Of a stretch of DNA of 54,719 bases, positions 1 to 54,719 are shown piece after piece. Below the pieces are notes generated by a model. That model did not search any database and was not told the DNA's origin. It saw nothing but the letters and a program-made list of their open reading frames with translations. Location: the NCBI GenBank assembly GCA_902614915.1, contig CACMMX010000013.1, positions 1-54,719 of the forward strand, read 5' to 3'. Position 1 is the first letter of the stretch, and each line of letters begins with the position of its first letter. Source of the stretch: an uncultured Cryomorphaceae bacterium. GTDB taxonomy: Bacteria; Bacteroidota; Bacteroidia; Flavobacteriales; Schleiferiaceae. Made by a program: the position numbers and the translations under genes.

Positions 1-202
1 GTTCCCGAACCCAACCACTGGAATGGTGAAAATCAGCCCAGTAGTAGAAGGAACGTACCGTATCTACAACGAAGTTGGTAGAACTATCGGTGAAGGTCAA
101 ATCAAAGAAGCTTTCGACTTCAGTGAGCAAGCAAATGGTATCTATATGCTTATGCTGCAAACTGAAAACGGTACGCAATATTTAAAAGTGGTTAAGCATT
201 AA
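1..202 (+). CDS. C-terminal fragment of a T9SS-secreted protein (5' truncated)
   Basis: Only the last 66 codons lie in the window, read in frame from base 2 to the TAA at 200-202. The fragment opens with FPNPTTG, the conserved start of the type A T9SS sorting domain. It continues through a short beta-rich stretch (YRIYNEVGRTIGEG) to NGIYML and QYLKVVKH at the end, the usual closing pattern. The parent protein should therefore be exported by Sec, passed through the type IX system and attached at the cell surface or released. What the rest of it does cannot be told. A strong terminator follows 28 bases after the stop. Confidence 0.85.
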   Translation, partial: FPNPTTGMVKISPVVEGTYRIYNEVGRTIGEGQIKEAFDFSEQANGIYMLMLQTENGTQYLKVVKH

Positions 203-230
203 TCACACTATTTAAGTACTATTAATAACA

Positions 231-259
231 ACGGCCACCCAATGGGTGGCCGTTTTTTT
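231..259 (+). terminator. Rho-independent terminator after the T9SS protein
   Basis: A perfect 10-bp GC-rich stem (231-240 pairing with 244-253) with a three-base loop (AAT) runs straight into seven T residues. It ends the upstream plus-strand gene. The downstream gene converges on it from the minus strand. Confidence 0.9.
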
Positions 260-307
260 GTTCTTTATTTAGTTGAACAACACACTTAGTTTCATCATTA
301 ATTCAAC

Positions 308-976
308 CTATCGATATTGACTCCACAGTGGGGTTAACGGGAGGTCTGCTTCAAACAACAAGGGAGAGTTATTAATGCTGTCAGGGAATTTAACGGATTT
401 TGCATGCAAGGCAATTTGCCCTTCTATATATGGTTTTTTGGACCCATATTTTGTATCTCCTATAATAGGAGATCCTATAAATGCGAGTTGTGTTCTGATT
501 TGATGGTATCGTCCTGTTAAGGGTTTTACTTCTAATAAATAGCCCCATTCATTAGAGTCAAGTATTTTAAATTCTAAAACAGCTTTTTTTGCGCTCGGAT
601 GTTTTTTGTTTACTACTATTCCTTTTTTATTAACTAAATCTTTACCCAAGTAATTAACTAAGATTCCTTTTTCTATAGCTGGTTTATCATTGACTATTGC
701 CAGATAAGTTTTAATAATATTGCCTTGTTCGAACCACCTATTTAATTTCTTTAAAGTCCCACGTTTTTTTGCAAAAATCATAACTCCACCTGTCACTCTA
801 TCTAGCCTATGTGGAATTCCTAAAAACGGGCGGTTAATTTTTTTCATAAGATACTCGAGGTAAATCGTCTCCATATTCCTCGCCTCAAACTCATTTCCCT
901 CAGCTATAAATCCGCTAGGCTTATTGACTATAAGAAGCTGATTAGATTCATAAATAATTTTGTAATCGCTGTTCAT
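308..976 (-). CDS. RluA-family RNA pseudouridine synthase
   Basis: This 222-residue protein converts specific uridines in rRNA or tRNA to pseudouridine in the cytoplasm. The family signature HRLDRVTGG is at residues 56-64, with the catalytic aspartate at D59, and the later GRYHQIRTQLA motif is also present. It has no N-terminal S4 RNA-binding domain, so it is a short RluA/TruC-like form, and its exact target cannot be named. The frame stays open to a TTG at 988, but I chose the first ATG (976) because homology begins right after it. It stands alone between two plus-strand units. Confidence 0.85.
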   Translation of the reverse strand: MNSDYKIIYESNQLLIVNKPSGFIAEGNEFEARNMETIYLEYLMKKINRPFLGIPHRLDRVTGGVMIFAKKRGTLKKLNRWFEQGNIIKTYLAIVNDKPAIEKGILVNYLGKDLVNKKGIVVNKKHPSAKKAVLEFKILDSNEWGYLLEVKPLTGRYHQIRTQLAFIGSPIIGDTKYGSKKPYIEGQIALHAKSVKFPDSINNSPLLFEADLPLTPLWSQYR

Positions 977-1055
977 AGAATTAAGCAAGTTGATTAACTC
1001 TAAATTAACTGCTGCTCACGTAAAAGTGCCAAGATAATTTCGCATATTGTGAACG

Positions 1056-2312
1056 ATGAAAAAATATTTGGCGATTTTCTCTTTTTTGTTTGTAATTCAG
1101 TCAGTTACGGCACAAGTATCCTCTGTAAGAGTAATGACCTATAACATTTTGAATTACAGAAATTCCACGAATGCGTGCAATGGTAATACAAACTCTGCTA
1201 GTGGCAAAGAAGTCGCCTTAGATACTATTGTACGTAATGTTCAGCCTCATGTTATATGTTTTCAGGAAATTGGGGCTAGCGCTAATAATTCATCCTATTT
1301 ATTAAACAATGCTTTAAATACAATTAATACCTCTTCTTGGTCGACCACAAACTATACAAATAATAGCTTTTCATCCTTAACTAACGTTATAGCGTACCGC
1401 ACTGATATTCTAGGATTGCTTTCGCAAGACGTAATAACAAAAGATCTTACCAATAATAATCTAGTTCGTGTAGTTGATGTTGTGAGATTTTATTTTAAAG
1501 ACCCTCTTTTAACTGCACAGAGTGATACGGTAACCTTTACGCTCATTGGAGCGCATTTTAAAGCAGGTACGGGCACGATAAATTCATCGCAGCGAAATAA
1601 AATGGCTGCTGCAATTATAGATTATATAGAGAATGATGCAAAGGACGCCAATATCATGTTAATGGGTGATTACAATATGTATGGCTCTTCAGAATCAGGA
1701 TATCAAACATTAATCGCAGGAAACGGGTTTCGTTTTGAAGATCCTATAAATTGTTCTGGGAATTGGAATAATAATAGTTCATTCGCAGCTGTCCATACAC
1801 AGAGTACGCGTAATGGTGGTACTAATAGTTGTTTTTCTGGGGGAGGTTTAGATGATAGATTCGATCAGATTCTTTGCTCTGAAGAACTTCTTGAAGGAGA
1901 TGATGGAATGACCTATGTACCAAACACTTATTTTGCCGTAGGTAATGACGGCAATCATTTCAACGACCCGATTAACGTAGGCACCAATTACAGCGTGAGC
2001 GTATCGGTTTTAAATGCTCTATATATATTGAGTGATCACCTTCCAGTTATTGCTGATTTTGATATAGACATGCAGGGTCTATCAGCTATGGATATGAAGT
2101 TGCCAATGATAGAAAATCCTATTCTTCAACCTGCGCAACTAGGTGATTATTATTTGCGTTACGGATTGGAACTCTACACGCCAGCAGGCAGAAAAGTATT
2201 TCAAAAAACAGAAGGTGAGGAATGTACCATTCAGGGATTGCCCGCAGGCTTGTATATCGCTCATTGGGCTAAAGACGGAAGGTCAAAGTCCTCAAAATTG
2301 ATGGTATGGTAA
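1056..2312 (+). CDS. Secreted endonuclease/exonuclease/phosphatase-family protein with T9SS-type C-terminus
   Basis: The protein has 418 residues. A Sec signal peptide (1-20, ending TAQ) leads into an EEP-fold domain (about 24-336). The metal and catalytic positions are all visible: N30 in YNILN, E71 in FQE, H167 in GAHFK, D205 and N207 in GDYN, D270 in DDRFDQ and D327/H328 in SDHLP. The enzyme therefore looks active as a nuclease or phosphodiesterase. The last 60 residues (YTPAGRKVF to KLMVW) resemble a T9SS sorting domain, although the usual PNP start is degenerate. It is the first gene of a run of seven; its stop overlaps the next start by 7 bases. A sphingomyelinase-like specificity is possible, but the domain alone cannot distinguish it from DNase. 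Confidence 0.8.
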   Translation: MKKYLAIFSFLFVIQSVTAQVSSVRVMTYNILNYRNSTNACNGNTNSASGKEVALDTIVRNVQPHVICFQEIGASANNSSYLLNNALNTINTSSWSTTNYTNNSFSSLTNVIAYRTDILGLLSQDVITKDLTNNNLVRVVDVVRFYFKDPLLTAQSDTVTFTLIGAHFKAGTGTINSSQRNKMAAAIIDYIENDAKDANIMLMGDYNMYGSSESGYQTLIAGNGFRFEDPINCSGNWNNNSSFAAVHTQSTRNGGTNSCFSGGGLDDRFDQILCSEELLEGDDGMTYVPNTYFAVGNDGNHFNDPINVGTNYSVSVSVLNALYILSDHLPVIADFDIDMQGLSAMDMKLPMIENPILQPAQLGDYYLRYGLELYTPAGRKVFQKTEGEECTIQGLPAGLYIAHWAKDGRSKSSKLMVW

Positions 2313-4429
2313 GAAGTGTTTTACGGATGCTTTTATTCATGACTCCAGTATTTGGAGCAGCCCAATCATTTGAAGAATATCAAACGACGCGCGCCAATGT
2401 TCGCCTAAGTGCAACTAATGTCGGGACATTTGGGAATGCTTTTCGTGGTTATCGAGACGGTTCTGGAACACCTTCCATGGAGTATCCAGCAGGATCGGGA
2501 ATTGAGCATTTGTTTGAAGGCGGATTATGGTTTGGTGGTATAGATAACGGGATTGTTCGAGTTAGCACTTCGGCCTATGATGCACCTCAAGGCTATGCGC
2601 CAGGCAGAGGAGGATTTGAATTTAATGCTACGCAAGGAGTCAATGTAGTTGAAAAAAGTTCATTGCGATCGTCACCAAACTACAGGGCCGATGCTGTAAG
2701 CCATCAGGACTTTGTATGTAGCTTTAATGATAGTGAAATCTTAGTTCCAGGCACCAGCATTCCAATTAATAACCACATCAATCCAATGAATTTAGACGTG
2801 GATATGTCTGTCTATAATTGGGAATATTCTTTTACTGATTTTATGGTTATTGTAGACCTTACGGTAACTAACCAATCCAGTAATTCTTATGAGGATTTCT
2901 TCATTGGTTTATGGAACAATACCGTAGTAAGAAATATTAATATTACTCCGGCAGGAGCGGGGGGAGCTACTTTCTATTCTCAAGGTGGAAACGGTTTTAT
3001 AGATAGTTTAAACTTGGCTTATTGTTACGATAAGAATGGCGATGTAGGTTTTACGGATAGCTACGTGGGACAAATGTTTTTAGGTGCCGAGGATAAAAAT
3101 GGATTTCAGCATCCTAAAGTTAATTCAGATTCTAAGGTGAATTATAATGCTTGGGTATTCAATAATAGCGGAGCAAATACATTTTTCTTCCCAACCTCTG
3201 ATCAGCAACGTTATCTAAAAATGTCTGACGGATTTAACCACCACCCTTGTTGGGTAGATCCATCAAGCCCGGCTTGCGTTACTACAATGGATGTGGATCT
3301 ACAGTCGGAGTTAAATGCACTTGGGAATCGTTCGGATTTGATATCAGTCGGACCGTTTGATGATTTCCAGCCTCAAGATGTCATCAAGGTTTCTTTCGCT
3401 TATGTGGTGGCGAGGAAATTTGAGGATGGCCTCCCGAATGGGGCGAATAATGCAATACAGCAAACCTATTTACTTGAGGCTGCCAACTGGGCACAGCGCA
3501 CTTATAACGGAGAAGACTCTAATTTTAATGGAATTCTTGATGAAGGTGAGGACAAGGATGGAAACGGTGTTATTACTAGATTCATTTTGCCTTCACCGCC
3601 AGAGACACCCATAATAAGAGTGGAGCCTGGAGATGGCGAGTGCACCATTTATTGGGTTGATAATTCGCGTCAAAGTGAAGATCCAATTTCTAAAAAAAAG
3701 GATTTTGAAGGTTATAATGTTTACGCGACTCAAACGGGATTTGATGTTTTTGGGACTCCTGATTTGCAAAATGATTTAGAATTAGTAGCTAGTTATGATT
3801 CTTTGGCTAATGATTATGGATTTAACACTGGATTTTCAGCAGTTAAATTAGCTTCTCCGGTAACTTTTGATGGCGATACCAACGAATATATCTTTGCTTA
3901 TACCGTTTCTCCTTTACCAAACGGTTGGCAAACTGCAGTAGCTGTGACGGCTTTTGATAAAGGGGATTTAAACAGTGGACTAGAATCCTTAGAGAGTGCC
4001 GTTCTCTCAAATGCTGTACGTGCTTTTCCGGGAGCTAGAGAAAGTAATCTTGATAGTGTATCGCCTTATGTTTATCCCAATCCTTATTATTTGGGAGCAA
4101 GTTGGGAAGGCTCAAGTAATTTCCAAGAGGAAAGTAGAAAATTGATTTTTTCAAACCTTCCCGCAAACTCAAGAGTAACTATTACCACGGCTGGTGGAGA
4201 TTATATTGATAGCTTTGAACATCACGGCGAATACGATGGAACCGATATTCGATGGTTTAGAAGCTTTGGATCTGAAGATCCATCTAGAAACGTGTTCTCT
4301 GGTGGCGAGCATGCTTGGGATTTACTTTCTAGAGAAAGCCAGATTATTGCCCGAGGTATGTACTTATTTACCGTTGAGGATTTAGAAACAGGAAAATCAT
4401 TTACAGGAACTTTTTTAATCGTGAAATAA
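2306..4429 (+). CDS. Exported protein with Ca-binding-like loop, FnIII-like region and C-terminal VYPNPY module
   Basis: I do not recognise a named family for this 707-residue protein. An N-terminal signal peptide (1-20, ending GAAQ) is clear. Residues 403-424 contain a D/N-rich loop (DSNFNG, then DKDGNG) of the type that binds calcium in dockerin-like or thrombospondin type 3 repeats. Residues about 428-560 look like a fibronectin III-type fold. From residue 587 (PYVYPNPYY) to the end (GTFLIVK) is a C-terminal module resembling T9SS or FlgD-like terminal domains, but longer and atypical. The stop overlaps the next gene by one base. A structural or binding role at the cell surface is plausible but unproven. 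Confidence 0.6.
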   Translation: MVRSVLRMLLFMTPVFGAAQSFEEYQTTRANVRLSATNVGTFGNAFRGYRDGSGTPSMEYPAGSGIEHLFEGGLWFGGIDNGIVRVSTSAYDAPQGYAPGRGGFEFNATQGVNVVEKSSLRSSPNYRADAVSHQDFVCSFNDSEILVPGTSIPINNHINPMNLDVDMSVYNWEYSFTDFMVIVDLTVTNQSSNSYEDFFIGLWNNTVVRNINITPAGAGGATFYSQGGNGFIDSLNLAYCYDKNGDVGFTDSYVGQMFLGAEDKNGFQHPKVNSDSKVNYNAWVFNNSGANTFFFPTSDQQRYLKMSDGFNHHPCWVDPSSPACVTTMDVDLQSELNALGNRSDLISVGPFDDFQPQDVIKVSFAYVVARKFEDGLPNGANNAIQQTYLLEAANWAQRTYNGEDSNFNGILDEGEDKDGNGVITRFILPSPPETPIIRVEPGDGECTIYWVDNSRQSEDPISKKKDFEGYNVYATQTGFDVFGTPDLQNDLELVASYDSLANDYGFNTGFSAVKLASPVTFDGDTNEYIFAYTVSPLPNGWQTAVAVTAFDKGDLNSGLESLESAVLSNAVRAFPGARESNLDSVSPYVYPNPYYLGASWEGSSNFQEESRKLIFSNLPANSRVTITTAGGDYIDSFEHHGEYDGTDIRWFRSFGSEDPSRNVFSGGEHAWDLLSRESQIIARGMYLFTVEDLETGKSFTGTFLIVK

Positions 4430-6630
4430 TGAAAAGAGTAGTTTTATTTTTTGTTGTGCTTACAGGCCTATCGGTCAACGCACAAAACTATGTGTCCATT
4501 TCGGACATTAATTACGTGAGCCCTGCAGATTTGGCCACATGTAATGATACTTCTTCCTATTTGGGACAGACAGTAATTACCCGCGGTGTTGTTGTTACTC
4601 CAGGTAATGTTACAGAAGTAGCGTCAGGTTCTGTTACTGGCGGTCTTCGCCCTTTTATCTTTATTCAAGACACTGCTGTTGGCGGTCAGAGTACTCCGTT
4701 TGCAGGAATTGAGGTAATGGGAGTATATCAAAGTAGTACAGGTTCCTTGCAAGTTCCTGCGACTTTTACCCAAGCACTTCCTGGCGATATTGTTGAGGTA
4801 AAAGGTGTGGTAGGAGAGTACAACGGCTCAAACCAATTGTCTCTAGCAGATGCCAATTCATTTAGTATTGTAAACACCATAACGAGTCCAGTGGTAAGCG
4901 ACACTATTGCTGTAGGCGATTTAAACGATCCTCAATTTGTCAATAATGTAGCAACCGGTGAGCCTTATGAAGGTTCTTTCGTTACCTTAACAGATGTTAC
5001 AGTCACTCAAGTAATCCCATTTAGTGGAAATCGTGTCAGTTTTAACATTGTTGATGGTAACGGTAATGGTATGAACGTTAGCGATCGATTTTTAGCTCAA
5101 AAGTTAAACTCTTGGACGACTGTAAATCCAAATTCTCCTCAGAGCCAAGGTGCATTCGTTCCCCCGGTTCCAGGGACATTTTATAACTCCATTTCCGGGG
5201 TAGTACGTCATGATGCGAACGGTTGTACCGGTGATAACGGACGTGGTTATGAAATCAATCCATTCGACGCTTCTCACTATGATATTGGATATGCCCCGCC
5301 GTATATTTCAAACTTTGAGCGCGATCCCTCCATTCCCACTTCAAACCAGGATGTTGAAATCATGTGCTCAATTACGGATTTTGACGGCAGTGTAGATTCA
5401 GTAGCATTTGTATGGAGTTCATTAGATACGCAAAGTGTTGCCAATTTTACGGTAGCACCAATGACTTTGGCTGCGGGAACAACAGATGAATTTGAGTTTG
5501 AGATTCCAAAGCAACCGAATGGAACTTTGATTCGCTATTACATATATGCCAAAGATAATGATGGTAACGAAAGCTATTTACCTTCTAAACCAATCAATCA
5601 AGCTACTCCGAACTTTGATTTTTATACCGTTAGAGATAATGGTTTAATTATTCCCGATATTCAATTCACATACAATTCAAATGGAGCTTCACCTTTGAAT
5701 GGTATAGAGGTTACTGTCAAAGGAATTGTGACAGCATCAACTAAAATAGGTGACTTAGGATTCCTATATATTCAAGATGAAACTGCCACATCTTGGGCAG
5801 GGATATGGTGTGTGGGTATAGGTCTGAACTCATACTATAGAAACGAAGAAGTTGAGGTGACAGGTTTTGTAGAAGAATATTACGGAATGACAAGATTAAA
5901 CGTAACTGCATCTAGTAAGACGGGCAACTTGGGAACAATAACTCCTGTTGTATTAGATCCAACAGATTCGGCCGGCTATGCTAATTATGGTTGGGAGCCA
6001 TATGAAAGTATGTTAGTTCGCTATGAAGGAAGTATGAGTACTCCGTTGTACGTAAGTCTGCCAAATCTCGGTTTTGGCGATTATGGTGTAAGTAACAGTG
6101 CAACAGCTTCAATTTGGAATAGTGGCCGAGTATTGGCAGGTCGCCAGTCCTCTACTGCATATTCTTCATTGAATGTTCAATTGGTGACAGACACCTCGTA
6201 CGCCAATCAAGATGGAGAGATGGATGTGACGCCAATAGTGGTGGATAATACAATGACCTTTGATGCTATTGACGGTATCCTATTCTATGGATTTGGAAAT
6301 TATAGGTTACTGCCTAGAAATAATAATGACTTTACGAATCCTTCAGTGACATTGGACAGTATCTCTGTTCCAACTTCACCTATTGGCATAGATGAATGGG
6401 CCTTCTTAAATCTAAAATTATACCCGAATCCATCAAACGATTGGATGCAATTGGAGAGTAAAGGCGCGGGTACATGGAGTATATATAGTATTCACGGTCA
6501 GCATGTATCAGAATTTCAAACTACAGGTTCCTTGCGTATTTCAACGTTAAAGTTCGAGACGGGAACCTATATTGCTCGATTTCGTGGCCTAGAAGGTGCA
6601 GGTACAATTAGGTTTATGGTACAACGATAA
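4429..6630 (+). CDS. T9SS-secreted protein with two OB-fold-like domains and an Ig-like domain
   Basis: The protein has 733 residues with a signal peptide (1-18). Residues about 45-150 and 405-500 each resemble the OB-fold domain often found in secreted nucleases: a GxVV(T) strand, then FIFIQD or FLYIQDE, then a V(E)V(K/T)G strand. Between them, about 290-390, is an Ig-like domain of the kind that precedes YYIYAKDNDGN. The C-terminus (YPNPSNDW to RFMVQR) is a clear type A sorting domain. No nuclease motif is visible, so this may bind rather than cut. The next gene begins three bases after its stop. Confidence 0.7.
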   Translation: MKRVVLFFVVLTGLSVNAQNYVSISDINYVSPADLATCNDTSSYLGQTVITRGVVVTPGNVTEVASGSVTGGLRPFIFIQDTAVGGQSTPFAGIEVMGVYQSSTGSLQVPATFTQALPGDIVEVKGVVGEYNGSNQLSLADANSFSIVNTITSPVVSDTIAVGDLNDPQFVNNVATGEPYEGSFVTLTDVTVTQVIPFSGNRVSFNIVDGNGNGMNVSDRFLAQKLNSWTTVNPNSPQSQGAFVPPVPGTFYNSISGVVRHDANGCTGDNGRGYEINPFDASHYDIGYAPPYISNFERDPSIPTSNQDVEIMCSITDFDGSVDSVAFVWSSLDTQSVANFTVAPMTLAAGTTDEFEFEIPKQPNGTLIRYYIYAKDNDGNESYLPSKPINQATPNFDFYTVRDNGLIIPDIQFTYNSNGASPLNGIEVTVKGIVTASTKIGDLGFLYIQDETATSWAGIWCVGIGLNSYYRNEEVEVTGFVEEYYGMTRLNVTASSKTGNLGTITPVVLDPTDSAGYANYGWEPYESMLVRYEGSMSTPLYVSLPNLGFGDYGVSNSATASIWNSGRVLAGRQSSTAYSSLNVQLVTDTSYANQDGEMDVTPIVVDNTMTFDAIDGILFYGFGNYRLLPRNNNDFTNPSVTLDSISVPTSPIGIDEWAFLNLKLYPNPSNDWMQLESKGAGTWSIYSIHGQHVSEFQTTGSLRISTLKFETGTYIARFRGLEGAGTIRFMVQR

Positions 6631-6633
6631 CCT

Positions 6634-8043
6634 TTGAAAAAAGTACCTTTCATAATATCTATTTTTACTGCGGCTTTGGGGTGTAAAACCCCCCAAGGTT
6701 CCGTAGAGAATTTAGCTCCTGAAACAAGGATTAGCGTCGATAGTATTCAACGGTTTGGAGACTTACGTTTAAATGCAAATGTTCATTTGTATTGGTTTGG
6801 TTCAGATGAGGATGGTTATGTGGATTATTTTAAAATTCAAGTTAACGAAGACCCTATTGGGATTACTAGATCCAACGATAGTGTATTTACTTTTGTGATA
6901 GATGCAGGGTTGGATTCAGCAGATGTTCTTATAAAGGTTAGTGCCGTTGATCATCAAGGGTTAGAAGATCCAACTCCTGCTCAATTGTGGGTGCCTCTAA
7001 AAAATGCAGCGCCATCTTGCCGTATTGATGCAGATGAGATACAACCTGATAGTGCAAAGATTGTACTAACCCTTCGTTGGGACGCTGATGATATTGATGG
7101 CGATGAAACCATTATAGAAGCCCAAGTTAAATGCAATAATGGTCCTTGGTCGTCTATAGATTTAGGTCAAGGGTTATTGAGTTTCACATTGAATCCGAAC
7201 GGTACTTCAGCTCGTGTCTATCAAAACGGATTTTTAGTTGATACTGCTTTGGACGGTGCCTTGGCAGATGATCAAAATGTGATCTATCTGCGCGTAAAAG
7301 ATTGGGCCGGGTCCTACTCCGAAGTAGACACCTCTAGCACCTTTTATTGGTCGAGTAGATTAACAAATATGCTTGTACTCAACAGTCAACCTGCATATAT
7401 AGGGGCTCAGTATAAGGAATGGCTGGATAGTACTGGAAATTCATATGATTATATCCAGATGGACGCTATTACTGGCATCGGTATTCCGTTCTATTGGAAT
7501 CCATCTATGAAACTTCTTTTTGAGCAATATGATCGCGTCCTTCTTTTTGCTGACGCAACTCAATTTCCAAATAATGGAGGAACAGATTATCTGTTGAATA
7601 TTCTAAGCCCTTCTGTTCAGTCGTATGTCCAGGGAGGAGGAAAGGTGCTTACAAGTGCGCAGATCACTAGTTCTATGGACATGACGGCAATTAATGACAT
7701 TTTTCCTGTTAGTGGATCCGTAACCGCTGCCGGTCAGGCCCGTTTGACAAATGATAGTGCAATTGTACCCGTTGATTCTATGGGGGCGGCACCTTCAGTA
7801 AGTCCAAAAAACATTGTTCTTGGTGTTACTCCAGTAAACCCTGCGGCTGATGCCAATGCCTATTATACCGCTCAACTTACCAAGATAGCGGGTTGGACAG
7901 GAGACAATACGGTTGGAACAATTCGTTCCAGAAACGGAGAGGTCTTTGAAGTCTTTTTTTCGATCCCTTTACATCAATTTTCAAGGTCTAATTCCACAAA
8001 CGGAGGAGACCTCATCAAGCACATTTTAGAGAATGAATTTTAG
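6634..8043 (+). CDS. Lipoprotein with FnIII-like and GATase-like domains
   Basis: The protein has 469 residues and starts with TTG. No ATG lies near the N-terminus, and the lipobox (AALGC, lipidated Cys at residue 17) fits this start exactly. The N-terminal half carries two beta-sandwich, FnIII-like stretches with D-rich loops (SDEDGYVD, DDIDGDE). The second half (about 245-469) resembles a class I glutamine-amidotransferase-like (ThuA/DUF4350-type) fold, with strands LLFEQYDRVLLFAD and VQGGGKVLTS. I see no clear catalytic Cys-His-Glu triad, so it may bind rather than catalyse. It overlaps the TonB receptor gene by 11 bases, so the two products probably work together at the outer membrane. 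Confidence 0.6.
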   Translation: MKKVPFIISIFTAALGCKTPQGSVENLAPETRISVDSIQRFGDLRLNANVHLYWFGSDEDGYVDYFKIQVNEDPIGITRSNDSVFTFVIDAGLDSADVLIKVSAVDHQGLEDPTPAQLWVPLKNAAPSCRIDADEIQPDSAKIVLTLRWDADDIDGDETIIEAQVKCNNGPWSSIDLGQGLLSFTLNPNGTSARVYQNGFLVDTALDGALADDQNVIYLRVKDWAGSYSEVDTSSTFYWSSRLTNMLVLNSQPAYIGAQYKEWLDSTGNSYDYIQMDAITGIGIPFYWNPSMKLLFEQYDRVLLFADATQFPNNGGTDYLLNILSPSVQSYVQGGGKVLTSAQITSSMDMTAINDIFPVSGSVTAAGQARLTNDSAIVPVDSMGAAPSVSPKNIVLGVTPVNPAADANAYYTAQLTKIAGWTGDNTVGTIRSRNGEVFEVFFSIPLHQFSRSNSTNGGDLIKHILENEF

Positions 8044-10828
8044 GAGTCTATTTATATTTGTTTTCTTGGCTATTGGTTCTATGGCTTTTGCGCAGAGTAA
8101 GGGGATACTCAAAGGTGTCGTCATAGATAAAGTTACGGGAGAGACGCTACCAAACGCTTCTGTAAATATTGTAGGAACATACTACCAAAGTCTTACGGAT
8201 TTTTCTGGTGAATTTGAAATCAGGGATATTAAACCGGGTACCTATACCATTAAAGTGCAATTTATAGGATTTAGCCCCACTCAAATAAATGGTGTTAAGA
8301 TTAAAGGCGGTCAAAACAAACCGATAAAAGTGACTATGGTTGAGCAAAATGAAATGCTCAATACGGTTACGGTTGTAGGTCGCAAAAATCAAGTTGATCT
8401 TGAACAAGCATCCTCTGCCATTACCTTTTCATCTGAAGAGATAAATTCATTGGTAGCTAAAGGAGTAGAAGATATTGTGGCCCAGCAGGCGGGTGTTCAA
8501 AAGACTACAGACGGTATTCAAATTCGAGGTGCTCGCGTATATGAAACTGAATATTTGGTAGATGGTATTTCCGCGCAAGATCCACTTGCAGGAACAGGTG
8601 GTGGTGTAAGCGTATCTTCTTCCTCTCTGTCATCAATCGATCTGATGACCGGGGGCGCAAGTGCAGAATATGGGGGAGGCTCTTCAGGAGTAGTGAACAC
8701 GACAATAAAAGAGGGTGGCAAAAAATTGCGGTGGAGTGCTGAATACAGCTCTGATAATTATACTCCGGCGAGTTTCAATACGGGCCGCGCAGAAGTCACA
8801 TTGAGTACACCAATTCCTTTTACCGGAAAAAAATTAACACTGTTTACAAGTGCGAATGTAGATATTACGGATCATTATTTTGGTGCTACCGCCTCAGAAT
8901 TGCACAGTTCATTGTTTCCTGACAATCCAATACTTTGGGCACCCCGTCAAAGCAATGATTATACGCACACGACAAAATTGACTTGGCGGTCCAAAAAAGC
9001 GGGTAAAATTAGCCTTACCAACAGTCATAGCTTAAAGGTGAATCAAAATTCTCGCACGCTTCAGATTGTAGGTTTTGATGCTCTTTTGGCACCGGGGTTT
9101 CAATACAATAGGTCGAATAATTTAGACAACGCAACTACGTATACACATCACAGTAACCTGAGCGTATTACAATGGCAAAAGCGACTTGGCGCTAAGACAG
9201 GAATTAATGTATCTGCGGGTCGCCTATTTACAAATCTAAGAGCAGATGCGAATGGTCGGCCATTTAGAGCTACAACCGTGGACCAAATTTATGATGAGGA
9301 TTATATCTATACGGGTCAAATGACACTATTCAATCCCGATGATCCGAGCGGTACCTATTATTTGATACCTGGTGATGGTTTGGTGAATAATGGAGGACTC
9401 ACTCCAATTTGGCACGACCATTATGCACAGGAATATACGCTCAAGGGCAAGTTTACTTACACCCCAAATAAGATTCATCAGGCCTCTGGGGGATGGGAAC
9501 ACGCTTTTACAGAGTACCAGTGGGTGGATGTTTTCCGACCTTGGGTGGGTGCTCCGATTGTACTCAATGACAGCACTACTACGCCTTCAATCTCCATTGG
9601 TTCGAGCAATGATATATGGAAAGTGAATCCTCAGAAAGGAGGTTTCTTTCTTCAAGATCGAATTGAATACCAAGGCATCAAGGCTACTTTGGGAATTCGC
9701 TTAAATTATTGGGCGCCGGGTGCTTTTGCTGATAATGCTGTGGAGGATGCTTCTTCTCCTGTTTTAAGTCAGGTACGTGAAGATTATATGAATTCTACCG
9801 CTGGAGTAGCTGGTTTGCGATGGAAACTTCGAATGTTGCCTCGCTTGAATGTGAGCTTTCCTGTAACTGAGAATAATGTTCTTTACTTTAATTACGGACA
9901 TAGCATGAGAACGCCACACCCAAGGTTTTTATATGCAGGACTTGATCCGGAATATCAAGATCGTTCCTTCTTATCTAATCTAGGTAATCCAAATCTGAAT
10001 CCAGAGGTTAATATCTCCTACGAAATTGGTTATAAAACCCTTCTTGGAACAAGGTTGGGTTGGACATTAAATGCTTTTAATAATAATCGATTTGATTACA
10101 TAGTCGCACGCCGAGTAATTACGACGGATGCCACGGGGCGACCGGTAACAAAAACCATGTATATTAATCAAGATTATGCCAAGGTATTGGGCGTTGAAAC
10201 ACAGTTTAATGCACGCCTAGGTGAGAGCTTTCAGACTTTTCTCAATGGAAGTTATCAGCAAGCTCGCGGTAAAAGTAATTCTGCCCGAGAAAGTGCTTTG
10301 CAGATTGCTCAAACCGGTGAGGTGCCTCTTTCTCAAGAGCAATTTTTAGCTTGGGATAGACCTTGGAAATTCAACGCCGGAATCACTTATTCAAATGATA
10401 GCAGCAGGTGGCGAGCCACATTGAGTACAAGATATTCATCCGGATATCGCTATACACCTCAAAATTTAGTTGGCTACAACGATTTGGGCCGTCCACAATT
10501 TGAAGTAGATAACACCAGGTTCCTGGAAGGACGAGGCTTGTATTGGTTTAATATGGATGCCAAAGCAAGTTATCAGTTGATTACGCTTGGAGGTGGTCGC
10601 GGAATTGCTTTAAATGCTCAGGTTACTAATTTCACGAACAGGCGAAATGCTCAGATTATAAACCCCATTACTGGTAGAGCCTATGAGTATGGGGATGATG
10701 TCCCTTTAACATGGCGCGATCCTCGTCCAGAGTTTAATGGTCCGCAGGAGAGTGGAACAGATCCTCGAAACCCCGCACGTTACAGTGCGCCGATTCAATG
10801 TATAATTGGAATTCAAATGTCATGGTAA
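8033..10828 (+). CDS. TonB-dependent outer membrane receptor with CarboxypepD_reg-like N-terminal domain
   Basis: The protein has 931 residues. After a signal peptide (1-21) comes a carboxypeptidase regulatory-like domain (about 24-100; GVVIDKVTGETLPNASV, GEFEIRDIKPGTYTIKV). Then follow the plug (about 125-240; IQIRGARVYETEYLVDG and AEYGGGSSGVVN) and a C-terminal 22-strand-type barrel ending in an aromatic residue (GIQMSW). Such receptors import large or scarce ligands using TonB energy. No SusD homologue is encoded next to it, so it is not a standard polysaccharide utilisation pair. Its neighbours are a lipoprotein upstream and a PorV/PorQ-like barrel downstream, both overlapping it, so the partners here are non-classical. 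The substrate cannot be read from sequence. Confidence 0.9.
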   Translation: MNFRSLFIFVFLAIGSMAFAQSKGILKGVVIDKVTGETLPNASVNIVGTYYQSLTDFSGEFEIRDIKPGTYTIKVQFIGFSPTQINGVKIKGGQNKPIKVTMVEQNEMLNTVTVVGRKNQVDLEQASSAITFSSEEINSLVAKGVEDIVAQQAGVQKTTDGIQIRGARVYETEYLVDGISAQDPLAGTGGGVSVSSSSLSSIDLMTGGASAEYGGGSSGVVNTTIKEGGKKLRWSAEYSSDNYTPASFNTGRAEVTLSTPIPFTGKKLTLFTSANVDITDHYFGATASELHSSLFPDNPILWAPRQSNDYTHTTKLTWRSKKAGKISLTNSHSLKVNQNSRTLQIVGFDALLAPGFQYNRSNNLDNATTYTHHSNLSVLQWQKRLGAKTGINVSAGRLFTNLRADANGRPFRATTVDQIYDEDYIYTGQMTLFNPDDPSGTYYLIPGDGLVNNGGLTPIWHDHYAQEYTLKGKFTYTPNKIHQASGGWEHAFTEYQWVDVFRPWVGAPIVLNDSTTTPSISIGSSNDIWKVNPQKGGFFLQDRIEYQGIKATLGIRLNYWAPGAFADNAVEDASSPVLSQVREDYMNSTAGVAGLRWKLRMLPRLNVSFPVTENNVLYFNYGHSMRTPHPRFLYAGLDPEYQDRSFLSNLGNPNLNPEVNISYEIGYKTLLGTRLGWTLNAFNNNRFDYIVARRVITTDATGRPVTKTMYINQDYAKVLGVETQFNARLGESFQTFLNGSYQQARGKSNSARESALQIAQTGEVPLSQEQFLAWDRPWKFNAGITYSNDSSRWRATLSTRYSSGYRYTPQNLVGYNDLGRPQFEVDNTRFLEGRGLYWFNMDAKASYQLITLGGGRGIALNAQVTNFTNRRNAQIINPITGRAYEYGDDVPLTWRDPRPEFNGPQESGTDPRNPARYSAPIQCIIGIQMSW

Positions 10829-11817
10829 AGCGTATTCTACTTTTCATGGCAGTTGCCATTGTTCCAGTTTGTCACGGTCAGATTCTTCCTAATTATGGAG
10901 AAGAACGAGCAGGATTAAGCTCATTTACCTATTTGAAAAACCCAGTAGATCCATGGAGTGCTGGCTTGGCGGGGACAGCGTTAGCGAATACATCGTCCTA
11001 CGGCTTGGCCACTAATCCGGCATTGCTTTCTGCGGGTTCTCAACAAGGGGTGTTTTCAGGTTCACGAATGTTGGGCGCTTCCATTGGACATAATTTTTTC
11101 AGCATTGCCAAAGCAAGAAATCCAAATCAAGTGGTAGGTATTTCCTTGAATTCTCTTACGTCAGGAGGTATTGTGGAGCGCACGGTTTGGCGGCCTGACG
11201 GAACAGGTAGAATTGTTAATGGCGCACTGCATTGTGTTGGAGTAGGTGTGAGCCAACGTTTCTCCGATTATTTCAATGCTGGTGTACAATTGAAATATGG
11301 CCAAGAACAATTAGGCTCATTTACAGCACATTCAGTGGCGCTAGATTTAGGTTTTCATTACGAATTGGATTACCGTGAGTTGAGTTTTGCTGCGGCTATT
11401 TTAAACTTTGGGCCGTCTACTTCTGTAATGCAAAGCGGTACACTTCCAACAACGGTGAATACAGATACTACTGCATCTTCAGTAGCTGCGCCTCCTCAGG
11501 TCTTTGCAATGGGTATGCGATTGAATGCCATAGACAAGGGCGAACACAAAGTGTATACGTCTTTCCAATTGAATCATCCAAGCGACAATAATGAAAATTA
11601 TAGTATTGCAGCGGAATACTGGTACAAGGAAATTATAGAACTTCAATTGGGATATAGAATGGTAAGCCGTTGGGGGGCTCCTAGTTTTGGATTTTCAACG
11701 AAAACTCATTTGGGCGGGTGGCCAATGAAAATAGGTGTAAGCGCCATTCCTTCACCCGCAGGGAATTACCAAACGGTAATAGGTTTGACTTTAACCCCAT
11801 TAAACTGGTTATTATGA
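10822..11817 (+). CDS. PorV/PorQ-like outer membrane barrel protein
   Basis: The protein has 331 residues from the ATG at 10822. The frame extends 24 bases further upstream, but the signal peptide (MVKRILLFMAVAIVPVCHG) begins here. The mature N-terminus has the hallmark of the PorV/PorQ group (WSAGLAGTALANTS, then TNPALLS at about residues 50-56), followed by amphipathic strands typical of an FadL-like barrel. PorV shuttles T9SS cargo, but the family also contains members of unknown role. Its place between a TonB receptor and a lipoprotein suggests a dedicated role for this locus rather than the housekeeping PorV. It overlaps the receptor gene by 7 bases and the next gene by 4 (ATGA). Confidence 0.65.
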   Translation: MVKRILLFMAVAIVPVCHGQILPNYGEERAGLSSFTYLKNPVDPWSAGLAGTALANTSSYGLATNPALLSAGSQQGVFSGSRMLGASIGHNFFSIAKARNPNQVVGISLNSLTSGGIVERTVWRPDGTGRIVNGALHCVGVGVSQRFSDYFNAGVQLKYGQEQLGSFTAHSVALDLGFHYELDYRELSFAAAILNFGPSTSVMQSGTLPTTVNTDTTASSVAAPPQVFAMGMRLNAIDKGEHKVYTSFQLNHPSDNNENYSIAAEYWYKEIIELQLGYRMVSRWGAPSFGFSTKTHLGGWPMKIGVSAIPSPAGNYQTVIGLTLTPLNWLL

Positions 11818-12986
11818 GAAAATTAATTATTGTTTCGGTAGTGGCAATGACCATTGTTTCATGTGAAAATTACTGGGGAAAGAAAACCAATCTTGGATTC
11901 ATTGATATACCAAATTATGAGGTTCGAGAGATTGCCTATGTACCTGTAGAACCCAAGTTGTATGATGCCTCTCACCCCGTTGACATTTTTATTGGATACG
12001 ATGAATTCATTTATGTTGTGGATAGTGCAACTTCTGAAATCGCACGATACGATATGGCCTTTCAACCACAAGGTAGGTTATATATACCAGGAATTACCAA
12101 AGTGGTACAGGACAGAACATTTAACTTATTAGCTATAGGAACTTCGGACACCATAGTTAATGGTGTGGATTATGACTTGACTACTATTTACCGCATTGAT
12201 TTTGAATCAAGTGGTATTTTAGACTTTAGTTTTGCCGCGATTGAAAAAGTTGCTGTACATCCTTTTTATTTCAAAAATTCATTTTCCTCTTCGGATGCCT
12301 TTGTAAGATTTACAGATATTGCAGTGCAAGGAGGAGTCTCAGGAGAATTGAACAATAGGTACTACGTGAGTAGAACGGGTGATAACCTAAATAATGCTGG
12401 TTTTGGACCAGATAATGCTGTTTTGACCTTTTCAAATTCAGATGAATTTGTCTCAGGAATCCCAGTCACTGCTGCTGGTGCGGTCTACAGTGATTATTTT
12501 AAAGCACCTAAAGCATTAGCAAGCTTTACACAACCACCGCAAATTGCTGCGAGACCTTCACAAGATTTTTGGATTATCAATGATGATGAAGACCAGGCTA
12601 TTCAGGTACAACATATTCAGTTTGAAGAAGGGCCCTTTGGAGCAATATATCAGCCAATATTTTATTCGACCACTGATCCCAATACTACAGGGTATTTACA
12701 AACTGCAAATAGATTTAATTCGCCTTCAGATATTGCTTTTGCCGGTGACGCTAGTGGATTTGTCTTCATAGCAGATGCTGGTGTTGATTCTGTTTACCAA
12801 TTTACATCTACCGGATTAGAAGGTGTCCCTCCCCCTCCTGCAAGTACAGCAGACTTAAATGCGATTTCTACTATAGGGGGGTTTAGTGACCTAAGGGCGG
12901 TGGCCTATAACGATAGAATACTCTATGTAGCAGATGCTCAGAATGGTACAATATCCCGATTTAAACTGACCTTGGATTTTGAATAG
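11814..12986 (+). CDS. Beta-propeller (NHL-like) lipoprotein
   Basis: The protein has 390 residues from the ATG at 11814. The frame is open from 11718, but the ATGA overlap with the upstream stop and the lipobox (MTIVSC, Cys at residue 13) fix this start. Repeated blade-like strands are visible (FIYVVDSATSEIARYD, FVFIADAGVDSVYQF, ILYVADAQNGTISRF), as in NHL or SMP-30-type propellers. Such proteins bind ligands or partners, and no catalytic motif is obvious. It is the last gene of the packed run that starts at 1056 and probably sits on the outer membrane with the receptor. Confidence 0.65.
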   Translation: MRKLIIVSVVAMTIVSCENYWGKKTNLGFIDIPNYEVREIAYVPVEPKLYDASHPVDIFIGYDEFIYVVDSATSEIARYDMAFQPQGRLYIPGITKVVQDRTFNLLAIGTSDTIVNGVDYDLTTIYRIDFESSGILDFSFAAIEKVAVHPFYFKNSFSSSDAFVRFTDIAVQGGVSGELNNRYYVSRTGDNLNNAGFGPDNAVLTFSNSDEFVSGIPVTAAGAVYSDYFKAPKALASFTQPPQIAARPSQDFWIINDDEDQAIQVQHIQFEEGPFGAIYQPIFYSTTDPNTTGYLQTANRFNSPSDIAFAGDASGFVFIADAGVDSVYQFTSTGLEGVPPPPASTADLNAISTIGGFSDLRAVAYNDRILYVADAQNGTISRFKLTLDFE

Positions 12987-13094
12987 AAAACTTGGTATAT
13001 TGATATTATTTATATAACATAACATAATCATGCTAACAGATATTATTATGTATATTTCGACTCATTTTTAAACAAATAATAATCAATCAAATAA

Positions 13095-15086
13095 ATGGAC
13101 ATGAAAAAAATCTACCTTTTACTTTGGTTCCTGCCAATTTTCAGTTTTGTTCAAGCCCAACCTTGTTCTGAGCTATTTTTCTCTGAATATGCTGAAGGCT
13201 CGTCAAACAATAAATACATTGAGATTTTTAATCCAACTGCAAGTACAGTTTCCTTAGCTGGCTATATAGTTTACACAAACGGAAATGGAGGGGCTTTTAC
13301 CAATTCATTTGTTATGACAGGGTCATTGGCTTCTGGTGATGTTTATATGATTACTACCAACCAAGCGGATCCTTCAATTCAAGCAGCTGCGGATACTTCT
13401 TTAAGCTTTCCTTCTATTGTTCACTATAATGGTGATGATGCCTTGATTCTAGTTAATGGTTCAGACACTATTGATATTATTGGTGAGCCAGGAATTGACC
13501 CAGGTCAAAGTTGGCCAGTCGGTACAGGTTCTACCAAAGAATTTACATTAGTAAGAATGGCAACTGTAGACTCTGGTTCCACAGACTGGTCCACAGGAGC
13601 TGCGGAATGGGATGTATATCCGCAGAATACCTGGACCTACATGGGCATGCATACGTCATCAAACTGTGCATCTGCTCCGCCACCCCCCCCACCTCCAACA
13701 GGCAATATTCCTACCTATGCGATATCCGACGTTACAGGAATTAATACAGGTGGTGTTGCAGATAGTTTAGGTGTAAACTGTAAACTAATAGGCACAGTGA
13801 TGGGTATTGATATGCAAGGTTCCCCAACAGCCATCCAATTTACTATACATGACGGTATTGATGGTATTGGATGCTACTCTTCTGCTTCTGCTGCTCAAGC
13901 GTACAGTGTAATGGAGGGAGATCAGGTTCGATTAATTGGGTCTATTGGTCAGTTTAATGGATTGACTCAAATATACCCTGATAGTATTGCATTTATTTCT
14001 TCTGGGAATCCACTTCCTACACCTACTGTTGTAACGCAACTTGGTGAGAATACAGAAAGTGAATTGGTAACCTTTGAGAACGCATCTTTGGTAGACGTTT
14101 CTCAATGGACTGGTTCAGGTTCTGGATTTAATGTAGATATCACAAATGGAATAGATACTATTGCCATGCGCATTGATAATGATGTTGATCTTTACTCTCA
14201 AGTACCTCCAACAAGTCCTTTTGATGTAACGGGTATTGGAGGCCAGTTTACGTTTAGCTTAGGAAGTTTCAATGGATATCAGCTTTTACCTCGTTATGCA
14301 GAAGACATTGTGCCTGCGTCAGCAGTATATGTACCAAAGCTTGTTGTTAGCGAAATTATGCCAGGTTCAAACGCAACAACATGGAATGCGGACTGGTTTG
14401 AAATCTATAATTATGGAGATACCTTGATTAACTTAGCAGGTATGTCATGGGATGACGGAGGAGGAGTTTCAGGCACTGTCGTATTTCCTTCGATCGATAT
14501 AGCTCCTGGAGAGGCCGCAGTTGTTTGGGATGATAAGGCAGCTAATGAAGATAGTTTATTGGTTAGCTGGAAACTCTACCCGGGCTCAGTTCAAGTTATT
14601 TCATCAGATGAAATGACAGGTTCGTTCCCCTCTCTGGGTCAAAATGGCGACGGTGTTTACTTGTTTGATGTCAATGGTATTGAATTCAGTAATAGTGTTT
14701 ATCCGCCTGCTAGTGCAGGCATTTCGGTTGAATTTGATACTACTGGCGCTTTATTAGGTAGTGCGGTGGATGGTGTAAACGGTGCGTACACTTCATTAAA
14801 TGGAGATGTAGGGTCTCCAGGTAATTTAACGCCAAATGCCAATGCTGGTGAATTCACGTTAAATGGTCGTATGTATCCTAATCCCAACACAGGTGTCTTT
14901 AAGATTGAAATGAACATTAAAGACAATTACACCGTACAGGTAATGGACGTCCGTGGTGCTATTCTATCGAAAATAACATTAGAAGGGAATACACTTCCCA
15001 TTGAAATTAACGCGAATCCTGGTATTTACTTAGTACGCATTTCTTCTGCTGAAGGAACAGTAACTCAAAGAGTTCAAATCTTATAA
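13095..15086 (+). CDS. T9SS-secreted protein: lamin-tail, OB-fold-like and second lamin-tail domain
   Basis: The protein has 663 residues, with ATG at 13095 or 13101 (MKKIYLL). After the signal peptide (to QAQ at 22) comes a lamin-tail domain (about 24-185; FFSEYAEGSSNNKYIEIFN, a classic LTD opening). Next are a seven-proline linker near residue 200, an OB-fold-like region (about 205-410) and a second LTD (about 415-570; KLVVSEIMPG, WFEIYNYGD). A sorting domain (YPNPNTG to RVQIL) closes it. LTD plus OB domains are common in bacterial extracellular nucleases, but no nuclease core is seen. The proline linker is encoded by an eight-C run (13683-13690). The gene has its own 108-bp upstream region and is not overlapped with the preceding run. 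Confidence 0.75.
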   Translation: MDMKKIYLLLWFLPIFSFVQAQPCSELFFSEYAEGSSNNKYIEIFNPTASTVSLAGYIVYTNGNGGAFTNSFVMTGSLASGDVYMITTNQADPSIQAAADTSLSFPSIVHYNGDDALILVNGSDTIDIIGEPGIDPGQSWPVGTGSTKEFTLVRMATVDSGSTDWSTGAAEWDVYPQNTWTYMGMHTSSNCASAPPPPPPPTGNIPTYAISDVTGINTGGVADSLGVNCKLIGTVMGIDMQGSPTAIQFTIHDGIDGIGCYSSASAAQAYSVMEGDQVRLIGSIGQFNGLTQIYPDSIAFISSGNPLPTPTVVTQLGENTESELVTFENASLVDVSQWTGSGSGFNVDITNGIDTIAMRIDNDVDLYSQVPPTSPFDVTGIGGQFTFSLGSFNGYQLLPRYAEDIVPASAVYVPKLVVSEIMPGSNATTWNADWFEIYNYGDTLINLAGMSWDDGGGVSGTVVFPSIDIAPGEAAVVWDDKAANEDSLLVSWKLYPGSVQVISSDEMTGSFPSLGQNGDGVYLFDVNGIEFSNSVYPPASAGISVEFDTTGALLGSAVDGVNGAYTSLNGDVGSPGNLTPNANAGEFTLNGRMYPNPNTGVFKIEMNIKDNYTVQVMDVRGAILSKITLEGNTLPIEINANPGIYLVRISSAEGTVTQRVQIL

Positions 15087-15108
15087 TCCCAAACAATACA
15101 AGGGTTAT

Positions 15109-15144
15109 AAAAGCTGCAGCCGAAAAGGCTGTGGCTTTTCTTTT
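15109..15144 (+). terminator. Terminator after the lamin-tail protein
   Basis: A 13-bp stem (15109-15121 with 15127-15139, two G-T wobble pairs) closes a five-base loop and is followed by C and TTTT. It lies between convergent genes. Because the left arm begins with A residues it could also serve the minus strand. Confidence 0.75.
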
Positions 15145-15173
15145 GATAAGTTTTAGTTAGACGCCTATTTCAT

Positions 15174-16019
15174 TTATCGAATCATCTGCTCACTTATGGC
15201 TGCTCGTAACGCTTTCGTGAATGTTTCAGCCCCATTTAGATTCAAATGATCGGCATTGTAATAATTGCTATCAGGCAGTTCAATGTTAAGTGAGATTACG
15301 TCCAGTTTTGCAGTGATGGCGTTGAACACTTGTAGGACTTGATTGGGAATAGCCGATTTGTATTCTGGTAGAAGCGGTGCAATTACCACTAAAAAAGCTA
15401 TCCGCTCTGTTTCACACTTATTTTTTATAGTCTCAATAGCTAATTTAGACGACTCAGAGATTGCAGGATATTTGGGATTAAAATGTCTGTTTAATGTTTT
15501 TTGTATGTCATTTCTTTTCTCTTGAATGGGTTTAGGTTTGAATTTTCCGATAAAAGCTGGTCTACCTGATGGTTTGGGCAGAAGTTGTTGTCTATAAGAA
15601 TTCACTTGTGCAGTTAACGGGTCTGTATACTGTGTCCAAAAAGACTCTGGGAATAAGGGGTAGTATCGCTTTGCCATTTCTGAAGACCACTGTTTGTTCG
15701 AAAATTTAAAATCGTTATACCCTGCAAAATTATTTGGGCTAAGCACTAATAATATGGTATCTGGATGCAGCTTTTTTGTAATCCATTCCAACTTCTTTGA
15801 GGTAGCAAGTAATGGTTCTGCAGTATGGGCAAAGTTCGATGCGTTGAGGATTTGAGGGTGAATATCCGTGGCTGCGTGGCTATCGCCTAAAATAATTGTA
15901 CCTCCTTGGTGTTGAGCTATGAAGCATTGGGTACGCCAATAATTGAAGGTAACCAAAAGCCCAACTGTTAGGGCAAGTAGCAGGGAAACCATTGAAAACC
16001 TGATAATGAACTGACGCAT
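15174..16019 (-). CDS. SGNH-hydrolase-like membrane-anchored partner of the MBOAT acyltransferase
   Basis: The protein has 281 residues from the ATG at 16019; the longer frame would run into the upstream gene. One N-terminal transmembrane segment (about 5-27) anchors a periplasmic domain. GDSH at 45-48 provides a candidate nucleophile serine, and D257/H258 in ADHLNLNG provides the other two catalytic residues. This spacing matches the AlgX/AlgJ or DltD-like proteins that complete O-acetylation of exported glycans. Its start lies one base after the MBOAT stop. Overall similarity to named families is low, so the fold is inferred from these motifs. Confidence 0.6.
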   Translation of the reverse strand: MRQFIIRFSMVSLLLALTVGLLVTFNYWRTQCFIAQHQGGTIILGDSHAATDIHPQILNASNFAHTAEPLLATSKKLEWITKKLHPDTILLVLSPNNFAGYNDFKFSNKQWSSEMAKRYYPLFPESFWTQYTDPLTAQVNSYRQQLLPKPSGRPAFIGKFKPKPIQEKRNDIQKTLNRHFNPKYPAISESSKLAIETIKNKCETERIAFLVVIAPLLPEYKSAIPNQVLQVFNAITAKLDVISLNIELPDSNYYNADHLNLNGAETFTKALRAAISEQMIR

Positions 16020-16020
16020 A

Positions 16021-17439
16021 CTAGAATTGGAAATAAATGAAGCTCTGTTGTTCCCCACTGTAGAGTAAAATTAAATAAGCGAGGCACATATATAGAGTCA
16101 GCCTCAATAAAGTGGATTTTGAAAGTACGCCTTCACTTAGCGTATTCAGAGCAAAATCGTGCTTGCGTCCAATCCAGTCACCAATGAATAACAGTGCCAC
16201 ACATGCAATTAGAGTTGGTTTAATGGAAAGCGATTTTCCTTCATTCCAGAGGGCGATATTCTGTAAATAGTCAATAGCATGCGAAAGAGAATCTGCACGG
16301 AAAAATATCCAAGCGATTGTCGTAATTGAAAAAGTAAGAAGTATTCTATGCAGGTCTTTGATTTCTGGGTTATTTAAATTATTTCTGTTTTGTTTGGCAA
16401 GAAGAAGTGGGAGAAACAGTAGCGCGTTTATAAGGCCCCAAGTGATGAAAGTCCAATTGGAGCCGTGCCAAAAACCTGAGACTATAAATATGGCAAAGGT
16501 ATTTCTGATTTTAAGTAAAGTAGCGCCGCGAGAGCCTCCAAGGGGGATATAGAGATAATCTCTAAACCAAGTGCTCAACGAAATATGCCATCGGCGCCAA
16601 AATTCAGCAATATCACGGGAAAAGTAGGGCGTTCTGAAATTTTGCATTAAATCGATTCCAAAAAGCTTAGAAATACCAATGGCAATGTCTGAGTATCCAG
16701 AAAAATCGCAATATATCTGTATTGAGAATAATAAGGCTCCTGCAATTAAAGCAATGGCACTATATCCGTTAGGGTCACCAAAAGCTTGATCCACCAAAGG
16801 GGCTACTGCATCTGCTATCACAACCTTTTTAAAAAACCCCCAAAGCCCTTGGCGCATACCATCAACGGCTTTCTGATAGTCAAAATACCTGCTTTTAGAT
16901 ATTTGTGGAAGAAGGTTTGATGCCCTTTCTATGGGACCTGCAACAAGTTGCGGGAAGTAGCCAACAAAAGCAGCAAAGGCAATGAAGTCTTTAGTAGGCC
17001 CAAGTTTGTTCCGGTAGATATCAATGGTGTAGGACATCGTTTGAAAGGTATAGAAAGAGATACCGACAGGCAAGGCTATATTTAGAAGGGTAGGATTAGT
17101 GGAGAAGCCAATGATATTAGCCATCTCCATGAAATTCTCCATGAAGAAATTGTAGTATTTGAATATACCAAGAAGACCTAGATTAAAAAACATACTTGCA
17201 GTCAGCAAGAGCTTTCGCTTCAAGGTATTCGTTGCAATTGCTAAGTTTTGGCCAAGTAAATAATCGACCGCAGTGGATGCTAAAATGAGGCTCAAGAATC
17301 TTACGTCCCACCAACCGTAGAAAATGTAGGAGGCTGCAAGGAGCATTATATTTTGAGAGCGCAATGAATTACTCAGCGCCCAGTATAAAGCAAATACAAT
17401 AGGTAAAAAGACAGCGAAAGACAGCGAATTGAACAGCAT
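16021..17439 (-). CDS. MBOAT-family membrane O-acyltransferase (AlgI-like)
   Basis: A 472-residue polytopic membrane protein. It has the AlgI-type hallmarks: FPQLVAGPIER (162-172), FSGYSDIAIG (246-255), WRRWHISLS with H285, and SGFWHGSNWTF with the conserved H325. It moves an acyl group, usually acetyl, across the inner membrane for transfer to a surface polymer. The SGNH-like protein immediately downstream is the expected periplasmic partner. The gene overlaps the upstream glycosyltransferase by one base. The acceptor is most likely the glycan made by this locus; that is inference. Confidence 0.9.
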   Translation of the reverse strand: MLFNSLSFAVFLPIVFALYWALSNSLRSQNIMLLAASYIFYGWWDVRFLSLILASTAVDYLLGQNLAIATNTLKRKLLLTASMFFNLGLLGIFKYYNFFMENFMEMANIIGFSTNPTLLNIALPVGISFYTFQTMSYTIDIYRNKLGPTKDFIAFAAFVGYFPQLVAGPIERASNLLPQISKSRYFDYQKAVDGMRQGLWGFFKKVVIADAVAPLVDQAFGDPNGYSAIALIAGALLFSIQIYCDFSGYSDIAIGISKLFGIDLMQNFRTPYFSRDIAEFWRRWHISLSTWFRDYLYIPLGGSRGATLLKIRNTFAIFIVSGFWHGSNWTFITWGLINALLFLPLLLAKQNRNNLNNPEIKDLHRILLTFSITTIAWIFFRADSLSHAIDYLQNIALWNEGKSLSIKPTLIACVALLFIGDWIGRKHDFALNTLSEGVLSKSTLLRLTLYMCLAYLILLYSGEQQSFIYFQF

Positions 17440-18554
17440 TATTTTAGGATTCTCTGGTAATTTTCTGTAATTGTTTGTTCGGAAAATTGCCTACAAGCAA
17501 GAGAATAATTATTCTTGCGCTCTGTTATTGAGAGTGGTGCGGCTAAAGATTCTTTGCTCAGGTCATTCCAAGTAAAAAAGTAATAGCCTTGCTCTTTAAG
17601 GAAAGGAAGTAATACACTTTCAGGGTGTAAGAAAACTTTTGTGCCACTCATGAGCGCAATAAACAAGGTATTTCCTGCTTCTTGCCTTCTATGGCCAAAT
17701 ATTACGTAGCCTGAATTATAAATTAGTTCGAAATATGCCTTGCGATCCATATAATTAAGAATGGGGTGGAAATCTAAACCCAGTAAACGTTTACCAAACT
17801 CTAACGTTGCTTTAATGTGTGCTTGGTCACCGTAGCTAAGTGGCGTTTTTACGGGCTGCGTTACCCCTAAATCATGAAGTTGAGCTAACAGGTGTTTGTG
17901 GTTACCACTTTGTGAACCGCTGTGGTTTAACAATATATCTTCTGAGCTAAAATTTGGGTTTTCGTTTACCCATTGTTTAATCAATTCAATGTCCTCCGGA
18001 TTGAATGCACCGTATTGAAACTTCAACATTTTCCCTTGAAATTTATAGTGCTCTACGAGAAGGTCGAAATCTCCTGGACTCCAGAAACACCAATAGTCCA
18101 CATGATAGCGTACAAAGGATTCATAATCTAGGCTGTATACTTTTAATTCAGCCCAGCGCTTCAATCTAATGAGCAAATTTTTTCCTTTAATACGCGTAAA
18201 GATACCTTTACGTCTATCTAATTTTTCATAGAGCTTGAACCCTTTAAAGGCCATAAGAAGCTCGTATAAATCGTTGCCATAAAATAACCAATATACTGGT
18301 GTTTTAGGAACGGCGCGTACCCATTTGATTTTCTGATAGGTCATCAAGTGCACATACACTCTTTCAATTTTAATCTTGTGCTTTAATTGGTAGTCTGTCC
18401 ATTCTGATGAATGAATAATCTGTTCACTTTCTTGTAAGAATGTAAAAGGTGGTTTAGCACCGAATACAATATAAAGATTATTGTCCTGTACTGCCTGTGC
18501 CCTCTTTATAAACGGCGGCAGGAACTTTTCGTCATTAATGAGGTGGACATACAT
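17439..18554 (-). CDS. WecF-like (GT56) 4-acetamido-4,6-dideoxyhexose glycosyltransferase
   Basis: The protein has 371 residues. It matches the general plan of the WecF/Fuc4NAc transferase family: an N-terminal domain without a signal, YGNDLYELL at 92-100 (WecF has WGADLYEL), a nucleotide-site stretch NHSGSQSGNHKHL from 210 (WecF GNSGDRSNEH), and GYVIFGHRRQEAGN at 282-295. WecF transfers a dTDP-linked 4-amino-4,6-dideoxy sugar onto a lipid-linked glycan at the inner membrane. A DegT aminotransferase in this locus could supply that donor. It sits one base after the upstream sulfotransferase stop. The exact sugar is unknown. Confidence 0.7.
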   Translation of the reverse strand: MYVHLINDEKFLPPFIKRAQAVQDNNLYIVFGAKPPFTFLQESEQIIHSSEWTDYQLKHKIKIERVYVHLMTYQKIKWVRAVPKTPVYWLFYGNDLYELLMAFKGFKLYEKLDRRKGIFTRIKGKNLLIRLKRWAELKVYSLDYESFVRYHVDYWCFWSPGDFDLLVEHYKFQGKMLKFQYGAFNPEDIELIKQWVNENPNFSSEDILLNHSGSQSGNHKHLLAQLHDLGVTQPVKTPLSYGDQAHIKATLEFGKRLLGLDFHPILNYMDRKAYFELIYNSGYVIFGHRRQEAGNTLFIALMSGTKVFLHPESVLLPFLKEQGYYFFTWNDLSKESLAAPLSITERKNNYSLACRQFSEQTITENYQRILK

Positions 18555-18555
18555 A

Positions 18556-19407
18556 CTATCTTGAATAACCGAATTTGTTTAAAGAACTATGTGCTAAATT
18601 CCATAACTGGTCGCTGAAGTGGGAGTCTAGTTCCCTTCTAAATGCGCCCGCTCTATCGGGATCAATGGGTTGAAGGGTTTTCTCCTTCCAATTGAGCATT
18701 TCTTGGGGTTCGTCATTGTGATGATAGAAAAGATTCATGCGCTCATGGTATGACAGTTCCAAGAATAGTGCTACTTTTTCTAGTTCAGCCTTTGGGCGAA
18801 TTAAAAGGTCTTCATAGCGCACAACAAGGTTAGGTTTATCATCTAAAAAATTCAATAAACGCTCATTATTCTCTATCCATTTCCCAGCTATTTCCTCTGC
18901 ACTAGTTTCTAAATTTGGCACATATTTCCCTTTTAAGTTTTTCTTTTCAATCTCTAAATAGGAATTGGCTACATCTCTTACATCCCTAACTAGGTGTATA
19001 TATTTTGCATTGGGCATGGCACTTGAAATTTCTTCAAGGAAATTCAAATAGTAGTTATTCTTATCAACTGCAACTATAGGTTGCGTGGTATTCCCTTTAG
19101 ATTTTGAATAGGCGCAAAATACAGCCTTTACTAGGCTTTGGTAATTGGGTATAGAAACCTCATTAAATGCTTCCGTTAGTTCATCCATAGTCAAGCCCCA
19201 TGTCTCCATTTTTTTGCTATCTAAAACAGCTTGCGCAAATGAGTTACGGTTTTTAGTAATTGTGAAATCAAGCTTATTGAATGCTGAAAAATTCCATTGA
19301 ATAAAACCACACTCAGGTGGTGCCACTATCTGGGGATGGGCGTTAAGCATAAGCCGAAACAGGGAGGTTCCGCTGCGTGGATTTCCAAGAATGAAGCAGA
19401 AATTCAT
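18556..19407 (-). CDS. Sulfotransferase family protein (first of three)
   Basis: The protein has 283 residues from the ATG at 19407. The frame stays open to a TTG at 19416, but that codon falls inside a perfect TAnnTTTG promoter element. The PAPS 5'-phosphosulfate loop GNPRSGTS is at 8-15, and a 3'-phosphate-binding stretch (LVRDVRDVANSY) follows near 145. The enzyme should move sulfate from PAPS to a glycan hydroxyl in the cytoplasm. It heads a four-gene minus-strand operon and is divergent from the aquaporin operon, with a 127-bp gap. Confidence 0.85.
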   Translation of the reverse strand: MNFCFILGNPRSGTSLFRLMLNAHPQIVAPPECGFIQWNFSAFNKLDFTITKNRNSFAQAVLDSKKMETWGLTMDELTEAFNEVSIPNYQSLVKAVFCAYSKSKGNTTQPIVAVDKNNYYLNFLEEISSAMPNAKYIHLVRDVRDVANSYLEIEKKNLKGKYVPNLETSAEEIAGKWIENNERLLNFLDDKPNLVVRYEDLLIRPKAELEKVALFLELSYHERMNLFYHHNDEPQEMLNWKEKTLQPIDPDRAGAFRRELDSHFSDQLWNLAHSSLNKFGYSR

Positions 19408-19413
19408 ATTATT

Positions 19414-19421
19414 CAAATGTA
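19414..19421 (-). promoter_or_regulatory. Bacteroidetes -7 element upstream of the sulfotransferase operon
   Basis: TACATTTG on the minus strand matches TAnnTTTG exactly and ends six bases before the ATG at 19407. The same octamer stands before mraZ. No TTG is seen at the expected -33 spacing. The expected transcription start is at or next to the ATG, so the message may be leaderless. Confidence 0.45.
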
Positions 19422-19534
19422 AGGTCTAGATGTTAATGGTGCTCCACTTTTCGTTATTCATAGTTCTAAGGGATAGTAAGAGAAAGCGATAGAAGAAATA
19501 CTTATCTTTTCACGCATCGTAAAATAAATCGTTT

Positions 19535-20284
19535 ATGAATCAATTTTGGGCCGAATTTGTGGGTACTTTCTTGCTATTGTTTGTTGGAAATGGAGTTAAT
19601 TCCAACGTAATGTTGAAGAAGACCAAAGGTTCTGGTGATCCAGGGTCTTGGGTTATGATTACTACTGCTTGGGGATTGGCAGTCTACATTGGTGTGGTAG
19701 TTGCGGCGCCCTACAGTGGAGCACATTTAAATCCTGTAGTAACTCTTTCTTTATGGCTTGATGGAGCTATAGAAGGGTCAATGGTGGGCGTTTATATGTT
19801 GGCACAGCTTTTGGGTGCAGCAGCGGGTACTACAATGAATTATATTTTTTACAAGTCACATTACGACTTAACGGAGGATGGAGAGGCCATCCGAAGCACT
19901 TTCTGTACTACACCAGCGATCAAAAATTCGTGGAGTAACTTCTTTAGCGAAACCATGGGTGCTTTTGTGTTGATGTTTGTGATTTTTTACATTTCTGATG
20001 GCGTTTTTGAGTTAGACGGTCAAGAAGTTCCTGTGGGACTTGGAAGTGTTGGAGCATTACCGGTTGGTCTTTTAGTTTGGGTAATTGGTCTTGGATTGGG
20101 AGGAACTACAGGATACGCAATCAATCCAGCTCGTGATTTAGGACCTCGTGTAATGCATCAATTATTACCTATTAAAAATAAAGTTGATTCTAGTTGGTCT
20201 TACGCTTGGATACCGATTGTTGGTCCGCTTTGCGGCGGTGCGATAGCTTATTATTTAAAAGAACTTTTATTGACCACAGTATAG
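19535..20284 (+). CDS. Aquaporin/glycerol facilitator family channel (MIP)
   Basis: A 249-residue inner-membrane channel with the six-helix MIP plan. The first half-helix carries SGAHLNPVV (N66-P67-V68), so the first NPA box is NPV. The second is GYAINPARDLGPR (N197-P198-A199, R200, D201), and D201 is typical of glyceroporins. It probably passes water or small neutral solutes. Unusually, it is the first gene of a glycan operon; its stop overlaps the flippase GTG start by one base. Confidence 0.85.
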   Translation: MNQFWAEFVGTFLLLFVGNGVNSNVMLKKTKGSGDPGSWVMITTAWGLAVYIGVVVAAPYSGAHLNPVVTLSLWLDGAIEGSMVGVYMLAQLLGAAAGTTMNYIFYKSHYDLTEDGEAIRSTFCTTPAIKNSWSNFFSETMGAFVLMFVIFYISDGVFELDGQEVPVGLGSVGALPVGLLVWVIGLGLGGTTGYAINPARDLGPRVMHQLLPIKNKVDSSWSYAWIPIVGPLCGGAIAYYLKELLLTTV

Positions 20285-21699
20285 TGAGTGTTTTTAAACG
20301 ACAGATAATCAAAGGTTCATTGTCCAATTTTTTAGGAATTGGACTGGGTGTGCTTAACAATATTTGGTTATTTCCACTTGCGTTCACTCTTGAAGAATTG
20401 GGTATTTATAGATGGGTGGAGCGAACAGCAGTTCTTATCGCTGCCATTGCGCTATTGGGAATGCACAGGACCTATGTGAGGTACCAAAGTCAATTTCAGG
20501 GCGTAGAGGCCAGTCAATTTTTATCAAATATTATAGTTATAGTTGCTGCGCTTACAGGAATATCCGGTATTGGGTTTACCTTATTTGCCAGTAGAATTGC
20601 GGTACTTCTTGATGTTCCAGTTGCAGATGAAATCTCTATACTTGGAGCAGTTATAGCAGGAAGTATGACTTACACTCTAGGTCTTTCAATAGCATCAAGT
20701 GCCAAGCGTATTTCTGTTCCTTTTTTCTTAAAAAATGTAGGAATTCGGCTGACACTTTTAATCAGTGCCTACTTAGTGAGTAAGGATTGTCTAGACTTTT
20801 CTTTTTGGATGAAGGTTGTTGCCCTTGTGCACATGTTTGTAGGCTTGGTTGTGTTGTTGTACAGTCTAGTGCTTAAGGGAATTCCGCTGCGTAAACCAAA
20901 ACCTTTAAATAAAGGATTAAGTCGGGAATTGGCCACTTTTGCCGGAAGCGGAGTAATTATGGCGGTAATGACCATGAGCCTCGCTACTATTGATAGTCAA
21001 ATGATTGCTTCTTTGATGAGCTATGAAGCATTGGGGATTTATAGTATCGCATTTTTTATTGGAAGTTTTGTGGATGGTATACGCCGGCCAGTTTCTCAAG
21101 CGCTGTCGCCACAATTTGCCAATCTTTGGAATGAAAACAATACGGAGGCAATAGCAAAAATGTACGGGCGTACTTCAAGAGTACTCATGGCTGTCGCCCT
21201 GGCTAGTTTTCTAGTAATTGTTCCAAATATTGAATTCATATTTAGTTTGATACCTAATCCAGAACGATTCGAAGATGCTAAATCTGTAGTGGTGCTGATT
21301 CTTCTCTCACGAGTTATTGACTACAGCTTTGGTTCAAATGGCGAGTTGCTTTCGAATGGCCCTTATTTTAAATGGAATCTACTAGCAATTTCAGGCTTGG
21401 TAGGCTTACTTATTGGGCTCAACTATGCCCTTATTCCGATTTACAGACTGGACGGTGCCGGTTATGCCTTAATCATCTCTTATGCGGTATTCAACATTGC
21501 AAAAGCTGTTTATCTCAACTTAAAAGAGAATATGCAGCCATTTTCATCGGTCCAGCTTACACTCGTTGGTATTGCGCTACCCACCTATCTACTGGCTATG
21601 AAATTAAGTGGTCCAAACCTTTTAGATTTCATATACACCAATGCCGTCGTAGCAATAGGATTGGCGGTTGGTTTTATATTAGTGCGAAAGCGTATTTAA
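20284..21699 (+). CDS. Polysaccharide biosynthesis flippase (Wzx/MATE-like)
   Basis: The protein has 471 residues from the GTG at 20284. The frame is open from 20194, but that stretch is inside the aquaporin gene, and the typical N-terminus (SVFKRQIIKGSLSNFLGIG) begins here. About 12-14 hydrophobic segments are spread along the protein, as in Wzx/PST exporters. It would move a lipid-linked repeat unit to the periplasmic face. It follows the aquaporin with a one-base overlap and precedes the aminotransferase by 25 bases. Confidence 0.8.
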   Translation: MSVFKRQIIKGSLSNFLGIGLGVLNNIWLFPLAFTLEELGIYRWVERTAVLIAAIALLGMHRTYVRYQSQFQGVEASQFLSNIIVIVAALTGISGIGFTLFASRIAVLLDVPVADEISILGAVIAGSMTYTLGLSIASSAKRISVPFFLKNVGIRLTLLISAYLVSKDCLDFSFWMKVVALVHMFVGLVVLLYSLVLKGIPLRKPKPLNKGLSRELATFAGSGVIMAVMTMSLATIDSQMIASLMSYEALGIYSIAFFIGSFVDGIRRPVSQALSPQFANLWNENNTEAIAKMYGRTSRVLMAVALASFLVIVPNIEFIFSLIPNPERFEDAKSVVVLILLSRVIDYSFGSNGELLSNGPYFKWNLLAISGLVGLLIGLNYALIPIYRLDGAGYALIISYAVFNIAKAVYLNLKENMQPFSSVQLTLVGIALPTYLLAMKLSGPNLLDFIYTNAVVAIGLAVGFILVRKRI

Positions 21700-21724
21700 T
21701 TCCAAAAGCAATTAGTTTTGTCTT

Positions 21725-22858
21725 ATGTCTAAAATACTAGTCACAAAACCTTTTCAAGCACCCTTTGAAGAGATTACTGAAGAAATGCAGCGCGCTTGGG
21801 ATGCCCAATGGCTGACAAATAATGGACCACTTCTCAAAGAGTTTGAAGCTGGTTTGAATGCCTATTTAGGTACAAAAGATTGTGCGGTTGTTAGCAACGG
21901 AACGATAGCCATTCAGGTTGCTCTTCAAGCACTGGGAATTAAAGGAGAGGTGATTACAACCCCTTTTTCTTATGTAGCGACGACTTCAACTATAGTCTGG
22001 GAAGGTTGCACTCCTGTATTTGTGGATATAGATGCAAAGACGTTCAATATAGATCCCACTCAAATTGAATCTTCCATTACAGAAAAGACTTCCGCTATTT
22101 TGGCAACGCATGTTTTTGGGGTCCCATGTGACGTGGAAGCTATTGAGCGGATTGCCAAAACACACAACTTGAAAGTTATTTATGATGCGGCGCATTGTTT
22201 TGGAACTAAAATAAATGGAGTTTCCATATTTAATTATGGAGATCTCAGTACACTTTCCCTTCATGCTACTAAGCTTATGCACAGCGTAGAAGGCGGAGCA
22301 ATATTTGTCAACGATTATTCTCCCAAAGTTGAAGGACTTACTGAGCCAGTATCTCCTTTACGGTACATCGTAAATCGATTGAGAAACTTTGGCCACTTTG
22401 GGCCGGAAATTTTTGACGGTGTCGGGATTAACGGAAAAAACAGTGAAATTCATGCTGCTATAGGATTGGTGAATTTGCGCTATGCAGATGAAATTATGGC
22501 GGATCGGGAACGACAACATGAATGTTATGATGAGGGGCTAGCAACTTTGGCATTAACGAAGCCTGAAATAGCGGAAAACGTTTATTGGAATAAAAGTTAT
22601 TATCCAGTAGTATTTAAAAGCGAAGAAGAGGCCCTCCATGTACATGATGGTCTAGAAGCTTGCGGGATTTATGCCCGCAGATATTTCTATCCAGCACTTA
22701 ACACAATGCCTTACATTGTGCGCCCAGGCAAAACACCAAATGCCGCAACAATTTCTACCTCCATTCTTTGCTTACCGCTTTATTATGGTTTAGAAGAGGA
22801 AAAAATCACTAGTGTTATTGAAGGGGTTGTACGATTATGCAATGAATTCAGGTCATGA
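21725..22858 (+). CDS. DegT/DnrJ/EryC1/StrS-family PLP sugar aminotransferase (VioA-like)
   Basis: A 377-residue cytoplasmic enzyme. The N-terminal WLTNNGPLLKEFE, the phosphate-binding SNGTIA at 57-62, D154 in DAAHCFG and the PLP lysine K183 in LSLHATKLMHSVEGG are all intact. The layout is close to enzymes that make dTDP-4-amino-4,6-dideoxyhexoses such as VioA, although related 3-amino-forming enzymes cannot be excluded. It would provide the donor for the WecF-like transferase in the divergent operon. Its TGA overlaps the next ATG (ATGA). Confidence 0.85.
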   Translation: MSKILVTKPFQAPFEEITEEMQRAWDAQWLTNNGPLLKEFEAGLNAYLGTKDCAVVSNGTIAIQVALQALGIKGEVITTPFSYVATTSTIVWEGCTPVFVDIDAKTFNIDPTQIESSITEKTSAILATHVFGVPCDVEAIERIAKTHNLKVIYDAAHCFGTKINGVSIFNYGDLSTLSLHATKLMHSVEGGAIFVNDYSPKVEGLTEPVSPLRYIVNRLRNFGHFGPEIFDGVGINGKNSEIHAAIGLVNLRYADEIMADRERQHECYDEGLATLALTKPEIAENVYWNKSYYPVVFKSEEEALHVHDGLEACGIYARRYFYPALNTMPYIVRPGKTPNAATISTSILCLPLYYGLEEEKITSVIEGVVRLCNEFRS

Positions 22859-23847
22859 TTAAGCTACCCGAATCCTTAAGGAATCTCTTTGGAACGCACG
22901 GTGAACCGGCTGCTCGAATGACCAATGCTCCGCTTTTTGTTACCGGTACTATGCGTTCAGGCACTACATTTCTAGTGGATAAATTAAGTTCCCATCCTCA
23001 ATTATTGAAAATTGGCGTGGAGCTCAATCAGGTTTGGACAGACATTGGAGGTGCCTCAATAAAGGGAACCTGCGACCATAAAGTCGCAGCGGATGCATCT
23101 GCTGAATATACCTACCAGATGACAACTTACTTTGCTAATTTCATTCAAGAATCGCAAAGCTTCAAGCGCAAAGCAATGCGGAGGTATGCCAAATATTTTC
23201 ACGGATTAGGCAGGGCATCTTACGATTGGGAAAATATTATTCCGGTTAATAAAAGCCCGCATTTGATGAATAAACTTGGATATGTGGGTGCGTTGTTTCC
23301 TAAGAGTACACTTATTCTTATTGTAAGAGATGTTTATAGTCATTCGGCATCAATGAAGTACCACTTTGAAAAGCTACACAAAGCAGACGGTAGAACCTAT
23401 TTTATGGAAGATAGTCCGGAGGCTTGCTACAGCCAAACTTATGGTGAGCTGCCCGAAGGGAAGCCCTCTTTTCCTGGTAACTTTTCTATTATTCCTGAAC
23501 TTTGGATACGCATGAATACTTTGGCCTTTAAAGAGCTCAATGAGGCTACCTTTAAGCAAAAAATCGTGGTGAGTTACGAAGATCTAGTCATCAATCAAAA
23601 AGGTACGCTAACAGCTGTTTTTGAGGCCTTAAAACTGATGCAATCTCATGCTACGGCTTCTCGTGAAATTGCTGTGAAAGCTACCGTTTTGGTGAATACC
23701 ACTACCGAGGGGAACCCGTTAGAGAAATGGAAAGATCAGTTGAGCTCAGAAGAGGTTGCCATAATTGACGGTGCGTTGTCCAAACATGCAGAGGACTATG
23801 CGTACATTACCACTTCGCTCGAACAGATGAAAATTAGGCCAGAATAA
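22855..23847 (+). CDS. Sulfotransferase family protein (second)
   Basis: The protein has 330 residues. The PAPS loop GTMRSGTTFL is at 31-40, and the 3'-phosphate stretch (LIVRDVYSHSASMKYHFEKL) starts near residue 155. This is a Sulfotransfer_3-like branch, distinct from the first copy. It probably sulfates a lipid-linked or nascent glycan in the cytoplasm. It overlaps the aminotransferase by four bases and the next sulfotransferase by one, so the three are co-translated. Confidence 0.85.
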   Translation: MIKLPESLRNLFGTHGEPAARMTNAPLFVTGTMRSGTTFLVDKLSSHPQLLKIGVELNQVWTDIGGASIKGTCDHKVAADASAEYTYQMTTYFANFIQESQSFKRKAMRRYAKYFHGLGRASYDWENIIPVNKSPHLMNKLGYVGALFPKSTLILIVRDVYSHSASMKYHFEKLHKADGRTYFMEDSPEACYSQTYGELPEGKPSFPGNFSIIPELWIRMNTLAFKELNEATFKQKIVVSYEDLVINQKGTLTAVFEALKLMQSHATASREIAVKATVLVNTTTEGNPLEKWKDQLSSEEVAIIDGALSKHAEDYAYITTSLEQMKIRPE

Positions 23848-24689
23848 TGCAAGCGCATTTTCCAAATCTTATTGTAGGTGGTGCACCAAAGTGTGGAACT
23901 AGTAGTCTTTATTTTTGGCTTAGTGCTCACCCGGAAGTGTATGGGTCTCCAAAAAAAGAGACTTTCTTTTTTGCTGACAAGGTCAATCGATTTAATAGGT
24001 CTGCGAATGTACATGAACATGATATGAGCCATTACCATGATTTTTTCAAGGAAGGGGCAAATGCCAAGGTTCGTTTTGAAGCTACTGCTCATTATCTGTA
24101 TGAAGAAGAGGCGCTCAAAGCTTTCTCGCAAGCTGAACAACCACCCAAGATGATTTTCCTATTTCGTGAGCCTTCAAAACAGATGTACAGTCATTACAAG
24201 ATGGAGAAGTTCCGTACGCAGACCGTTGACATGAATTTGGAACAATACATTCAAATGCCAAAAATCGAGAAGTATGTGAATTACGCTACGTATTTGAAAA
24301 AATGGGTTGATGCTATGCCAAAGAATCATGTGCGTATATGGGCCTTTGAAGATTTTATATCACGAAAGGAAGAGGTGATGCAAGAAATAGCTGCGTATTT
24401 GGAAATAGATCCATCTTTTTATGTCAATTTCAATTTTGAGCATCGCAATGAAAGTGTTGTCATACGCAGTGGTAGATTGCATCAATTGGGTTTGAGAATA
24501 CAGCCATTCATTCCACATTTTGTTCAACGCCTTTTGCTTCCAATTTATATGAAAATGAATAGTGGAGGCCGCGCACCAGATGATGAAAACGATTTACGGG
24601 TGCTCGAATGGTTCAAGACCAATCATGCTGCGGTGGGCCGTGATTTGAAGAAATTATTTCCGGATGTTCGCCTAGAAAAGTGGTCGTAA
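23847..24689 (+). CDS. Sulfotransferase family protein (third)
   Basis: The protein has 280 residues. GGAPKCGTSSLYFWLSAHP near the N-terminus (loop at 12-20) and the KKETFFF stretch near 32-38 are typical of carbohydrate (heparan or N-deacetylase-type) sulfotransferases. LFREPSKQMYSHYKM near 105 gives the 3'-phosphate site. It differs from its two neighbours in subfamily, which fits sulfation at different positions. It is the last gene of the aquaporin operon. Confidence 0.85.
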   Translation: MQAHFPNLIVGGAPKCGTSSLYFWLSAHPEVYGSPKKETFFFADKVNRFNRSANVHEHDMSHYHDFFKEGANAKVRFEATAHYLYEEEALKAFSQAEQPPKMIFLFREPSKQMYSHYKMEKFRTQTVDMNLEQYIQMPKIEKYVNYATYLKKWVDAMPKNHVRIWAFEDFISRKEEVMQEIAAYLEIDPSFYVNFNFEHRNESVVIRSGRLHQLGLRIQPFIPHFVQRLLLPIYMKMNSGGRAPDDENDLRVLEWFKTNHAAVGRDLKKLFPDVRLEKWS

Positions 24690-24786
24690 ATCGGGTACTT
24701 CTTCATTTATAGAAACACTTTCTATAACCGCCTTAATAACTGTGTATACCAAGGGAATGAATGGGATTTTTTCCGACCTTTAGCTG

Positions 24787-25848
24787 ATGAAAATCACAAA
24801 TAAGTACACCCTTACCCTTTTAGGTCTAATTATGACCATTGGTTCAGTAGCCCAGCCACTAACGTATTACCAGGATGCCTGGAATGAAAGCGGCAATAAC
24901 CTACGAGAAGCGCTTTATGATATTATTAAAGTGCATACTAAGCTATCCTATTCTTCGTCTTCTACGGATACATGGGACGTCCTTAAAGCCTCAGATAAAG
25001 ACCCCGCAAACTCTTCAAATGTCATTTTGATTTATGCCGGCATTAGCGTAAACGGTCCTCAGGAGTACAATGGAGGATCTGGATGGAATAGAGAGCACAT
25101 ATGGCCTAGGTCATTAGGTAATTTTGGAACGAGTACAGCAGGAGTTGGTACAGATGTGCACAATTTGAAACCTGCTACAATCAGTTTAAATTCTACACGC
25201 TCTAATCATGAATTTGATTATTTAGGAACCAGTGGAAATGCAGTTAGTTATAGCGGAAACATCACAGGTAATAGGCTAAATGCAAGTGCCGGTCTATGGG
25301 AACCTCGCGATGATGTAAAAGGGGATTTGGCAAGAATTATCATGTACATGGACCTTAGATATGAAGGCGCAGGAGGCGAACCAGATTTAGTAATAAGAGA
25401 AGCATTGAATACGGGTGGAACAACCTTCGCAGTAATGTCTACCTTACTTACTTGGCATTTTCAAGACACAGTGGACCAGTTTGAGCTTAATAGAAATAAT
25501 GTAATTGCCAATTTACAAGGGAACAGAAACCCATTCATAGACCATCCGGAATTGGCTCATTACCTCTACGGCGACTCCGTAGGTGTAATCTGGAACCCGT
25601 TTCTTGATGTTCAAAAAATCGATGACTTGCGTCCAATGGTTTATATTCACCCAAACCCTGCATCTAATGAACTCTTTTTTACGACTTCATTTGCTGGTTC
25701 TGCGAGTCTCAGTAATGTCAAAGGACAGCGTTTTGAATTTAAACTTAAGGAAGGCGTAAATCGTTGGGATGCAAGTAGTATTCCTGCGGGCCAATATATT
25801 TTTGAGTTCAGTGACGGAACTAAGCAAAAGGTTATAATTATTGATTAA
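24787..25848 (+). CDS. Secreted endonuclease I (EndA family) with T9SS sorting domain
   Basis: The protein has 353 residues. After a signal peptide (1-22) lies an EndA/Endonuclease_1 domain with NREHIWPRS (101-109; catalytic H104), DVHNLKP (123-129) and the conserved N/R/H/E/F stretch (STRSNHEFDY). These residues form the beta-beta-alpha metal site of Vvn/NucM-type nucleases, so non-specific cutting of extracellular DNA or RNA is expected. From about 285, HPNPASNEL to KVIIID is a type A sorting domain. It is monocistronic, with a hairpin 21 bases after its stop. Confidence 0.9.
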   Translation: MKITNKYTLTLLGLIMTIGSVAQPLTYYQDAWNESGNNLREALYDIIKVHTKLSYSSSSTDTWDVLKASDKDPANSSNVILIYAGISVNGPQEYNGGSGWNREHIWPRSLGNFGTSTAGVGTDVHNLKPATISLNSTRSNHEFDYLGTSGNAVSYSGNITGNRLNASAGLWEPRDDVKGDLARIIMYMDLRYEGAGGEPDLVIREALNTGGTTFAVMSTLLTWHFQDTVDQFELNRNNVIANLQGNRNPFIDHPELAHYLYGDSVGVIWNPFLDVQKIDDLRPMVYIHPNPASNELFFTTSFAGSASLSNVKGQRFEFKLKEGVNRWDASSIPAGQYIFEFSDGTKQKVIIID

Positions 25849-25869
25849 TCGCGAGCGGAAATAGCAAAC

Positions 25870-25921
25870 GCACAAAACCCGGAATTCTGCCAGGTTTTGT
25901 GCACTATGGCCTAATTTTTTT
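25870..25921 (+). terminator. Probable terminator between endonuclease I and yqeY
   Basis: A perfect 10-bp stem (25870-25879 with 25893-25902) closes a 13-base loop. The T run (25914-25921) lies about 12 bases downstream of the stem, so this is not a textbook intrinsic terminator. Confidence 0.4.
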
Positions 25922-25927
25922 ATTGTG

Positions 25928-26374
25928 TTAAGTGAGTAATTTCCTTACGATTTCACTAATTACTTTTCCATCTGCCCGCCCAGCCATGGCACCTGTAGCT
26001 TGTCCCATAACTTGTCCCATATCTGCCATAGAACTAGCTCCCATAGAAGCAATGATTTTTTTGACTTTGATTTCTATTTCACTTGAGCTCAACATAGCGG
26101 GTAAGTAGCGTTCAATGATTTTAATCTGCGCCTCCTCAGATGCTGCTAAATCTTGCCTTCCCTGATCACGAAAGATGGTTGCGCTTTCCACTCGTTGCTT
26201 TCGCAATTTTGTCAATAGTTTGAGTTCCCGTGCTTCGGTCATTTCTGTAGCTCCGGCCGCAGTTTTTTCGTTGAGTATCGCTGTCTTGATAGCCCGTAAT
26301 GCCTCAAGTGCAATACGGTCTTTTGCTTTCATGGCCGTTTTGAGATCGGCCATGATTTGTGCTTCTAACGTCAT
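25928..26374 (-). CDS. yqeY: GatB/YqeY domain-containing protein
   Basis: The protein has 148 residues, the normal length for free-standing YqeY. Its all-helical N-terminal part (AQIMADLKTAMKAKD, LRAIKTAI) and the C-terminal GQVMGQATGAMAGRADGKV match the tRNA-binding YqeY domain seen at the end of GatB. The role of the free form is not settled. It lies three bases downstream of ftsZ and is probably the last gene of the dcw transcript, a placement common in Flavobacteriia. Confidence 0.9.
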   Translation of the reverse strand: MTLEAQIMADLKTAMKAKDRIALEALRAIKTAILNEKTAAGATEMTEARELKLLTKLRKQRVESATIFRDQGRQDLAASEEAQIKIIERYLPAMLSSSEIEIKVKKIIASMGASSMADMGQVMGQATGAMAGRADGKVISEIVRKLLT

Positions 26375-26377
26375 AAG

Positions 26378-28690
26378 TTAGTCTACGTTATCGTGTAAAT
26401 ATGAATTATTTGTTCTAATGTTTCCTTCGGAGTCAATTCCGATATTTGACGGCTTATCCTCTGATTTGTGAGCTAAATCAACATTCACTCCTTGTCGCAT
26501 ATAAGCAGGTATGCGTTCAGATTCTTCGATTTGATTAGTTCCTTTAAACTGGTATTGAAAAGCTTGTAGTCTCGAGATACGGTCTCTCACTTTAGTAGGG
26601 AAATCACCTGCATTGGCCGCTTTGACGGCTGAGATGGGTAGATCCATGTCTTCCTCTTGGCTGCGCTCCTCTATTTCAGGTGCTTTAACAACGTCTACTG
26701 TTTTTATTTCGAAGGCTACGCCGGCTTCTTTCTCTTCCACATCTTTAGTTGCTACTTCCGATTCGTGGAACTCAGGTGAGGGGACCGTTAGACTATTATC
26801 AATTTTTTCTTGCTCGGCCTGATTACCCAGATGTGGAATTTCACTTAGGCTTAAGTCAAATGCTTCGTAAGAGGTCTCTGTAGTATCTTTGCTTTTCTCG
26901 GTTTTTGAGTGTTTACTTGATTCAATTTCCTCAAGATTAAGCGCAAAACCATCACCTTCAATATCTTTTAGACTGAATGTCGAACTTGTCGATGTTGTTG
27001 AAGAATCTTCACTTGATTCTATGTTGATAGACACTTCAAGTGTATTATCTTTTTGGCTTTTCCGCTTAACTATTCCGTGCTGTCTGTCCAAAGGGGTAAG
27101 AGCAGGTTCATCAAATTCTGTAGTAACTTCTGGATTAGAAATAGGTGATTTCGTTTTTTGTTCGACTTCATCTATAATGTCTAATTCAATTTCTTCTTCT
27201 TCAGGATCAACTGCTTGTGAAAACAAGTCCCATGGTGAGACCTCAAGACCAACCTCACTATTATGTGTTTCTTCTTCTATTGAAAGAACTTGCGGTTCAT
27301 CTTCCTGCTGCTCGAGCTCTTGATTTTCATCATCAGACATCTCATCACATATCTCCCATTCCAAGACATGAATTGTAGCCTCCTCATTCTCAAAAGATTC
27401 TTCATTGATACGAATATCGAATATCTCAGGGTCTTCTTCAGGAATTTGCGGAAATCCCTCTTGTGGGTTATCCTTTTTTATAACTCCATTCTCTAGTTCA
27501 TCTCCCTGCTGAGCTACAAAATCTTCTTGAACTCGAACTTCTTCAAAGTCCCCTAAATCCATTACGACCTGCTCTTCACCTTCTTCTTGAATACCATTAA
27601 ATCTTGCATATGAATCTTCGGTATTTACTGGATTAATTGTTGGGGGAGACTGCTTGTGCTCGTCTAAAGTGTGCACGACCATTTCAGGCTTGTCTGATGG
27701 GAGGACTCTTTTTCCAGTTGGAAACCCAGTGGCAATTATGGTACAGGAAATCTTACTTCCTTCCTCATTTTGGCCGCCAATACCCATAATTACATTAGCA
27801 TTCCCTCCAGCTTCTCGTTGAATGTGGTCGGTAATTTCTCCAATTTCATCAATGGTTATTTCGTGACTGCCCTCCCCGGAGGTTAATAATAGCAGAATAT
27901 TTTGTGCTCCTTTGATGTGGTTATCGTTAAGCAGTGGGGAGTCTAGTGCAGCACTAACCGCCATTGAGGCACGATCAGCACCTTCGGCTGAAGCTGTTCC
28001 AAATAATGCACTGCCGCTGTTTTCAAGAACTGTTTTGGCATCGCGTAAATCAATATTTTGCGTGTAGTGGTTGGTAATTACTTCAGCAATTCCTTTTGCT
28101 GCACCTGCTAATACTTCATCCGCTTTACTAAAGGCATTTCTGAATCCTAAATCTCCGTATACTTGACGTAGTTTATCATTATTAATGACAATTAAGCTGT
28201 CTACGGCATCACGCATTTCTGCGATTCCTTTTTCTGCTTGAACGGCTCTTATATTGCCTTCAAATGAAAACGGAGAGGTGATTATTCCGACGGTTAAAAT
28301 ACCCATGTCTTTTGCGGCCTTGGCAATAACAGGTGCTGCACCTGTTCCAGTACCTCCTCCCATACCGGCGGTTACAAAACACATCTTGGTGCCGTTCTCT
28401 AGCATTTTAGTGATTTCAGTAATGCTTTCATTTGCAGCTTTTAATCCAATTTCTGGATCAGCACCGGCACCCAAACCTTCCGTCAGTGATGCACCTAATT
28501 GAACCTTATTAGGGACTGGACTGTGGTATAAAGCTTGAGCATCTGTGTTGCAAACGATGAAATCTACTCCGTTTACACCTACGCGAGTCATATGGTTCAC
28601 TGCATTGGAGCCGCCGCCGCCAACTCCGATAACTTTGATCACGGAGCTGCGGTTTTTGGGTAGGTTAAATTGAATTCCGTCTTCGATCAT
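26378..28690 (-). CDS. ftsZ: Cell division GTPase FtsZ with very long acidic linker
   Basis: The protein has 770 residues, about twice E. coli FtsZ. The polymerising core spans about 12-326, with the GTP signature GGGTGTG at 111-117 and the catalytic T7 loop N212-D214-D217. Beyond it comes a linker of roughly 400 residues rich in Glu, Asp and Ser with no obvious fold. A partner-binding peptide RIPAYMRQ is at 726-733, followed by a 37-residue tail. FtsZ forms the cytokinetic ring at the inner membrane, tethered by FtsA, whose gene lies seven bases upstream. The frame is uninterrupted. Confidence 0.97.
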   Translation of the reverse strand: MIEDGIQFNLPKNRSSVIKVIGVGGGGSNAVNHMTRVGVNGVDFIVCNTDAQALYHSPVPNKVQLGASLTEGLGAGADPEIGLKAANESITEITKMLENGTKMCFVTAGMGGGTGTGAAPVIAKAAKDMGILTVGIITSPFSFEGNIRAVQAEKGIAEMRDAVDSLIVINNDKLRQVYGDLGFRNAFSKADEVLAGAAKGIAEVITNHYTQNIDLRDAKTVLENSGSALFGTASAEGADRASMAVSAALDSPLLNDNHIKGAQNILLLLTSGEGSHEITIDEIGEITDHIQREAGGNANVIMGIGGQNEEGSKISCTIIATGFPTGKRVLPSDKPEMVVHTLDEHKQSPPTINPVNTEDSYARFNGIQEEGEEQVVMDLGDFEEVRVQEDFVAQQGDELENGVIKKDNPQEGFPQIPEEDPEIFDIRINEESFENEEATIHVLEWEICDEMSDDENQELEQQEDEPQVLSIEEETHNSEVGLEVSPWDLFSQAVDPEEEEIELDIIDEVEQKTKSPISNPEVTTEFDEPALTPLDRQHGIVKRKSQKDNTLEVSINIESSEDSSTTSTSSTFSLKDIEGDGFALNLEEIESSKHSKTEKSKDTTETSYEAFDLSLSEIPHLGNQAEQEKIDNSLTVPSPEFHESEVATKDVEEKEAGVAFEIKTVDVVKAPEIEERSQEEDMDLPISAVKAANAGDFPTKVRDRISRLQAFQYQFKGTNQIEESERIPAYMRQGVNVDLAHKSEDKPSNIGIDSEGNIRTNNSYLHDNVD

Positions 28691-28697
28691 GGTTTTG

Positions 28698-30062
28698 TTA
28701 TTCTATATCGTCATCTTCTAGCCATTTTTTAATACCGCTAACAAAACCCTTCCAGATGGGGTCTTTTCGCGGTTTAGCTTTTACAGAGCCCTCTTGGCTA
28801 GGGTCGCCCTCTTCAGGTTCTCTTTCGCTCTCTAAGGGTTTCTCTATTTCTTCTTCTGGAAGAATGACTTTATTCGGATCGTAGGCCATAGTATCTGGAT
28901 TTTCTGCCAAGGCCATGGAAAGCAGACCAATTGAAGTGGCATATGCTGGACTCGCCAATTCTTTAAAGTAGCCGCCAGCTAGATGTTCGTTGGGATAGCC
29001 AATTCTTGTAGGCATTCCGGTTAAATATTCCACCAATTGGTTCATGTGCTTTAATTGTGAACCACCACCAGTCACTACAATTCCAGCAATTAATTTTTTT
29101 CGTGGATCATTTTGTTGGTAGTTATTAATTTCACTTACCACACTTTCAATGATTTCTTTCACTCTTGCATTGATAATCTTGGATAAAGTCTTTAAGCTTA
29201 TTTCCTTGGGAGATCTACCACGCAATCCGGGAATACTCACAATTTCATTTTCCTTGTTTTCACCAGGCCAAGCAGACCCAAATTTTATTTTCAAAAGTTC
29301 AGCTTGCTTTTCAATAATCTCGCAGCCTTCTTTGATATCTTCTGTAACCACCTTCCCTCCGAAAGGAATGACGGCAGTATGTCTTATGATACCGTCTTTA
29401 AAAATGGCGATATCTGTTGTTCCGCCACCAATATCGACTAGAACTACACCGGCATCTTTCTCATCTTCACCTAAAACAGCATCGGCAGAAGCAAGAGGTT
29501 CAAGGGTAATATCTCCAACGGTCAATTCACTCTGTTCAACGCATCGGGCAATATTTTTGATAGACGCGACTTGGCCGACAACGATGTGAAAATTGGCCTC
29601 CAATCTGGATCCGTACATTCCACGAGGGTTAATGATATTGCTGTCACCATCCACGCGGTATTCTTGTGGGAGTGCATGCAGAATCTGTTCCCCTGGCATC
29701 ATGACTAGGTTATCTACATTTTTCTTCAAGTCCTCTAAATCTGTTACATCAATTATAGCCTCAGCATCTTCTCTGATTATATAATCGGAATGCTGCATAG
29801 AACGAATATGTTGTCCAGCAATTCCTACCATTACTTTTGTGATTTTAAGCCCTGAAGCTTCTTCTGCCATTTTTATGGCAGATTGGATGCTTTCAATTGT
29901 TAGCGTAATGTTTGCAACAACACCTCGTTGAACCCCAAGACTTTTACTCTTACCGATTCCCAGAACGTCAATTTTTCCGTGCTCCTCCAATCGTCCAACC
30001 ACGGCAACAATCTTCGTTGTACCGATATCTAATCCGACTGCTAGTGGGCTATTCTGTGTCAT
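28698..30062 (-). CDS. ftsA: Cell division protein FtsA
   Basis: A 454-residue actin-like ATPase that anchors FtsZ to the membrane. The phosphate loops GLDIGTTKIVAVVG (10-23) and LVDIGGGTTDIAIF (near 215) and the adenosine motif VVTGGGSQLKHM (near 325) are present. The C-terminus (WKGFVSGIKKWLEDD) forms the amphipathic membrane-targeting helix, preceded by an acidic Pro/Glu-rich linker. The ATG overlaps the ftsQ stop by four bases. Confidence 0.97.
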   Translation of the reverse strand: MTQNSPLAVGLDIGTTKIVAVVGRLEEHGKIDVLGIGKSKSLGVQRGVVANITLTIESIQSAIKMAEEASGLKITKVMVGIAGQHIRSMQHSDYIIREDAEAIIDVTDLEDLKKNVDNLVMMPGEQILHALPQEYRVDGDSNIINPRGMYGSRLEANFHIVVGQVASIKNIARCVEQSELTVGDITLEPLASADAVLGEDEKDAGVVLVDIGGGTTDIAIFKDGIIRHTAVIPFGGKVVTEDIKEGCEIIEKQAELLKIKFGSAWPGENKENEIVSIPGLRGRSPKEISLKTLSKIINARVKEIIESVVSEINNYQQNDPRKKLIAGIVVTGGGSQLKHMNQLVEYLTGMPTRIGYPNEHLAGGYFKELASPAYATSIGLLSMALAENPDTMAYDPNKVILPEEEIEKPLESEREPEEGDPSQEGSVKAKPRKDPIWKGFVSGIKKWLEDDDIE

Positions 30063-30781
30063 CTTGATTTAGTTACTACTTGGTTTTTAAAGCGCAGATC
30101 AATTCGCTTAATATCTTTTAACTCTTTTTCAGTGTGTGCTGCATAGTACGCAGCCAATTTCTGTAATTCATGCTCCATTCGCTCATCAGTATGAGCTTTT
30201 ACAACATGCTGATACGCTCTTGGAACAATTTCTAATGTGCTGCTATCCAAAGCAAGCTGAGCGATACTCTCTTTGCCAATTATTGAGCAAATCCTGTTTA
30301 GGATTCTGCCTGCATTGGACAAAGCCAAACTATCTGATGTTCCTGTTATCACGGGCAGGTCCAACCATTTTCCGTTGGGCTGTTCCAGTACCTCCATTTT
30401 TTTACTGATGAAAAAGTTGTGTTCTGTTCCGTAAGCTATGGCTAGTACACTTTTGTTAATTACCTCAATAACGAGGTTACTGTCCATATTCCAATATACT
30501 TGTGCTTCCTTCACATACGGCATGGCTTCAAGAGAGGTTTCTAACAAAAACGCATCTATGCGAAACACTGAGGAATCGGATGATTTAGAAAGGAATTGGT
30601 CTGCCTCTTTTTTTACCTGTTCTTGAGACGTAAGTCCTTGTTTATCAGAATCTTCTATTTTAATTACCACTTTGTGGAATGCAACTGATTTGACGTAATT
30701 TTTGCTTAAAATCCAACCTAAAACAAGGCCAGACAGCAGTATTAATAGAAGAATTAGACCAAAAAGTTTTCGCTTTTTCAT
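30059..30781 (-). CDS. ftsQ: Cell division protein FtsQ/DivIB-like
   Basis: The protein has 240 residues. One transmembrane segment (about 7-26) is followed by a periplasmic part with a POTRA-like region (VVIKIEDSDKQGLTSQEQV onwards) and an FtsQ-type beta domain. Sequence identity to E. coli FtsQ is weak, as usual in this phylum; position between murC and ftsA supports the call. It would link early and late divisome parts. It overlaps both neighbours by four bases. Confidence 0.85.
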   Translation of the reverse strand: MKKRKLFGLILLLILLSGLVLGWILSKNYVKSVAFHKVVIKIEDSDKQGLTSQEQVKKEADQFLSKSSDSSVFRIDAFLLETSLEAMPYVKEAQVYWNMDSNLVIEVINKSVLAIAYGTEHNFFISKKMEVLEQPNGKWLDLPVITGTSDSLALSNAGRILNRICSIIGKESIAQLALDSSTLEIVPRAYQHVVKAHTDERMEHELQKLAAYYAAHTEKELKDIKRIDLRFKNQVVTKSR

Positions 30782-32079
30782 GTCAATTCTTCTTTAATTG
30801 TTGCTATTAAGTCACTAATATCACCGGCTCCAACAAGAAGTAGTACATCTGGATTTAGGGCTTTTAATCGTTTGGGTAATGCTTCTTTTGAAGTTAATTC
30901 GGCACGTTCAATCTTTTGGGCCAATACCTCACTGGTAATTCCTGGAATAGGTTTTTCTCTAGCAGGGTAGATAGGTAATATTAGCGTATAAGCGGTCCTA
31001 GATAGTTGCCTTTGAAATTCCTCCAAGAAATCTCGAGTTCTAGAATACAGGTGAGGTTGAAAAACTAGAATGGCTTTCTTTGACGGGTACAATTGTTCAA
31101 TACTGGTTAAAAGCGCATTGAGTTCAGTAGGGTGGTGAGCATAATCTTCAATAATTATGGGATTATTGCTGTGAAATTCAAACCTACGTTTAATGCCTTT
31201 AAAGCCGCTTAGCGAGTTTGCAATTATTTGACCGTTAACCCCTGCGTAGTGGGCTAAGGATGCAGCGAGAACTGCGTTGTACACATTGTGTGCCCCTGGC
31301 ATCCGGAGTCGAGTAGGATAGTTTTCATCTTCTATAATTAGGCTGAAGGTATATGCCCCGTTATCAGGCTGAATTTGTTCTGCTCGAATTAGAGCTTGAG
31401 GGGTGTTTACTTTATTCGTATTTGCTAAGGAAGATGTGGTGTAGGTGGGTCCACTTACTTGATTTATGAATGCCTCAAAAGTTCGTCTCAATTCCGCAGA
31501 ATTCCCGTAAATGTCTAAATGATCAGCATCAATGGTGGTTACTCCTGCTGCCTCAGGTTGTAAATGCATCAAGCTTCGGTCAAACTCATCTGCTTCAACT
31601 ACTACCCAAGGCCCGTTTCCAAGACGGAAATTTGTGCCGGTATTTGTCATAATTCCACCAATAAAGCCCGTCGGATCTTCACCAGCTTCGCTAAGTATAT
31701 GAAGTAGCATTGCCGAGGTGGTAGTTTTGCCATGTGTACCGGCTACGGCAAGACACCGCTTCGGGTTGGCTAATAATCCTAAAGCTTCAGAACGCTTAAT
31801 CATTTTAAACCGACTAAAGAATTCGAGCCATTTTAACCCTTCGGGAATGGCAGGTGTATAGATTACTGTGGTTTCTTCAATATCCCATCCAGGATAAGCT
31901 CTAAGATTTTCATCAAAAGTTATCTGGGCACCTTCTTGAATCAATTCATTTGTTAAAGCCGTGCGTACTTTATCATATCCGAATACAGGGGTGCCAATAC
32001 TTAGATAATAACGAGCAATGGAGCTCATACCAATCCCGCCAATGCCAAGGAAAACGATATGTTTTTCTTGCTTATTCAC
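30778..32079 (-). CDS. murC: UDP-N-acetylmuramate--L-alanine ligase MurC
   Basis: The 433-residue ligase adds L-Ala to UDP-MurNAc in the cytoplasm. The Rossmann motif GIGGIGMSS at 12-20 and the ATP loop AGTHGKTTT at 113-121 are clear, as are VVEADEFDRS and EDYAHHPTE. The start is GTG, with no nearby ATG, and overlaps the murG stop by eight bases. Length is close to the family norm. Confidence 0.96.
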   Translation of the reverse strand: MNKQEKHIVFLGIGGIGMSSIARYYLSIGTPVFGYDKVRTALTNELIQEGAQITFDENLRAYPGWDIEETTVIYTPAIPEGLKWLEFFSRFKMIKRSEALGLLANPKRCLAVAGTHGKTTTSAMLLHILSEAGEDPTGFIGGIMTNTGTNFRLGNGPWVVVEADEFDRSLMHLQPEAAGVTTIDADHLDIYGNSAELRRTFEAFINQVSGPTYTTSSLANTNKVNTPQALIRAEQIQPDNGAYTFSLIIEDENYPTRLRMPGAHNVYNAVLAASLAHYAGVNGQIIANSLSGFKGIKRRFEFHSNNPIIIEDYAHHPTELNALLTSIEQLYPSKKAILVFQPHLYSRTRDFLEEFQRQLSRTAYTLILPIYPAREKPIPGITSEVLAQKIERAELTSKEALPKRLKALNPDVLLLVGAGDISDLIATIKEELT

Positions 32080-33154
32080 TTAATTCGTCAATAAGATCAA
32101 CTATATCTTCAGTAGCCTTGGGTAATGCTAAACTTTTAATAGCTATTCCCATGTTTTTTGCAGTATCTGGATCTTTTAAAGCGGCCAATTTATCTAATAA
32201 CAAATCATTCATTTCATTTTCTTTAACTAATATGGCAGCATGTTTCTCACTCAACGCCATGGCATTATGGGTCTGATGGTCTTCTGCAACATTGGGAGAC
32301 GGAATGATTAGGGCAGGCTTTCCGATTAAGCAAAGCTCGCTTAAGGTGCCGGCACCTGCTCGGCTCACAATGCCATCCGCTGCAGCATAGGCAACAGGCA
32401 TGTTTTCTATAAATGCCTGTACTTGAGTACCATCTTTGGTCATCCCTTGGTACTCTTTTTCATAAAGTTTACCGCATTGCCACAAAACTTGCCAGCCCTG
32501 TTTCATGATTTCAACTAAATTTTTTGCAATCTGTCTATTTATAGCTTTAGCCCCCAAACTTCCCCCAAGAACCAAAAGGAGTTTTTTGCTTGGATCAAAC
32601 CCTAATTGTTTTTTACATGTATTTTGATTTGGAAGTGCTTTAGTAAAAACCTCTCGTATGGGGTTGCCCGTTAGTCTAACATGTGTTTTAGGGAAGAACC
32701 GGGCAGCGTTTTCGTAAGCAGTACAAATGTATTGTGCTTTTTTCCCTAGTCGAATATTTGTGATGCCAGCGTAACTATTTTGTTCCTGAACAATTGTCGG
32801 TATACCCATTCTTTGAGCCATAAGTAAAACGGGTCCACTGGCGTACCCACCCGTTCCAATAACGACATCTGGACTCATGGATTTAAGTAGTTTTCTGCAT
32901 CTACTAAGCGCAATAAGTAGTTTGAATGGCACGTTCCAACTTTTCCATGGTTTTTTTCGGTTAATTCCTGCAATGGGTACCCCTGTGATTGGGTATCCAG
33001 CGGCGGGAACTTTCGTCATTTCCATTTTACCCAAGGCTCCTACAAAATGAATGGTTGCCTTCGGATGGCGTTTTTTTAATGCGTTTGCAATACTCACCGC
33101 AGGGAAGATATGTCCGCCTGTTCCACCGCCACTAATAATAAATGTTCTAGCCAT
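32072..33154 (-). CDS. murG: UDP-N-acetylglucosamine--MurNAc-pentapeptide transferase MurG
   Basis: The protein has 360 residues from the ATG at 33154. The frame is open a further 24 codons into ftsW, but the glycine loop SGGGTGGHIFPA (8-19) sets the start. It adds GlcNAc to lipid I to give lipid II on the cytoplasmic face of the inner membrane. GTGGYASGPVLL, QEQNSYAG and the donor-site SRAGAGTLSEL are intact. It overlaps the ftsW stop by eight bases. Confidence 0.96.
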   Translation of the reverse strand: MARTFIISGGGTGGHIFPAVSIANALKKRHPKATIHFVGALGKMEMTKVPAAGYPITGVPIAGINRKKPWKSWNVPFKLLIALSRCRKLLKSMSPDVVIGTGGYASGPVLLMAQRMGIPTIVQEQNSYAGITNIRLGKKAQYICTAYENAARFFPKTHVRLTGNPIREVFTKALPNQNTCKKQLGFDPSKKLLLVLGGSLGAKAINRQIAKNLVEIMKQGWQVLWQCGKLYEKEYQGMTKDGTQVQAFIENMPVAYAAADGIVSRAGAGTLSELCLIGKPALIIPSPNVAEDHQTHNAMALSEKHAAILVKENEMNDLLLDKLAALKDPDTAKNMGIAIKSLALPKATEDIVDLIDELSE

Positions 33155-34343
33155 GAGTAAGTGTGTTTTTTTTCTCAAAGCTTTCTTCCTCTTTTTGTGG
33201 GCTGGTTCCAATGATGCGATCAACATCAGTATGACTTACAGATAGAATAACACCCATAGCAATACAGGTCACCCAAACAGAAGATCCTCCTGCACTGAGA
33301 AACGGGAGCGTCTGTCCAGTCACCGGGAATAGTGCTATAGCTACTCCCATATTGACTATGGTTTGAAGTACAATACCCGAGGCGGAGGCAAGGACGAGCA
33401 GGGTGCCAAATTTAGTATGAGCTCTACGCGCAATTTTTACAAATCGCCTAAAAAGCATGCCGTAGAAGACAATAAGTAAAGTCGATCCTAAAAGACCATA
33501 TTCTTCAGCAATTACTGCAAATACAAAATCAGAATTTGATTGAGGTAGGAAGTTTTTTTGAATACTCTTTCCTGGACCTTTACCAAATATCTCGCCTTCC
33601 GCAATGGCCATTTTAGCCAATTCTGATTGATAATTACCTTCTTCATTGCTTGTATCTGCAAAATTCACAATGCGTGCTTTCCATGTCGTAACCCGATTTG
33701 ATACTTTAGGAAAAGCTAAGACAATCAAAATGAATATCAGAAAAGCTCCTATGCCTGCTGCAATAATTTTCCATAATAGCTTCCAGGGTACACCTGCCAC
33801 AGTCATTAAAATAAAGGCCATTGTGAATATGACGGCAGTCGTTGAAAAATCGGCGGGTAGAATTAGAAATAGGGTGGCACCTATCATTAAAAGCGGGGTC
33901 CTCATGTCTTTGATTATCAAAATTTCTCTAGACCTGGAAAACCACTTGGCGAGCCAAATCAATAGTGCTAAGGAAGCAAAAGCTGATGTTTGAAAGCTCA
34001 TTCCAAGGATAGGGATACGTACCCAACGAGAAGCATTTGCACCTCCCATTTCTGTGCCTTGAAGCATTGTGATTACTAGTAATATTAGTGCTGCAGGCAT
34101 AGCCAATTGTACTAGTTTACCAATTAATCGAAAGTTTAATCGATGAACAGCATACATAAATATGCCCCCTATAAAGAGGTGCATCATGTGACGTGTAAGA
34201 AAAGTAAAGGTGTTTCCCCCACTGTATTTATGGGCCAATGAACTGCTTGCACTATAAGTTGGCAAGAAGCTCACAATCATAAGAATAAGAACTAATCCCC
34301 ATGTGTAGAGGTCTCCCTTTAAGTATTTTCTTATTGTATCCAC
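33147..34343 (-). CDS. ftsW: Lipid II polymerase FtsW (SEDS family)
   Basis: A 398-residue protein with about ten membrane segments. SEDS hallmarks include GSNASRWVRIP-like text (GGANASRWVRIP), the PADFSTT stretch, FAVIAEEYGLLGS and the C-terminal FLSAGGSSVW. It polymerises glycan strands at the septum with FtsI. It starts with GTG at 34343, and no suitable ATG is nearby. An 11-base gap separates it from murD. Confidence 0.95.
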   Translation of the reverse strand: MDTIRKYLKGDLYTWGLVLILMIVSFLPTYSASSSLAHKYSGGNTFTFLTRHMMHLFIGGIFMYAVHRLNFRLIGKLVQLAMPAALILLVITMLQGTEMGGANASRWVRIPILGMSFQTSAFASLALLIWLAKWFSRSREILIIKDMRTPLLMIGATLFLILPADFSTTAVIFTMAFILMTVAGVPWKLLWKIIAAGIGAFLIFILIVLAFPKVSNRVTTWKARIVNFADTSNEEGNYQSELAKMAIAEGEIFGKGPGKSIQKNFLPQSNSDFVFAVIAEEYGLLGSTLLIVFYGMLFRRFVKIARRAHTKFGTLLVLASASGIVLQTIVNMGVAIALFPVTGQTLPFLSAGGSSVWVTCIAMGVILSVSHTDVDRIIGTSPQKEEESFEKKNTLTHG

Positions 34344-34354
34344 GGCTTTTCTGT

Positions 34355-35725
34355 CTATAGATTGCGTACTTGTTTTTTGAATTGATTACCGCGGTCTTCG
34401 AAATTTTCAAAAAGGTCAAACGATGCACAGCACGGGCTGAGCAATACGGCATCACCTTTTTTGGCTAATCTTGCTGCTTTTCGAACGGCACTTTTCATGC
34501 TTTCTGCTTTAACAACTTCTGTGATACTACCAAAGGCCTCTAAAATCTTTGAATTATCCGCGCCAAGCGCAACTATACTTTTGACTTTATTTTTAACCAA
34601 TTCAATGAGTTCATTATAGTCGTTTCCTTTGTCTATACCCCCTACAATCCAGACTACAGGCTTGTGTTGACATTCTAGCGCGTAGTATGTAGCATTGACA
34701 TTGGTTGCCTTGCTATCATTTATGTATTCCACACCGCTGATGTTCAGCACACTTTCAAGACGGTGCTCTAATGCATCAAACGATTGTAGTTTTTCACGAA
34801 TAGTTTGATTTCTCACTTTTAGTAGTTGTGCGCTCAGGCCAGCAGCCATTCCGTTGTATGTGTTGTGCTTGCCTTGCATTGCTAATTCTTCAATAGTCAT
34901 TGCTTCGTTGTTTAATGTAATTGTGATTTTGTTATTGTTGAGTTGTGTAACTCTATGAGGTCCTGCTGGAGTGTCAATTCCAACAGCAAACAGAGTTGCC
35001 TTGATTCTCTGTGTTTCTTGCCATTTTTTTAAGAATTCCGTACTTACTTTATCGTCATCGCAGTAGATAAAATGACCTGTTTCTGCTGTGTAATCCAGCA
35101 GTTGGAATTTGCTCCGCGCATATTTACCAATATCATAGTTGTATCGGTCTAAATGGTCTGGAGTAATGTTGGTTAAAATGCTTATGTGCGGTTCAAAGAT
35201 TAGTACGTCGTCTAATTGGAAGCTGCTTACCTCGAGTACAATAACTTCGGGATTACTTTCTCCATTTTCTATGCGCTGGGCAAGCGCACGGCCCAAACTC
35301 AGACCAATATTCCCTGCCAATACTGTATCGTATTGAGAAGAAATAATGTGGTGACAAAGCTTTGCTGTCGTGGTTTTACCATTTGAACCAGTAATGGCAA
35401 TAATTTTTGCAGCGGTATGTCGAGATACCCAGTCCAATTCACCCATCAAAGGCTTTCCGGCTTTTTTGATTTTTTGAATAATTGCTGCCGTATGCGGGAT
35501 ACCGGGACTTTTAATGATGGCGTCAGCACTTAAAATTGTAACTTCAGAATGGCCGCCTTCCTCATATTGCACGCCCCATTTTGATAGATTCAATTTATCC
35601 TGTTCGCTGAGGGTACCGTATTCGCTCAAGAATGTACTTATACCAAGTTTTGAGGCAAACCGTGCTGCACCCATGCCGCTTTCTCCGGCTCCTAAAATGG
35701 CTATATTTTGGTAAGGTGTTTTCAA
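34355..35725 (-). CDS. murD: UDP-N-acetylmuramoylalanine--D-glutamate ligase MurD
   Basis: A 456-residue Mur ligase that adds D-Glu. It has the N-terminal UDP-binding motif LGAGESGMGAA (11-21), the ATP loop ITGSNGKTTT (111-120), and ITPDHLDRY, NDSKATN and LSPCCASFDLF in the C-terminal part, all characteristic of MurD. The start is TTG at 35725, three bases after the mraY stop; the homology begins immediately after it. Confidence 0.96.
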   Translation of the reverse strand: MKTPYQNIAILGAGESGMGAARFASKLGISTFLSEYGTLSEQDKLNLSKWGVQYEEGGHSEVTILSADAIIKSPGIPHTAAIIQKIKKAGKPLMGELDWVSRHTAAKIIAITGSNGKTTTAKLCHHIISSQYDTVLAGNIGLSLGRALAQRIENGESNPEVIVLEVSSFQLDDVLIFEPHISILTNITPDHLDRYNYDIGKYARSKFQLLDYTAETGHFIYCDDDKVSTEFLKKWQETQRIKATLFAVGIDTPAGPHRVTQLNNNKITITLNNEAMTIEELAMQGKHNTYNGMAAGLSAQLLKVRNQTIREKLQSFDALEHRLESVLNISGVEYINDSKATNVNATYYALECQHKPVVWIVGGIDKGNDYNELIELVKNKVKSIVALGADNSKILEAFGSITEVVKAESMKSAVRKAARLAKKGDAVLLSPCCASFDLFENFEDRGNQFKKQVRNL

Positions 35726-35728
35726 ACT

Positions 35729-36955
35729 TTATCTCAATTTCAAGGTGGCAATGGCTGCAACAGCGAGCATGATTCCTACAATCCAGAATCGCGTGACGAT
35801 TTTAGTTTCGGGGTAATTCTTTTTCTGGTAATGGTGATGAAGTGGGCTCATCAAGAAGACGCGTTTGCCTTCGCCAAATTTTTTCTTAGTGTATTTGAAA
35901 TAACTTACTTGGATGATTACGCTTAGATTCTCTACAAGGAATATCCCAGCGATAATGGGGAGTAAAAATTCTTTGCGAACGGCAAGCGCTAACACAGCGA
36001 TGATGGCACCAATGGCCAATGAGCCGGTATCTCCCATGAATACTTGAGCTGGAAAACTATTGTACCATAAAAATCCAATAGCGGCTCCAATGAAGGCTGC
36101 GGTGAATATTACAAGTTCACCTGTATTTGGTATATACATGATGTTGAGGTAACTCGCAAAAATGATGGAGCCACTTACATAGGCTAAAACGAGAAGGGCT
36201 GTTGCGGCAATTGCCGAAGTTCCAGTTGCCAAACCATCAAGTCCGTCAGTAAGGTTGGCGCCATTAGATACCGCGGTGATGATGAAAATGACAGCTAGAA
36301 TATATATAACGGAGGTGATTGGTTTACCTGTTTCTCCCATCCAATTAGTGAAATATGCGTAATCAAATTCGTTGTCCTTAAAGAATGGAATAGTAGTTTT
36401 TGTGCTTTTAACGGCATCTCCATAGGAGAGGCTGTTCGCCGATTCGAACTGTTCGTTTTGAAAAACGGGTAATTGTTCTTTTATAGTTACCTCTGGATGG
36501 AAGTAGAGTGTAGCGCCAACTATGATGCCGAGTCCTACCTGACCGATGACTTTAAAAATTCCTCTGAGGCCTTTTTTATCCTTTTTGAATACCTTGATGT
36601 AGTCGTCTACAAAACCTATGCTCCCCATCCATAGGGTACTTATAACCATAAGGATGATGTATATATTGTCCAGTTTTGCCCACAGTAATGTTGGAAAAAT
36701 AATTGCCATTAGGATGATTATTCCTCCCATGGTCGGCGTACCTGACTTTTCTTGTTGTCCTTCAAGTCCTAAGTCGCGAACAGTTTCCCCAACTTGTAAA
36801 CTATGAAGGCGGTCAATTAATCTTTTTCCGAAAACCATGCTGATTAATAGCGAAGTAATTACAGCCATTGCCGCACGGAAGGTGATGTATTGAAAAACAC
36901 CTGCACCGGGCAAATCGTAGGTTTGGTTTAAAAAGTCAAATAGGTAATAAAGCAT
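35729..36955 (-). CDS. mraY: Phospho-MurNAc-pentapeptide transferase MraY
   Basis: A 408-residue inner-membrane enzyme with ten expected helices. It makes lipid I from UDP-MurNAc-pentapeptide and undecaprenyl phosphate. The catalytic aspartates are visible in GFVDDYIKV and [12 protein letters not shown], and the family motifs PTMGG and [11 protein letters not shown] and the HHHYQ-type C-terminal loop (SPLHHHYQ) are intact. It has a loop insertion around residues 155-205 (QLPVFQNEQ onwards), a pattern seen in Bacteroidetes. Confidence 0.96.
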
Positions 36956-36956
36956 A

Positions 36957-38411
36957 CTAACTGTTCAATAAGAGGGTTACTTCGTGTACATCGTCAAAGT
37001 CGAATCGAGTACCCTTGATTTCTTGATATTTTTCATGTCCTTTGCCGGCAACAAGCACGATATCACGCTCTTTTGCCAGCATGACTGCTGACTTAATAGC
37101 CTGTCGGCGGTCCATGATTTCGAGTGTTTTACTCTTCAGGTTGGGGCTTAACCCCTTGGCCATTTCAGCGATAATTGTATTTGGATCTTCATCACGTGGA
37201 TTATCAGAGGTGAGAATGGTGGTGTGACTATTTTTCGCGGCAATAGCCGCCATTTGAGGGCGCTTGCCTTTGTCTCTATTTCCGCCACAGCCAACCACCG
37301 TAATTATTTTACCTTTCCCTTCATTGATGGTTGCAATCGTATTCAGGACATTTTGCAGTGCATCTGGCGTATGTGCGTAGTCTACTATAGCTATGATTCC
37401 TTTACCTTGGATGATTTGAAACCTGCCTTCAACGGGTGATAATAGGCTGAGTGTGGTGAGTACTTGTAGTGCATTTTTACCCAATTCTGTTGCGGTGGCG
37501 TACGCCGCACAAAGGTTGTAGGCATTAAAATCGCCCACGATTTTAGTCCAGCATTCTTGATTATTGATGGTCAGTAGCATTCCGTCGAACTGTCTTTCAA
37601 GAATTTTCACCTTGTAATCGCTTGGAAACTTAAGTGCATAGCTACGCTTGGTTGCCTTGCAATCTTGCACCATGGTTTGGCCGTGTTTTACATCTTCATT
37701 GAAAATGGCTACTGCCTGTTTTTTAAGGCCGTCAAATAGTATCTTTTTGGCTTTGATGTAGCCGTTCATATCACCGTGATAGTCCAAATGATCTCTTGTA
37801 ATGTTGGAGAAAACAGCAACATCAAAGTCTACATGAGCGGCCCGGTGTTGTACAAGAGCGTGTGAACTAACCTCCATGAAACAATACTTTACGCCTGCTT
37901 GGTACATATTGCTCATGTGCTCTTGTATTGCAATGGCGTCAGGAGTCGTATGTGTGGCAGGAAGGCTTTTGCGGCCGATTCTCACATCAATCGTGCTTAA
38001 TAATCCGCAGCGTTCGCCTTCAATCTGCGAGAAGAGGTTAAAGAGCAGGGTAGTTATCGTGGTTTTCCCATTAGTCCCGGTCACGCCAATGACTTTTATT
38101 TTTTTGGACGGATTACCAAACCAATTGCTCGCTACAGCGCTGAGCGCCAAGGCACTATTTGAAGTTTGCACATAGTGTATACCTTTTTGAATTCGCTCAG
38201 GCAATCGCTCACAAACCACCGCAATCGCTCCGAGTTCAATAGCTTTGTCTATATAAAGATGACCGTCTACTTGGGTTCCAGGCACTGCAATGAATAGCGC
38301 ATTTTTGGCCGACTTTCTACTGTCGTAGCAAATGTGCTCAATGGCTATCTGTGTGCTACCGATTACTTCCTTAAGACGGATACCGTAGATGAGGTCTTTT
38401 AATAATTTCAT
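36957..38411 (-). CDS. murE: UDP-MurNAc-tripeptide synthetase MurE (meso-DAP type)
   Basis: A 484-residue ligase adding the third residue of the stem peptide. The ATP loop GTNGKTTIT is at 112-120, and the carbamylated-lysine region ([11 protein letters not shown]) is near 212. DNPR at 403-406 is the motif that marks meso-diaminopimelate specificity. It lies one base before mraY and overlaps the ftsI stop by four bases. Confidence 0.96.
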
Positions 38412-40390
38412 CGTAAGGTTAGATTGATCTCAGTTACGGTATTTAAGGGAGTTCCAACAGTGGGATTTTGGCTTACTACATGCCCTGTTCCTTGGATATT
38501 TACTTTGAGCTTATGAGGACCTACGATATGCAGTACTTCCCTAGCATTAAGGCCATTAAGGCTAGGAATAAAATTCTTTTGAAAGGCTTCATCAATTCTT
38601 GGAATAGATGAACGGGCGGTATTATTGATTGCCAATTGATCCCTTACAACTATTTTAGCCTCTTTAGGTATTTGGCCGTGCACTTCCTCTGCAATAGCTT
38701 GGAAAACGGGTCCCGCTACTATGTTCCCATAATACCCGATTTGCTTCACAGGCTTATTTATCACCACAATACAAGAATATTTAGGACGGTCTGCGGGAAA
38801 ATATCCAGCAAATGAGCTTTGGTAATCCCTCGTACCCTCAATCCAATAGTTCAATTGACAGGTTCCGGTTTTCCCTGCCAGTTTTATTTTACTGTCTTTC
38901 AGGTTAGCCGCAGTTCCTCGCTCAACTACTTCCTTTAATAGTGTCTTGAGCTTGTCATTAGTTTCTTTAGAACAAATAGCCGGGTTCAGTATTTTAGTCT
39001 CAAAGCGCTCTACTTGACGACCATGATCCATAATGCTACTTACGACTTGGGGTTGTACCATAATACCATTGTTTGCAACGGCGTTGTACATGGTTAATAG
39101 CTGCAGTGGTGTGAATGCGATGGAATAGCCATATGCAATCCATGGAAGGGTAACTCCCGACCAGTCTTTATCATCAGGCATTGGTATAATTGGCGAGGAC
39201 TCTCCTTTGATACCTACCCCTGTCTTTTCGTTGAACTTACAAGCGTATAAAAAGTCAATAAATTCACTGGGCTTATCGTTGAAATTTGAATGAATAAGTT
39301 TTACAATGGCTGTATTGGAACTTTTTGCAAAAGCTTCGCCAAGGCTTATTTCCCCATACCCGCCGGGACGTGAGTCTCTTACTTTTCGATCAAAAACTTT
39401 TATCAAACCATTTTCTGTATCCACTTTAGTGTTGGTATCGGCCTTGCCGGTTTCTAAAAGCGCCATGGTAGATAATAGCTTCATAGTTGATCCGGGTTCT
39501 GTACGTTCCCAAACGGCGTAATTTCTGAGCTCCGAATAAGTACTATCTTCATTACGGCCTAAGTTGGCCATTGCCACTATTTTTCCAGTTTTTACTTCCA
39601 TGACTACAGCACAGCCGTGATGTGCTTTATATTTTTTGAGTTGTTTTAACAGGCTGCGTTGCGCTACGTCTTGGATTCTAGTATCAATGGTGGTATATAC
39701 GTCAAAACCGTCCACGGGTTCTACGGCCTCAGGGTCTTCAATGGGTTTCCAATCCCCTCCAGCAATTTTTTGCTTTAATCGATTGCCAGGCTTCCCTCTT
39801 AGGTATCCGCTATAGTATCCTTCCAAACCAGCGCTTGCACCCTCTTGATCATATCCAATGGTTCTCATTTTGATGTTCGTGGCCATTTGAATCCGCTGTA
39901 GGTCTTCTTCTACAATTAAGCCTCCTCTGTGTGCCCCTCTCCTTAGAATAGGGTATTGACGAATCCGCTGCAGTTCGCTGAAGTTTAGGTTACTTGCCAA
40001 GGGGATATAGCGGCGCTTTTTGGACCGCTCTTCTCTCAAATACGCTGACCAGCCACCAGCACTATATTTAGAATTCACCGTTGCTAATTGCCCTCCAAGG
40101 GCATCCACCTCTGCTTCAAAAATTTTTTTATCTACCGTAACTGCATCAAAATGTATTTTATAAACCGGTTTGGTGGTGGCCAGAGTTTTGCCGTCTGCAG
40201 AATAAATGTCACCACGTTTTGCTTCAATGACGTGGCGTTCAATAACTCGCTCTCGGCTTTTGGCTCTAAGCTTAGGACCTTCTATAAGACTAACGTAGTA
40301 CAAACGGATTAATACTACGGCTAGCATGAGGTAGATGATAATGCTAACCCAAGCAACTCGATTCTTTATGTTCTTTATCTCCGTACTCAC
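38408..40390 (-). CDS. ftsI: Septal penicillin-binding protein FtsI (PBP3-like) with C-terminal PASTA domain
   Basis: A 660-residue class B transpeptidase. A membrane anchor (about 13-34) precedes the dimerisation domain. The transpeptidase motifs STMK (301-304), SSN (357-359) and KTG (507-509) are intact. A single PASTA domain occupies about 604-660. It cross-links septal peptidoglycan with FtsW. The start is GTG, overlapping the ftsL stop in GTGA. PASTA domains on FtsI are common in Bacteroidetes and Firmicutes but absent in E. coli. Confidence 0.96.
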   Translation of the reverse strand: MSTEIKNIKNRVAWVSIIIYLMLAVVLIRLYYVSLIEGPKLRAKSRERVIERHVIEAKRGDIYSADGKTLATTKPVYKIHFDAVTVDKKIFEAEVDALGGQLATVNSKYSAGGWSAYLREERSKKRRYIPLASNLNFSELQRIRQYPILRRGAHRGGLIVEEDLQRIQMATNIKMRTIGYDQEGASAGLEGYYSGYLRGKPGNRLKQKIAGGDWKPIEDPEAVEPVDGFDVYTTIDTRIQDVAQRSLLKQLKKYKAHHGCAVVMEVKTGKIVAMANLGRNEDSTYSELRNYAVWERTEPGSTMKLLSTMALLETGKADTNTKVDTENGLIKVFDRKVRDSRPGGYGEISLGEAFAKSSNTAIVKLIHSNFNDKPSEFIDFLYACKFNEKTGVGIKGESSPIIPMPDDKDWSGVTLPWIAYGYSIAFTPLQLLTMYNAVANNGIMVQPQVVSSIMDHGRQVERFETKILNPAICSKETNDKLKTLLKEVVERGTAANLKDSKIKLAGKTGTCQLNYWIEGTRDYQSSFAGYFPADRPKYSCIVVINKPVKQIGYYGNIVAGPVFQAIAEEVHGQIPKEAKIVVRDQLAINNTARSSIPRIDEAFQKNFIPSLNGLNAREVLHIVGPHKLKVNIQGTGHVVSQNPTVGTPLNTVTEINLTLR

Positions 40391-40707
40391 TCGGTTACTA
40401 TGATTTTTTCTGGTCTTTCCTGTGGTTGTATCAGACCGAGTTTTTCTGCCTTCATAATCACACGGCTTTCTAGTGATAATTTGGTCAGTCGTTCTTTGGT
40501 TTCCGTATGTTCGGCCTCAAGTTTCTGTCGCTTTCTGCTGAGGTCGTCAATTTTATGCACTTTCTTGTCTGCACTATGGCTTATATAAATGCTGATTAGC
40601 GCTAAAAAGCAGAGCCAACTGACGAAGGGCAGGAATTTTATGATGGCTTCGTCTGTGATTTTTATACGAGCGCCAAGGGTGCTAAAAAATGTTTTGACCT
40701 TATTCAT
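40387..40707 (-). CDS. ftsL: FtsL-like cell division protein
   Basis: The protein has 106 residues: a short cytoplasmic part, a transmembrane helix (about 26-44) and a Glu/Lys-rich heptad stretch (about 50-85) that would form a coiled coil with FtsB. Sequence signatures are weak, as usual for FtsL, and the call rests on topology plus position between rsmH and ftsI. It overlaps rsmH by eight bases. Confidence 0.8.
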   Translation of the reverse strand: MNKVKTFFSTLGARIKITDEAIIKFLPFVSWLCFLALISIYISHSADKKVHKIDDLSRKRQKLEAEHTETKERLTKLSLESRVIMKAEKLGLIQPQERPEKIIVTE

Positions 40708-41620
40708 CTCTATGCCATTCTATGTGAGTTCGTTCTGCTACCCTAAGCTTGGCGCTCGTAGCTCTAGGATTTATTGCGTTTTCTTGAGTACTTGCTGTTA
40801 TGGGCTTTCTAGTAATAGCTTTTAAGGGTAGGTGTTTGACTCCAAATAAATCACTTTCTGTTTGTCCAGAGGCTTTGCCCTCTCTTATAAAATTTTTAAC
40901 TATTCGGTCTTCTAAGCTGTGGTAGCTCATGACCACTAATCTTCCACCTGGCTTTAATACATCAATTGCGCCATACAGCAGTTCTTCAAGTACCTCAAGC
41001 TCACCGTTAACCTCCATTCTCAGACCCTGGAAAACCTGGGCTAAATACTTGTGCCATTGTCCGTGTGGAGCCAACGGTCCACACAACTCGCGCAGCTCAG
41101 AGGTTGTAGTCAGTGGATGATTTGCGCGTGCCATGAGCAGTGCGTTTACTAGAGACCGGAGGCCCTTAATATCTGTGTGTTTTCTAAATAGGTCGTACAG
41201 TGCTTGCTCTTGGTAGGTCTCTAAAACTTCCGCGGCACTAAGTCCAGCATTGGGATTCATGCGCATATCTAAAGGCCCATTAAATCGAATAGAGAATCCA
41301 CGCTTACCTTCATCAAATTGGTGCGAGGAAACGCCTAAATCTGCCAATATTCCGTCTATATTTTTAGCACCATGTAACCGCAGGTGATTTTTGATGTAGC
41401 GGAAATTAGAGGCAATAAATATTAGATTTGGGTGTTCTAGAAGGTTAGCCTTTGTATCCGGGTCTTGATCAAAAGCGTATAGCTTACCTGTGGTTAGTTG
41501 TTCTAAAATAGCTTTGCTATGACCGCCTCCACCAAAGGTCACATCAACATACAACCCCTTTGGATTAATGTTAAGTCCCTCTAAGCATTCTTCTAAAAGA
41601 ACCGGATCATGGTAGCTCAT
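40700..41620 (-). CDS. rsmH: 16S rRNA m4C1402 methyltransferase RsmH
   Basis: The 306-residue SAM-dependent enzyme methylates N4 of C1402 in the 16S rRNA decoding site. The N-terminal HDPVLLEECLEGL, the SAM loop DVTFGGGGHS, LADLGVSSHQFD, GFSIRFNGPLDMRMN and the catalytic-region SYHSLEDRIVKNF are typical. The gene overlaps the mraZ stop by 14 bases, as in many dcw clusters. Confidence 0.97.
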   Translation of the reverse strand: MSYHDPVLLEECLEGLNINPKGLYVDVTFGGGGHSKAILEQLTTGKLYAFDQDPDTKANLLEHPNLIFIASNFRYIKNHLRLHGAKNIDGILADLGVSSHQFDEGKRGFSIRFNGPLDMRMNPNAGLSAAEVLETYQEQALYDLFRKHTDIKGLRSLVNALLMARANHPLTTTSELRELCGPLAPHGQWHKYLAQVFQGLRMEVNGELEVLEELLYGAIDVLKPGGRLVVMSYHSLEDRIVKNFIREGKASGQTESDLFGVKHLPLKAITRKPITASTQENAINPRATSAKLRVAERTHIEWHRDE

Positions 41621-42080
41621 TCTGACTTGGATTTATTCTGCCCATTACTTCTTCAGCGAGCAATCCAAAGTCATCTCCATCTACGTTTACGGCATGCTCA
41701 TAAGCTAGTTTGTCCCAAATCTCTACAATGCCGTTGTGTGCACTAAGCACCACTTCACGGCTGAGATTTGCGAAAGATTTGAGATCTGGACTTATCCCTA
41801 CACGGGTAGCACCATCTAGCTCAACGAGTTTTAAACCTGCAGTGAATAATCGAATAAAATCGTTGTTCTTTTTTACAAAACGGTTTAAGGTGTTCACCTT
41901 ACCCATGACTTCATTCCACTTTTGCATTGGGTATAGCTCTAAACATTTGCTAAACACACTTCTTTTGAGTACGAAGGCCTCGTCCATAGCAGGGGCGAGC
42001 TGCTTTTTTAAGGCCGCCGGTAGACTGATGCGACCTTTCGCATCCATCTTGCATTCGTGTACTCCAATAAGGTTTAACAT
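41607..42080 (-). CDS. mraZ: Transcriptional regulator MraZ
   Basis: The protein has 157 residues with two SpoVT/AbrB-like DNA-binding halves. Each carries the DxxxR motif: DAKGRISLP near 13 and DGATRVGIS near 89. MraZ forms rings that bind TGGGN repeats and represses its own operon in E. coli. Here a matching pair of repeats lies 39-54 bases upstream of the ATG, overlapping the likely promoter, which supports autoregulation. It is the first gene of the dcw operon. Confidence 0.96.
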   Translation of the reverse strand: MLNLIGVHECKMDAKGRISLPAALKKQLAPAMDEAFVLKRSVFSKCLELYPMQKWNEVMGKVNTLNRFVKKNNDFIRLFTAGLKLVELDGATRVGISPDLKSFANLSREVVLSAHNGIVEIWDKLAYEHAVNVDGDDFGLLAEEVMGRINPSQNELP

Positions 42081-42101
42081 GTCTAAAGTTTGCTCTCTTT
42101 A

Positions 42102-42109
42102 CAAATGTA
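42102..42109 (-). promoter_or_regulatory. mraZ promoter -7 element
   Basis: TACATTTG on the minus strand matches the Bacteroidetes TAnnTTTG consensus exactly and ends 21 bases before the mraZ ATG. The best upstream TTTG is 24 bases away, a little far for the -33 box. The first GTGGGA pair falls in the spacer and -33 region. Confidence 0.6.
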
Positions 42110-42118
42110 GAATTATCA

Positions 42119-42134
42119 TCCCACGATTTCCCAC
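42119..42134 (-). promoter_or_regulatory. MraZ-type operator, pair 1 (facing mraZ)
   Basis: On the minus strand the sequence is GTGGGAAATCGTGGGA, two GTGGGA copies with a 10-bp period. Viewed as TGGGA-N5-TGGGA, this is the arrangement described for the E. coli MraZ box (which has three copies). It begins nine bases upstream of the -7 element, suited to repression. Confidence 0.7.
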
Positions 42135-42146
42135 AAACGTACATAT

Positions 42147-42155
42147 TGTGGATAA
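42147..42155 (-). promoter_or_regulatory. Consensus DnaA box 1
   Basis: The minus strand reads TTATCCACA, a perfect match to the strong DnaA box. It lies 12 bases beyond MraZ pair 1. The 10-mer TGTGGATAAC on the plus strand is repeated 90 bases away. Confidence 0.55.
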
Positions 42156-42204
42156 CTTTTCCCATTTTTTTGGTTTAAAATATCGTAAAGTCTTGCTTAG
42201 ACTG

Positions 42205-42220
42205 GTGGGAATAAGTGGGA
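42205..42220 (+). promoter_or_regulatory. MraZ-type operator, pair 2 (facing engB)
   Basis: The plus strand reads GTGGGAATAAGTGGGA, again two GTGGGA copies with a 10-bp period, in opposite orientation to pair 1. It lies 92 bases before the engB ATG and 70 bases from pair 1. It could let MraZ act on engB or support looping between the pairs. Confidence 0.6.
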
Positions 42221-42236
42221 AAAAATAAAATTATTA

Positions 42237-42245
42237 TGTGGATAA
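42237..42245 (-). promoter_or_regulatory. Consensus DnaA box 2
   Basis: A second exact TTATCCACA (minus strand), same orientation as box 1 and exactly 90 bases from it. It is preceded on the plus strand by a very AT-rich tract (42220-42236). Confidence 0.55.
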
Positions 42246-42287
42246 CATAGTTAATAACCGTCTGATCAGATGACACAATAAATGACC

Positions 42288-42295
42288 TAACTTTG
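42288..42295 (+). promoter_or_regulatory. engB promoter -7 element
   Basis: TAACTTTG matches TAnnTTTG and ends 17 bases before the engB ATG. No clear TTG is seen at -33. A 10-bp palindrome (TCTGATCAGA, 42261-42270) lies just upstream in the spacer region. Confidence 0.5.
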
Positions 42296-42312
42296 CGCCA
42301 ATACTGAGAACT

Positions 42313-42936
42313 ATGAAGATTAAAAGTGCCAATTTCGTGAAATCCTCAGCTAAGCTAGAGGAGTGCCCTGAGCCTACTAAAAACGAGTTTGCATTTATCG
42401 GAAGATCTAATGTTGGTAAGAGTTCTTTAATCAATATGTTGATGCAGCGAAAGGACTTGGCCAAAACTTCGGGAAAACCAGGAAAGACGCAGCTTATCAA
42501 TCATTTTGAAATTAACGAGGATTGGTATCTGGTAGATTTACCCGGATACGGTTATGCGAAAACCTCTAAGAAGAATAGAGCGATTTTTCAGTTTATGATT
42601 ACCACCTACATTAAGGAACGCCCTAACTTAATTAACACTTTCGTACTTGTGGATTGCAGACATGAACCGCAAAAGATTGATCTTGAATTTATCGAGTGGT
42701 GCGGTATTGAAGGTATTCCTTTTTCTATTGTTTTTACCAAGATTGATAAATTAGGATCCTCCGCACTTATTAAGCACATTGCGCGTTATAAGAAAAAGTT
42801 GCTGCTGCAATGGGAAGAATTACCACCGGTATTTATGACTTCAGCTGAAGGTCGAACTGGACGAGAAGAAGTACTTCGTTATATAGATGTTGTTCATCAA
42901 AGCATTACCCCAGAAATGTATAGTCGGAAAAATTGA
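42313..42936 (+). CDS. engB: Ribosome biogenesis GTPase EngB (YihA/YsxC)
   Basis: A 207-residue GTPase needed for assembly of the large ribosomal subunit. G1 is GRSNVGKSS (30-38), G3 is DLPGYGYA (75-82), and G4 is TKIDK, followed by the SA(E) stretch of G5 near 175. The length is standard. It is transcribed away from mraZ across a 232-bp region holding the MraZ-type and DnaA sites, and it is not linked to the convergent gldC. Confidence 0.96.
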   Translation: MKIKSANFVKSSAKLEECPEPTKNEFAFIGRSNVGKSSLINMLMQRKDLAKTSGKPGKTQLINHFEINEDWYLVDLPGYGYAKTSKKNRAIFQFMITTYIKERPNLINTFVLVDCRHEPQKIDLEFIEWCGIEGIPFSIVFTKIDKLGSSALIKHIARYKKKLLLQWEELPPVFMTSAEGRTGREEVLRYIDVVHQSITPEMYSRKN

Positions 42937-43019
42937 GGCGCTTTTTGTCACTTCTGTTTGTGGTTTTCTTTCAACCCTTTTCCCTCATCTTGTAAATTAC
43001 TAAGTAACGAGACGTCAAT

Positions 43020-43367
43020 TTATTTTTTCGGCGGCTCAATAATCCCTGATTTTTCACCAAAATAGCAGGCAAAATTACGAATATCGTCGGCTAAAGCCTT
43101 GTTTTCCGTTGAGCGTTCGTAACCGTCCGCCATTGAGATGAATGTTTGATAAAACATTCGTTTCATGTCGTCCATAAGCATGTCTTTTGTCCAGAGATCA
43201 ATGCGCAGGCACTCTGAAGTTTTATCGTCCCATACACCCATCATTAGGGCTTTTGTATCTTCATTGCTTACTCCTCCATCACTAGCGTTCCAAACAATGG
43301 ATTCAGGTATTTTATTCTCATCAAGTCCTACGGTAATCTTAATTTCACTTTTTTTCTTTATTGCCAT
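43020..43367 (-). CDS. gldC: Gliding motility protein GldC
   Basis: The 115-residue protein has no signal peptide and is probably cytoplasmic. Its sequence (SEIKITVGLDENKIPESIVW at the N-terminus, YERSTENKALADDIRNFACYFG near the C-terminus) matches the GldC family. GldC improves gliding in Flavobacterium johnsoniae, but its biochemical role is not known. It overlaps the gldB stop by one base and is adjacent to nadE through gldB, an order known in other flavobacteria. Confidence 0.9.
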   Translation of the reverse strand: MAIKKKSEIKITVGLDENKIPESIVWNASDGGVSNEDTKALMMGVWDDKTSECLRIDLWTKDMLMDDMKRMFYQTFISMADGYERSTENKALADDIRNFACYFGEKSGIIEPPKK

Positions 43368-44368
43368 TAAGGTTTGTATTGTGCGTCGCGCAAAATTCGC
43401 TGCGCGTCACGAATATTTAAAAGTTGTTCTAAAGTTAAATATGAATGATTTTCTGCGAAACTACGTATCATTTTATAGCCAATAAATTGAGCTACTCTTC
43501 CTGGAATCTCCATGTCCATTGCGGTACCCATTTTCGAAAACGGTGCGGGTTGAACCAAGCGTTGGCGAATTATCATGTCTGAGGAGAAGAGCAAATTTTC
43601 ACGGACGAAAACTTCCCAAATCTGTCTTTCGTTCCTTTCTAAAAAGTCGTATTCAGCCTTACTGTAACCTAAGACTTCATGAATAGGAGACTTTTGTATT
43701 AAGGCCTCTGTCGCTACAAGACGTTTTCCATGATAAATCATTTCTCCAAGTAAAGTAGGATCGTTAAAGTTTTGAATGATATGATTTTCTAAAAGGGCAT
43801 TTGCGTAACGAACATCAAGTTGACTTTGAGTGAGTAATGTTCGCTGGTAGCTTGGTATGGCATTGTAACCTGGATAAGTAGAACCCAAGAAATTATCTAA
43901 TCCTATAAAGGCAACGACAGAATCTTTGCCGCCTTGAAAGTAAAGACAAGGGTGTTCCAAATCTATCCCACTGATGTAAAAGAATAATTGATTTGGCGGT
44001 AGAATACCTAACAGCTCATTGGCATTTGCGCTAATATGTCCTAGATCCCGTGCAATCTTTTCTAGATTACATAAATTTTTAACGTTGGTATAATGATCAA
44101 TCAGCACCTGATTTTTACGTTCATTTGCCCAAAAAAATCGATTAGGTTGGGTTTCTAAAAATGGCCAATAGATGTCTTGCATTTCCTTCCACGGTAAGCT
44201 ATCTCGTCCAAAAAGCACTTCACCAAAGTTATTTACAGTCCAGGAAATTTCATCGTTATTAGTCACTTCAAAGAGTGAACCTTGTGAACGGTCGTTGCGT
44301 TGAATTAAGAAGAACAGAGCAAGCACAACAGTTGCTGCGAAGAGGTATATTTGGTGAACGCCTTTCAT
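43367..44368 (-). CDS. gldB: Gliding motility protein GldB
   Basis: The protein has 333 residues. The N-terminal hydrophobic segment (about 7-22) has no lipobox cysteine, although the family is usually annotated as lipoproteins. The body carries the GldB/YjaZ-like pattern (LLGILPPNQLFFYISG, FIGLDNFLGSTYPGY, LLGEMIYHGKRLVATEALI) of a zinc-peptidase-like fold; the HExxH site of YjaZ is replaced here. It is essential for gliding in F. johnsoniae. It is divergent from nadE across 25 bases. Confidence 0.88.
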   Translation of the reverse strand: MKGVHQIYLFAATVVLALFFLIQRNDRSQGSLFEVTNNDEISWTVNNFGEVLFGRDSLPWKEMQDIYWPFLETQPNRFFWANERKNQVLIDHYTNVKNLCNLEKIARDLGHISANANELLGILPPNQLFFYISGIDLEHPCLYFQGGKDSVVAFIGLDNFLGSTYPGYNAIPSYQRTLLTQSQLDVRYANALLENHIIQNFNDPTLLGEMIYHGKRLVATEALIQKSPIHEVLGYSKAEYDFLERNERQIWEVFVRENLLFSSDMIIRQRLVQPAPFSKMGTAMDMEIPGRVAQFIGYKMIRSFAENHSYLTLEQLLNIRDAQRILRDAQYKP

Positions 44369-44393
44369 AAAGATAAAATTAGGTGATACGACT

Positions 44394-45176
44394 ATGAAAT
44401 TACAGGAAACAGCAGATCATATTACTAATTGGCTTAAAAGCTATTCAGTTCGCACAGGCATGAAAGGTTTTGTTGTAGGTATTAGCGGTGGGATTGATTC
44501 TGCACTGACATCCACGCTTTGCGCGCGGACAGGCCTTGAAGTACTCACTTTAGAGATGCCAATCCATCAGCACCCAGATCAGGCTTCCCGTGGTAAAGAG
44601 CACCAAGCGTGGCTGGCTTCAAACTTTTCAAATAGTAAACACCATCAAGTAGACCTTACCCCTGTATATGATCATTTTGTCGCTGCGATGAAACTCGGGG
44701 CTGCAGAACATGAACTTTCTTTAGCTAATTCTCGTGCAAGACTACGTATGTCCACCTTGTACTACCACGCCCAATCTAATGGGCTTTTGGTGGCGGGAAC
44801 TGGTAATAAAGTTGAGGATTTTGGTGTAGGTTTTTACACCAAATATGGAGATGGTGGGGTAGACCTAAGTCCCATTGCGGATTTAATGAAAACCGAAGTT
44901 TTTGATTTGGCGCGTCATCTAGGCGTTGTGGACAGTATTTTAGATGCAAAGCCAACAGACGGCTTATGGGGTGATAACCGAACAGATGAGGATCAACTAG
45001 GTGCTACGTACCCTGAATTAGAATGGGCGATGGCGCAACAAGAGGCTGGAAAATCTCCTTCGGATTTCATAGGCCGCGAAGCAGAAGTCATGGCAATTTA
45101 TCTCAGTTTTAACACAGCCAACAAACACAAAATGCTGCCAATCCCAGTGTGTGAGATTCCGGAAAGGTTAAAATAA
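44394..45176 (+). CDS. nadE: NAD(+) synthase, ammonia-dependent form
   Basis: The 260-residue cytoplasmic enzyme turns deamido-NAD into NAD. The ATP pyrophosphatase loop SGGIDS is at 31-36, and GTGNKVEDFGVGFYTKYGDGGVD-type text in the middle forms the NaAD site. No glutaminase domain is attached, so it uses ammonia directly or through a partner. Its stop abuts the GH92 stop with no intergenic base. Confidence 0.93.
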   Translation: MKLQETADHITNWLKSYSVRTGMKGFVVGISGGIDSALTSTLCARTGLEVLTLEMPIHQHPDQASRGKEHQAWLASNFSNSKHHQVDLTPVYDHFVAAMKLGAAEHELSLANSRARLRMSTLYYHAQSNGLLVAGTGNKVEDFGVGFYTKYGDGGVDLSPIADLMKTEVFDLARHLGVVDSILDAKPTDGLWGDNRTDEDQLGATYPELEWAMAQQEAGKSPSDFIGREAEVMAIYLSFNTANKHKMLPIPVCEIPERLK

Positions 45177-48110
45177 TTAATCCAATCTCACTTCATCAAT
45201 GAAAAAATAACTTGGGTACCCAGCACCAGGGTGCCAATCTTGAAGTGCACCTGCATTTACAAATCTTATTTGAATTCTTTTGATAGGCCGCGCGTCCGAA
45301 TAGGCGAAAATAATCTCCTTACGCACTGGCTTCTCTTGGCTCAACGGATTATTCATGAATTTTCTTCCAATGGCTTCCCATTTTGTACTGCCTTCGTGTT
45401 GAATGTTGATTTCCAATTCTTTTGGTAGGGCAATCCAAGCGCCTATGTCTTTTAACACGCCTACACTAATTTGCTTCATTGGTTTCGGTTTTTTAAGGGT
45501 GATTTCAAGCAATCCGTTTTCTCCTTGAATACCTATCCAGTGGCCTTTCCGCCAGTCCGTATCCCCTTGGATGCCGTCCACAGTAGCTTGAGCACCACCG
45601 GCTGTGTATTGAGAGGTTGGTGCTCCTTCTATCCATTTGGCATCGTAATTATCATCCCGTTTGGTGAAAACAGCCTTGGCGATGTGATTGCCATAGCCGA
45701 AATACGGCGTGATAGCGGTCACATAACCGTTATCGTGTGCTGTGCCAATATGCTCTTGACCCTTTTGATTTTTTTTCCATTTCACGTTTTCATATCGGTC
45801 ATACCTTGACAAACCATTACTGCCTGTTAGAATAATCTCTACTGGAGTCTTTCTCGAAAATGTTCTTGCAACACGAATAATGGGTGCAGGGGGCGTGGGG
45901 TTATTCAGGCTGGTGGTATAGCGTTGTGTAAATTTCCACGATTCTGAATCTTGGCAACGCTCAACTTCCCAAGTACCGCCCTCTAGAAGCTTATCGTGAA
46001 GAATAAATCGGGGTTTATGTTTTCGCTTTACAATGATTCCTTGATTGTGGTTTTTGATGTAAGGACCTTTGCCGTGCGTATGAATTTTTAAAGTATTTCC
46101 ATTTGCCAATTCAATTTGAATTTCGTCCCATTTTGGTGTACTTAATTGGTAATGGGGTTGTCCTGGCACTAGAGGATAAAGTCCTATGGAGGCCATCACA
46201 TACCATGCGCTCATTTGCCCACAATCTTCATTACCACTTAACCCGTCCGGTGCGTTTGAATATTGTGAGTTAATAATTTCATTTACCCAATAGCTCGTCT
46301 TGGCCGGATTGTTCGTTGCATTATATAGGTACGCAATGTGGTGAGATGGTTCGTTTCCATGGGCATATTGACCAATGAGACCTGAAATATCTGCCTGCTC
46401 CCTTCCGGTCGTTTTAGAAGGTGCGGTAAATAGTTCATCAAGTAAATCTTCAAGAACATCATGTCTACTCTTTACAATCATTGCTTGCTCTTTAGGAGGT
46501 AAAGAACTCCAGCCTTCGTGGACCGCTCTAAAATTAGTCAACACTTCCATCCAACCTTCAATATCATGTATGGGAGAAAAACTGTATTGATAGGCATTTG
46601 CCTCAGTGAAGTGGTTATTTACCTCTTCTGGTGCATAGGGCTCTAAAAAATCACCATTGGTGCGTGGGCGCGCAAAACCGCTTTCTGGATCAATAAGCGA
46701 GCGGTAAGCAGAGGCGCGTTGTTTGTATCTGAGCATCATACCTTGATTGCCTAGGAGCTCCGCAGTCCAAGCGATACACGCATCGTCATAGGCATATTCT
46801 AGCGTCTTACTGACCGATTCACTTTCGTTCTCAATGCTTAAAAAGCCAAATTTTTGGTAGTCGCCAAGGCCAAATACCTCCATCTCAGCCGTGGCGCGCA
46901 TAGCCTCAAGAGTAAGTGCCGTATCAGTATGGTAACCTTTCGCTATTGCATCTGCTAGTACACTTACACTGTGGTAACCAATCATACAATCGGTCTCATT
47001 TCCAGCCAATTCCCAAATAGGCAGTCGACCGCGTTGCTTATACATGTCCAACATACCGTAAATAAATTCCTGTGTACGCTCGGGCTGGGTAATGGTATAC
47101 AATGGATGTGCAGTCCGATACGTGTCCCACAATGAATAAACCGTATAATGCCTGTTTACAGTGTCTTTGTAAATCTTTCCATCCGCTCCACGGTAAGTAC
47201 CGTCCACATCACTCCAAAGATTAGGCACAGAATAGGCGTGATACAAAGCCGTTGCGAATATGGCACGATCTTCTGCTGAGGGGCTTTTTACTCTACTTTT
47301 AATCAACTCCTTTCCCCATTTTTTTTTCGTTTCTTTTAGCAGACTTTGAAAATTATGATTGGTCAATTCTCCAATCATATTATTCCACGCGCCTTGCTCG
47401 GACGTTCCGCTTATTCCGATTTCTATTGTCGTCTCCAGCGTTCCTTCAGGCATGGGTATCCAATAGATACCGTCGCTAAGTTCTATGGCGGTATCTGGTT
47501 GCGCTGTGATATTGAGTACAAAGTAGAAGTGCTGTTCTCGCGCCCACCCTTCGGAAATTCTATACCCTTGCCATTTGCCAATTCCTGCGGCTTCAAAGGA
47601 CTTTTCTAAAACTCGATCACGAAAGTTGAGGTCTATCATAATTCCAGGATTACCTCCTTTGGGGAATTGTACGCGTAGAATACCAACCCGATCACCTGAA
47701 GTTGCTTCAATCTTTGTCCCATCACCTAATGTGACACCATAATAGCCTGCCTGAGCTACCTCGCTCGCTTTATCAAAAGCAATGTGATTGCCTTCTTTTG
47801 TGGGAGACGAATAAGGCAGTATCAACAGATCGCCATAATCACTCACACCCGTCCCGCTAAGGTGTGTGCAGGTGAATCCGTACATGGCGCTATCTGAAAA
47901 GTGATATCCGCTGCAGCCGTCCCAGCCGTCGTAACGTGTATTGGGGCCCAATTGAATCATTCCAAAAGGTGCCTGGGCGCTTGGGTGTGTATGTCCGTGG
48001 CCGCCTGTTCCTATAAACGGATTGATGTCTTTGACAGAGGTCCATATTCCTTCTTGCGCGGCAATACTAAATCCGAAAAGAAGTGAAGTGATAAGCAGTG
48101 TTTCTCGCAT
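45177..48110 (-). CDS. Exported GH92 alpha-mannosidase with C-terminal discoidin-like domain
   Basis: The 977-residue protein has a signal peptide (1-18). The GH92 N-terminal beta domain begins DINPFIGTGGHGHTHP, and GWDGCSGYHFSD follows. The catalytic (alpha/alpha)6 part includes SLWDTYRTAHPL, GNETDCMIGYHS and GNEDCGQMSAWYV with the conserved acids. After about residue 740, a chitobiase-C-like strand region and an F5/8 type C-like domain (about 840-977) follow. GH92 enzymes are calcium-dependent exo-alpha-mannosidases, mostly acting on N-glycan mannose. No lipobox or T9SS tail is seen, so the periplasm is likely. Confidence 0.93.
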   Translation of the reverse strand: MRETLLITSLLFGFSIAAQEGIWTSVKDINPFIGTGGHGHTHPSAQAPFGMIQLGPNTRYDGWDGCSGYHFSDSAMYGFTCTHLSGTGVSDYGDLLILPYSSPTKEGNHIAFDKASEVAQAGYYGVTLGDGTKIEATSGDRVGILRVQFPKGGNPGIMIDLNFRDRVLEKSFEAAGIGKWQGYRISEGWAREQHFYFVLNITAQPDTAIELSDGIYWIPMPEGTLETTIEIGISGTSEQGAWNNMIGELTNHNFQSLLKETKKKWGKELIKSRVKSPSAEDRAIFATALYHAYSVPNLWSDVDGTYRGADGKIYKDTVNRHYTVYSLWDTYRTAHPLYTITQPERTQEFIYGMLDMYKQRGRLPIWELAGNETDCMIGYHSVSVLADAIAKGYHTDTALTLEAMRATAEMEVFGLGDYQKFGFLSIENESESVSKTLEYAYDDACIAWTAELLGNQGMMLRYKQRASAYRSLIDPESGFARPRTNGDFLEPYAPEEVNNHFTEANAYQYSFSPIHDIEGWMEVLTNFRAVHEGWSSLPPKEQAMIVKSRHDVLEDLLDELFTAPSKTTGREQADISGLIGQYAHGNEPSHHIAYLYNATNNPAKTSYWVNEIINSQYSNAPDGLSGNEDCGQMSAWYVMASIGLYPLVPGQPHYQLSTPKWDEIQIELANGNTLKIHTHGKGPYIKNHNQGIIVKRKHKPRFILHDKLLEGGTWEVERCQDSESWKFTQRYTTSLNNPTPPAPIIRVARTFSRKTPVEIILTGSNGLSRYDRYENVKWKKNQKGQEHIGTAHDNGYVTAITPYFGYGNHIAKAVFTKRDDNYDAKWIEGAPTSQYTAGGAQATVDGIQGDTDWRKGHWIGIQGENGLLEITLKKPKPMKQISVGVLKDIGAWIALPKELEINIQHEGSTKWEAIGRKFMNNPLSQEKPVRKEIIFAYSDARPIKRIQIRFVNAGALQDWHPGAGYPSYFFIDEVRLD

Positions 48111-48156
48111 CTTCCCAAATTAAGAATAATGCTTAAGTTTAAATAAAAGCAGAAGC

Positions 48157-49152
48157 ATGTCTAGGAGAAGATTTTTAAAAAATCTTGGTTTGGCAGGTGC
48201 AGGCCTGGCTATTAATCCATTGAAATCAAACGAACAACCCTCAAATCTTACCCCATCGATTAAAAACAATCCGTTAGTAATCAGTACGTGGATACACGGT
48301 ATGGAAGCCAACAAAGGTGCTTGGAAAATCCTTAGTCAGGGGGGTGATGCTCTAGATGCTGTCCAAAAAGGCGTAGCCGTTACAGAGAATGATTTAACCA
48401 ACAGAAGCGTTGGATTAGGCGGCAGACCCGATAGAGACGGTCGTGTAACCTTAGATGCCTGTATTATGAATCACGACAGCCGTTGTGGATCTGTGGCTTT
48501 TTTGGAAGATATCCAGCATCCTATCGATGTAGCTCGCGCAGTTATGGAAAAAACTCCTCATGTAATGTTAGTAGGTGAAGGTGCTCAGCAATGGGCACTT
48601 GAGAACGGGTTTTCGAAAGTGGATTACCAAGTGCCAATTCCACAAGTTCAGAAGGACTACGAAGAGTGGCTCGTTCAATCGGAATACAAGACTGGTGTAA
48701 ACGTTGAAAATCACGATACCATTGGGATGTTGGCATTGGATGCAAGCGGGCGCTTGGCAGGGGCTTGTACCACCTCAGGAATGGCTTACAAGATTCGCGG
48801 AAGAGTGGGTGATAGTCCAATAATTGGTGCAGGTTTATTTATTGATGGTGATGTTGGTGGTGCTACTGCAACGGGATTAGGTGAGGCCATGATTCGTACC
48901 GCTGGTTCTGCTGCGGTTGTGGAATCTATGCGACGTGGGGCATCTCCAGAAGAAGCATGTTTTGATATTGTCCAGCGTATCTTAAAAAAACACCCGGGTG
49001 TGGACGGTATGCAAGTAGGTTTCTTAGCAATTAATAAACGGGGCGAATCAGGAGGATACAGTATATACAACGGCTTTAATTATGCGCTCCGAAACAAAGA
49101 CCAAAATAAAATGGTTGACGCCAAACACTTCAAAACATGGAATGAGAAATAG
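48157..49152 (+). CDS. Exported glycosylasparaginase (N4-(beta-GlcNAc)-L-asparaginase), Ntn-hydrolase
   Basis: The protein has 331 residues. SRRRFLKNLGLAGAG at the N-terminus is a twin-arginine (Tat) signal. The precursor should cleave itself before T188 (HD-TIGML), giving the nucleophilic threonine. R-GRVGDSPIIGAG (near 210-222) and TGLGEAMIR complete the binding site. The enzyme removes the GlcNAc-Asn bond left after N-glycoprotein breakdown. It is divergent from the GH92 gene across 46 bases, which points to joint regulation. The family's best known member comes from Elizabethkingia meningoseptica, also a flavobacterium. Confidence 0.93.
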   Translation: MSRRRFLKNLGLAGAGLAINPLKSNEQPSNLTPSIKNNPLVISTWIHGMEANKGAWKILSQGGDALDAVQKGVAVTENDLTNRSVGLGGRPDRDGRVTLDACIMNHDSRCGSVAFLEDIQHPIDVARAVMEKTPHVMLVGEGAQQWALENGFSKVDYQVPIPQVQKDYEEWLVQSEYKTGVNVENHDTIGMLALDASGRLAGACTTSGMAYKIRGRVGDSPIIGAGLFIDGDVGGATATGLGEAMIRTAGSAAVVESMRRGASPEEACFDIVQRILKKHPGVDGMQVGFLAINKRGESGGYSIYNGFNYALRNKDQNKMVDAKHFKTWNEK

Positions 49153-49298
49153 GCAAAAACTACCTTGGATATTTAATAACGAGTTTATTTACGTTTTTCA
49201 TGAAGTTATTTTACACAGCTCAGTTGAATGATTACAACGCCTCATTAAAAATCCAAGCAAGTAGCGTAGGACCTATTTCATTTTGGAAACTCACAAGA

Positions 49299-49772
49299 TT
49301 ATTTTGCCCAACGTTGAATTTGCTTTACTGTCACATTTACGCCAAATGGAATTCCAGGTATGGTTAGCGAAAGAGTAGTATCGTAACGGAGGGTAAGCTC
49401 TTCTTGGGTTAAACGAAGTATACTAAATTCAAGGTCGTTTGGAATTAACGAACCTCCACTTAATGGATTTTCGAAACCCAAGTCTAAACCTGATAAAACG
49501 AGGATAGAATCGTGTTTAACAAACCATCCAAGGCTATCTAATTCCACCCCGGCCGAGTCAATGACTAGACTGCCATCGTCTCTGAAGTTGGCCTCAGTAT
49601 ATGGTGTTGGGGTCACTTCATTAGAATCAAGGAAAGGTAGCGCTTGAATTTGGAATTCTTGATTTACTCCAGTCCAAAGACCTGTTATTTTGAACTCGGT
49701 GCTTTGGTTTTCCCATTTTTTACAGCTTATGACAATTAGTCCGATAAAAGCGAATAAGGTAATTTTTTTCAT
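49299..49772 (-). CDS. Small lipoprotein, lipocalin-like
   Basis: The protein has 157 residues with a lipobox (IVISC, Cys at residue 17). After the Cys, GLWTG at about 31-35 resembles the first-strand signature of lipocalin-like domains (GTW/GxW), and the rest is an alternating beta pattern. The molecule has no other known feature. It lies 30 bases upstream of nothing else in the same direction apart from ribF, whose stop is 30 bases away on its 5' side, so the two might be co-transcribed. Confidence 0.55.
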   Translation of the reverse strand: MKKITLFAFIGLIVISCKKWENQSTEFKITGLWTGVNQEFQIQALPFLDSNEVTPTPYTEANFRDDGSLVIDSAGVELDSLGWFVKHDSILVLSGLDLGFENPLSGGSLIPNDLEFSILRLTQEELTLRYDTTLSLTIPGIPFGVNVTVKQIQRWAK

Positions 49773-49802
49773 GTCAATAATTAATAATGCGTTAATCTAT
49801 AA

Positions 49803-50732
49803 TTAGCAATTACGCAAAACTTGAAGGGCTTCGTCTTTATCTAATTCAAGCTGCTTTTTTAACGCATCTAAGTTAGCAAATTCTTTAATTCCTCTTAGAT
49901 GCTTATAAATATCAAATCGAACTTTTTTTTCGTAAATATTAATATTTCTCTCAATACAATGAACTTCTAATGTTCTTTGTTTACTTCCAATTGTGGGTCT
50001 AGATCCTAAATTAGCCATTGCATAATATGAGTTGCCATTTTCATACAGTTTACCGGCATATACTCCATCCTTCGGTAGAAGCTTATGTGAAGAATCACAT
50101 TCAATATTAGCCGTTGGAAAGCCAATAGTTCTTCCAATCTGATTCCCCTTAATTACTGTCCCACTAATTGGGTATTGAGTACCCAAATACGAATTAGCTA
50201 ATTCTACTTGCCCGTCAGCGAGTGCTTTACGAATTTTTGTACTGCTAATATTTACTTGGTCTATATCAAAGGCCGCAATTTCCTCCACCTGAAAACCATA
50301 AATGGGCCCAAATTCTTTTAAATGTCCAAAACTACCCTCTCTATTCCTTCCAAAATGATGATCATATCCTATAATCAAATGCTTGACTCCAATTTTATTC
50401 ACTAAACATTCTCGTACAAAATCGAGCGATTGTGTTCTTGAAAATTCTCGCGTAAAGGGATGGACGATTAAATGGTCTAAACCAGTTTTTTTGAGCAATT
50501 CAATCTTCTCATTTTCACTAGATAGTAATTCTAACTTCACATCTGGTTGAAGGACAATTCTTGGGTGTGGGGAGAAAGTCAAAAGCACACTTTTACCACC
50601 CACTTTTTTTGCTTTCGTAACCAGTTGGCTTAAAATTTTTCTATGGCCTAAATGGACTCCATCAAAAGTGCCCGTAGTGGCCACAGCGCAAGAAATTGTT
50701 CTAAAATTATCTAATCCGTAAGTTACTCTCAA
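49803..50732 (-). CDS. ribF: Bifunctional riboflavin kinase/FAD synthetase RibF
   Basis: A 309-residue cytoplasmic enzyme making FMN and FAD. The nucleotidyl-transferase domain carries TGTFDGVHLGHRKI (22-35) and the ISSTKIR stretch near 166; the kinase domain carries GNQIGRTIGFPTANIE near 195. The start codon is TTG at 50732, and homology starts immediately after it. It is divergent from the membrane-protein gene at 50781. Confidence 0.95.
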   Translation of the reverse strand: MRVTYGLDNFRTISCAVATTGTFDGVHLGHRKILSQLVTKAKKVGGKSVLLTFSPHPRIVLQPDVKLELLSSENEKIELLKKTGLDHLIVHPFTREFSRTQSLDFVRECLVNKIGVKHLIIGYDHHFGRNREGSFGHLKEFGPIYGFQVEEIAAFDIDQVNISSTKIRKALADGQVELANSYLGTQYPISGTVIKGNQIGRTIGFPTANIECDSSHKLLPKDGVYAGKLYENGNSYYAMANLGSRPTIGSKQRTLEVHCIERNINIYEKKVRFDIYKHLRGIKEFANLDALKKQLELDKDEALQVLRNC

Positions 50733-50780
50733 CGTCTATTGTAATTTAGTATAAAAATAAGCAATGCAAATTTCACTTCA

Positions 50781-51578
50781 ATGAGAAAGATTCATCCTTT
50801 ACAATCAATACAGGCTGGTTGGATTAGATTTTCAAATAGAGCGGGTATGTATTCGTCTTTTGCCATTATCTCAATATTGATTTCTTTAGTACTTACAACT
50901 ATAGCGTCAGGAATTGGTAATATATTCTCGTTTGATTCTTTTATTCAAGGATTAGTTGTAGGAATCATCGCAGGAGTTTTAGGCGGGATTATAAATATTG
51001 GTTATGCTCATTTTGCGGCAAAAGATGAATTAGGTGATGAGGTTGAATTTGGAGATTTCTTCATGGGATTTAGTCAAAATATAAAGTCCCTCATATGGGT
51101 TTTACTGGCTACTGTACTTCTTTCACAACTAAGTGTTTTGTTCATACCACAAGAACTTCAAAGTCTGAACCTAGAGGAACAAGGTCAATTTCAAAACTTG
51201 GAAGAATTGACCATATTAGCCGAAGAATTAGGGGTTGTTTTTTGGGATAATATTGGTGGTATTTTAATCTTCTTCGCGATTCATATGTTCTTCGGTATTG
51301 TGCTGATTTTTGCTCCATTTGCCGCTTCTCTTGGAAAACAAAACCCTATTCAGGCACTACACTTTTCTATTGCAAATGCATTATCAAATTTCTTCAATAT
51401 TCTTTTCACCTATTTAATCCTTGCTCTTGCAATTGTAATTATTGCCTACGTACTAATCCTTTTGGGGACAGTAGGCCTTATAATACTGGTGATTTCTTGT
51501 TTTATCGGCTTTTTTGTGTTCATACCCGTCTTGAATCTTATCGTTTACGATATGTTCTCTCAACTAAAAGATAATTGA
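50781..51578 (+). CDS. Polytopic membrane protein of unknown function
   Basis: The protein has 265 residues with about six hydrophobic stretches (about 25-45, 53-75, 105-125, 158-182, 203-228, 232-255). A short acidic loop sits near 128-150. The pattern (QAGWIRFSNRAGMYSSFAI, a central GDFFMGF) resembles DUF975/Yip1-like small membrane proteins, but I cannot confirm a family. It stands alone, with no obvious partner. Confidence 0.55.
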   Translation: MRKIHPLQSIQAGWIRFSNRAGMYSSFAIISILISLVLTTIASGIGNIFSFDSFIQGLVVGIIAGVLGGIINIGYAHFAAKDELGDEVEFGDFFMGFSQNIKSLIWVLLATVLLSQLSVLFIPQELQSLNLEEQGQFQNLEELTILAEELGVVFWDNIGGILIFFAIHMFFGIVLIFAPFAASLGKQNPIQALHFSIANALSNFFNILFTYLILALAIVIIAYVLILLGTVGLIILVISCFIGFFVFIPVLNLIVYDMFSQLKDN

Positions 51579-51650
51579 TGTTTCAACTCTTTGGTGTTTC
51601 CAGTGAAACATACTATGATATTGAGAAATCAAAATTTTTGGATAATTAAA

Positions 51651-51684
51651 AACAAAAGCTCGGATTTGAATCCGAGCTTTTGTT
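51651..51684 (-). terminator. Terminator of tRNA-Leu
   Basis: A perfect 16-bp inverted repeat (51651-51666 with 51669-51684) starts four bases beyond the tRNA 3' end. On the minus strand the stem is followed by a T-rich stretch, so it ends the tRNA transcript. On the plus strand it could also stop readthrough from the membrane-protein gene. Confidence 0.8.
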
Positions 51685-51687
51685 GTG

Positions 51688-51769
51688 TGCGGATGAAAGG
51701 ACTCGAACCTTCACGCGATAAAGCACTAGTGCCTAAAACTAGCGTGTCTACCAATTTCACCACATCCGC
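51688..51769 (-). tRNA. tRNA-Leu (anticodon UAG)
   Basis: An 82-nt tRNA on the minus strand. The acceptor stem is GCGGATG with CATCCGC, and the discriminator is A. The D arm has AAATTGGTAGAC. The anticodon stem CTAGT/ACTAG holds the loop TTTAGGC (anticodon TAG), and the T arm has GGTTCGAGTCC. The extra arm is short for a class II tRNA. CCA is not encoded. Confidence 0.93.
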
Positions 51770-51780
51770 AATAAGGAGCT

Positions 51781-51788
51781 TAAATATA
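51781..51788 (-). promoter_or_regulatory. Possible tRNA-Leu promoter -7 element
   Basis: The minus strand reads TATATTTA, one mismatch from TAnnTTTG, ending 11 bases before the tRNA. A TTG lies 17 bases further upstream. The match is weak, in an AT-rich setting. Confidence 0.3.
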
Positions 51789-51849
51789 AGTAGATTCTAT
51801 AAAATCAATTCGCACATTAAATAAATTTCCATTGGCTGTGGGAAAAGAG

Positions 51850-51857
51850 TAATTTTG
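51850..51857 (+). promoter_or_regulatory. Promoter -7 element for the flavin reductase-like operon
   Basis: TAATTTTG matches TAnnTTTG and ends 16 bases before the ATG at 51874. A TTG at 51832-51834 is 15 bases upstream, shorter than the usual spacer. Confidence 0.45.
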
Positions 51858-51873
51858 AATCAAATTAGAATCT

Positions 51874-52767
51874 ATGCCATCATTTTCACCTTCAGAACTT
51901 TCTACCAAAGATAGGCACACGATTTTACTAGGTGCAGTGGGGCCTCGCCCGATTGCCTTAGTGAGTACAGTAGATGAATATGGAACGCCCAATCTAAGCC
52001 CTTACAGTTTTTTTAATATTTTTTCATCTAACCCGCCGACTGTAATTTTTTCTCCTGCGAGACGCGTAAGAGACAACACCACAAAGGATACTCTTCACAA
52101 CGCAATGCGTGAAAAAGAAGTGGTAATTAATGTGGTCAATTTTGATTTGGTACAGCAAGTAAATTTATCCTCTGCCGAGTATCCGTCTCACGTTGATGAA
52201 TTCATTAAATCAGGGTTGACCAAGGTACCTTCATTAGTTGTTGCTCCGCCGAGAGTGTTGGAGAGTCCTATCAGTTTAGAATGTACGGTAAAAGATGTCG
52301 TTGCCTTGGGTGAGGAAGGTGGTGCAGGTAATTTGGTTATTTGTGAAATAAAAAGAATTCATTGTGCGGAAGCGGTGATGTCCGAAGAAGGGGGATTAAA
52401 TCAACAAACGCTTGATTTAGTGGGCCGAATGGGAAAAAACTGGTGGGTAAGAGCATCTGGCGATGCACTTTTCACAGTAGGTAAACCACAAATTGGAATT
52501 GGCGTTGATCAAATTCCGTTTGTCATACGAAGTTCTACCGTTCTTACTGGTAATGACCTTGGTTTACTAGGTGGTGTTTCAGTCATGCCTACTGAAGAAG
52601 AAATAGAACAAAAGAAAAATGACTTTGATATTCGAAGATTAATGCTGAATTATGCAGAAGGAACTGAACGTCGTGAAGCATTACATGAAGTGGCTAAAAA
52701 GCTTCTTGAAAATGGAGATGTTAAAGAAGCTTGGAAAGTATTATTAATAGATAAATCGGCCCGATAA
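51874..52767 (+). CDS. Flavin reductase-like domain protein (FMN-binding split barrel)
   Basis: The protein has 297 residues. The N-terminal 200 form a flavin reductase-like split barrel (LGAVGPRPIALVSTVDEYG, NLSPYSFFNIFSSNPPTV, VVNVVNFDLV-like strand), which binds FMN and takes part in redox chemistry. The remaining 90 residues are helical and have no recognisable motif. The physiological electron acceptor is unknown. It is the first gene of a probable three-gene operon with the DUF3127 gene and aat (gaps of 11 and 13 bases). Confidence 0.85.
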   Translation: MPSFSPSELSTKDRHTILLGAVGPRPIALVSTVDEYGTPNLSPYSFFNIFSSNPPTVIFSPARRVRDNTTKDTLHNAMREKEVVINVVNFDLVQQVNLSSAEYPSHVDEFIKSGLTKVPSLVVAPPRVLESPISLECTVKDVVALGEEGGAGNLVICEIKRIHCAEAVMSEEGGLNQQTLDLVGRMGKNWWVRASGDALFTVGKPQIGIGVDQIPFVIRSSTVLTGNDLGLLGGVSVMPTEEEIEQKKNDFDIRRLMLNYAEGTERREALHEVAKKLLENGDVKEAWKVLLIDKSAR

Positions 52768-52778
52768 AGGGTAATAAA

Positions 52779-53156
52779 ATGGAAATCGAAGCAAGAATCG
52801 AGAAAATTTTGGACGAACAGGTGATTTCTGATAGATTCAGAAAACGTGAATTTGTTGTTCAGACCAAAGAGCAATATCCACAAACCCTTTGTTTCGAATT
52901 TACTCAAGATAAAACCTCTATTTTAGACTCATATCGTACGGGTCAGGAAGTAAGTATAGAATTCAATTTAAGGGGTCGCGAATGGACACCTCCACAGGGT
53001 GGAGCAACTCGTTATTACACAACTCTTCAAGCTTGGCGGATGGCTCTTGTGGAGCAAAATGCCGAATCTGCTCCCCCTCTTGATTTACCTCCTGTAGGAC
53101 AGCCGTTCAATCCTTCAAGTGATGATAGTGTATTAGATGACGATTTACCCTTTTAA
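52779..53156 (+). CDS. DUF3127 protein, OB-fold-like, with an SSB-type C-terminal tip
   Basis: The protein has 125 residues. Residues about 1-90 form a five-stranded beta pattern (MEIEARIEKILDEQ, REFVVQTKEQYPQTLCFEF, GQEVSIEFNLRGREW, YYTTLQAWRM), matching DUF3127 and suggesting an OB fold. A low-complexity Pro/Ser/Asp linker follows, and the last six residues are DDDLPF, close to the SSB tip DDDIPF that docks repair and replication proteins. The protein may bind single strands or partner proteins, but no function has been shown in this sequence. It lies 11 bases after the flavin gene. Confidence 0.8.
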   Translation: MEIEARIEKILDEQVISDRFRKREFVVQTKEQYPQTLCFEFTQDKTSILDSYRTGQEVSIEFNLRGREWTPPQGGATRYYTTLQAWRMALVEQNAESAPPLDLPPVGQPFNPSSDDSVLDDDLPF

Positions 53157-53169
53157 TTTGTAGATTTCC

Positions 53170-53892
53170 ATGGAGGTTTCTTTAAATCCACTGCATTTTA
53201 TCGGCCAAAAAGGCTGGGTTGTACCTGATCCTAGAAGTGCCACAAATTCTGAAGGGCTGATTGCCCTTTCTTGGGACTTAAAGCCTGAACTTTACAACAG
53301 ATGTTATCCTAAAGGAATTTTTCCTTGGTTTGAGCAAGAAGGAGTGGTGTTTTGGTTTTCTCCTTCGGAACGAAGTATTACACCCACAGAAAAAGTTAAG
53401 ATTTCTAAAAGTATGCGTCCACTTATAAATTCCAGGAAATGGCGGTTTTCAGTAAATACTGCTTTTGAAAAAGTAATAGAAAAATGCAGTCAAGTCCCTA
53501 GACCAGGTCAAGTTGGGACTTGGATTACCGATAAATTTGCTACCAATTTTAAATGCATGCATATGCTTGGAATGGCCCATAGCTTTGAAGTTTGGGAAGA
53601 AGATGAACTCATTGGTGGCACCTTTGGTGTGATGACTGGGGGTATATTGGTGGGTGAAAGTATGTTTCACACCAAAACCAATGCGAGTAAGTTCGCTTAT
53701 ATAGGGATGTGCCAGTACCTCTATCGAAACGGTGTAGAATACGTTGATAATCAATTGCCTACGAAACATCTGAACAGTTTGGGTGCCTGTAATTTGGAAC
53801 GCTCAACATTTCTAAAAGTTCTTCAAGAACATGCTGATCAAAAAGAACGTGTAATTTTGGAATCCCTACAGCAGACAGTTTTACCCCTTTAA
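53170..53892 (+). CDS. aat: Leucyl/phenylalanyl-tRNA--protein transferase Aat
   Basis: The 240-residue enzyme adds Leu or Phe to N-terminal Lys or Arg of proteins, marking them for ClpAP degradation (N-end rule). The sequence YPKGIFPWF, WFSPSERS, GTWITDKFATNF, AHSFEVWEEDELIGG, GESMFHTKTNASK and DNQLPTKHLNSLGA is the expected motif order, including the catalytic-region Glu in GESMF. It is the third gene of its operon. Its 3' end overlaps the opposite ABC permease gene by 12 bases. Confidence 0.95.
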   Translation: MEVSLNPLHFIGQKGWVVPDPRSATNSEGLIALSWDLKPELYNRCYPKGIFPWFEQEGVVFWFSPSERSITPTEKVKISKSMRPLINSRKWRFSVNTAFEKVIEKCSQVPRPGQVGTWITDKFATNFKCMHMLGMAHSFEVWEEDELIGGTFGVMTGGILVGESMFHTKTNASKFAYIGMCQYLYRNGVEYVDNQLPTKHLNSLGACNLERSTFLKVLQEHADQKERVILESLQQTVLPL

Positions 53893-54702
53893 AGCTGCAG
53901 AAATTGTATTCAAGCTCAAAACGGTTACCGCAATCAAAATCCCCGGGATTATACTTAGATAAGCCCTCCCTGTAATTATATAGGGATAATAATCTCGAAT
54001 CATTCCACCCCAAGAAGGTAGAGGTGGTTGAGCGCCAATTCCCAAAAAACTCAGACCGCTTTCAATTAAAAGTGCGCTGGCAAAATTAGTCGCACAAATA
54101 ACCAATAAAGGCGAAATGGTATTTGGAAGTATTTCTTTAAAGAGGATATGTTGTGTGCTAAAACCTAAAACTTTTGCGGCTTCCACGTACTCTTTATTTT
54201 TTTCCACCAAAAATTGTCCTCTAATAACTCTTGCAACCTCAACCCACATCGTGAGTCCAACTGCAATAAAAACTTGGAATAAACCTTTACCTAAAACAAA
54301 AGTTAATGCGATTACAAGAAGTAAGGTCGGAATGGACCATATAACATTCATAAGCCAGGATAAAATGGCATCAATTCGTCCGCCAAAAAAACCTGAAACT
54401 GCTCCTACAGGTATACCAATGAGTAAGCTAACCATGACAGCAATGAATCCAACGCTTAGACTTATTCTACTTCCAAGGACAATTCTTGAGAAATGGTCTC
54501 TACCAAATTTATCAGTTCCAAAAATATGTATTCCCATTTCCGTGGAAGCACCTGGTCTAAGGAGAGTCTCTTTTAAATTTATGGTATTTGCGTTGCTCGT
54601 ATTGTCAAGTACTATGAGATGAGCACATAGCGCTATTGCAATTAATGCAAAAAGCCAAACAAGTGCTATTTTATGTATGGTACTAAACTTGGAAAACACC
54701 AA
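53881..54702 (-). CDS. Dipeptide/oligopeptide ABC transporter permease (DppC/OppC-like)
   Basis: The protein has 273 residues with about six membrane helices. GIHIFGTDKFGRDHFSR near 53-69 is the OppC-type N-terminal signature. The EAA loop (EYVEAAKVLGFSTQHILFKE) and LIESGLSFLGIGAQPPLPSWG follow. It forms part of a peptide or nickel-type importer. The start is TTG at 54702 or the next codon GTG at 54699; an in-frame stop lies three codons further upstream, so the gene is whole. Partner permease and ATPase genes would be outside the window. Confidence 0.9.
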   Translation of the reverse strand: MVFSKFSTIHKIALVWLFALIAIALCAHLIVLDNTSNANTINLKETLLRPGASTEMGIHIFGTDKFGRDHFSRIVLGSRISLSVGFIAVMVSLLIGIPVGAVSGFFGGRIDAILSWLMNVIWSIPTLLLVIALTFVLGKGLFQVFIAVGLTMWVEVARVIRGQFLVEKNKEYVEAAKVLGFSTQHILFKEILPNTISPLLVICATNFASALLIESGLSFLGIGAQPPLPSWGGMIRDYYPYIITGRAYLSIIPGILIAVTVLSLNTISAALKG

Positions 54703-54719
54703 GCTAATCTAGGATAAAA

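Follow-up and report, generated by a model that had tools for sequence, protein, structure and literature searches.

The operator repeats of Escherichia coli MraZ are of the TGGG type, and the ftsL operon of Bacillus subtilis starts with yllB, a homologue of mraZ. MraZ represses its own gene cluster, and in both E. coli and Mollicutes the repeats recur at 10-bp steps upstream of mraZ (PMC8475190). In vivo, DnaA is bound at the ftsL promoter region in B. subtilis; for Caulobacter crescentus, binding at the ftsZ promoter region is known from in vitro work (PMC8203912). Among the products of the B. subtilis ftsL operon, RsmH and PbpB were unchanged after blocked initiation in a later study, in which FtsL itself went undetected (PMC11019786). 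The textbook consensus of the DnaA box is TTATNCACA (PMC4447404).

The window analysed here is a stretch of 54,719 nucleotides, contig C13 of a 1.65-Mb, 86%-complete assembly whose closest named relatives, metagenome-assembled bacteria, carry the labels Cryomorphaceae, Schleiferiaceae, Flavobacteriales or Bacteroidetes. Its mraZ/engB interval carries two inverted MraZ-type repeat pairs together with predicted DnaA boxes, and is best read as a region from which MraZ and DnaA jointly control the dcw operon and engB, a reading that we hold, from sequence comparison, at a probability of about 0.68. Like the B. subtilis ftsL promoter, the locus would bring DnaA, here predicted from sequence, to a division-operon promoter; unlike it, the locus includes a divergent engB, the box at ftsL has the form TTATNCACA (PMC4447404), and the portions of the literature consulted hold no report of a box set against MraZ repeats there. 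C. crescentus ftsZ likewise has the replication initiator at a division-gene promoter, although it is another gene in another phylum, and MraZ sites go unmentioned in the consulted part of the source (PMC8203912). The MraZ operators of E. coli and Mollicutes share the 10-bp-step repeats upstream of mraZ, whereas the window combines the operator with a DnaA-type site and has a second, inverted pair turned toward engB. DnaA at a division-operon promoter is already known from B. subtilis ftsL. As far as limited literature searching shows, it is new that the box is paired with the MraZ operator and that this is conserved across most of the order, and new too are the relaxed form of the box and engB as a second target; neither DnaA boxes at mraZ in Bacteroidota nor MraZ control of engB was reported in titles or abstract openings among the matches listed.

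Genes and predicted promoters

The two genes are divergent and lie 232 bp apart. mraZ (41607..42080, minus strand) encodes the MraZ repressor and opens the dcw operon, which also includes mraW and an FtsL-like gene. Its product scores 70 bits against Pfam MraZ (cut-off 23, in two stretches) and 97.0 bits against NCBIfam TIGR00242, slightly below the cut-off of 98.35; with Pfam MraZ above its cut-off, a MraZ protein is encoded in the same genome as the MraZ-type repeats. engB (yihA/ysxC; 42313..42936, plus strand) encodes a ribosome-assembly GTPase (NCBIfam TIGR03598, 219 bits, cut-off 124). The same-genus set comprises 25 genomes, of which G002 and G014 have no mraZ match; in all 23 others the interval measures 230-232 bp. 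Outside the family, mraZ found no match at E 0.001 in three of the 23 order-level genomes (G047, G048 and G051).

The flavobacterial -7 element, TAnnTTTG, spans -12 to -5 relative to the start (PMC9723704). The predicted mraZ promoter has TACATTTG at 42102..42109 (minus strand; inferred start 42097), with seven of eight columns invariant in 23 genomes, and the predicted engB promoter has TAACTTTG at 42288..42295 (plus strand; inferred start 42300), again with seven of eight columns invariant, one genome differing. A second mraZ promoter is tentatively proposed at 42134..42141 (minus strand), where TACGTTTG overlaps the MraZ repeat and varies among the 23 genomes only at the nn of TAnnTTTG.

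Two conserved MraZ-type repeat pairs

The initial annotation had described GTGGGA-N4-GTGGGA twice in opposite orientation, and both pairs are exact: GTGGGAAATCGTGGGA on the mraZ side (42119..42134, minus strand) and GTGGGAATAAGTGGGA on the engB side (42205..42220, plus strand). These are the only two matches in the window, and none arose in 100 shuffles. GTGGG-N5-GTGGGA has 48 matches in the 25 same-genus genomes against 8 for the reversed pattern, and 46 of the 48 are the two mraZ/engB sites in 23 genomes, which makes the pattern nearly unique to this region. Alignment across relatives, which had been proposed as a check, found repeats and boxes conserved in the 23 genus genomes: both pairs are kept in every one, with 16 of 16 columns invariant on the mraZ side and 14 of 16 on the engB side, and the direct TGGG-type repeats with a 10-bp period upstream of mraZ are exact in the window and in all 23.

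The two pairs are spaced 86 bp apart in 23/23 genomes; this spacing is kept because the 42 columns of spacer that separate box 1 from the engB-side pair (42163..42204), free in sequence but fixed in length, have drifted to a mean pairwise identity of 57% without a single gap cell. A fixed looping distance was considered as a general rule and rejected: it is true in the genus, but from the nearest CCAC pair to the GTGG pair the distance is 84 in the window and 97, 97, 119, 120, 130, 131 and 142 in seven non-genus loci. A GTGG pair points to engB in seven of the ten non-genus loci where engB directly faces mraZ.

From the inferred mraZ start, the mraZ-side pair occupies -22 to -37 and overlaps the predicted mraZ promoter, in keeping with MraZ being known to repress its own cluster (PMC8475190). 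Between the end of the engB-side pair and the nearest -7 element there are 67 nt. It is the conservation of both pairs that suggests that MraZ may act on both flanks.

Predicted DnaA boxes

As initially annotated, TTATCCACA occurs twice on the minus strand, 90 bp apart, at 42147..42155 (box 1) and 42237..42245 (box 2). The count of two perfect boxes stands, but a weaker third box, TTATTAACT at 42249..42257 (minus strand), had been overlooked; five of its nine columns are invariant in 23 genomes, the variable ones being positions 5, 6 and the two ends. Among the 23 genomes, 14 have TTATCCACA as box 1 and 9 have TTATTCACA; box 1 fits TTATNCACA in all of them, varying only at N. Box 2 reads TTATTCACA in 16, TTATACACA in 4, TTATCCACA in 2 and TTTTCCACA in 1, and fits TTATNCACA in 22, the remaining genome differing at one further position. 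The distance between boxes 1 and 2 is 90 bp in 22 genomes and 89 in one. Box 1 lies at about -50 to -58 from the inferred mraZ start. On the other flank, box 3 is at -43 to -51, box 2 at -55 to -63 and the MraZ pair at -80 to -95 from the inferred engB start, so that the order from the gene outward is promoter, DnaA boxes, MraZ pair.

On one genome, the TTATCCACA matches could be due to chance, the MraZ sites alone being of importance. The 9-mer is not enriched genome-wide: the 1.65-Mb assembly has 26 occurrences of TTATCCACA and 25 of the reversed pattern, TTATNCACA occurs 92 times against 70, and TTATNMACA 4 times in the window, below the 7.2 expected from shuffling. About 0.5 chance box pairs within 100 bp are estimated for this genome from its 92 TTATNCACA sites; such pairs are not very improbable, and one of them in a single genome is mildly surprising only. 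No other TTATNCACA pair lies within 500 bp in the same assembly, among the matches listed. Conservation speaks against this explanation and leaves it hardly any credibility: the boxes are kept in 23 and 22 of 23 genus genomes, and box 1 has a counterpart in 58 of 72 other promoters (below). Box pairs with a gap of 66-96 bp number 27 in the 25 genus genomes, 22 of them in the mraZ/engB region, against 7 for the reversed pattern. Thus, the boxes appear functionally relevant because they are conserved, not because they are rare as 9-mers. Judged by this conservation, MraZ pairs and boxes alike are under selection.

Counterparts of box 1 beyond the genus

The mraZ upstream regions of other Flavobacteriales were collected for 74 loci, of which L100 was dropped for a run of N and one duplicate was merged, leaving 72. 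In 58 of these promoters, TTATN(A/C)ACA (TTATNMACA) lies on the mraZ strand at up to 120 nt, upstream of the MraZ repeats as box 1 is; 3 have it on the opposite strand. The wider TT(A/T)TN(A/C)ACA (TTWTNMACA) is found on the mraZ strand in 65 and is absent from the other seven (L073, L149, L155, L158, L159, L160 and L203). For 2,000 permuted patterns the same 72 promoters gave a mean of 1.1 and a maximum of 26, several of the top-scoring permutations being shifted readings of the box 1 counterpart itself. The 65 promoters carry TTATCAACA (27), TTATTAACA (25), TTTTCAACA (7), TTATGAACA (4) and TTATCCACA (2). The canonical box is not kept outside the genus, TTATNCACA being present in 2 and TTATNAACA in 56 of the 72; the reading of the site as a DnaA box there therefore rests on the evidence from the origin and the dnaA promoter presented below.

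The gap from the TTWTNMACA site to the next GTGG is 2 nt in 40 promoters, 12 nt in 20 and another length in 5. The two preferred positions are one repeat length apart and hence in the same helical register. Judging from the sequences, this placement would be best explained by contact or competition between DnaA and MraZ. It also bears on whether the boxes merely hold DnaA, as titration or nucleotide-exchange sites with no effect on transcription. There is precedent for this in E. coli, where boxes upstream of ftsZ have no effect on ftsZ transcription (PMC8203912), but titration needs no set distance between box 1 and the MraZ repeats such as that seen through most of the order loci examined, and we regard it as improbable.

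The box fades beyond the order. TTATNCACA lies within 250 nt of mraZ in 5 of 15 loci from other orders of the class (8 sites, reversed pattern 0), several of the sites at -160 to -196, and in 1 of 22 loci from other classes; these 22 are part of the phylum-level matches, and 16 of them were hand-picked. In one family of another order, TTATCCACA stands at about -160 to -196 in four of five mraZ upstream regions (L214, L218, L222 and L223), and in L214 and L223 a second box lies 10-12 bp from it. In another Flavobacteriales family, L210 (genome G109) carries TTATCCACA twice upstream of mraZ, at a spacing of 91 bp, an arrangement like that of the window.

Predicted location of the replication origin

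A less favoured part of the initial annotation took the region for a piece of a replication origin. Its two perfect boxes and the A+T-rich DNA between and beside them would agree with its being, or having been, an origin, but there are just two full boxes and one weak one, not a dense cluster, and GC skew does not turn here: within the window the change of sign is near 26 kb, at a switch of gene direction, and at 42 kb the skew is near zero. Both the turn and the densest boxes lie elsewhere, at 2.58 Mb in the complete relative G027 and beside rpiB in the genus. The origin reading is thus not borne out, and we give it next to no weight.

G027 has a genome of 4,000,057 bp. Its GC skew, taken from 20-kb samples, is below zero between 0.8 and 2.4 Mb and above zero in the samples from 2.6 Mb on around the chromosome to 0.6 Mb; finer bins are noisy and mostly negative up to 2.58 Mb, where they jump from -0.147 to +0.207. 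TTATNMACA density was scanned over 560 kb (28 stretches of 20 kb, 8 of them around the turn). The densest 1.5-kb window starts at 2,579,235, at the skew turn, and holds 8 sites (5 of the A form, 3 of the C form), compared with 2 per window for the reversed pattern, 2 for one permutation and 4 for a commoner one. The turn adjoins rpiB, and mraZ, at 3.193 Mb, is about 0.6 Mb away from it. The dnaA gene of G027, at 1.014 Mb, lies a long way from the inferred origin and closer to the terminus, which the skew would place at about 0.7 Mb.

At least two TTATN(A/C)ACA boxes lie within 400 nt upstream of rpiB in 14 of 17 genus loci (L249-L265), and 6,800 bases of upstream DNA hold 47 sites and 12 matches to the reversed pattern, in genomes that are related to one another. 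An orthologous site near -42 of rpiB reads TTATACACA, TTATTCACA, TTATTAACA or TTATAAACA, with A and C exchanged at position 6. Skew to the left and right of rpiB is +0.005/+0.086 on the contig from the window's own genome, with only 16 kb on the left, and -0.028/+0.078, -0.083/+0.050 and -0.037/+0.100 on three other genus contigs, so that the sign changes beside rpiB in three of four. The densest 500-bp box window is likewise beside rpiB in three of the four contigs and is tied with two others in the fourth. In the genome of the window, the origin is predicted at G000:C10:15674-15984 (about 15.67-15.98 kb), upstream of rpiB at 16028.

A probable relaxed DnaA box at the predicted origin and the dnaA promoter

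The origin and the initiator's own promoter are the two classical places of DnaA boxes. dnaA is present in 20 of the 25 genus genomes; the window's own assembly, 86% complete, gave no match to it. One of the loci (L116-L135), L129, is without upstream DNA and so outside the 19 counted. In 18 of these 19, the dnaA promoter contains TTATTAACA and, 40 bp from it, TTATNAACA, and about 105 bp upstream of these stands a third site, TTATGCACA in 4 and TTTTCAACA, TTTTGAACA or TTGTCAACA in 14, giving an array at about -272, -166 and -126; the exception, L133, has TTTTACACA and TTATCAACA. Because the motif clusters at the predicted origin, in G027 and at genus rpiB, and forms an array in the dnaA promoter, TTATN(A/C)ACA is probably the local DnaA box. 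As far as sequence goes, the sites at mraZ and engB, their conservation and the recurrence of the same box at the predicted origin and in the dnaA promoter are plain to see.

Some observations would suit another transcription factor that reads TTATN(A/C)ACA and governs a growth regulon of dnaA, mraZ, engB and atpD. Most sites outside the genus depart from the textbook box at position 6, and the dnaA genes of three order-level genomes (G039, G049 and G054) have no TTATN(A/C)ACA in about 1 kb of upstream DNA. Upstream of atpD (ATP synthase beta), no classical DnaA target, five of six genus genomes searched (L184-L188) have a tandem of the motif, TTAT(C/T)AACA-A(G/C)-TTAT(C/T)AACA, with boxes 2 bp apart. 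Set against this, the motif clusters at the G027 skew turn and beside rpiB, its A and C forms are swapped at one orthologous site, and the mraZ and engB boxes of the genus match the canonical TTATNCACA. Another factor is therefore unlikely, though it is the rival that deserves most attention, and DnaA is retained as the probable reader of the motif.

Further candidates and observations concern the same motif. The genus tandem TTATCAACA-AG-TTATTAACA was considered as an origin and ruled out, as it sits upstream of atpD. Coevolution of the DnaA recognition helix with A or C at position 6 was also rejected: the genus uses both forms, and the helix reads GNKDHATVLHA in all 20 genus DnaA sequences, as in G027. 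Two observations in relatives weigh against the DnaA reading. In G049, two box clusters fail to coincide with a weak skew minimum. In G054, the densest box cluster consists of TTATCCACA throughout, whereas the mraZ site is TTATTAACA.

Proposed joint control by MraZ and DnaA

Joint control, as initially proposed, gains support from the conserved MraZ pairs and boxes, from the fact that most of the Flavobacteriales mraZ promoters studied have a counterpart of box 1 and from the occurrence of the motif at the predicted origin and in the dnaA promoter. MraZ would bind two inverted GTGGGA pairs. From one, in the upstream part of the mraZ promoter, it would autorepress the dcw operon; the other lies upstream of the predicted promoter of engB. 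DnaA would occupy one site directly upstream of the mraZ-side repeats, and one strong and one weak site upstream of engB. We infer both that the protein bound at the boxes is DnaA and that it touches MraZ or competes with it, as well as the direction of its action: standing beside MraZ in helical register, DnaA would strengthen or relieve MraZ control, and a change in its amount or nucleotide state would alter that control, so that transcription of the dcw operon and engB would track the state of replication initiation. Co-repression under excess active DnaA is slightly favoured over activation. At engB, given the order promoter, DnaA, MraZ, MraZ may work by way of DnaA, together with it, or over the 86-bp interval.

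These sequence features suggest a built-in link between chromosome copying and cell division. More broadly, and at even odds in our estimate, Flavobacteriales may tie replication initiation to division and ribosome assembly through a composite operator at the start of the dcw operon (and, in this genus, at engB too), in which DnaA and MraZ sites lie side by side in helical phase, within a wider DnaA regulon that uses the relaxed box TTATN(A/C)ACA and includes dnaA and probably atpD. For an uncultured marine genus, the analysis yields a consensus for the DnaA box and predicts where the origin lies. A DnaA-type site set against the dcw MraZ operator through most of an order would provide a conserved promoter at which the link between replication and division may be tested directly.
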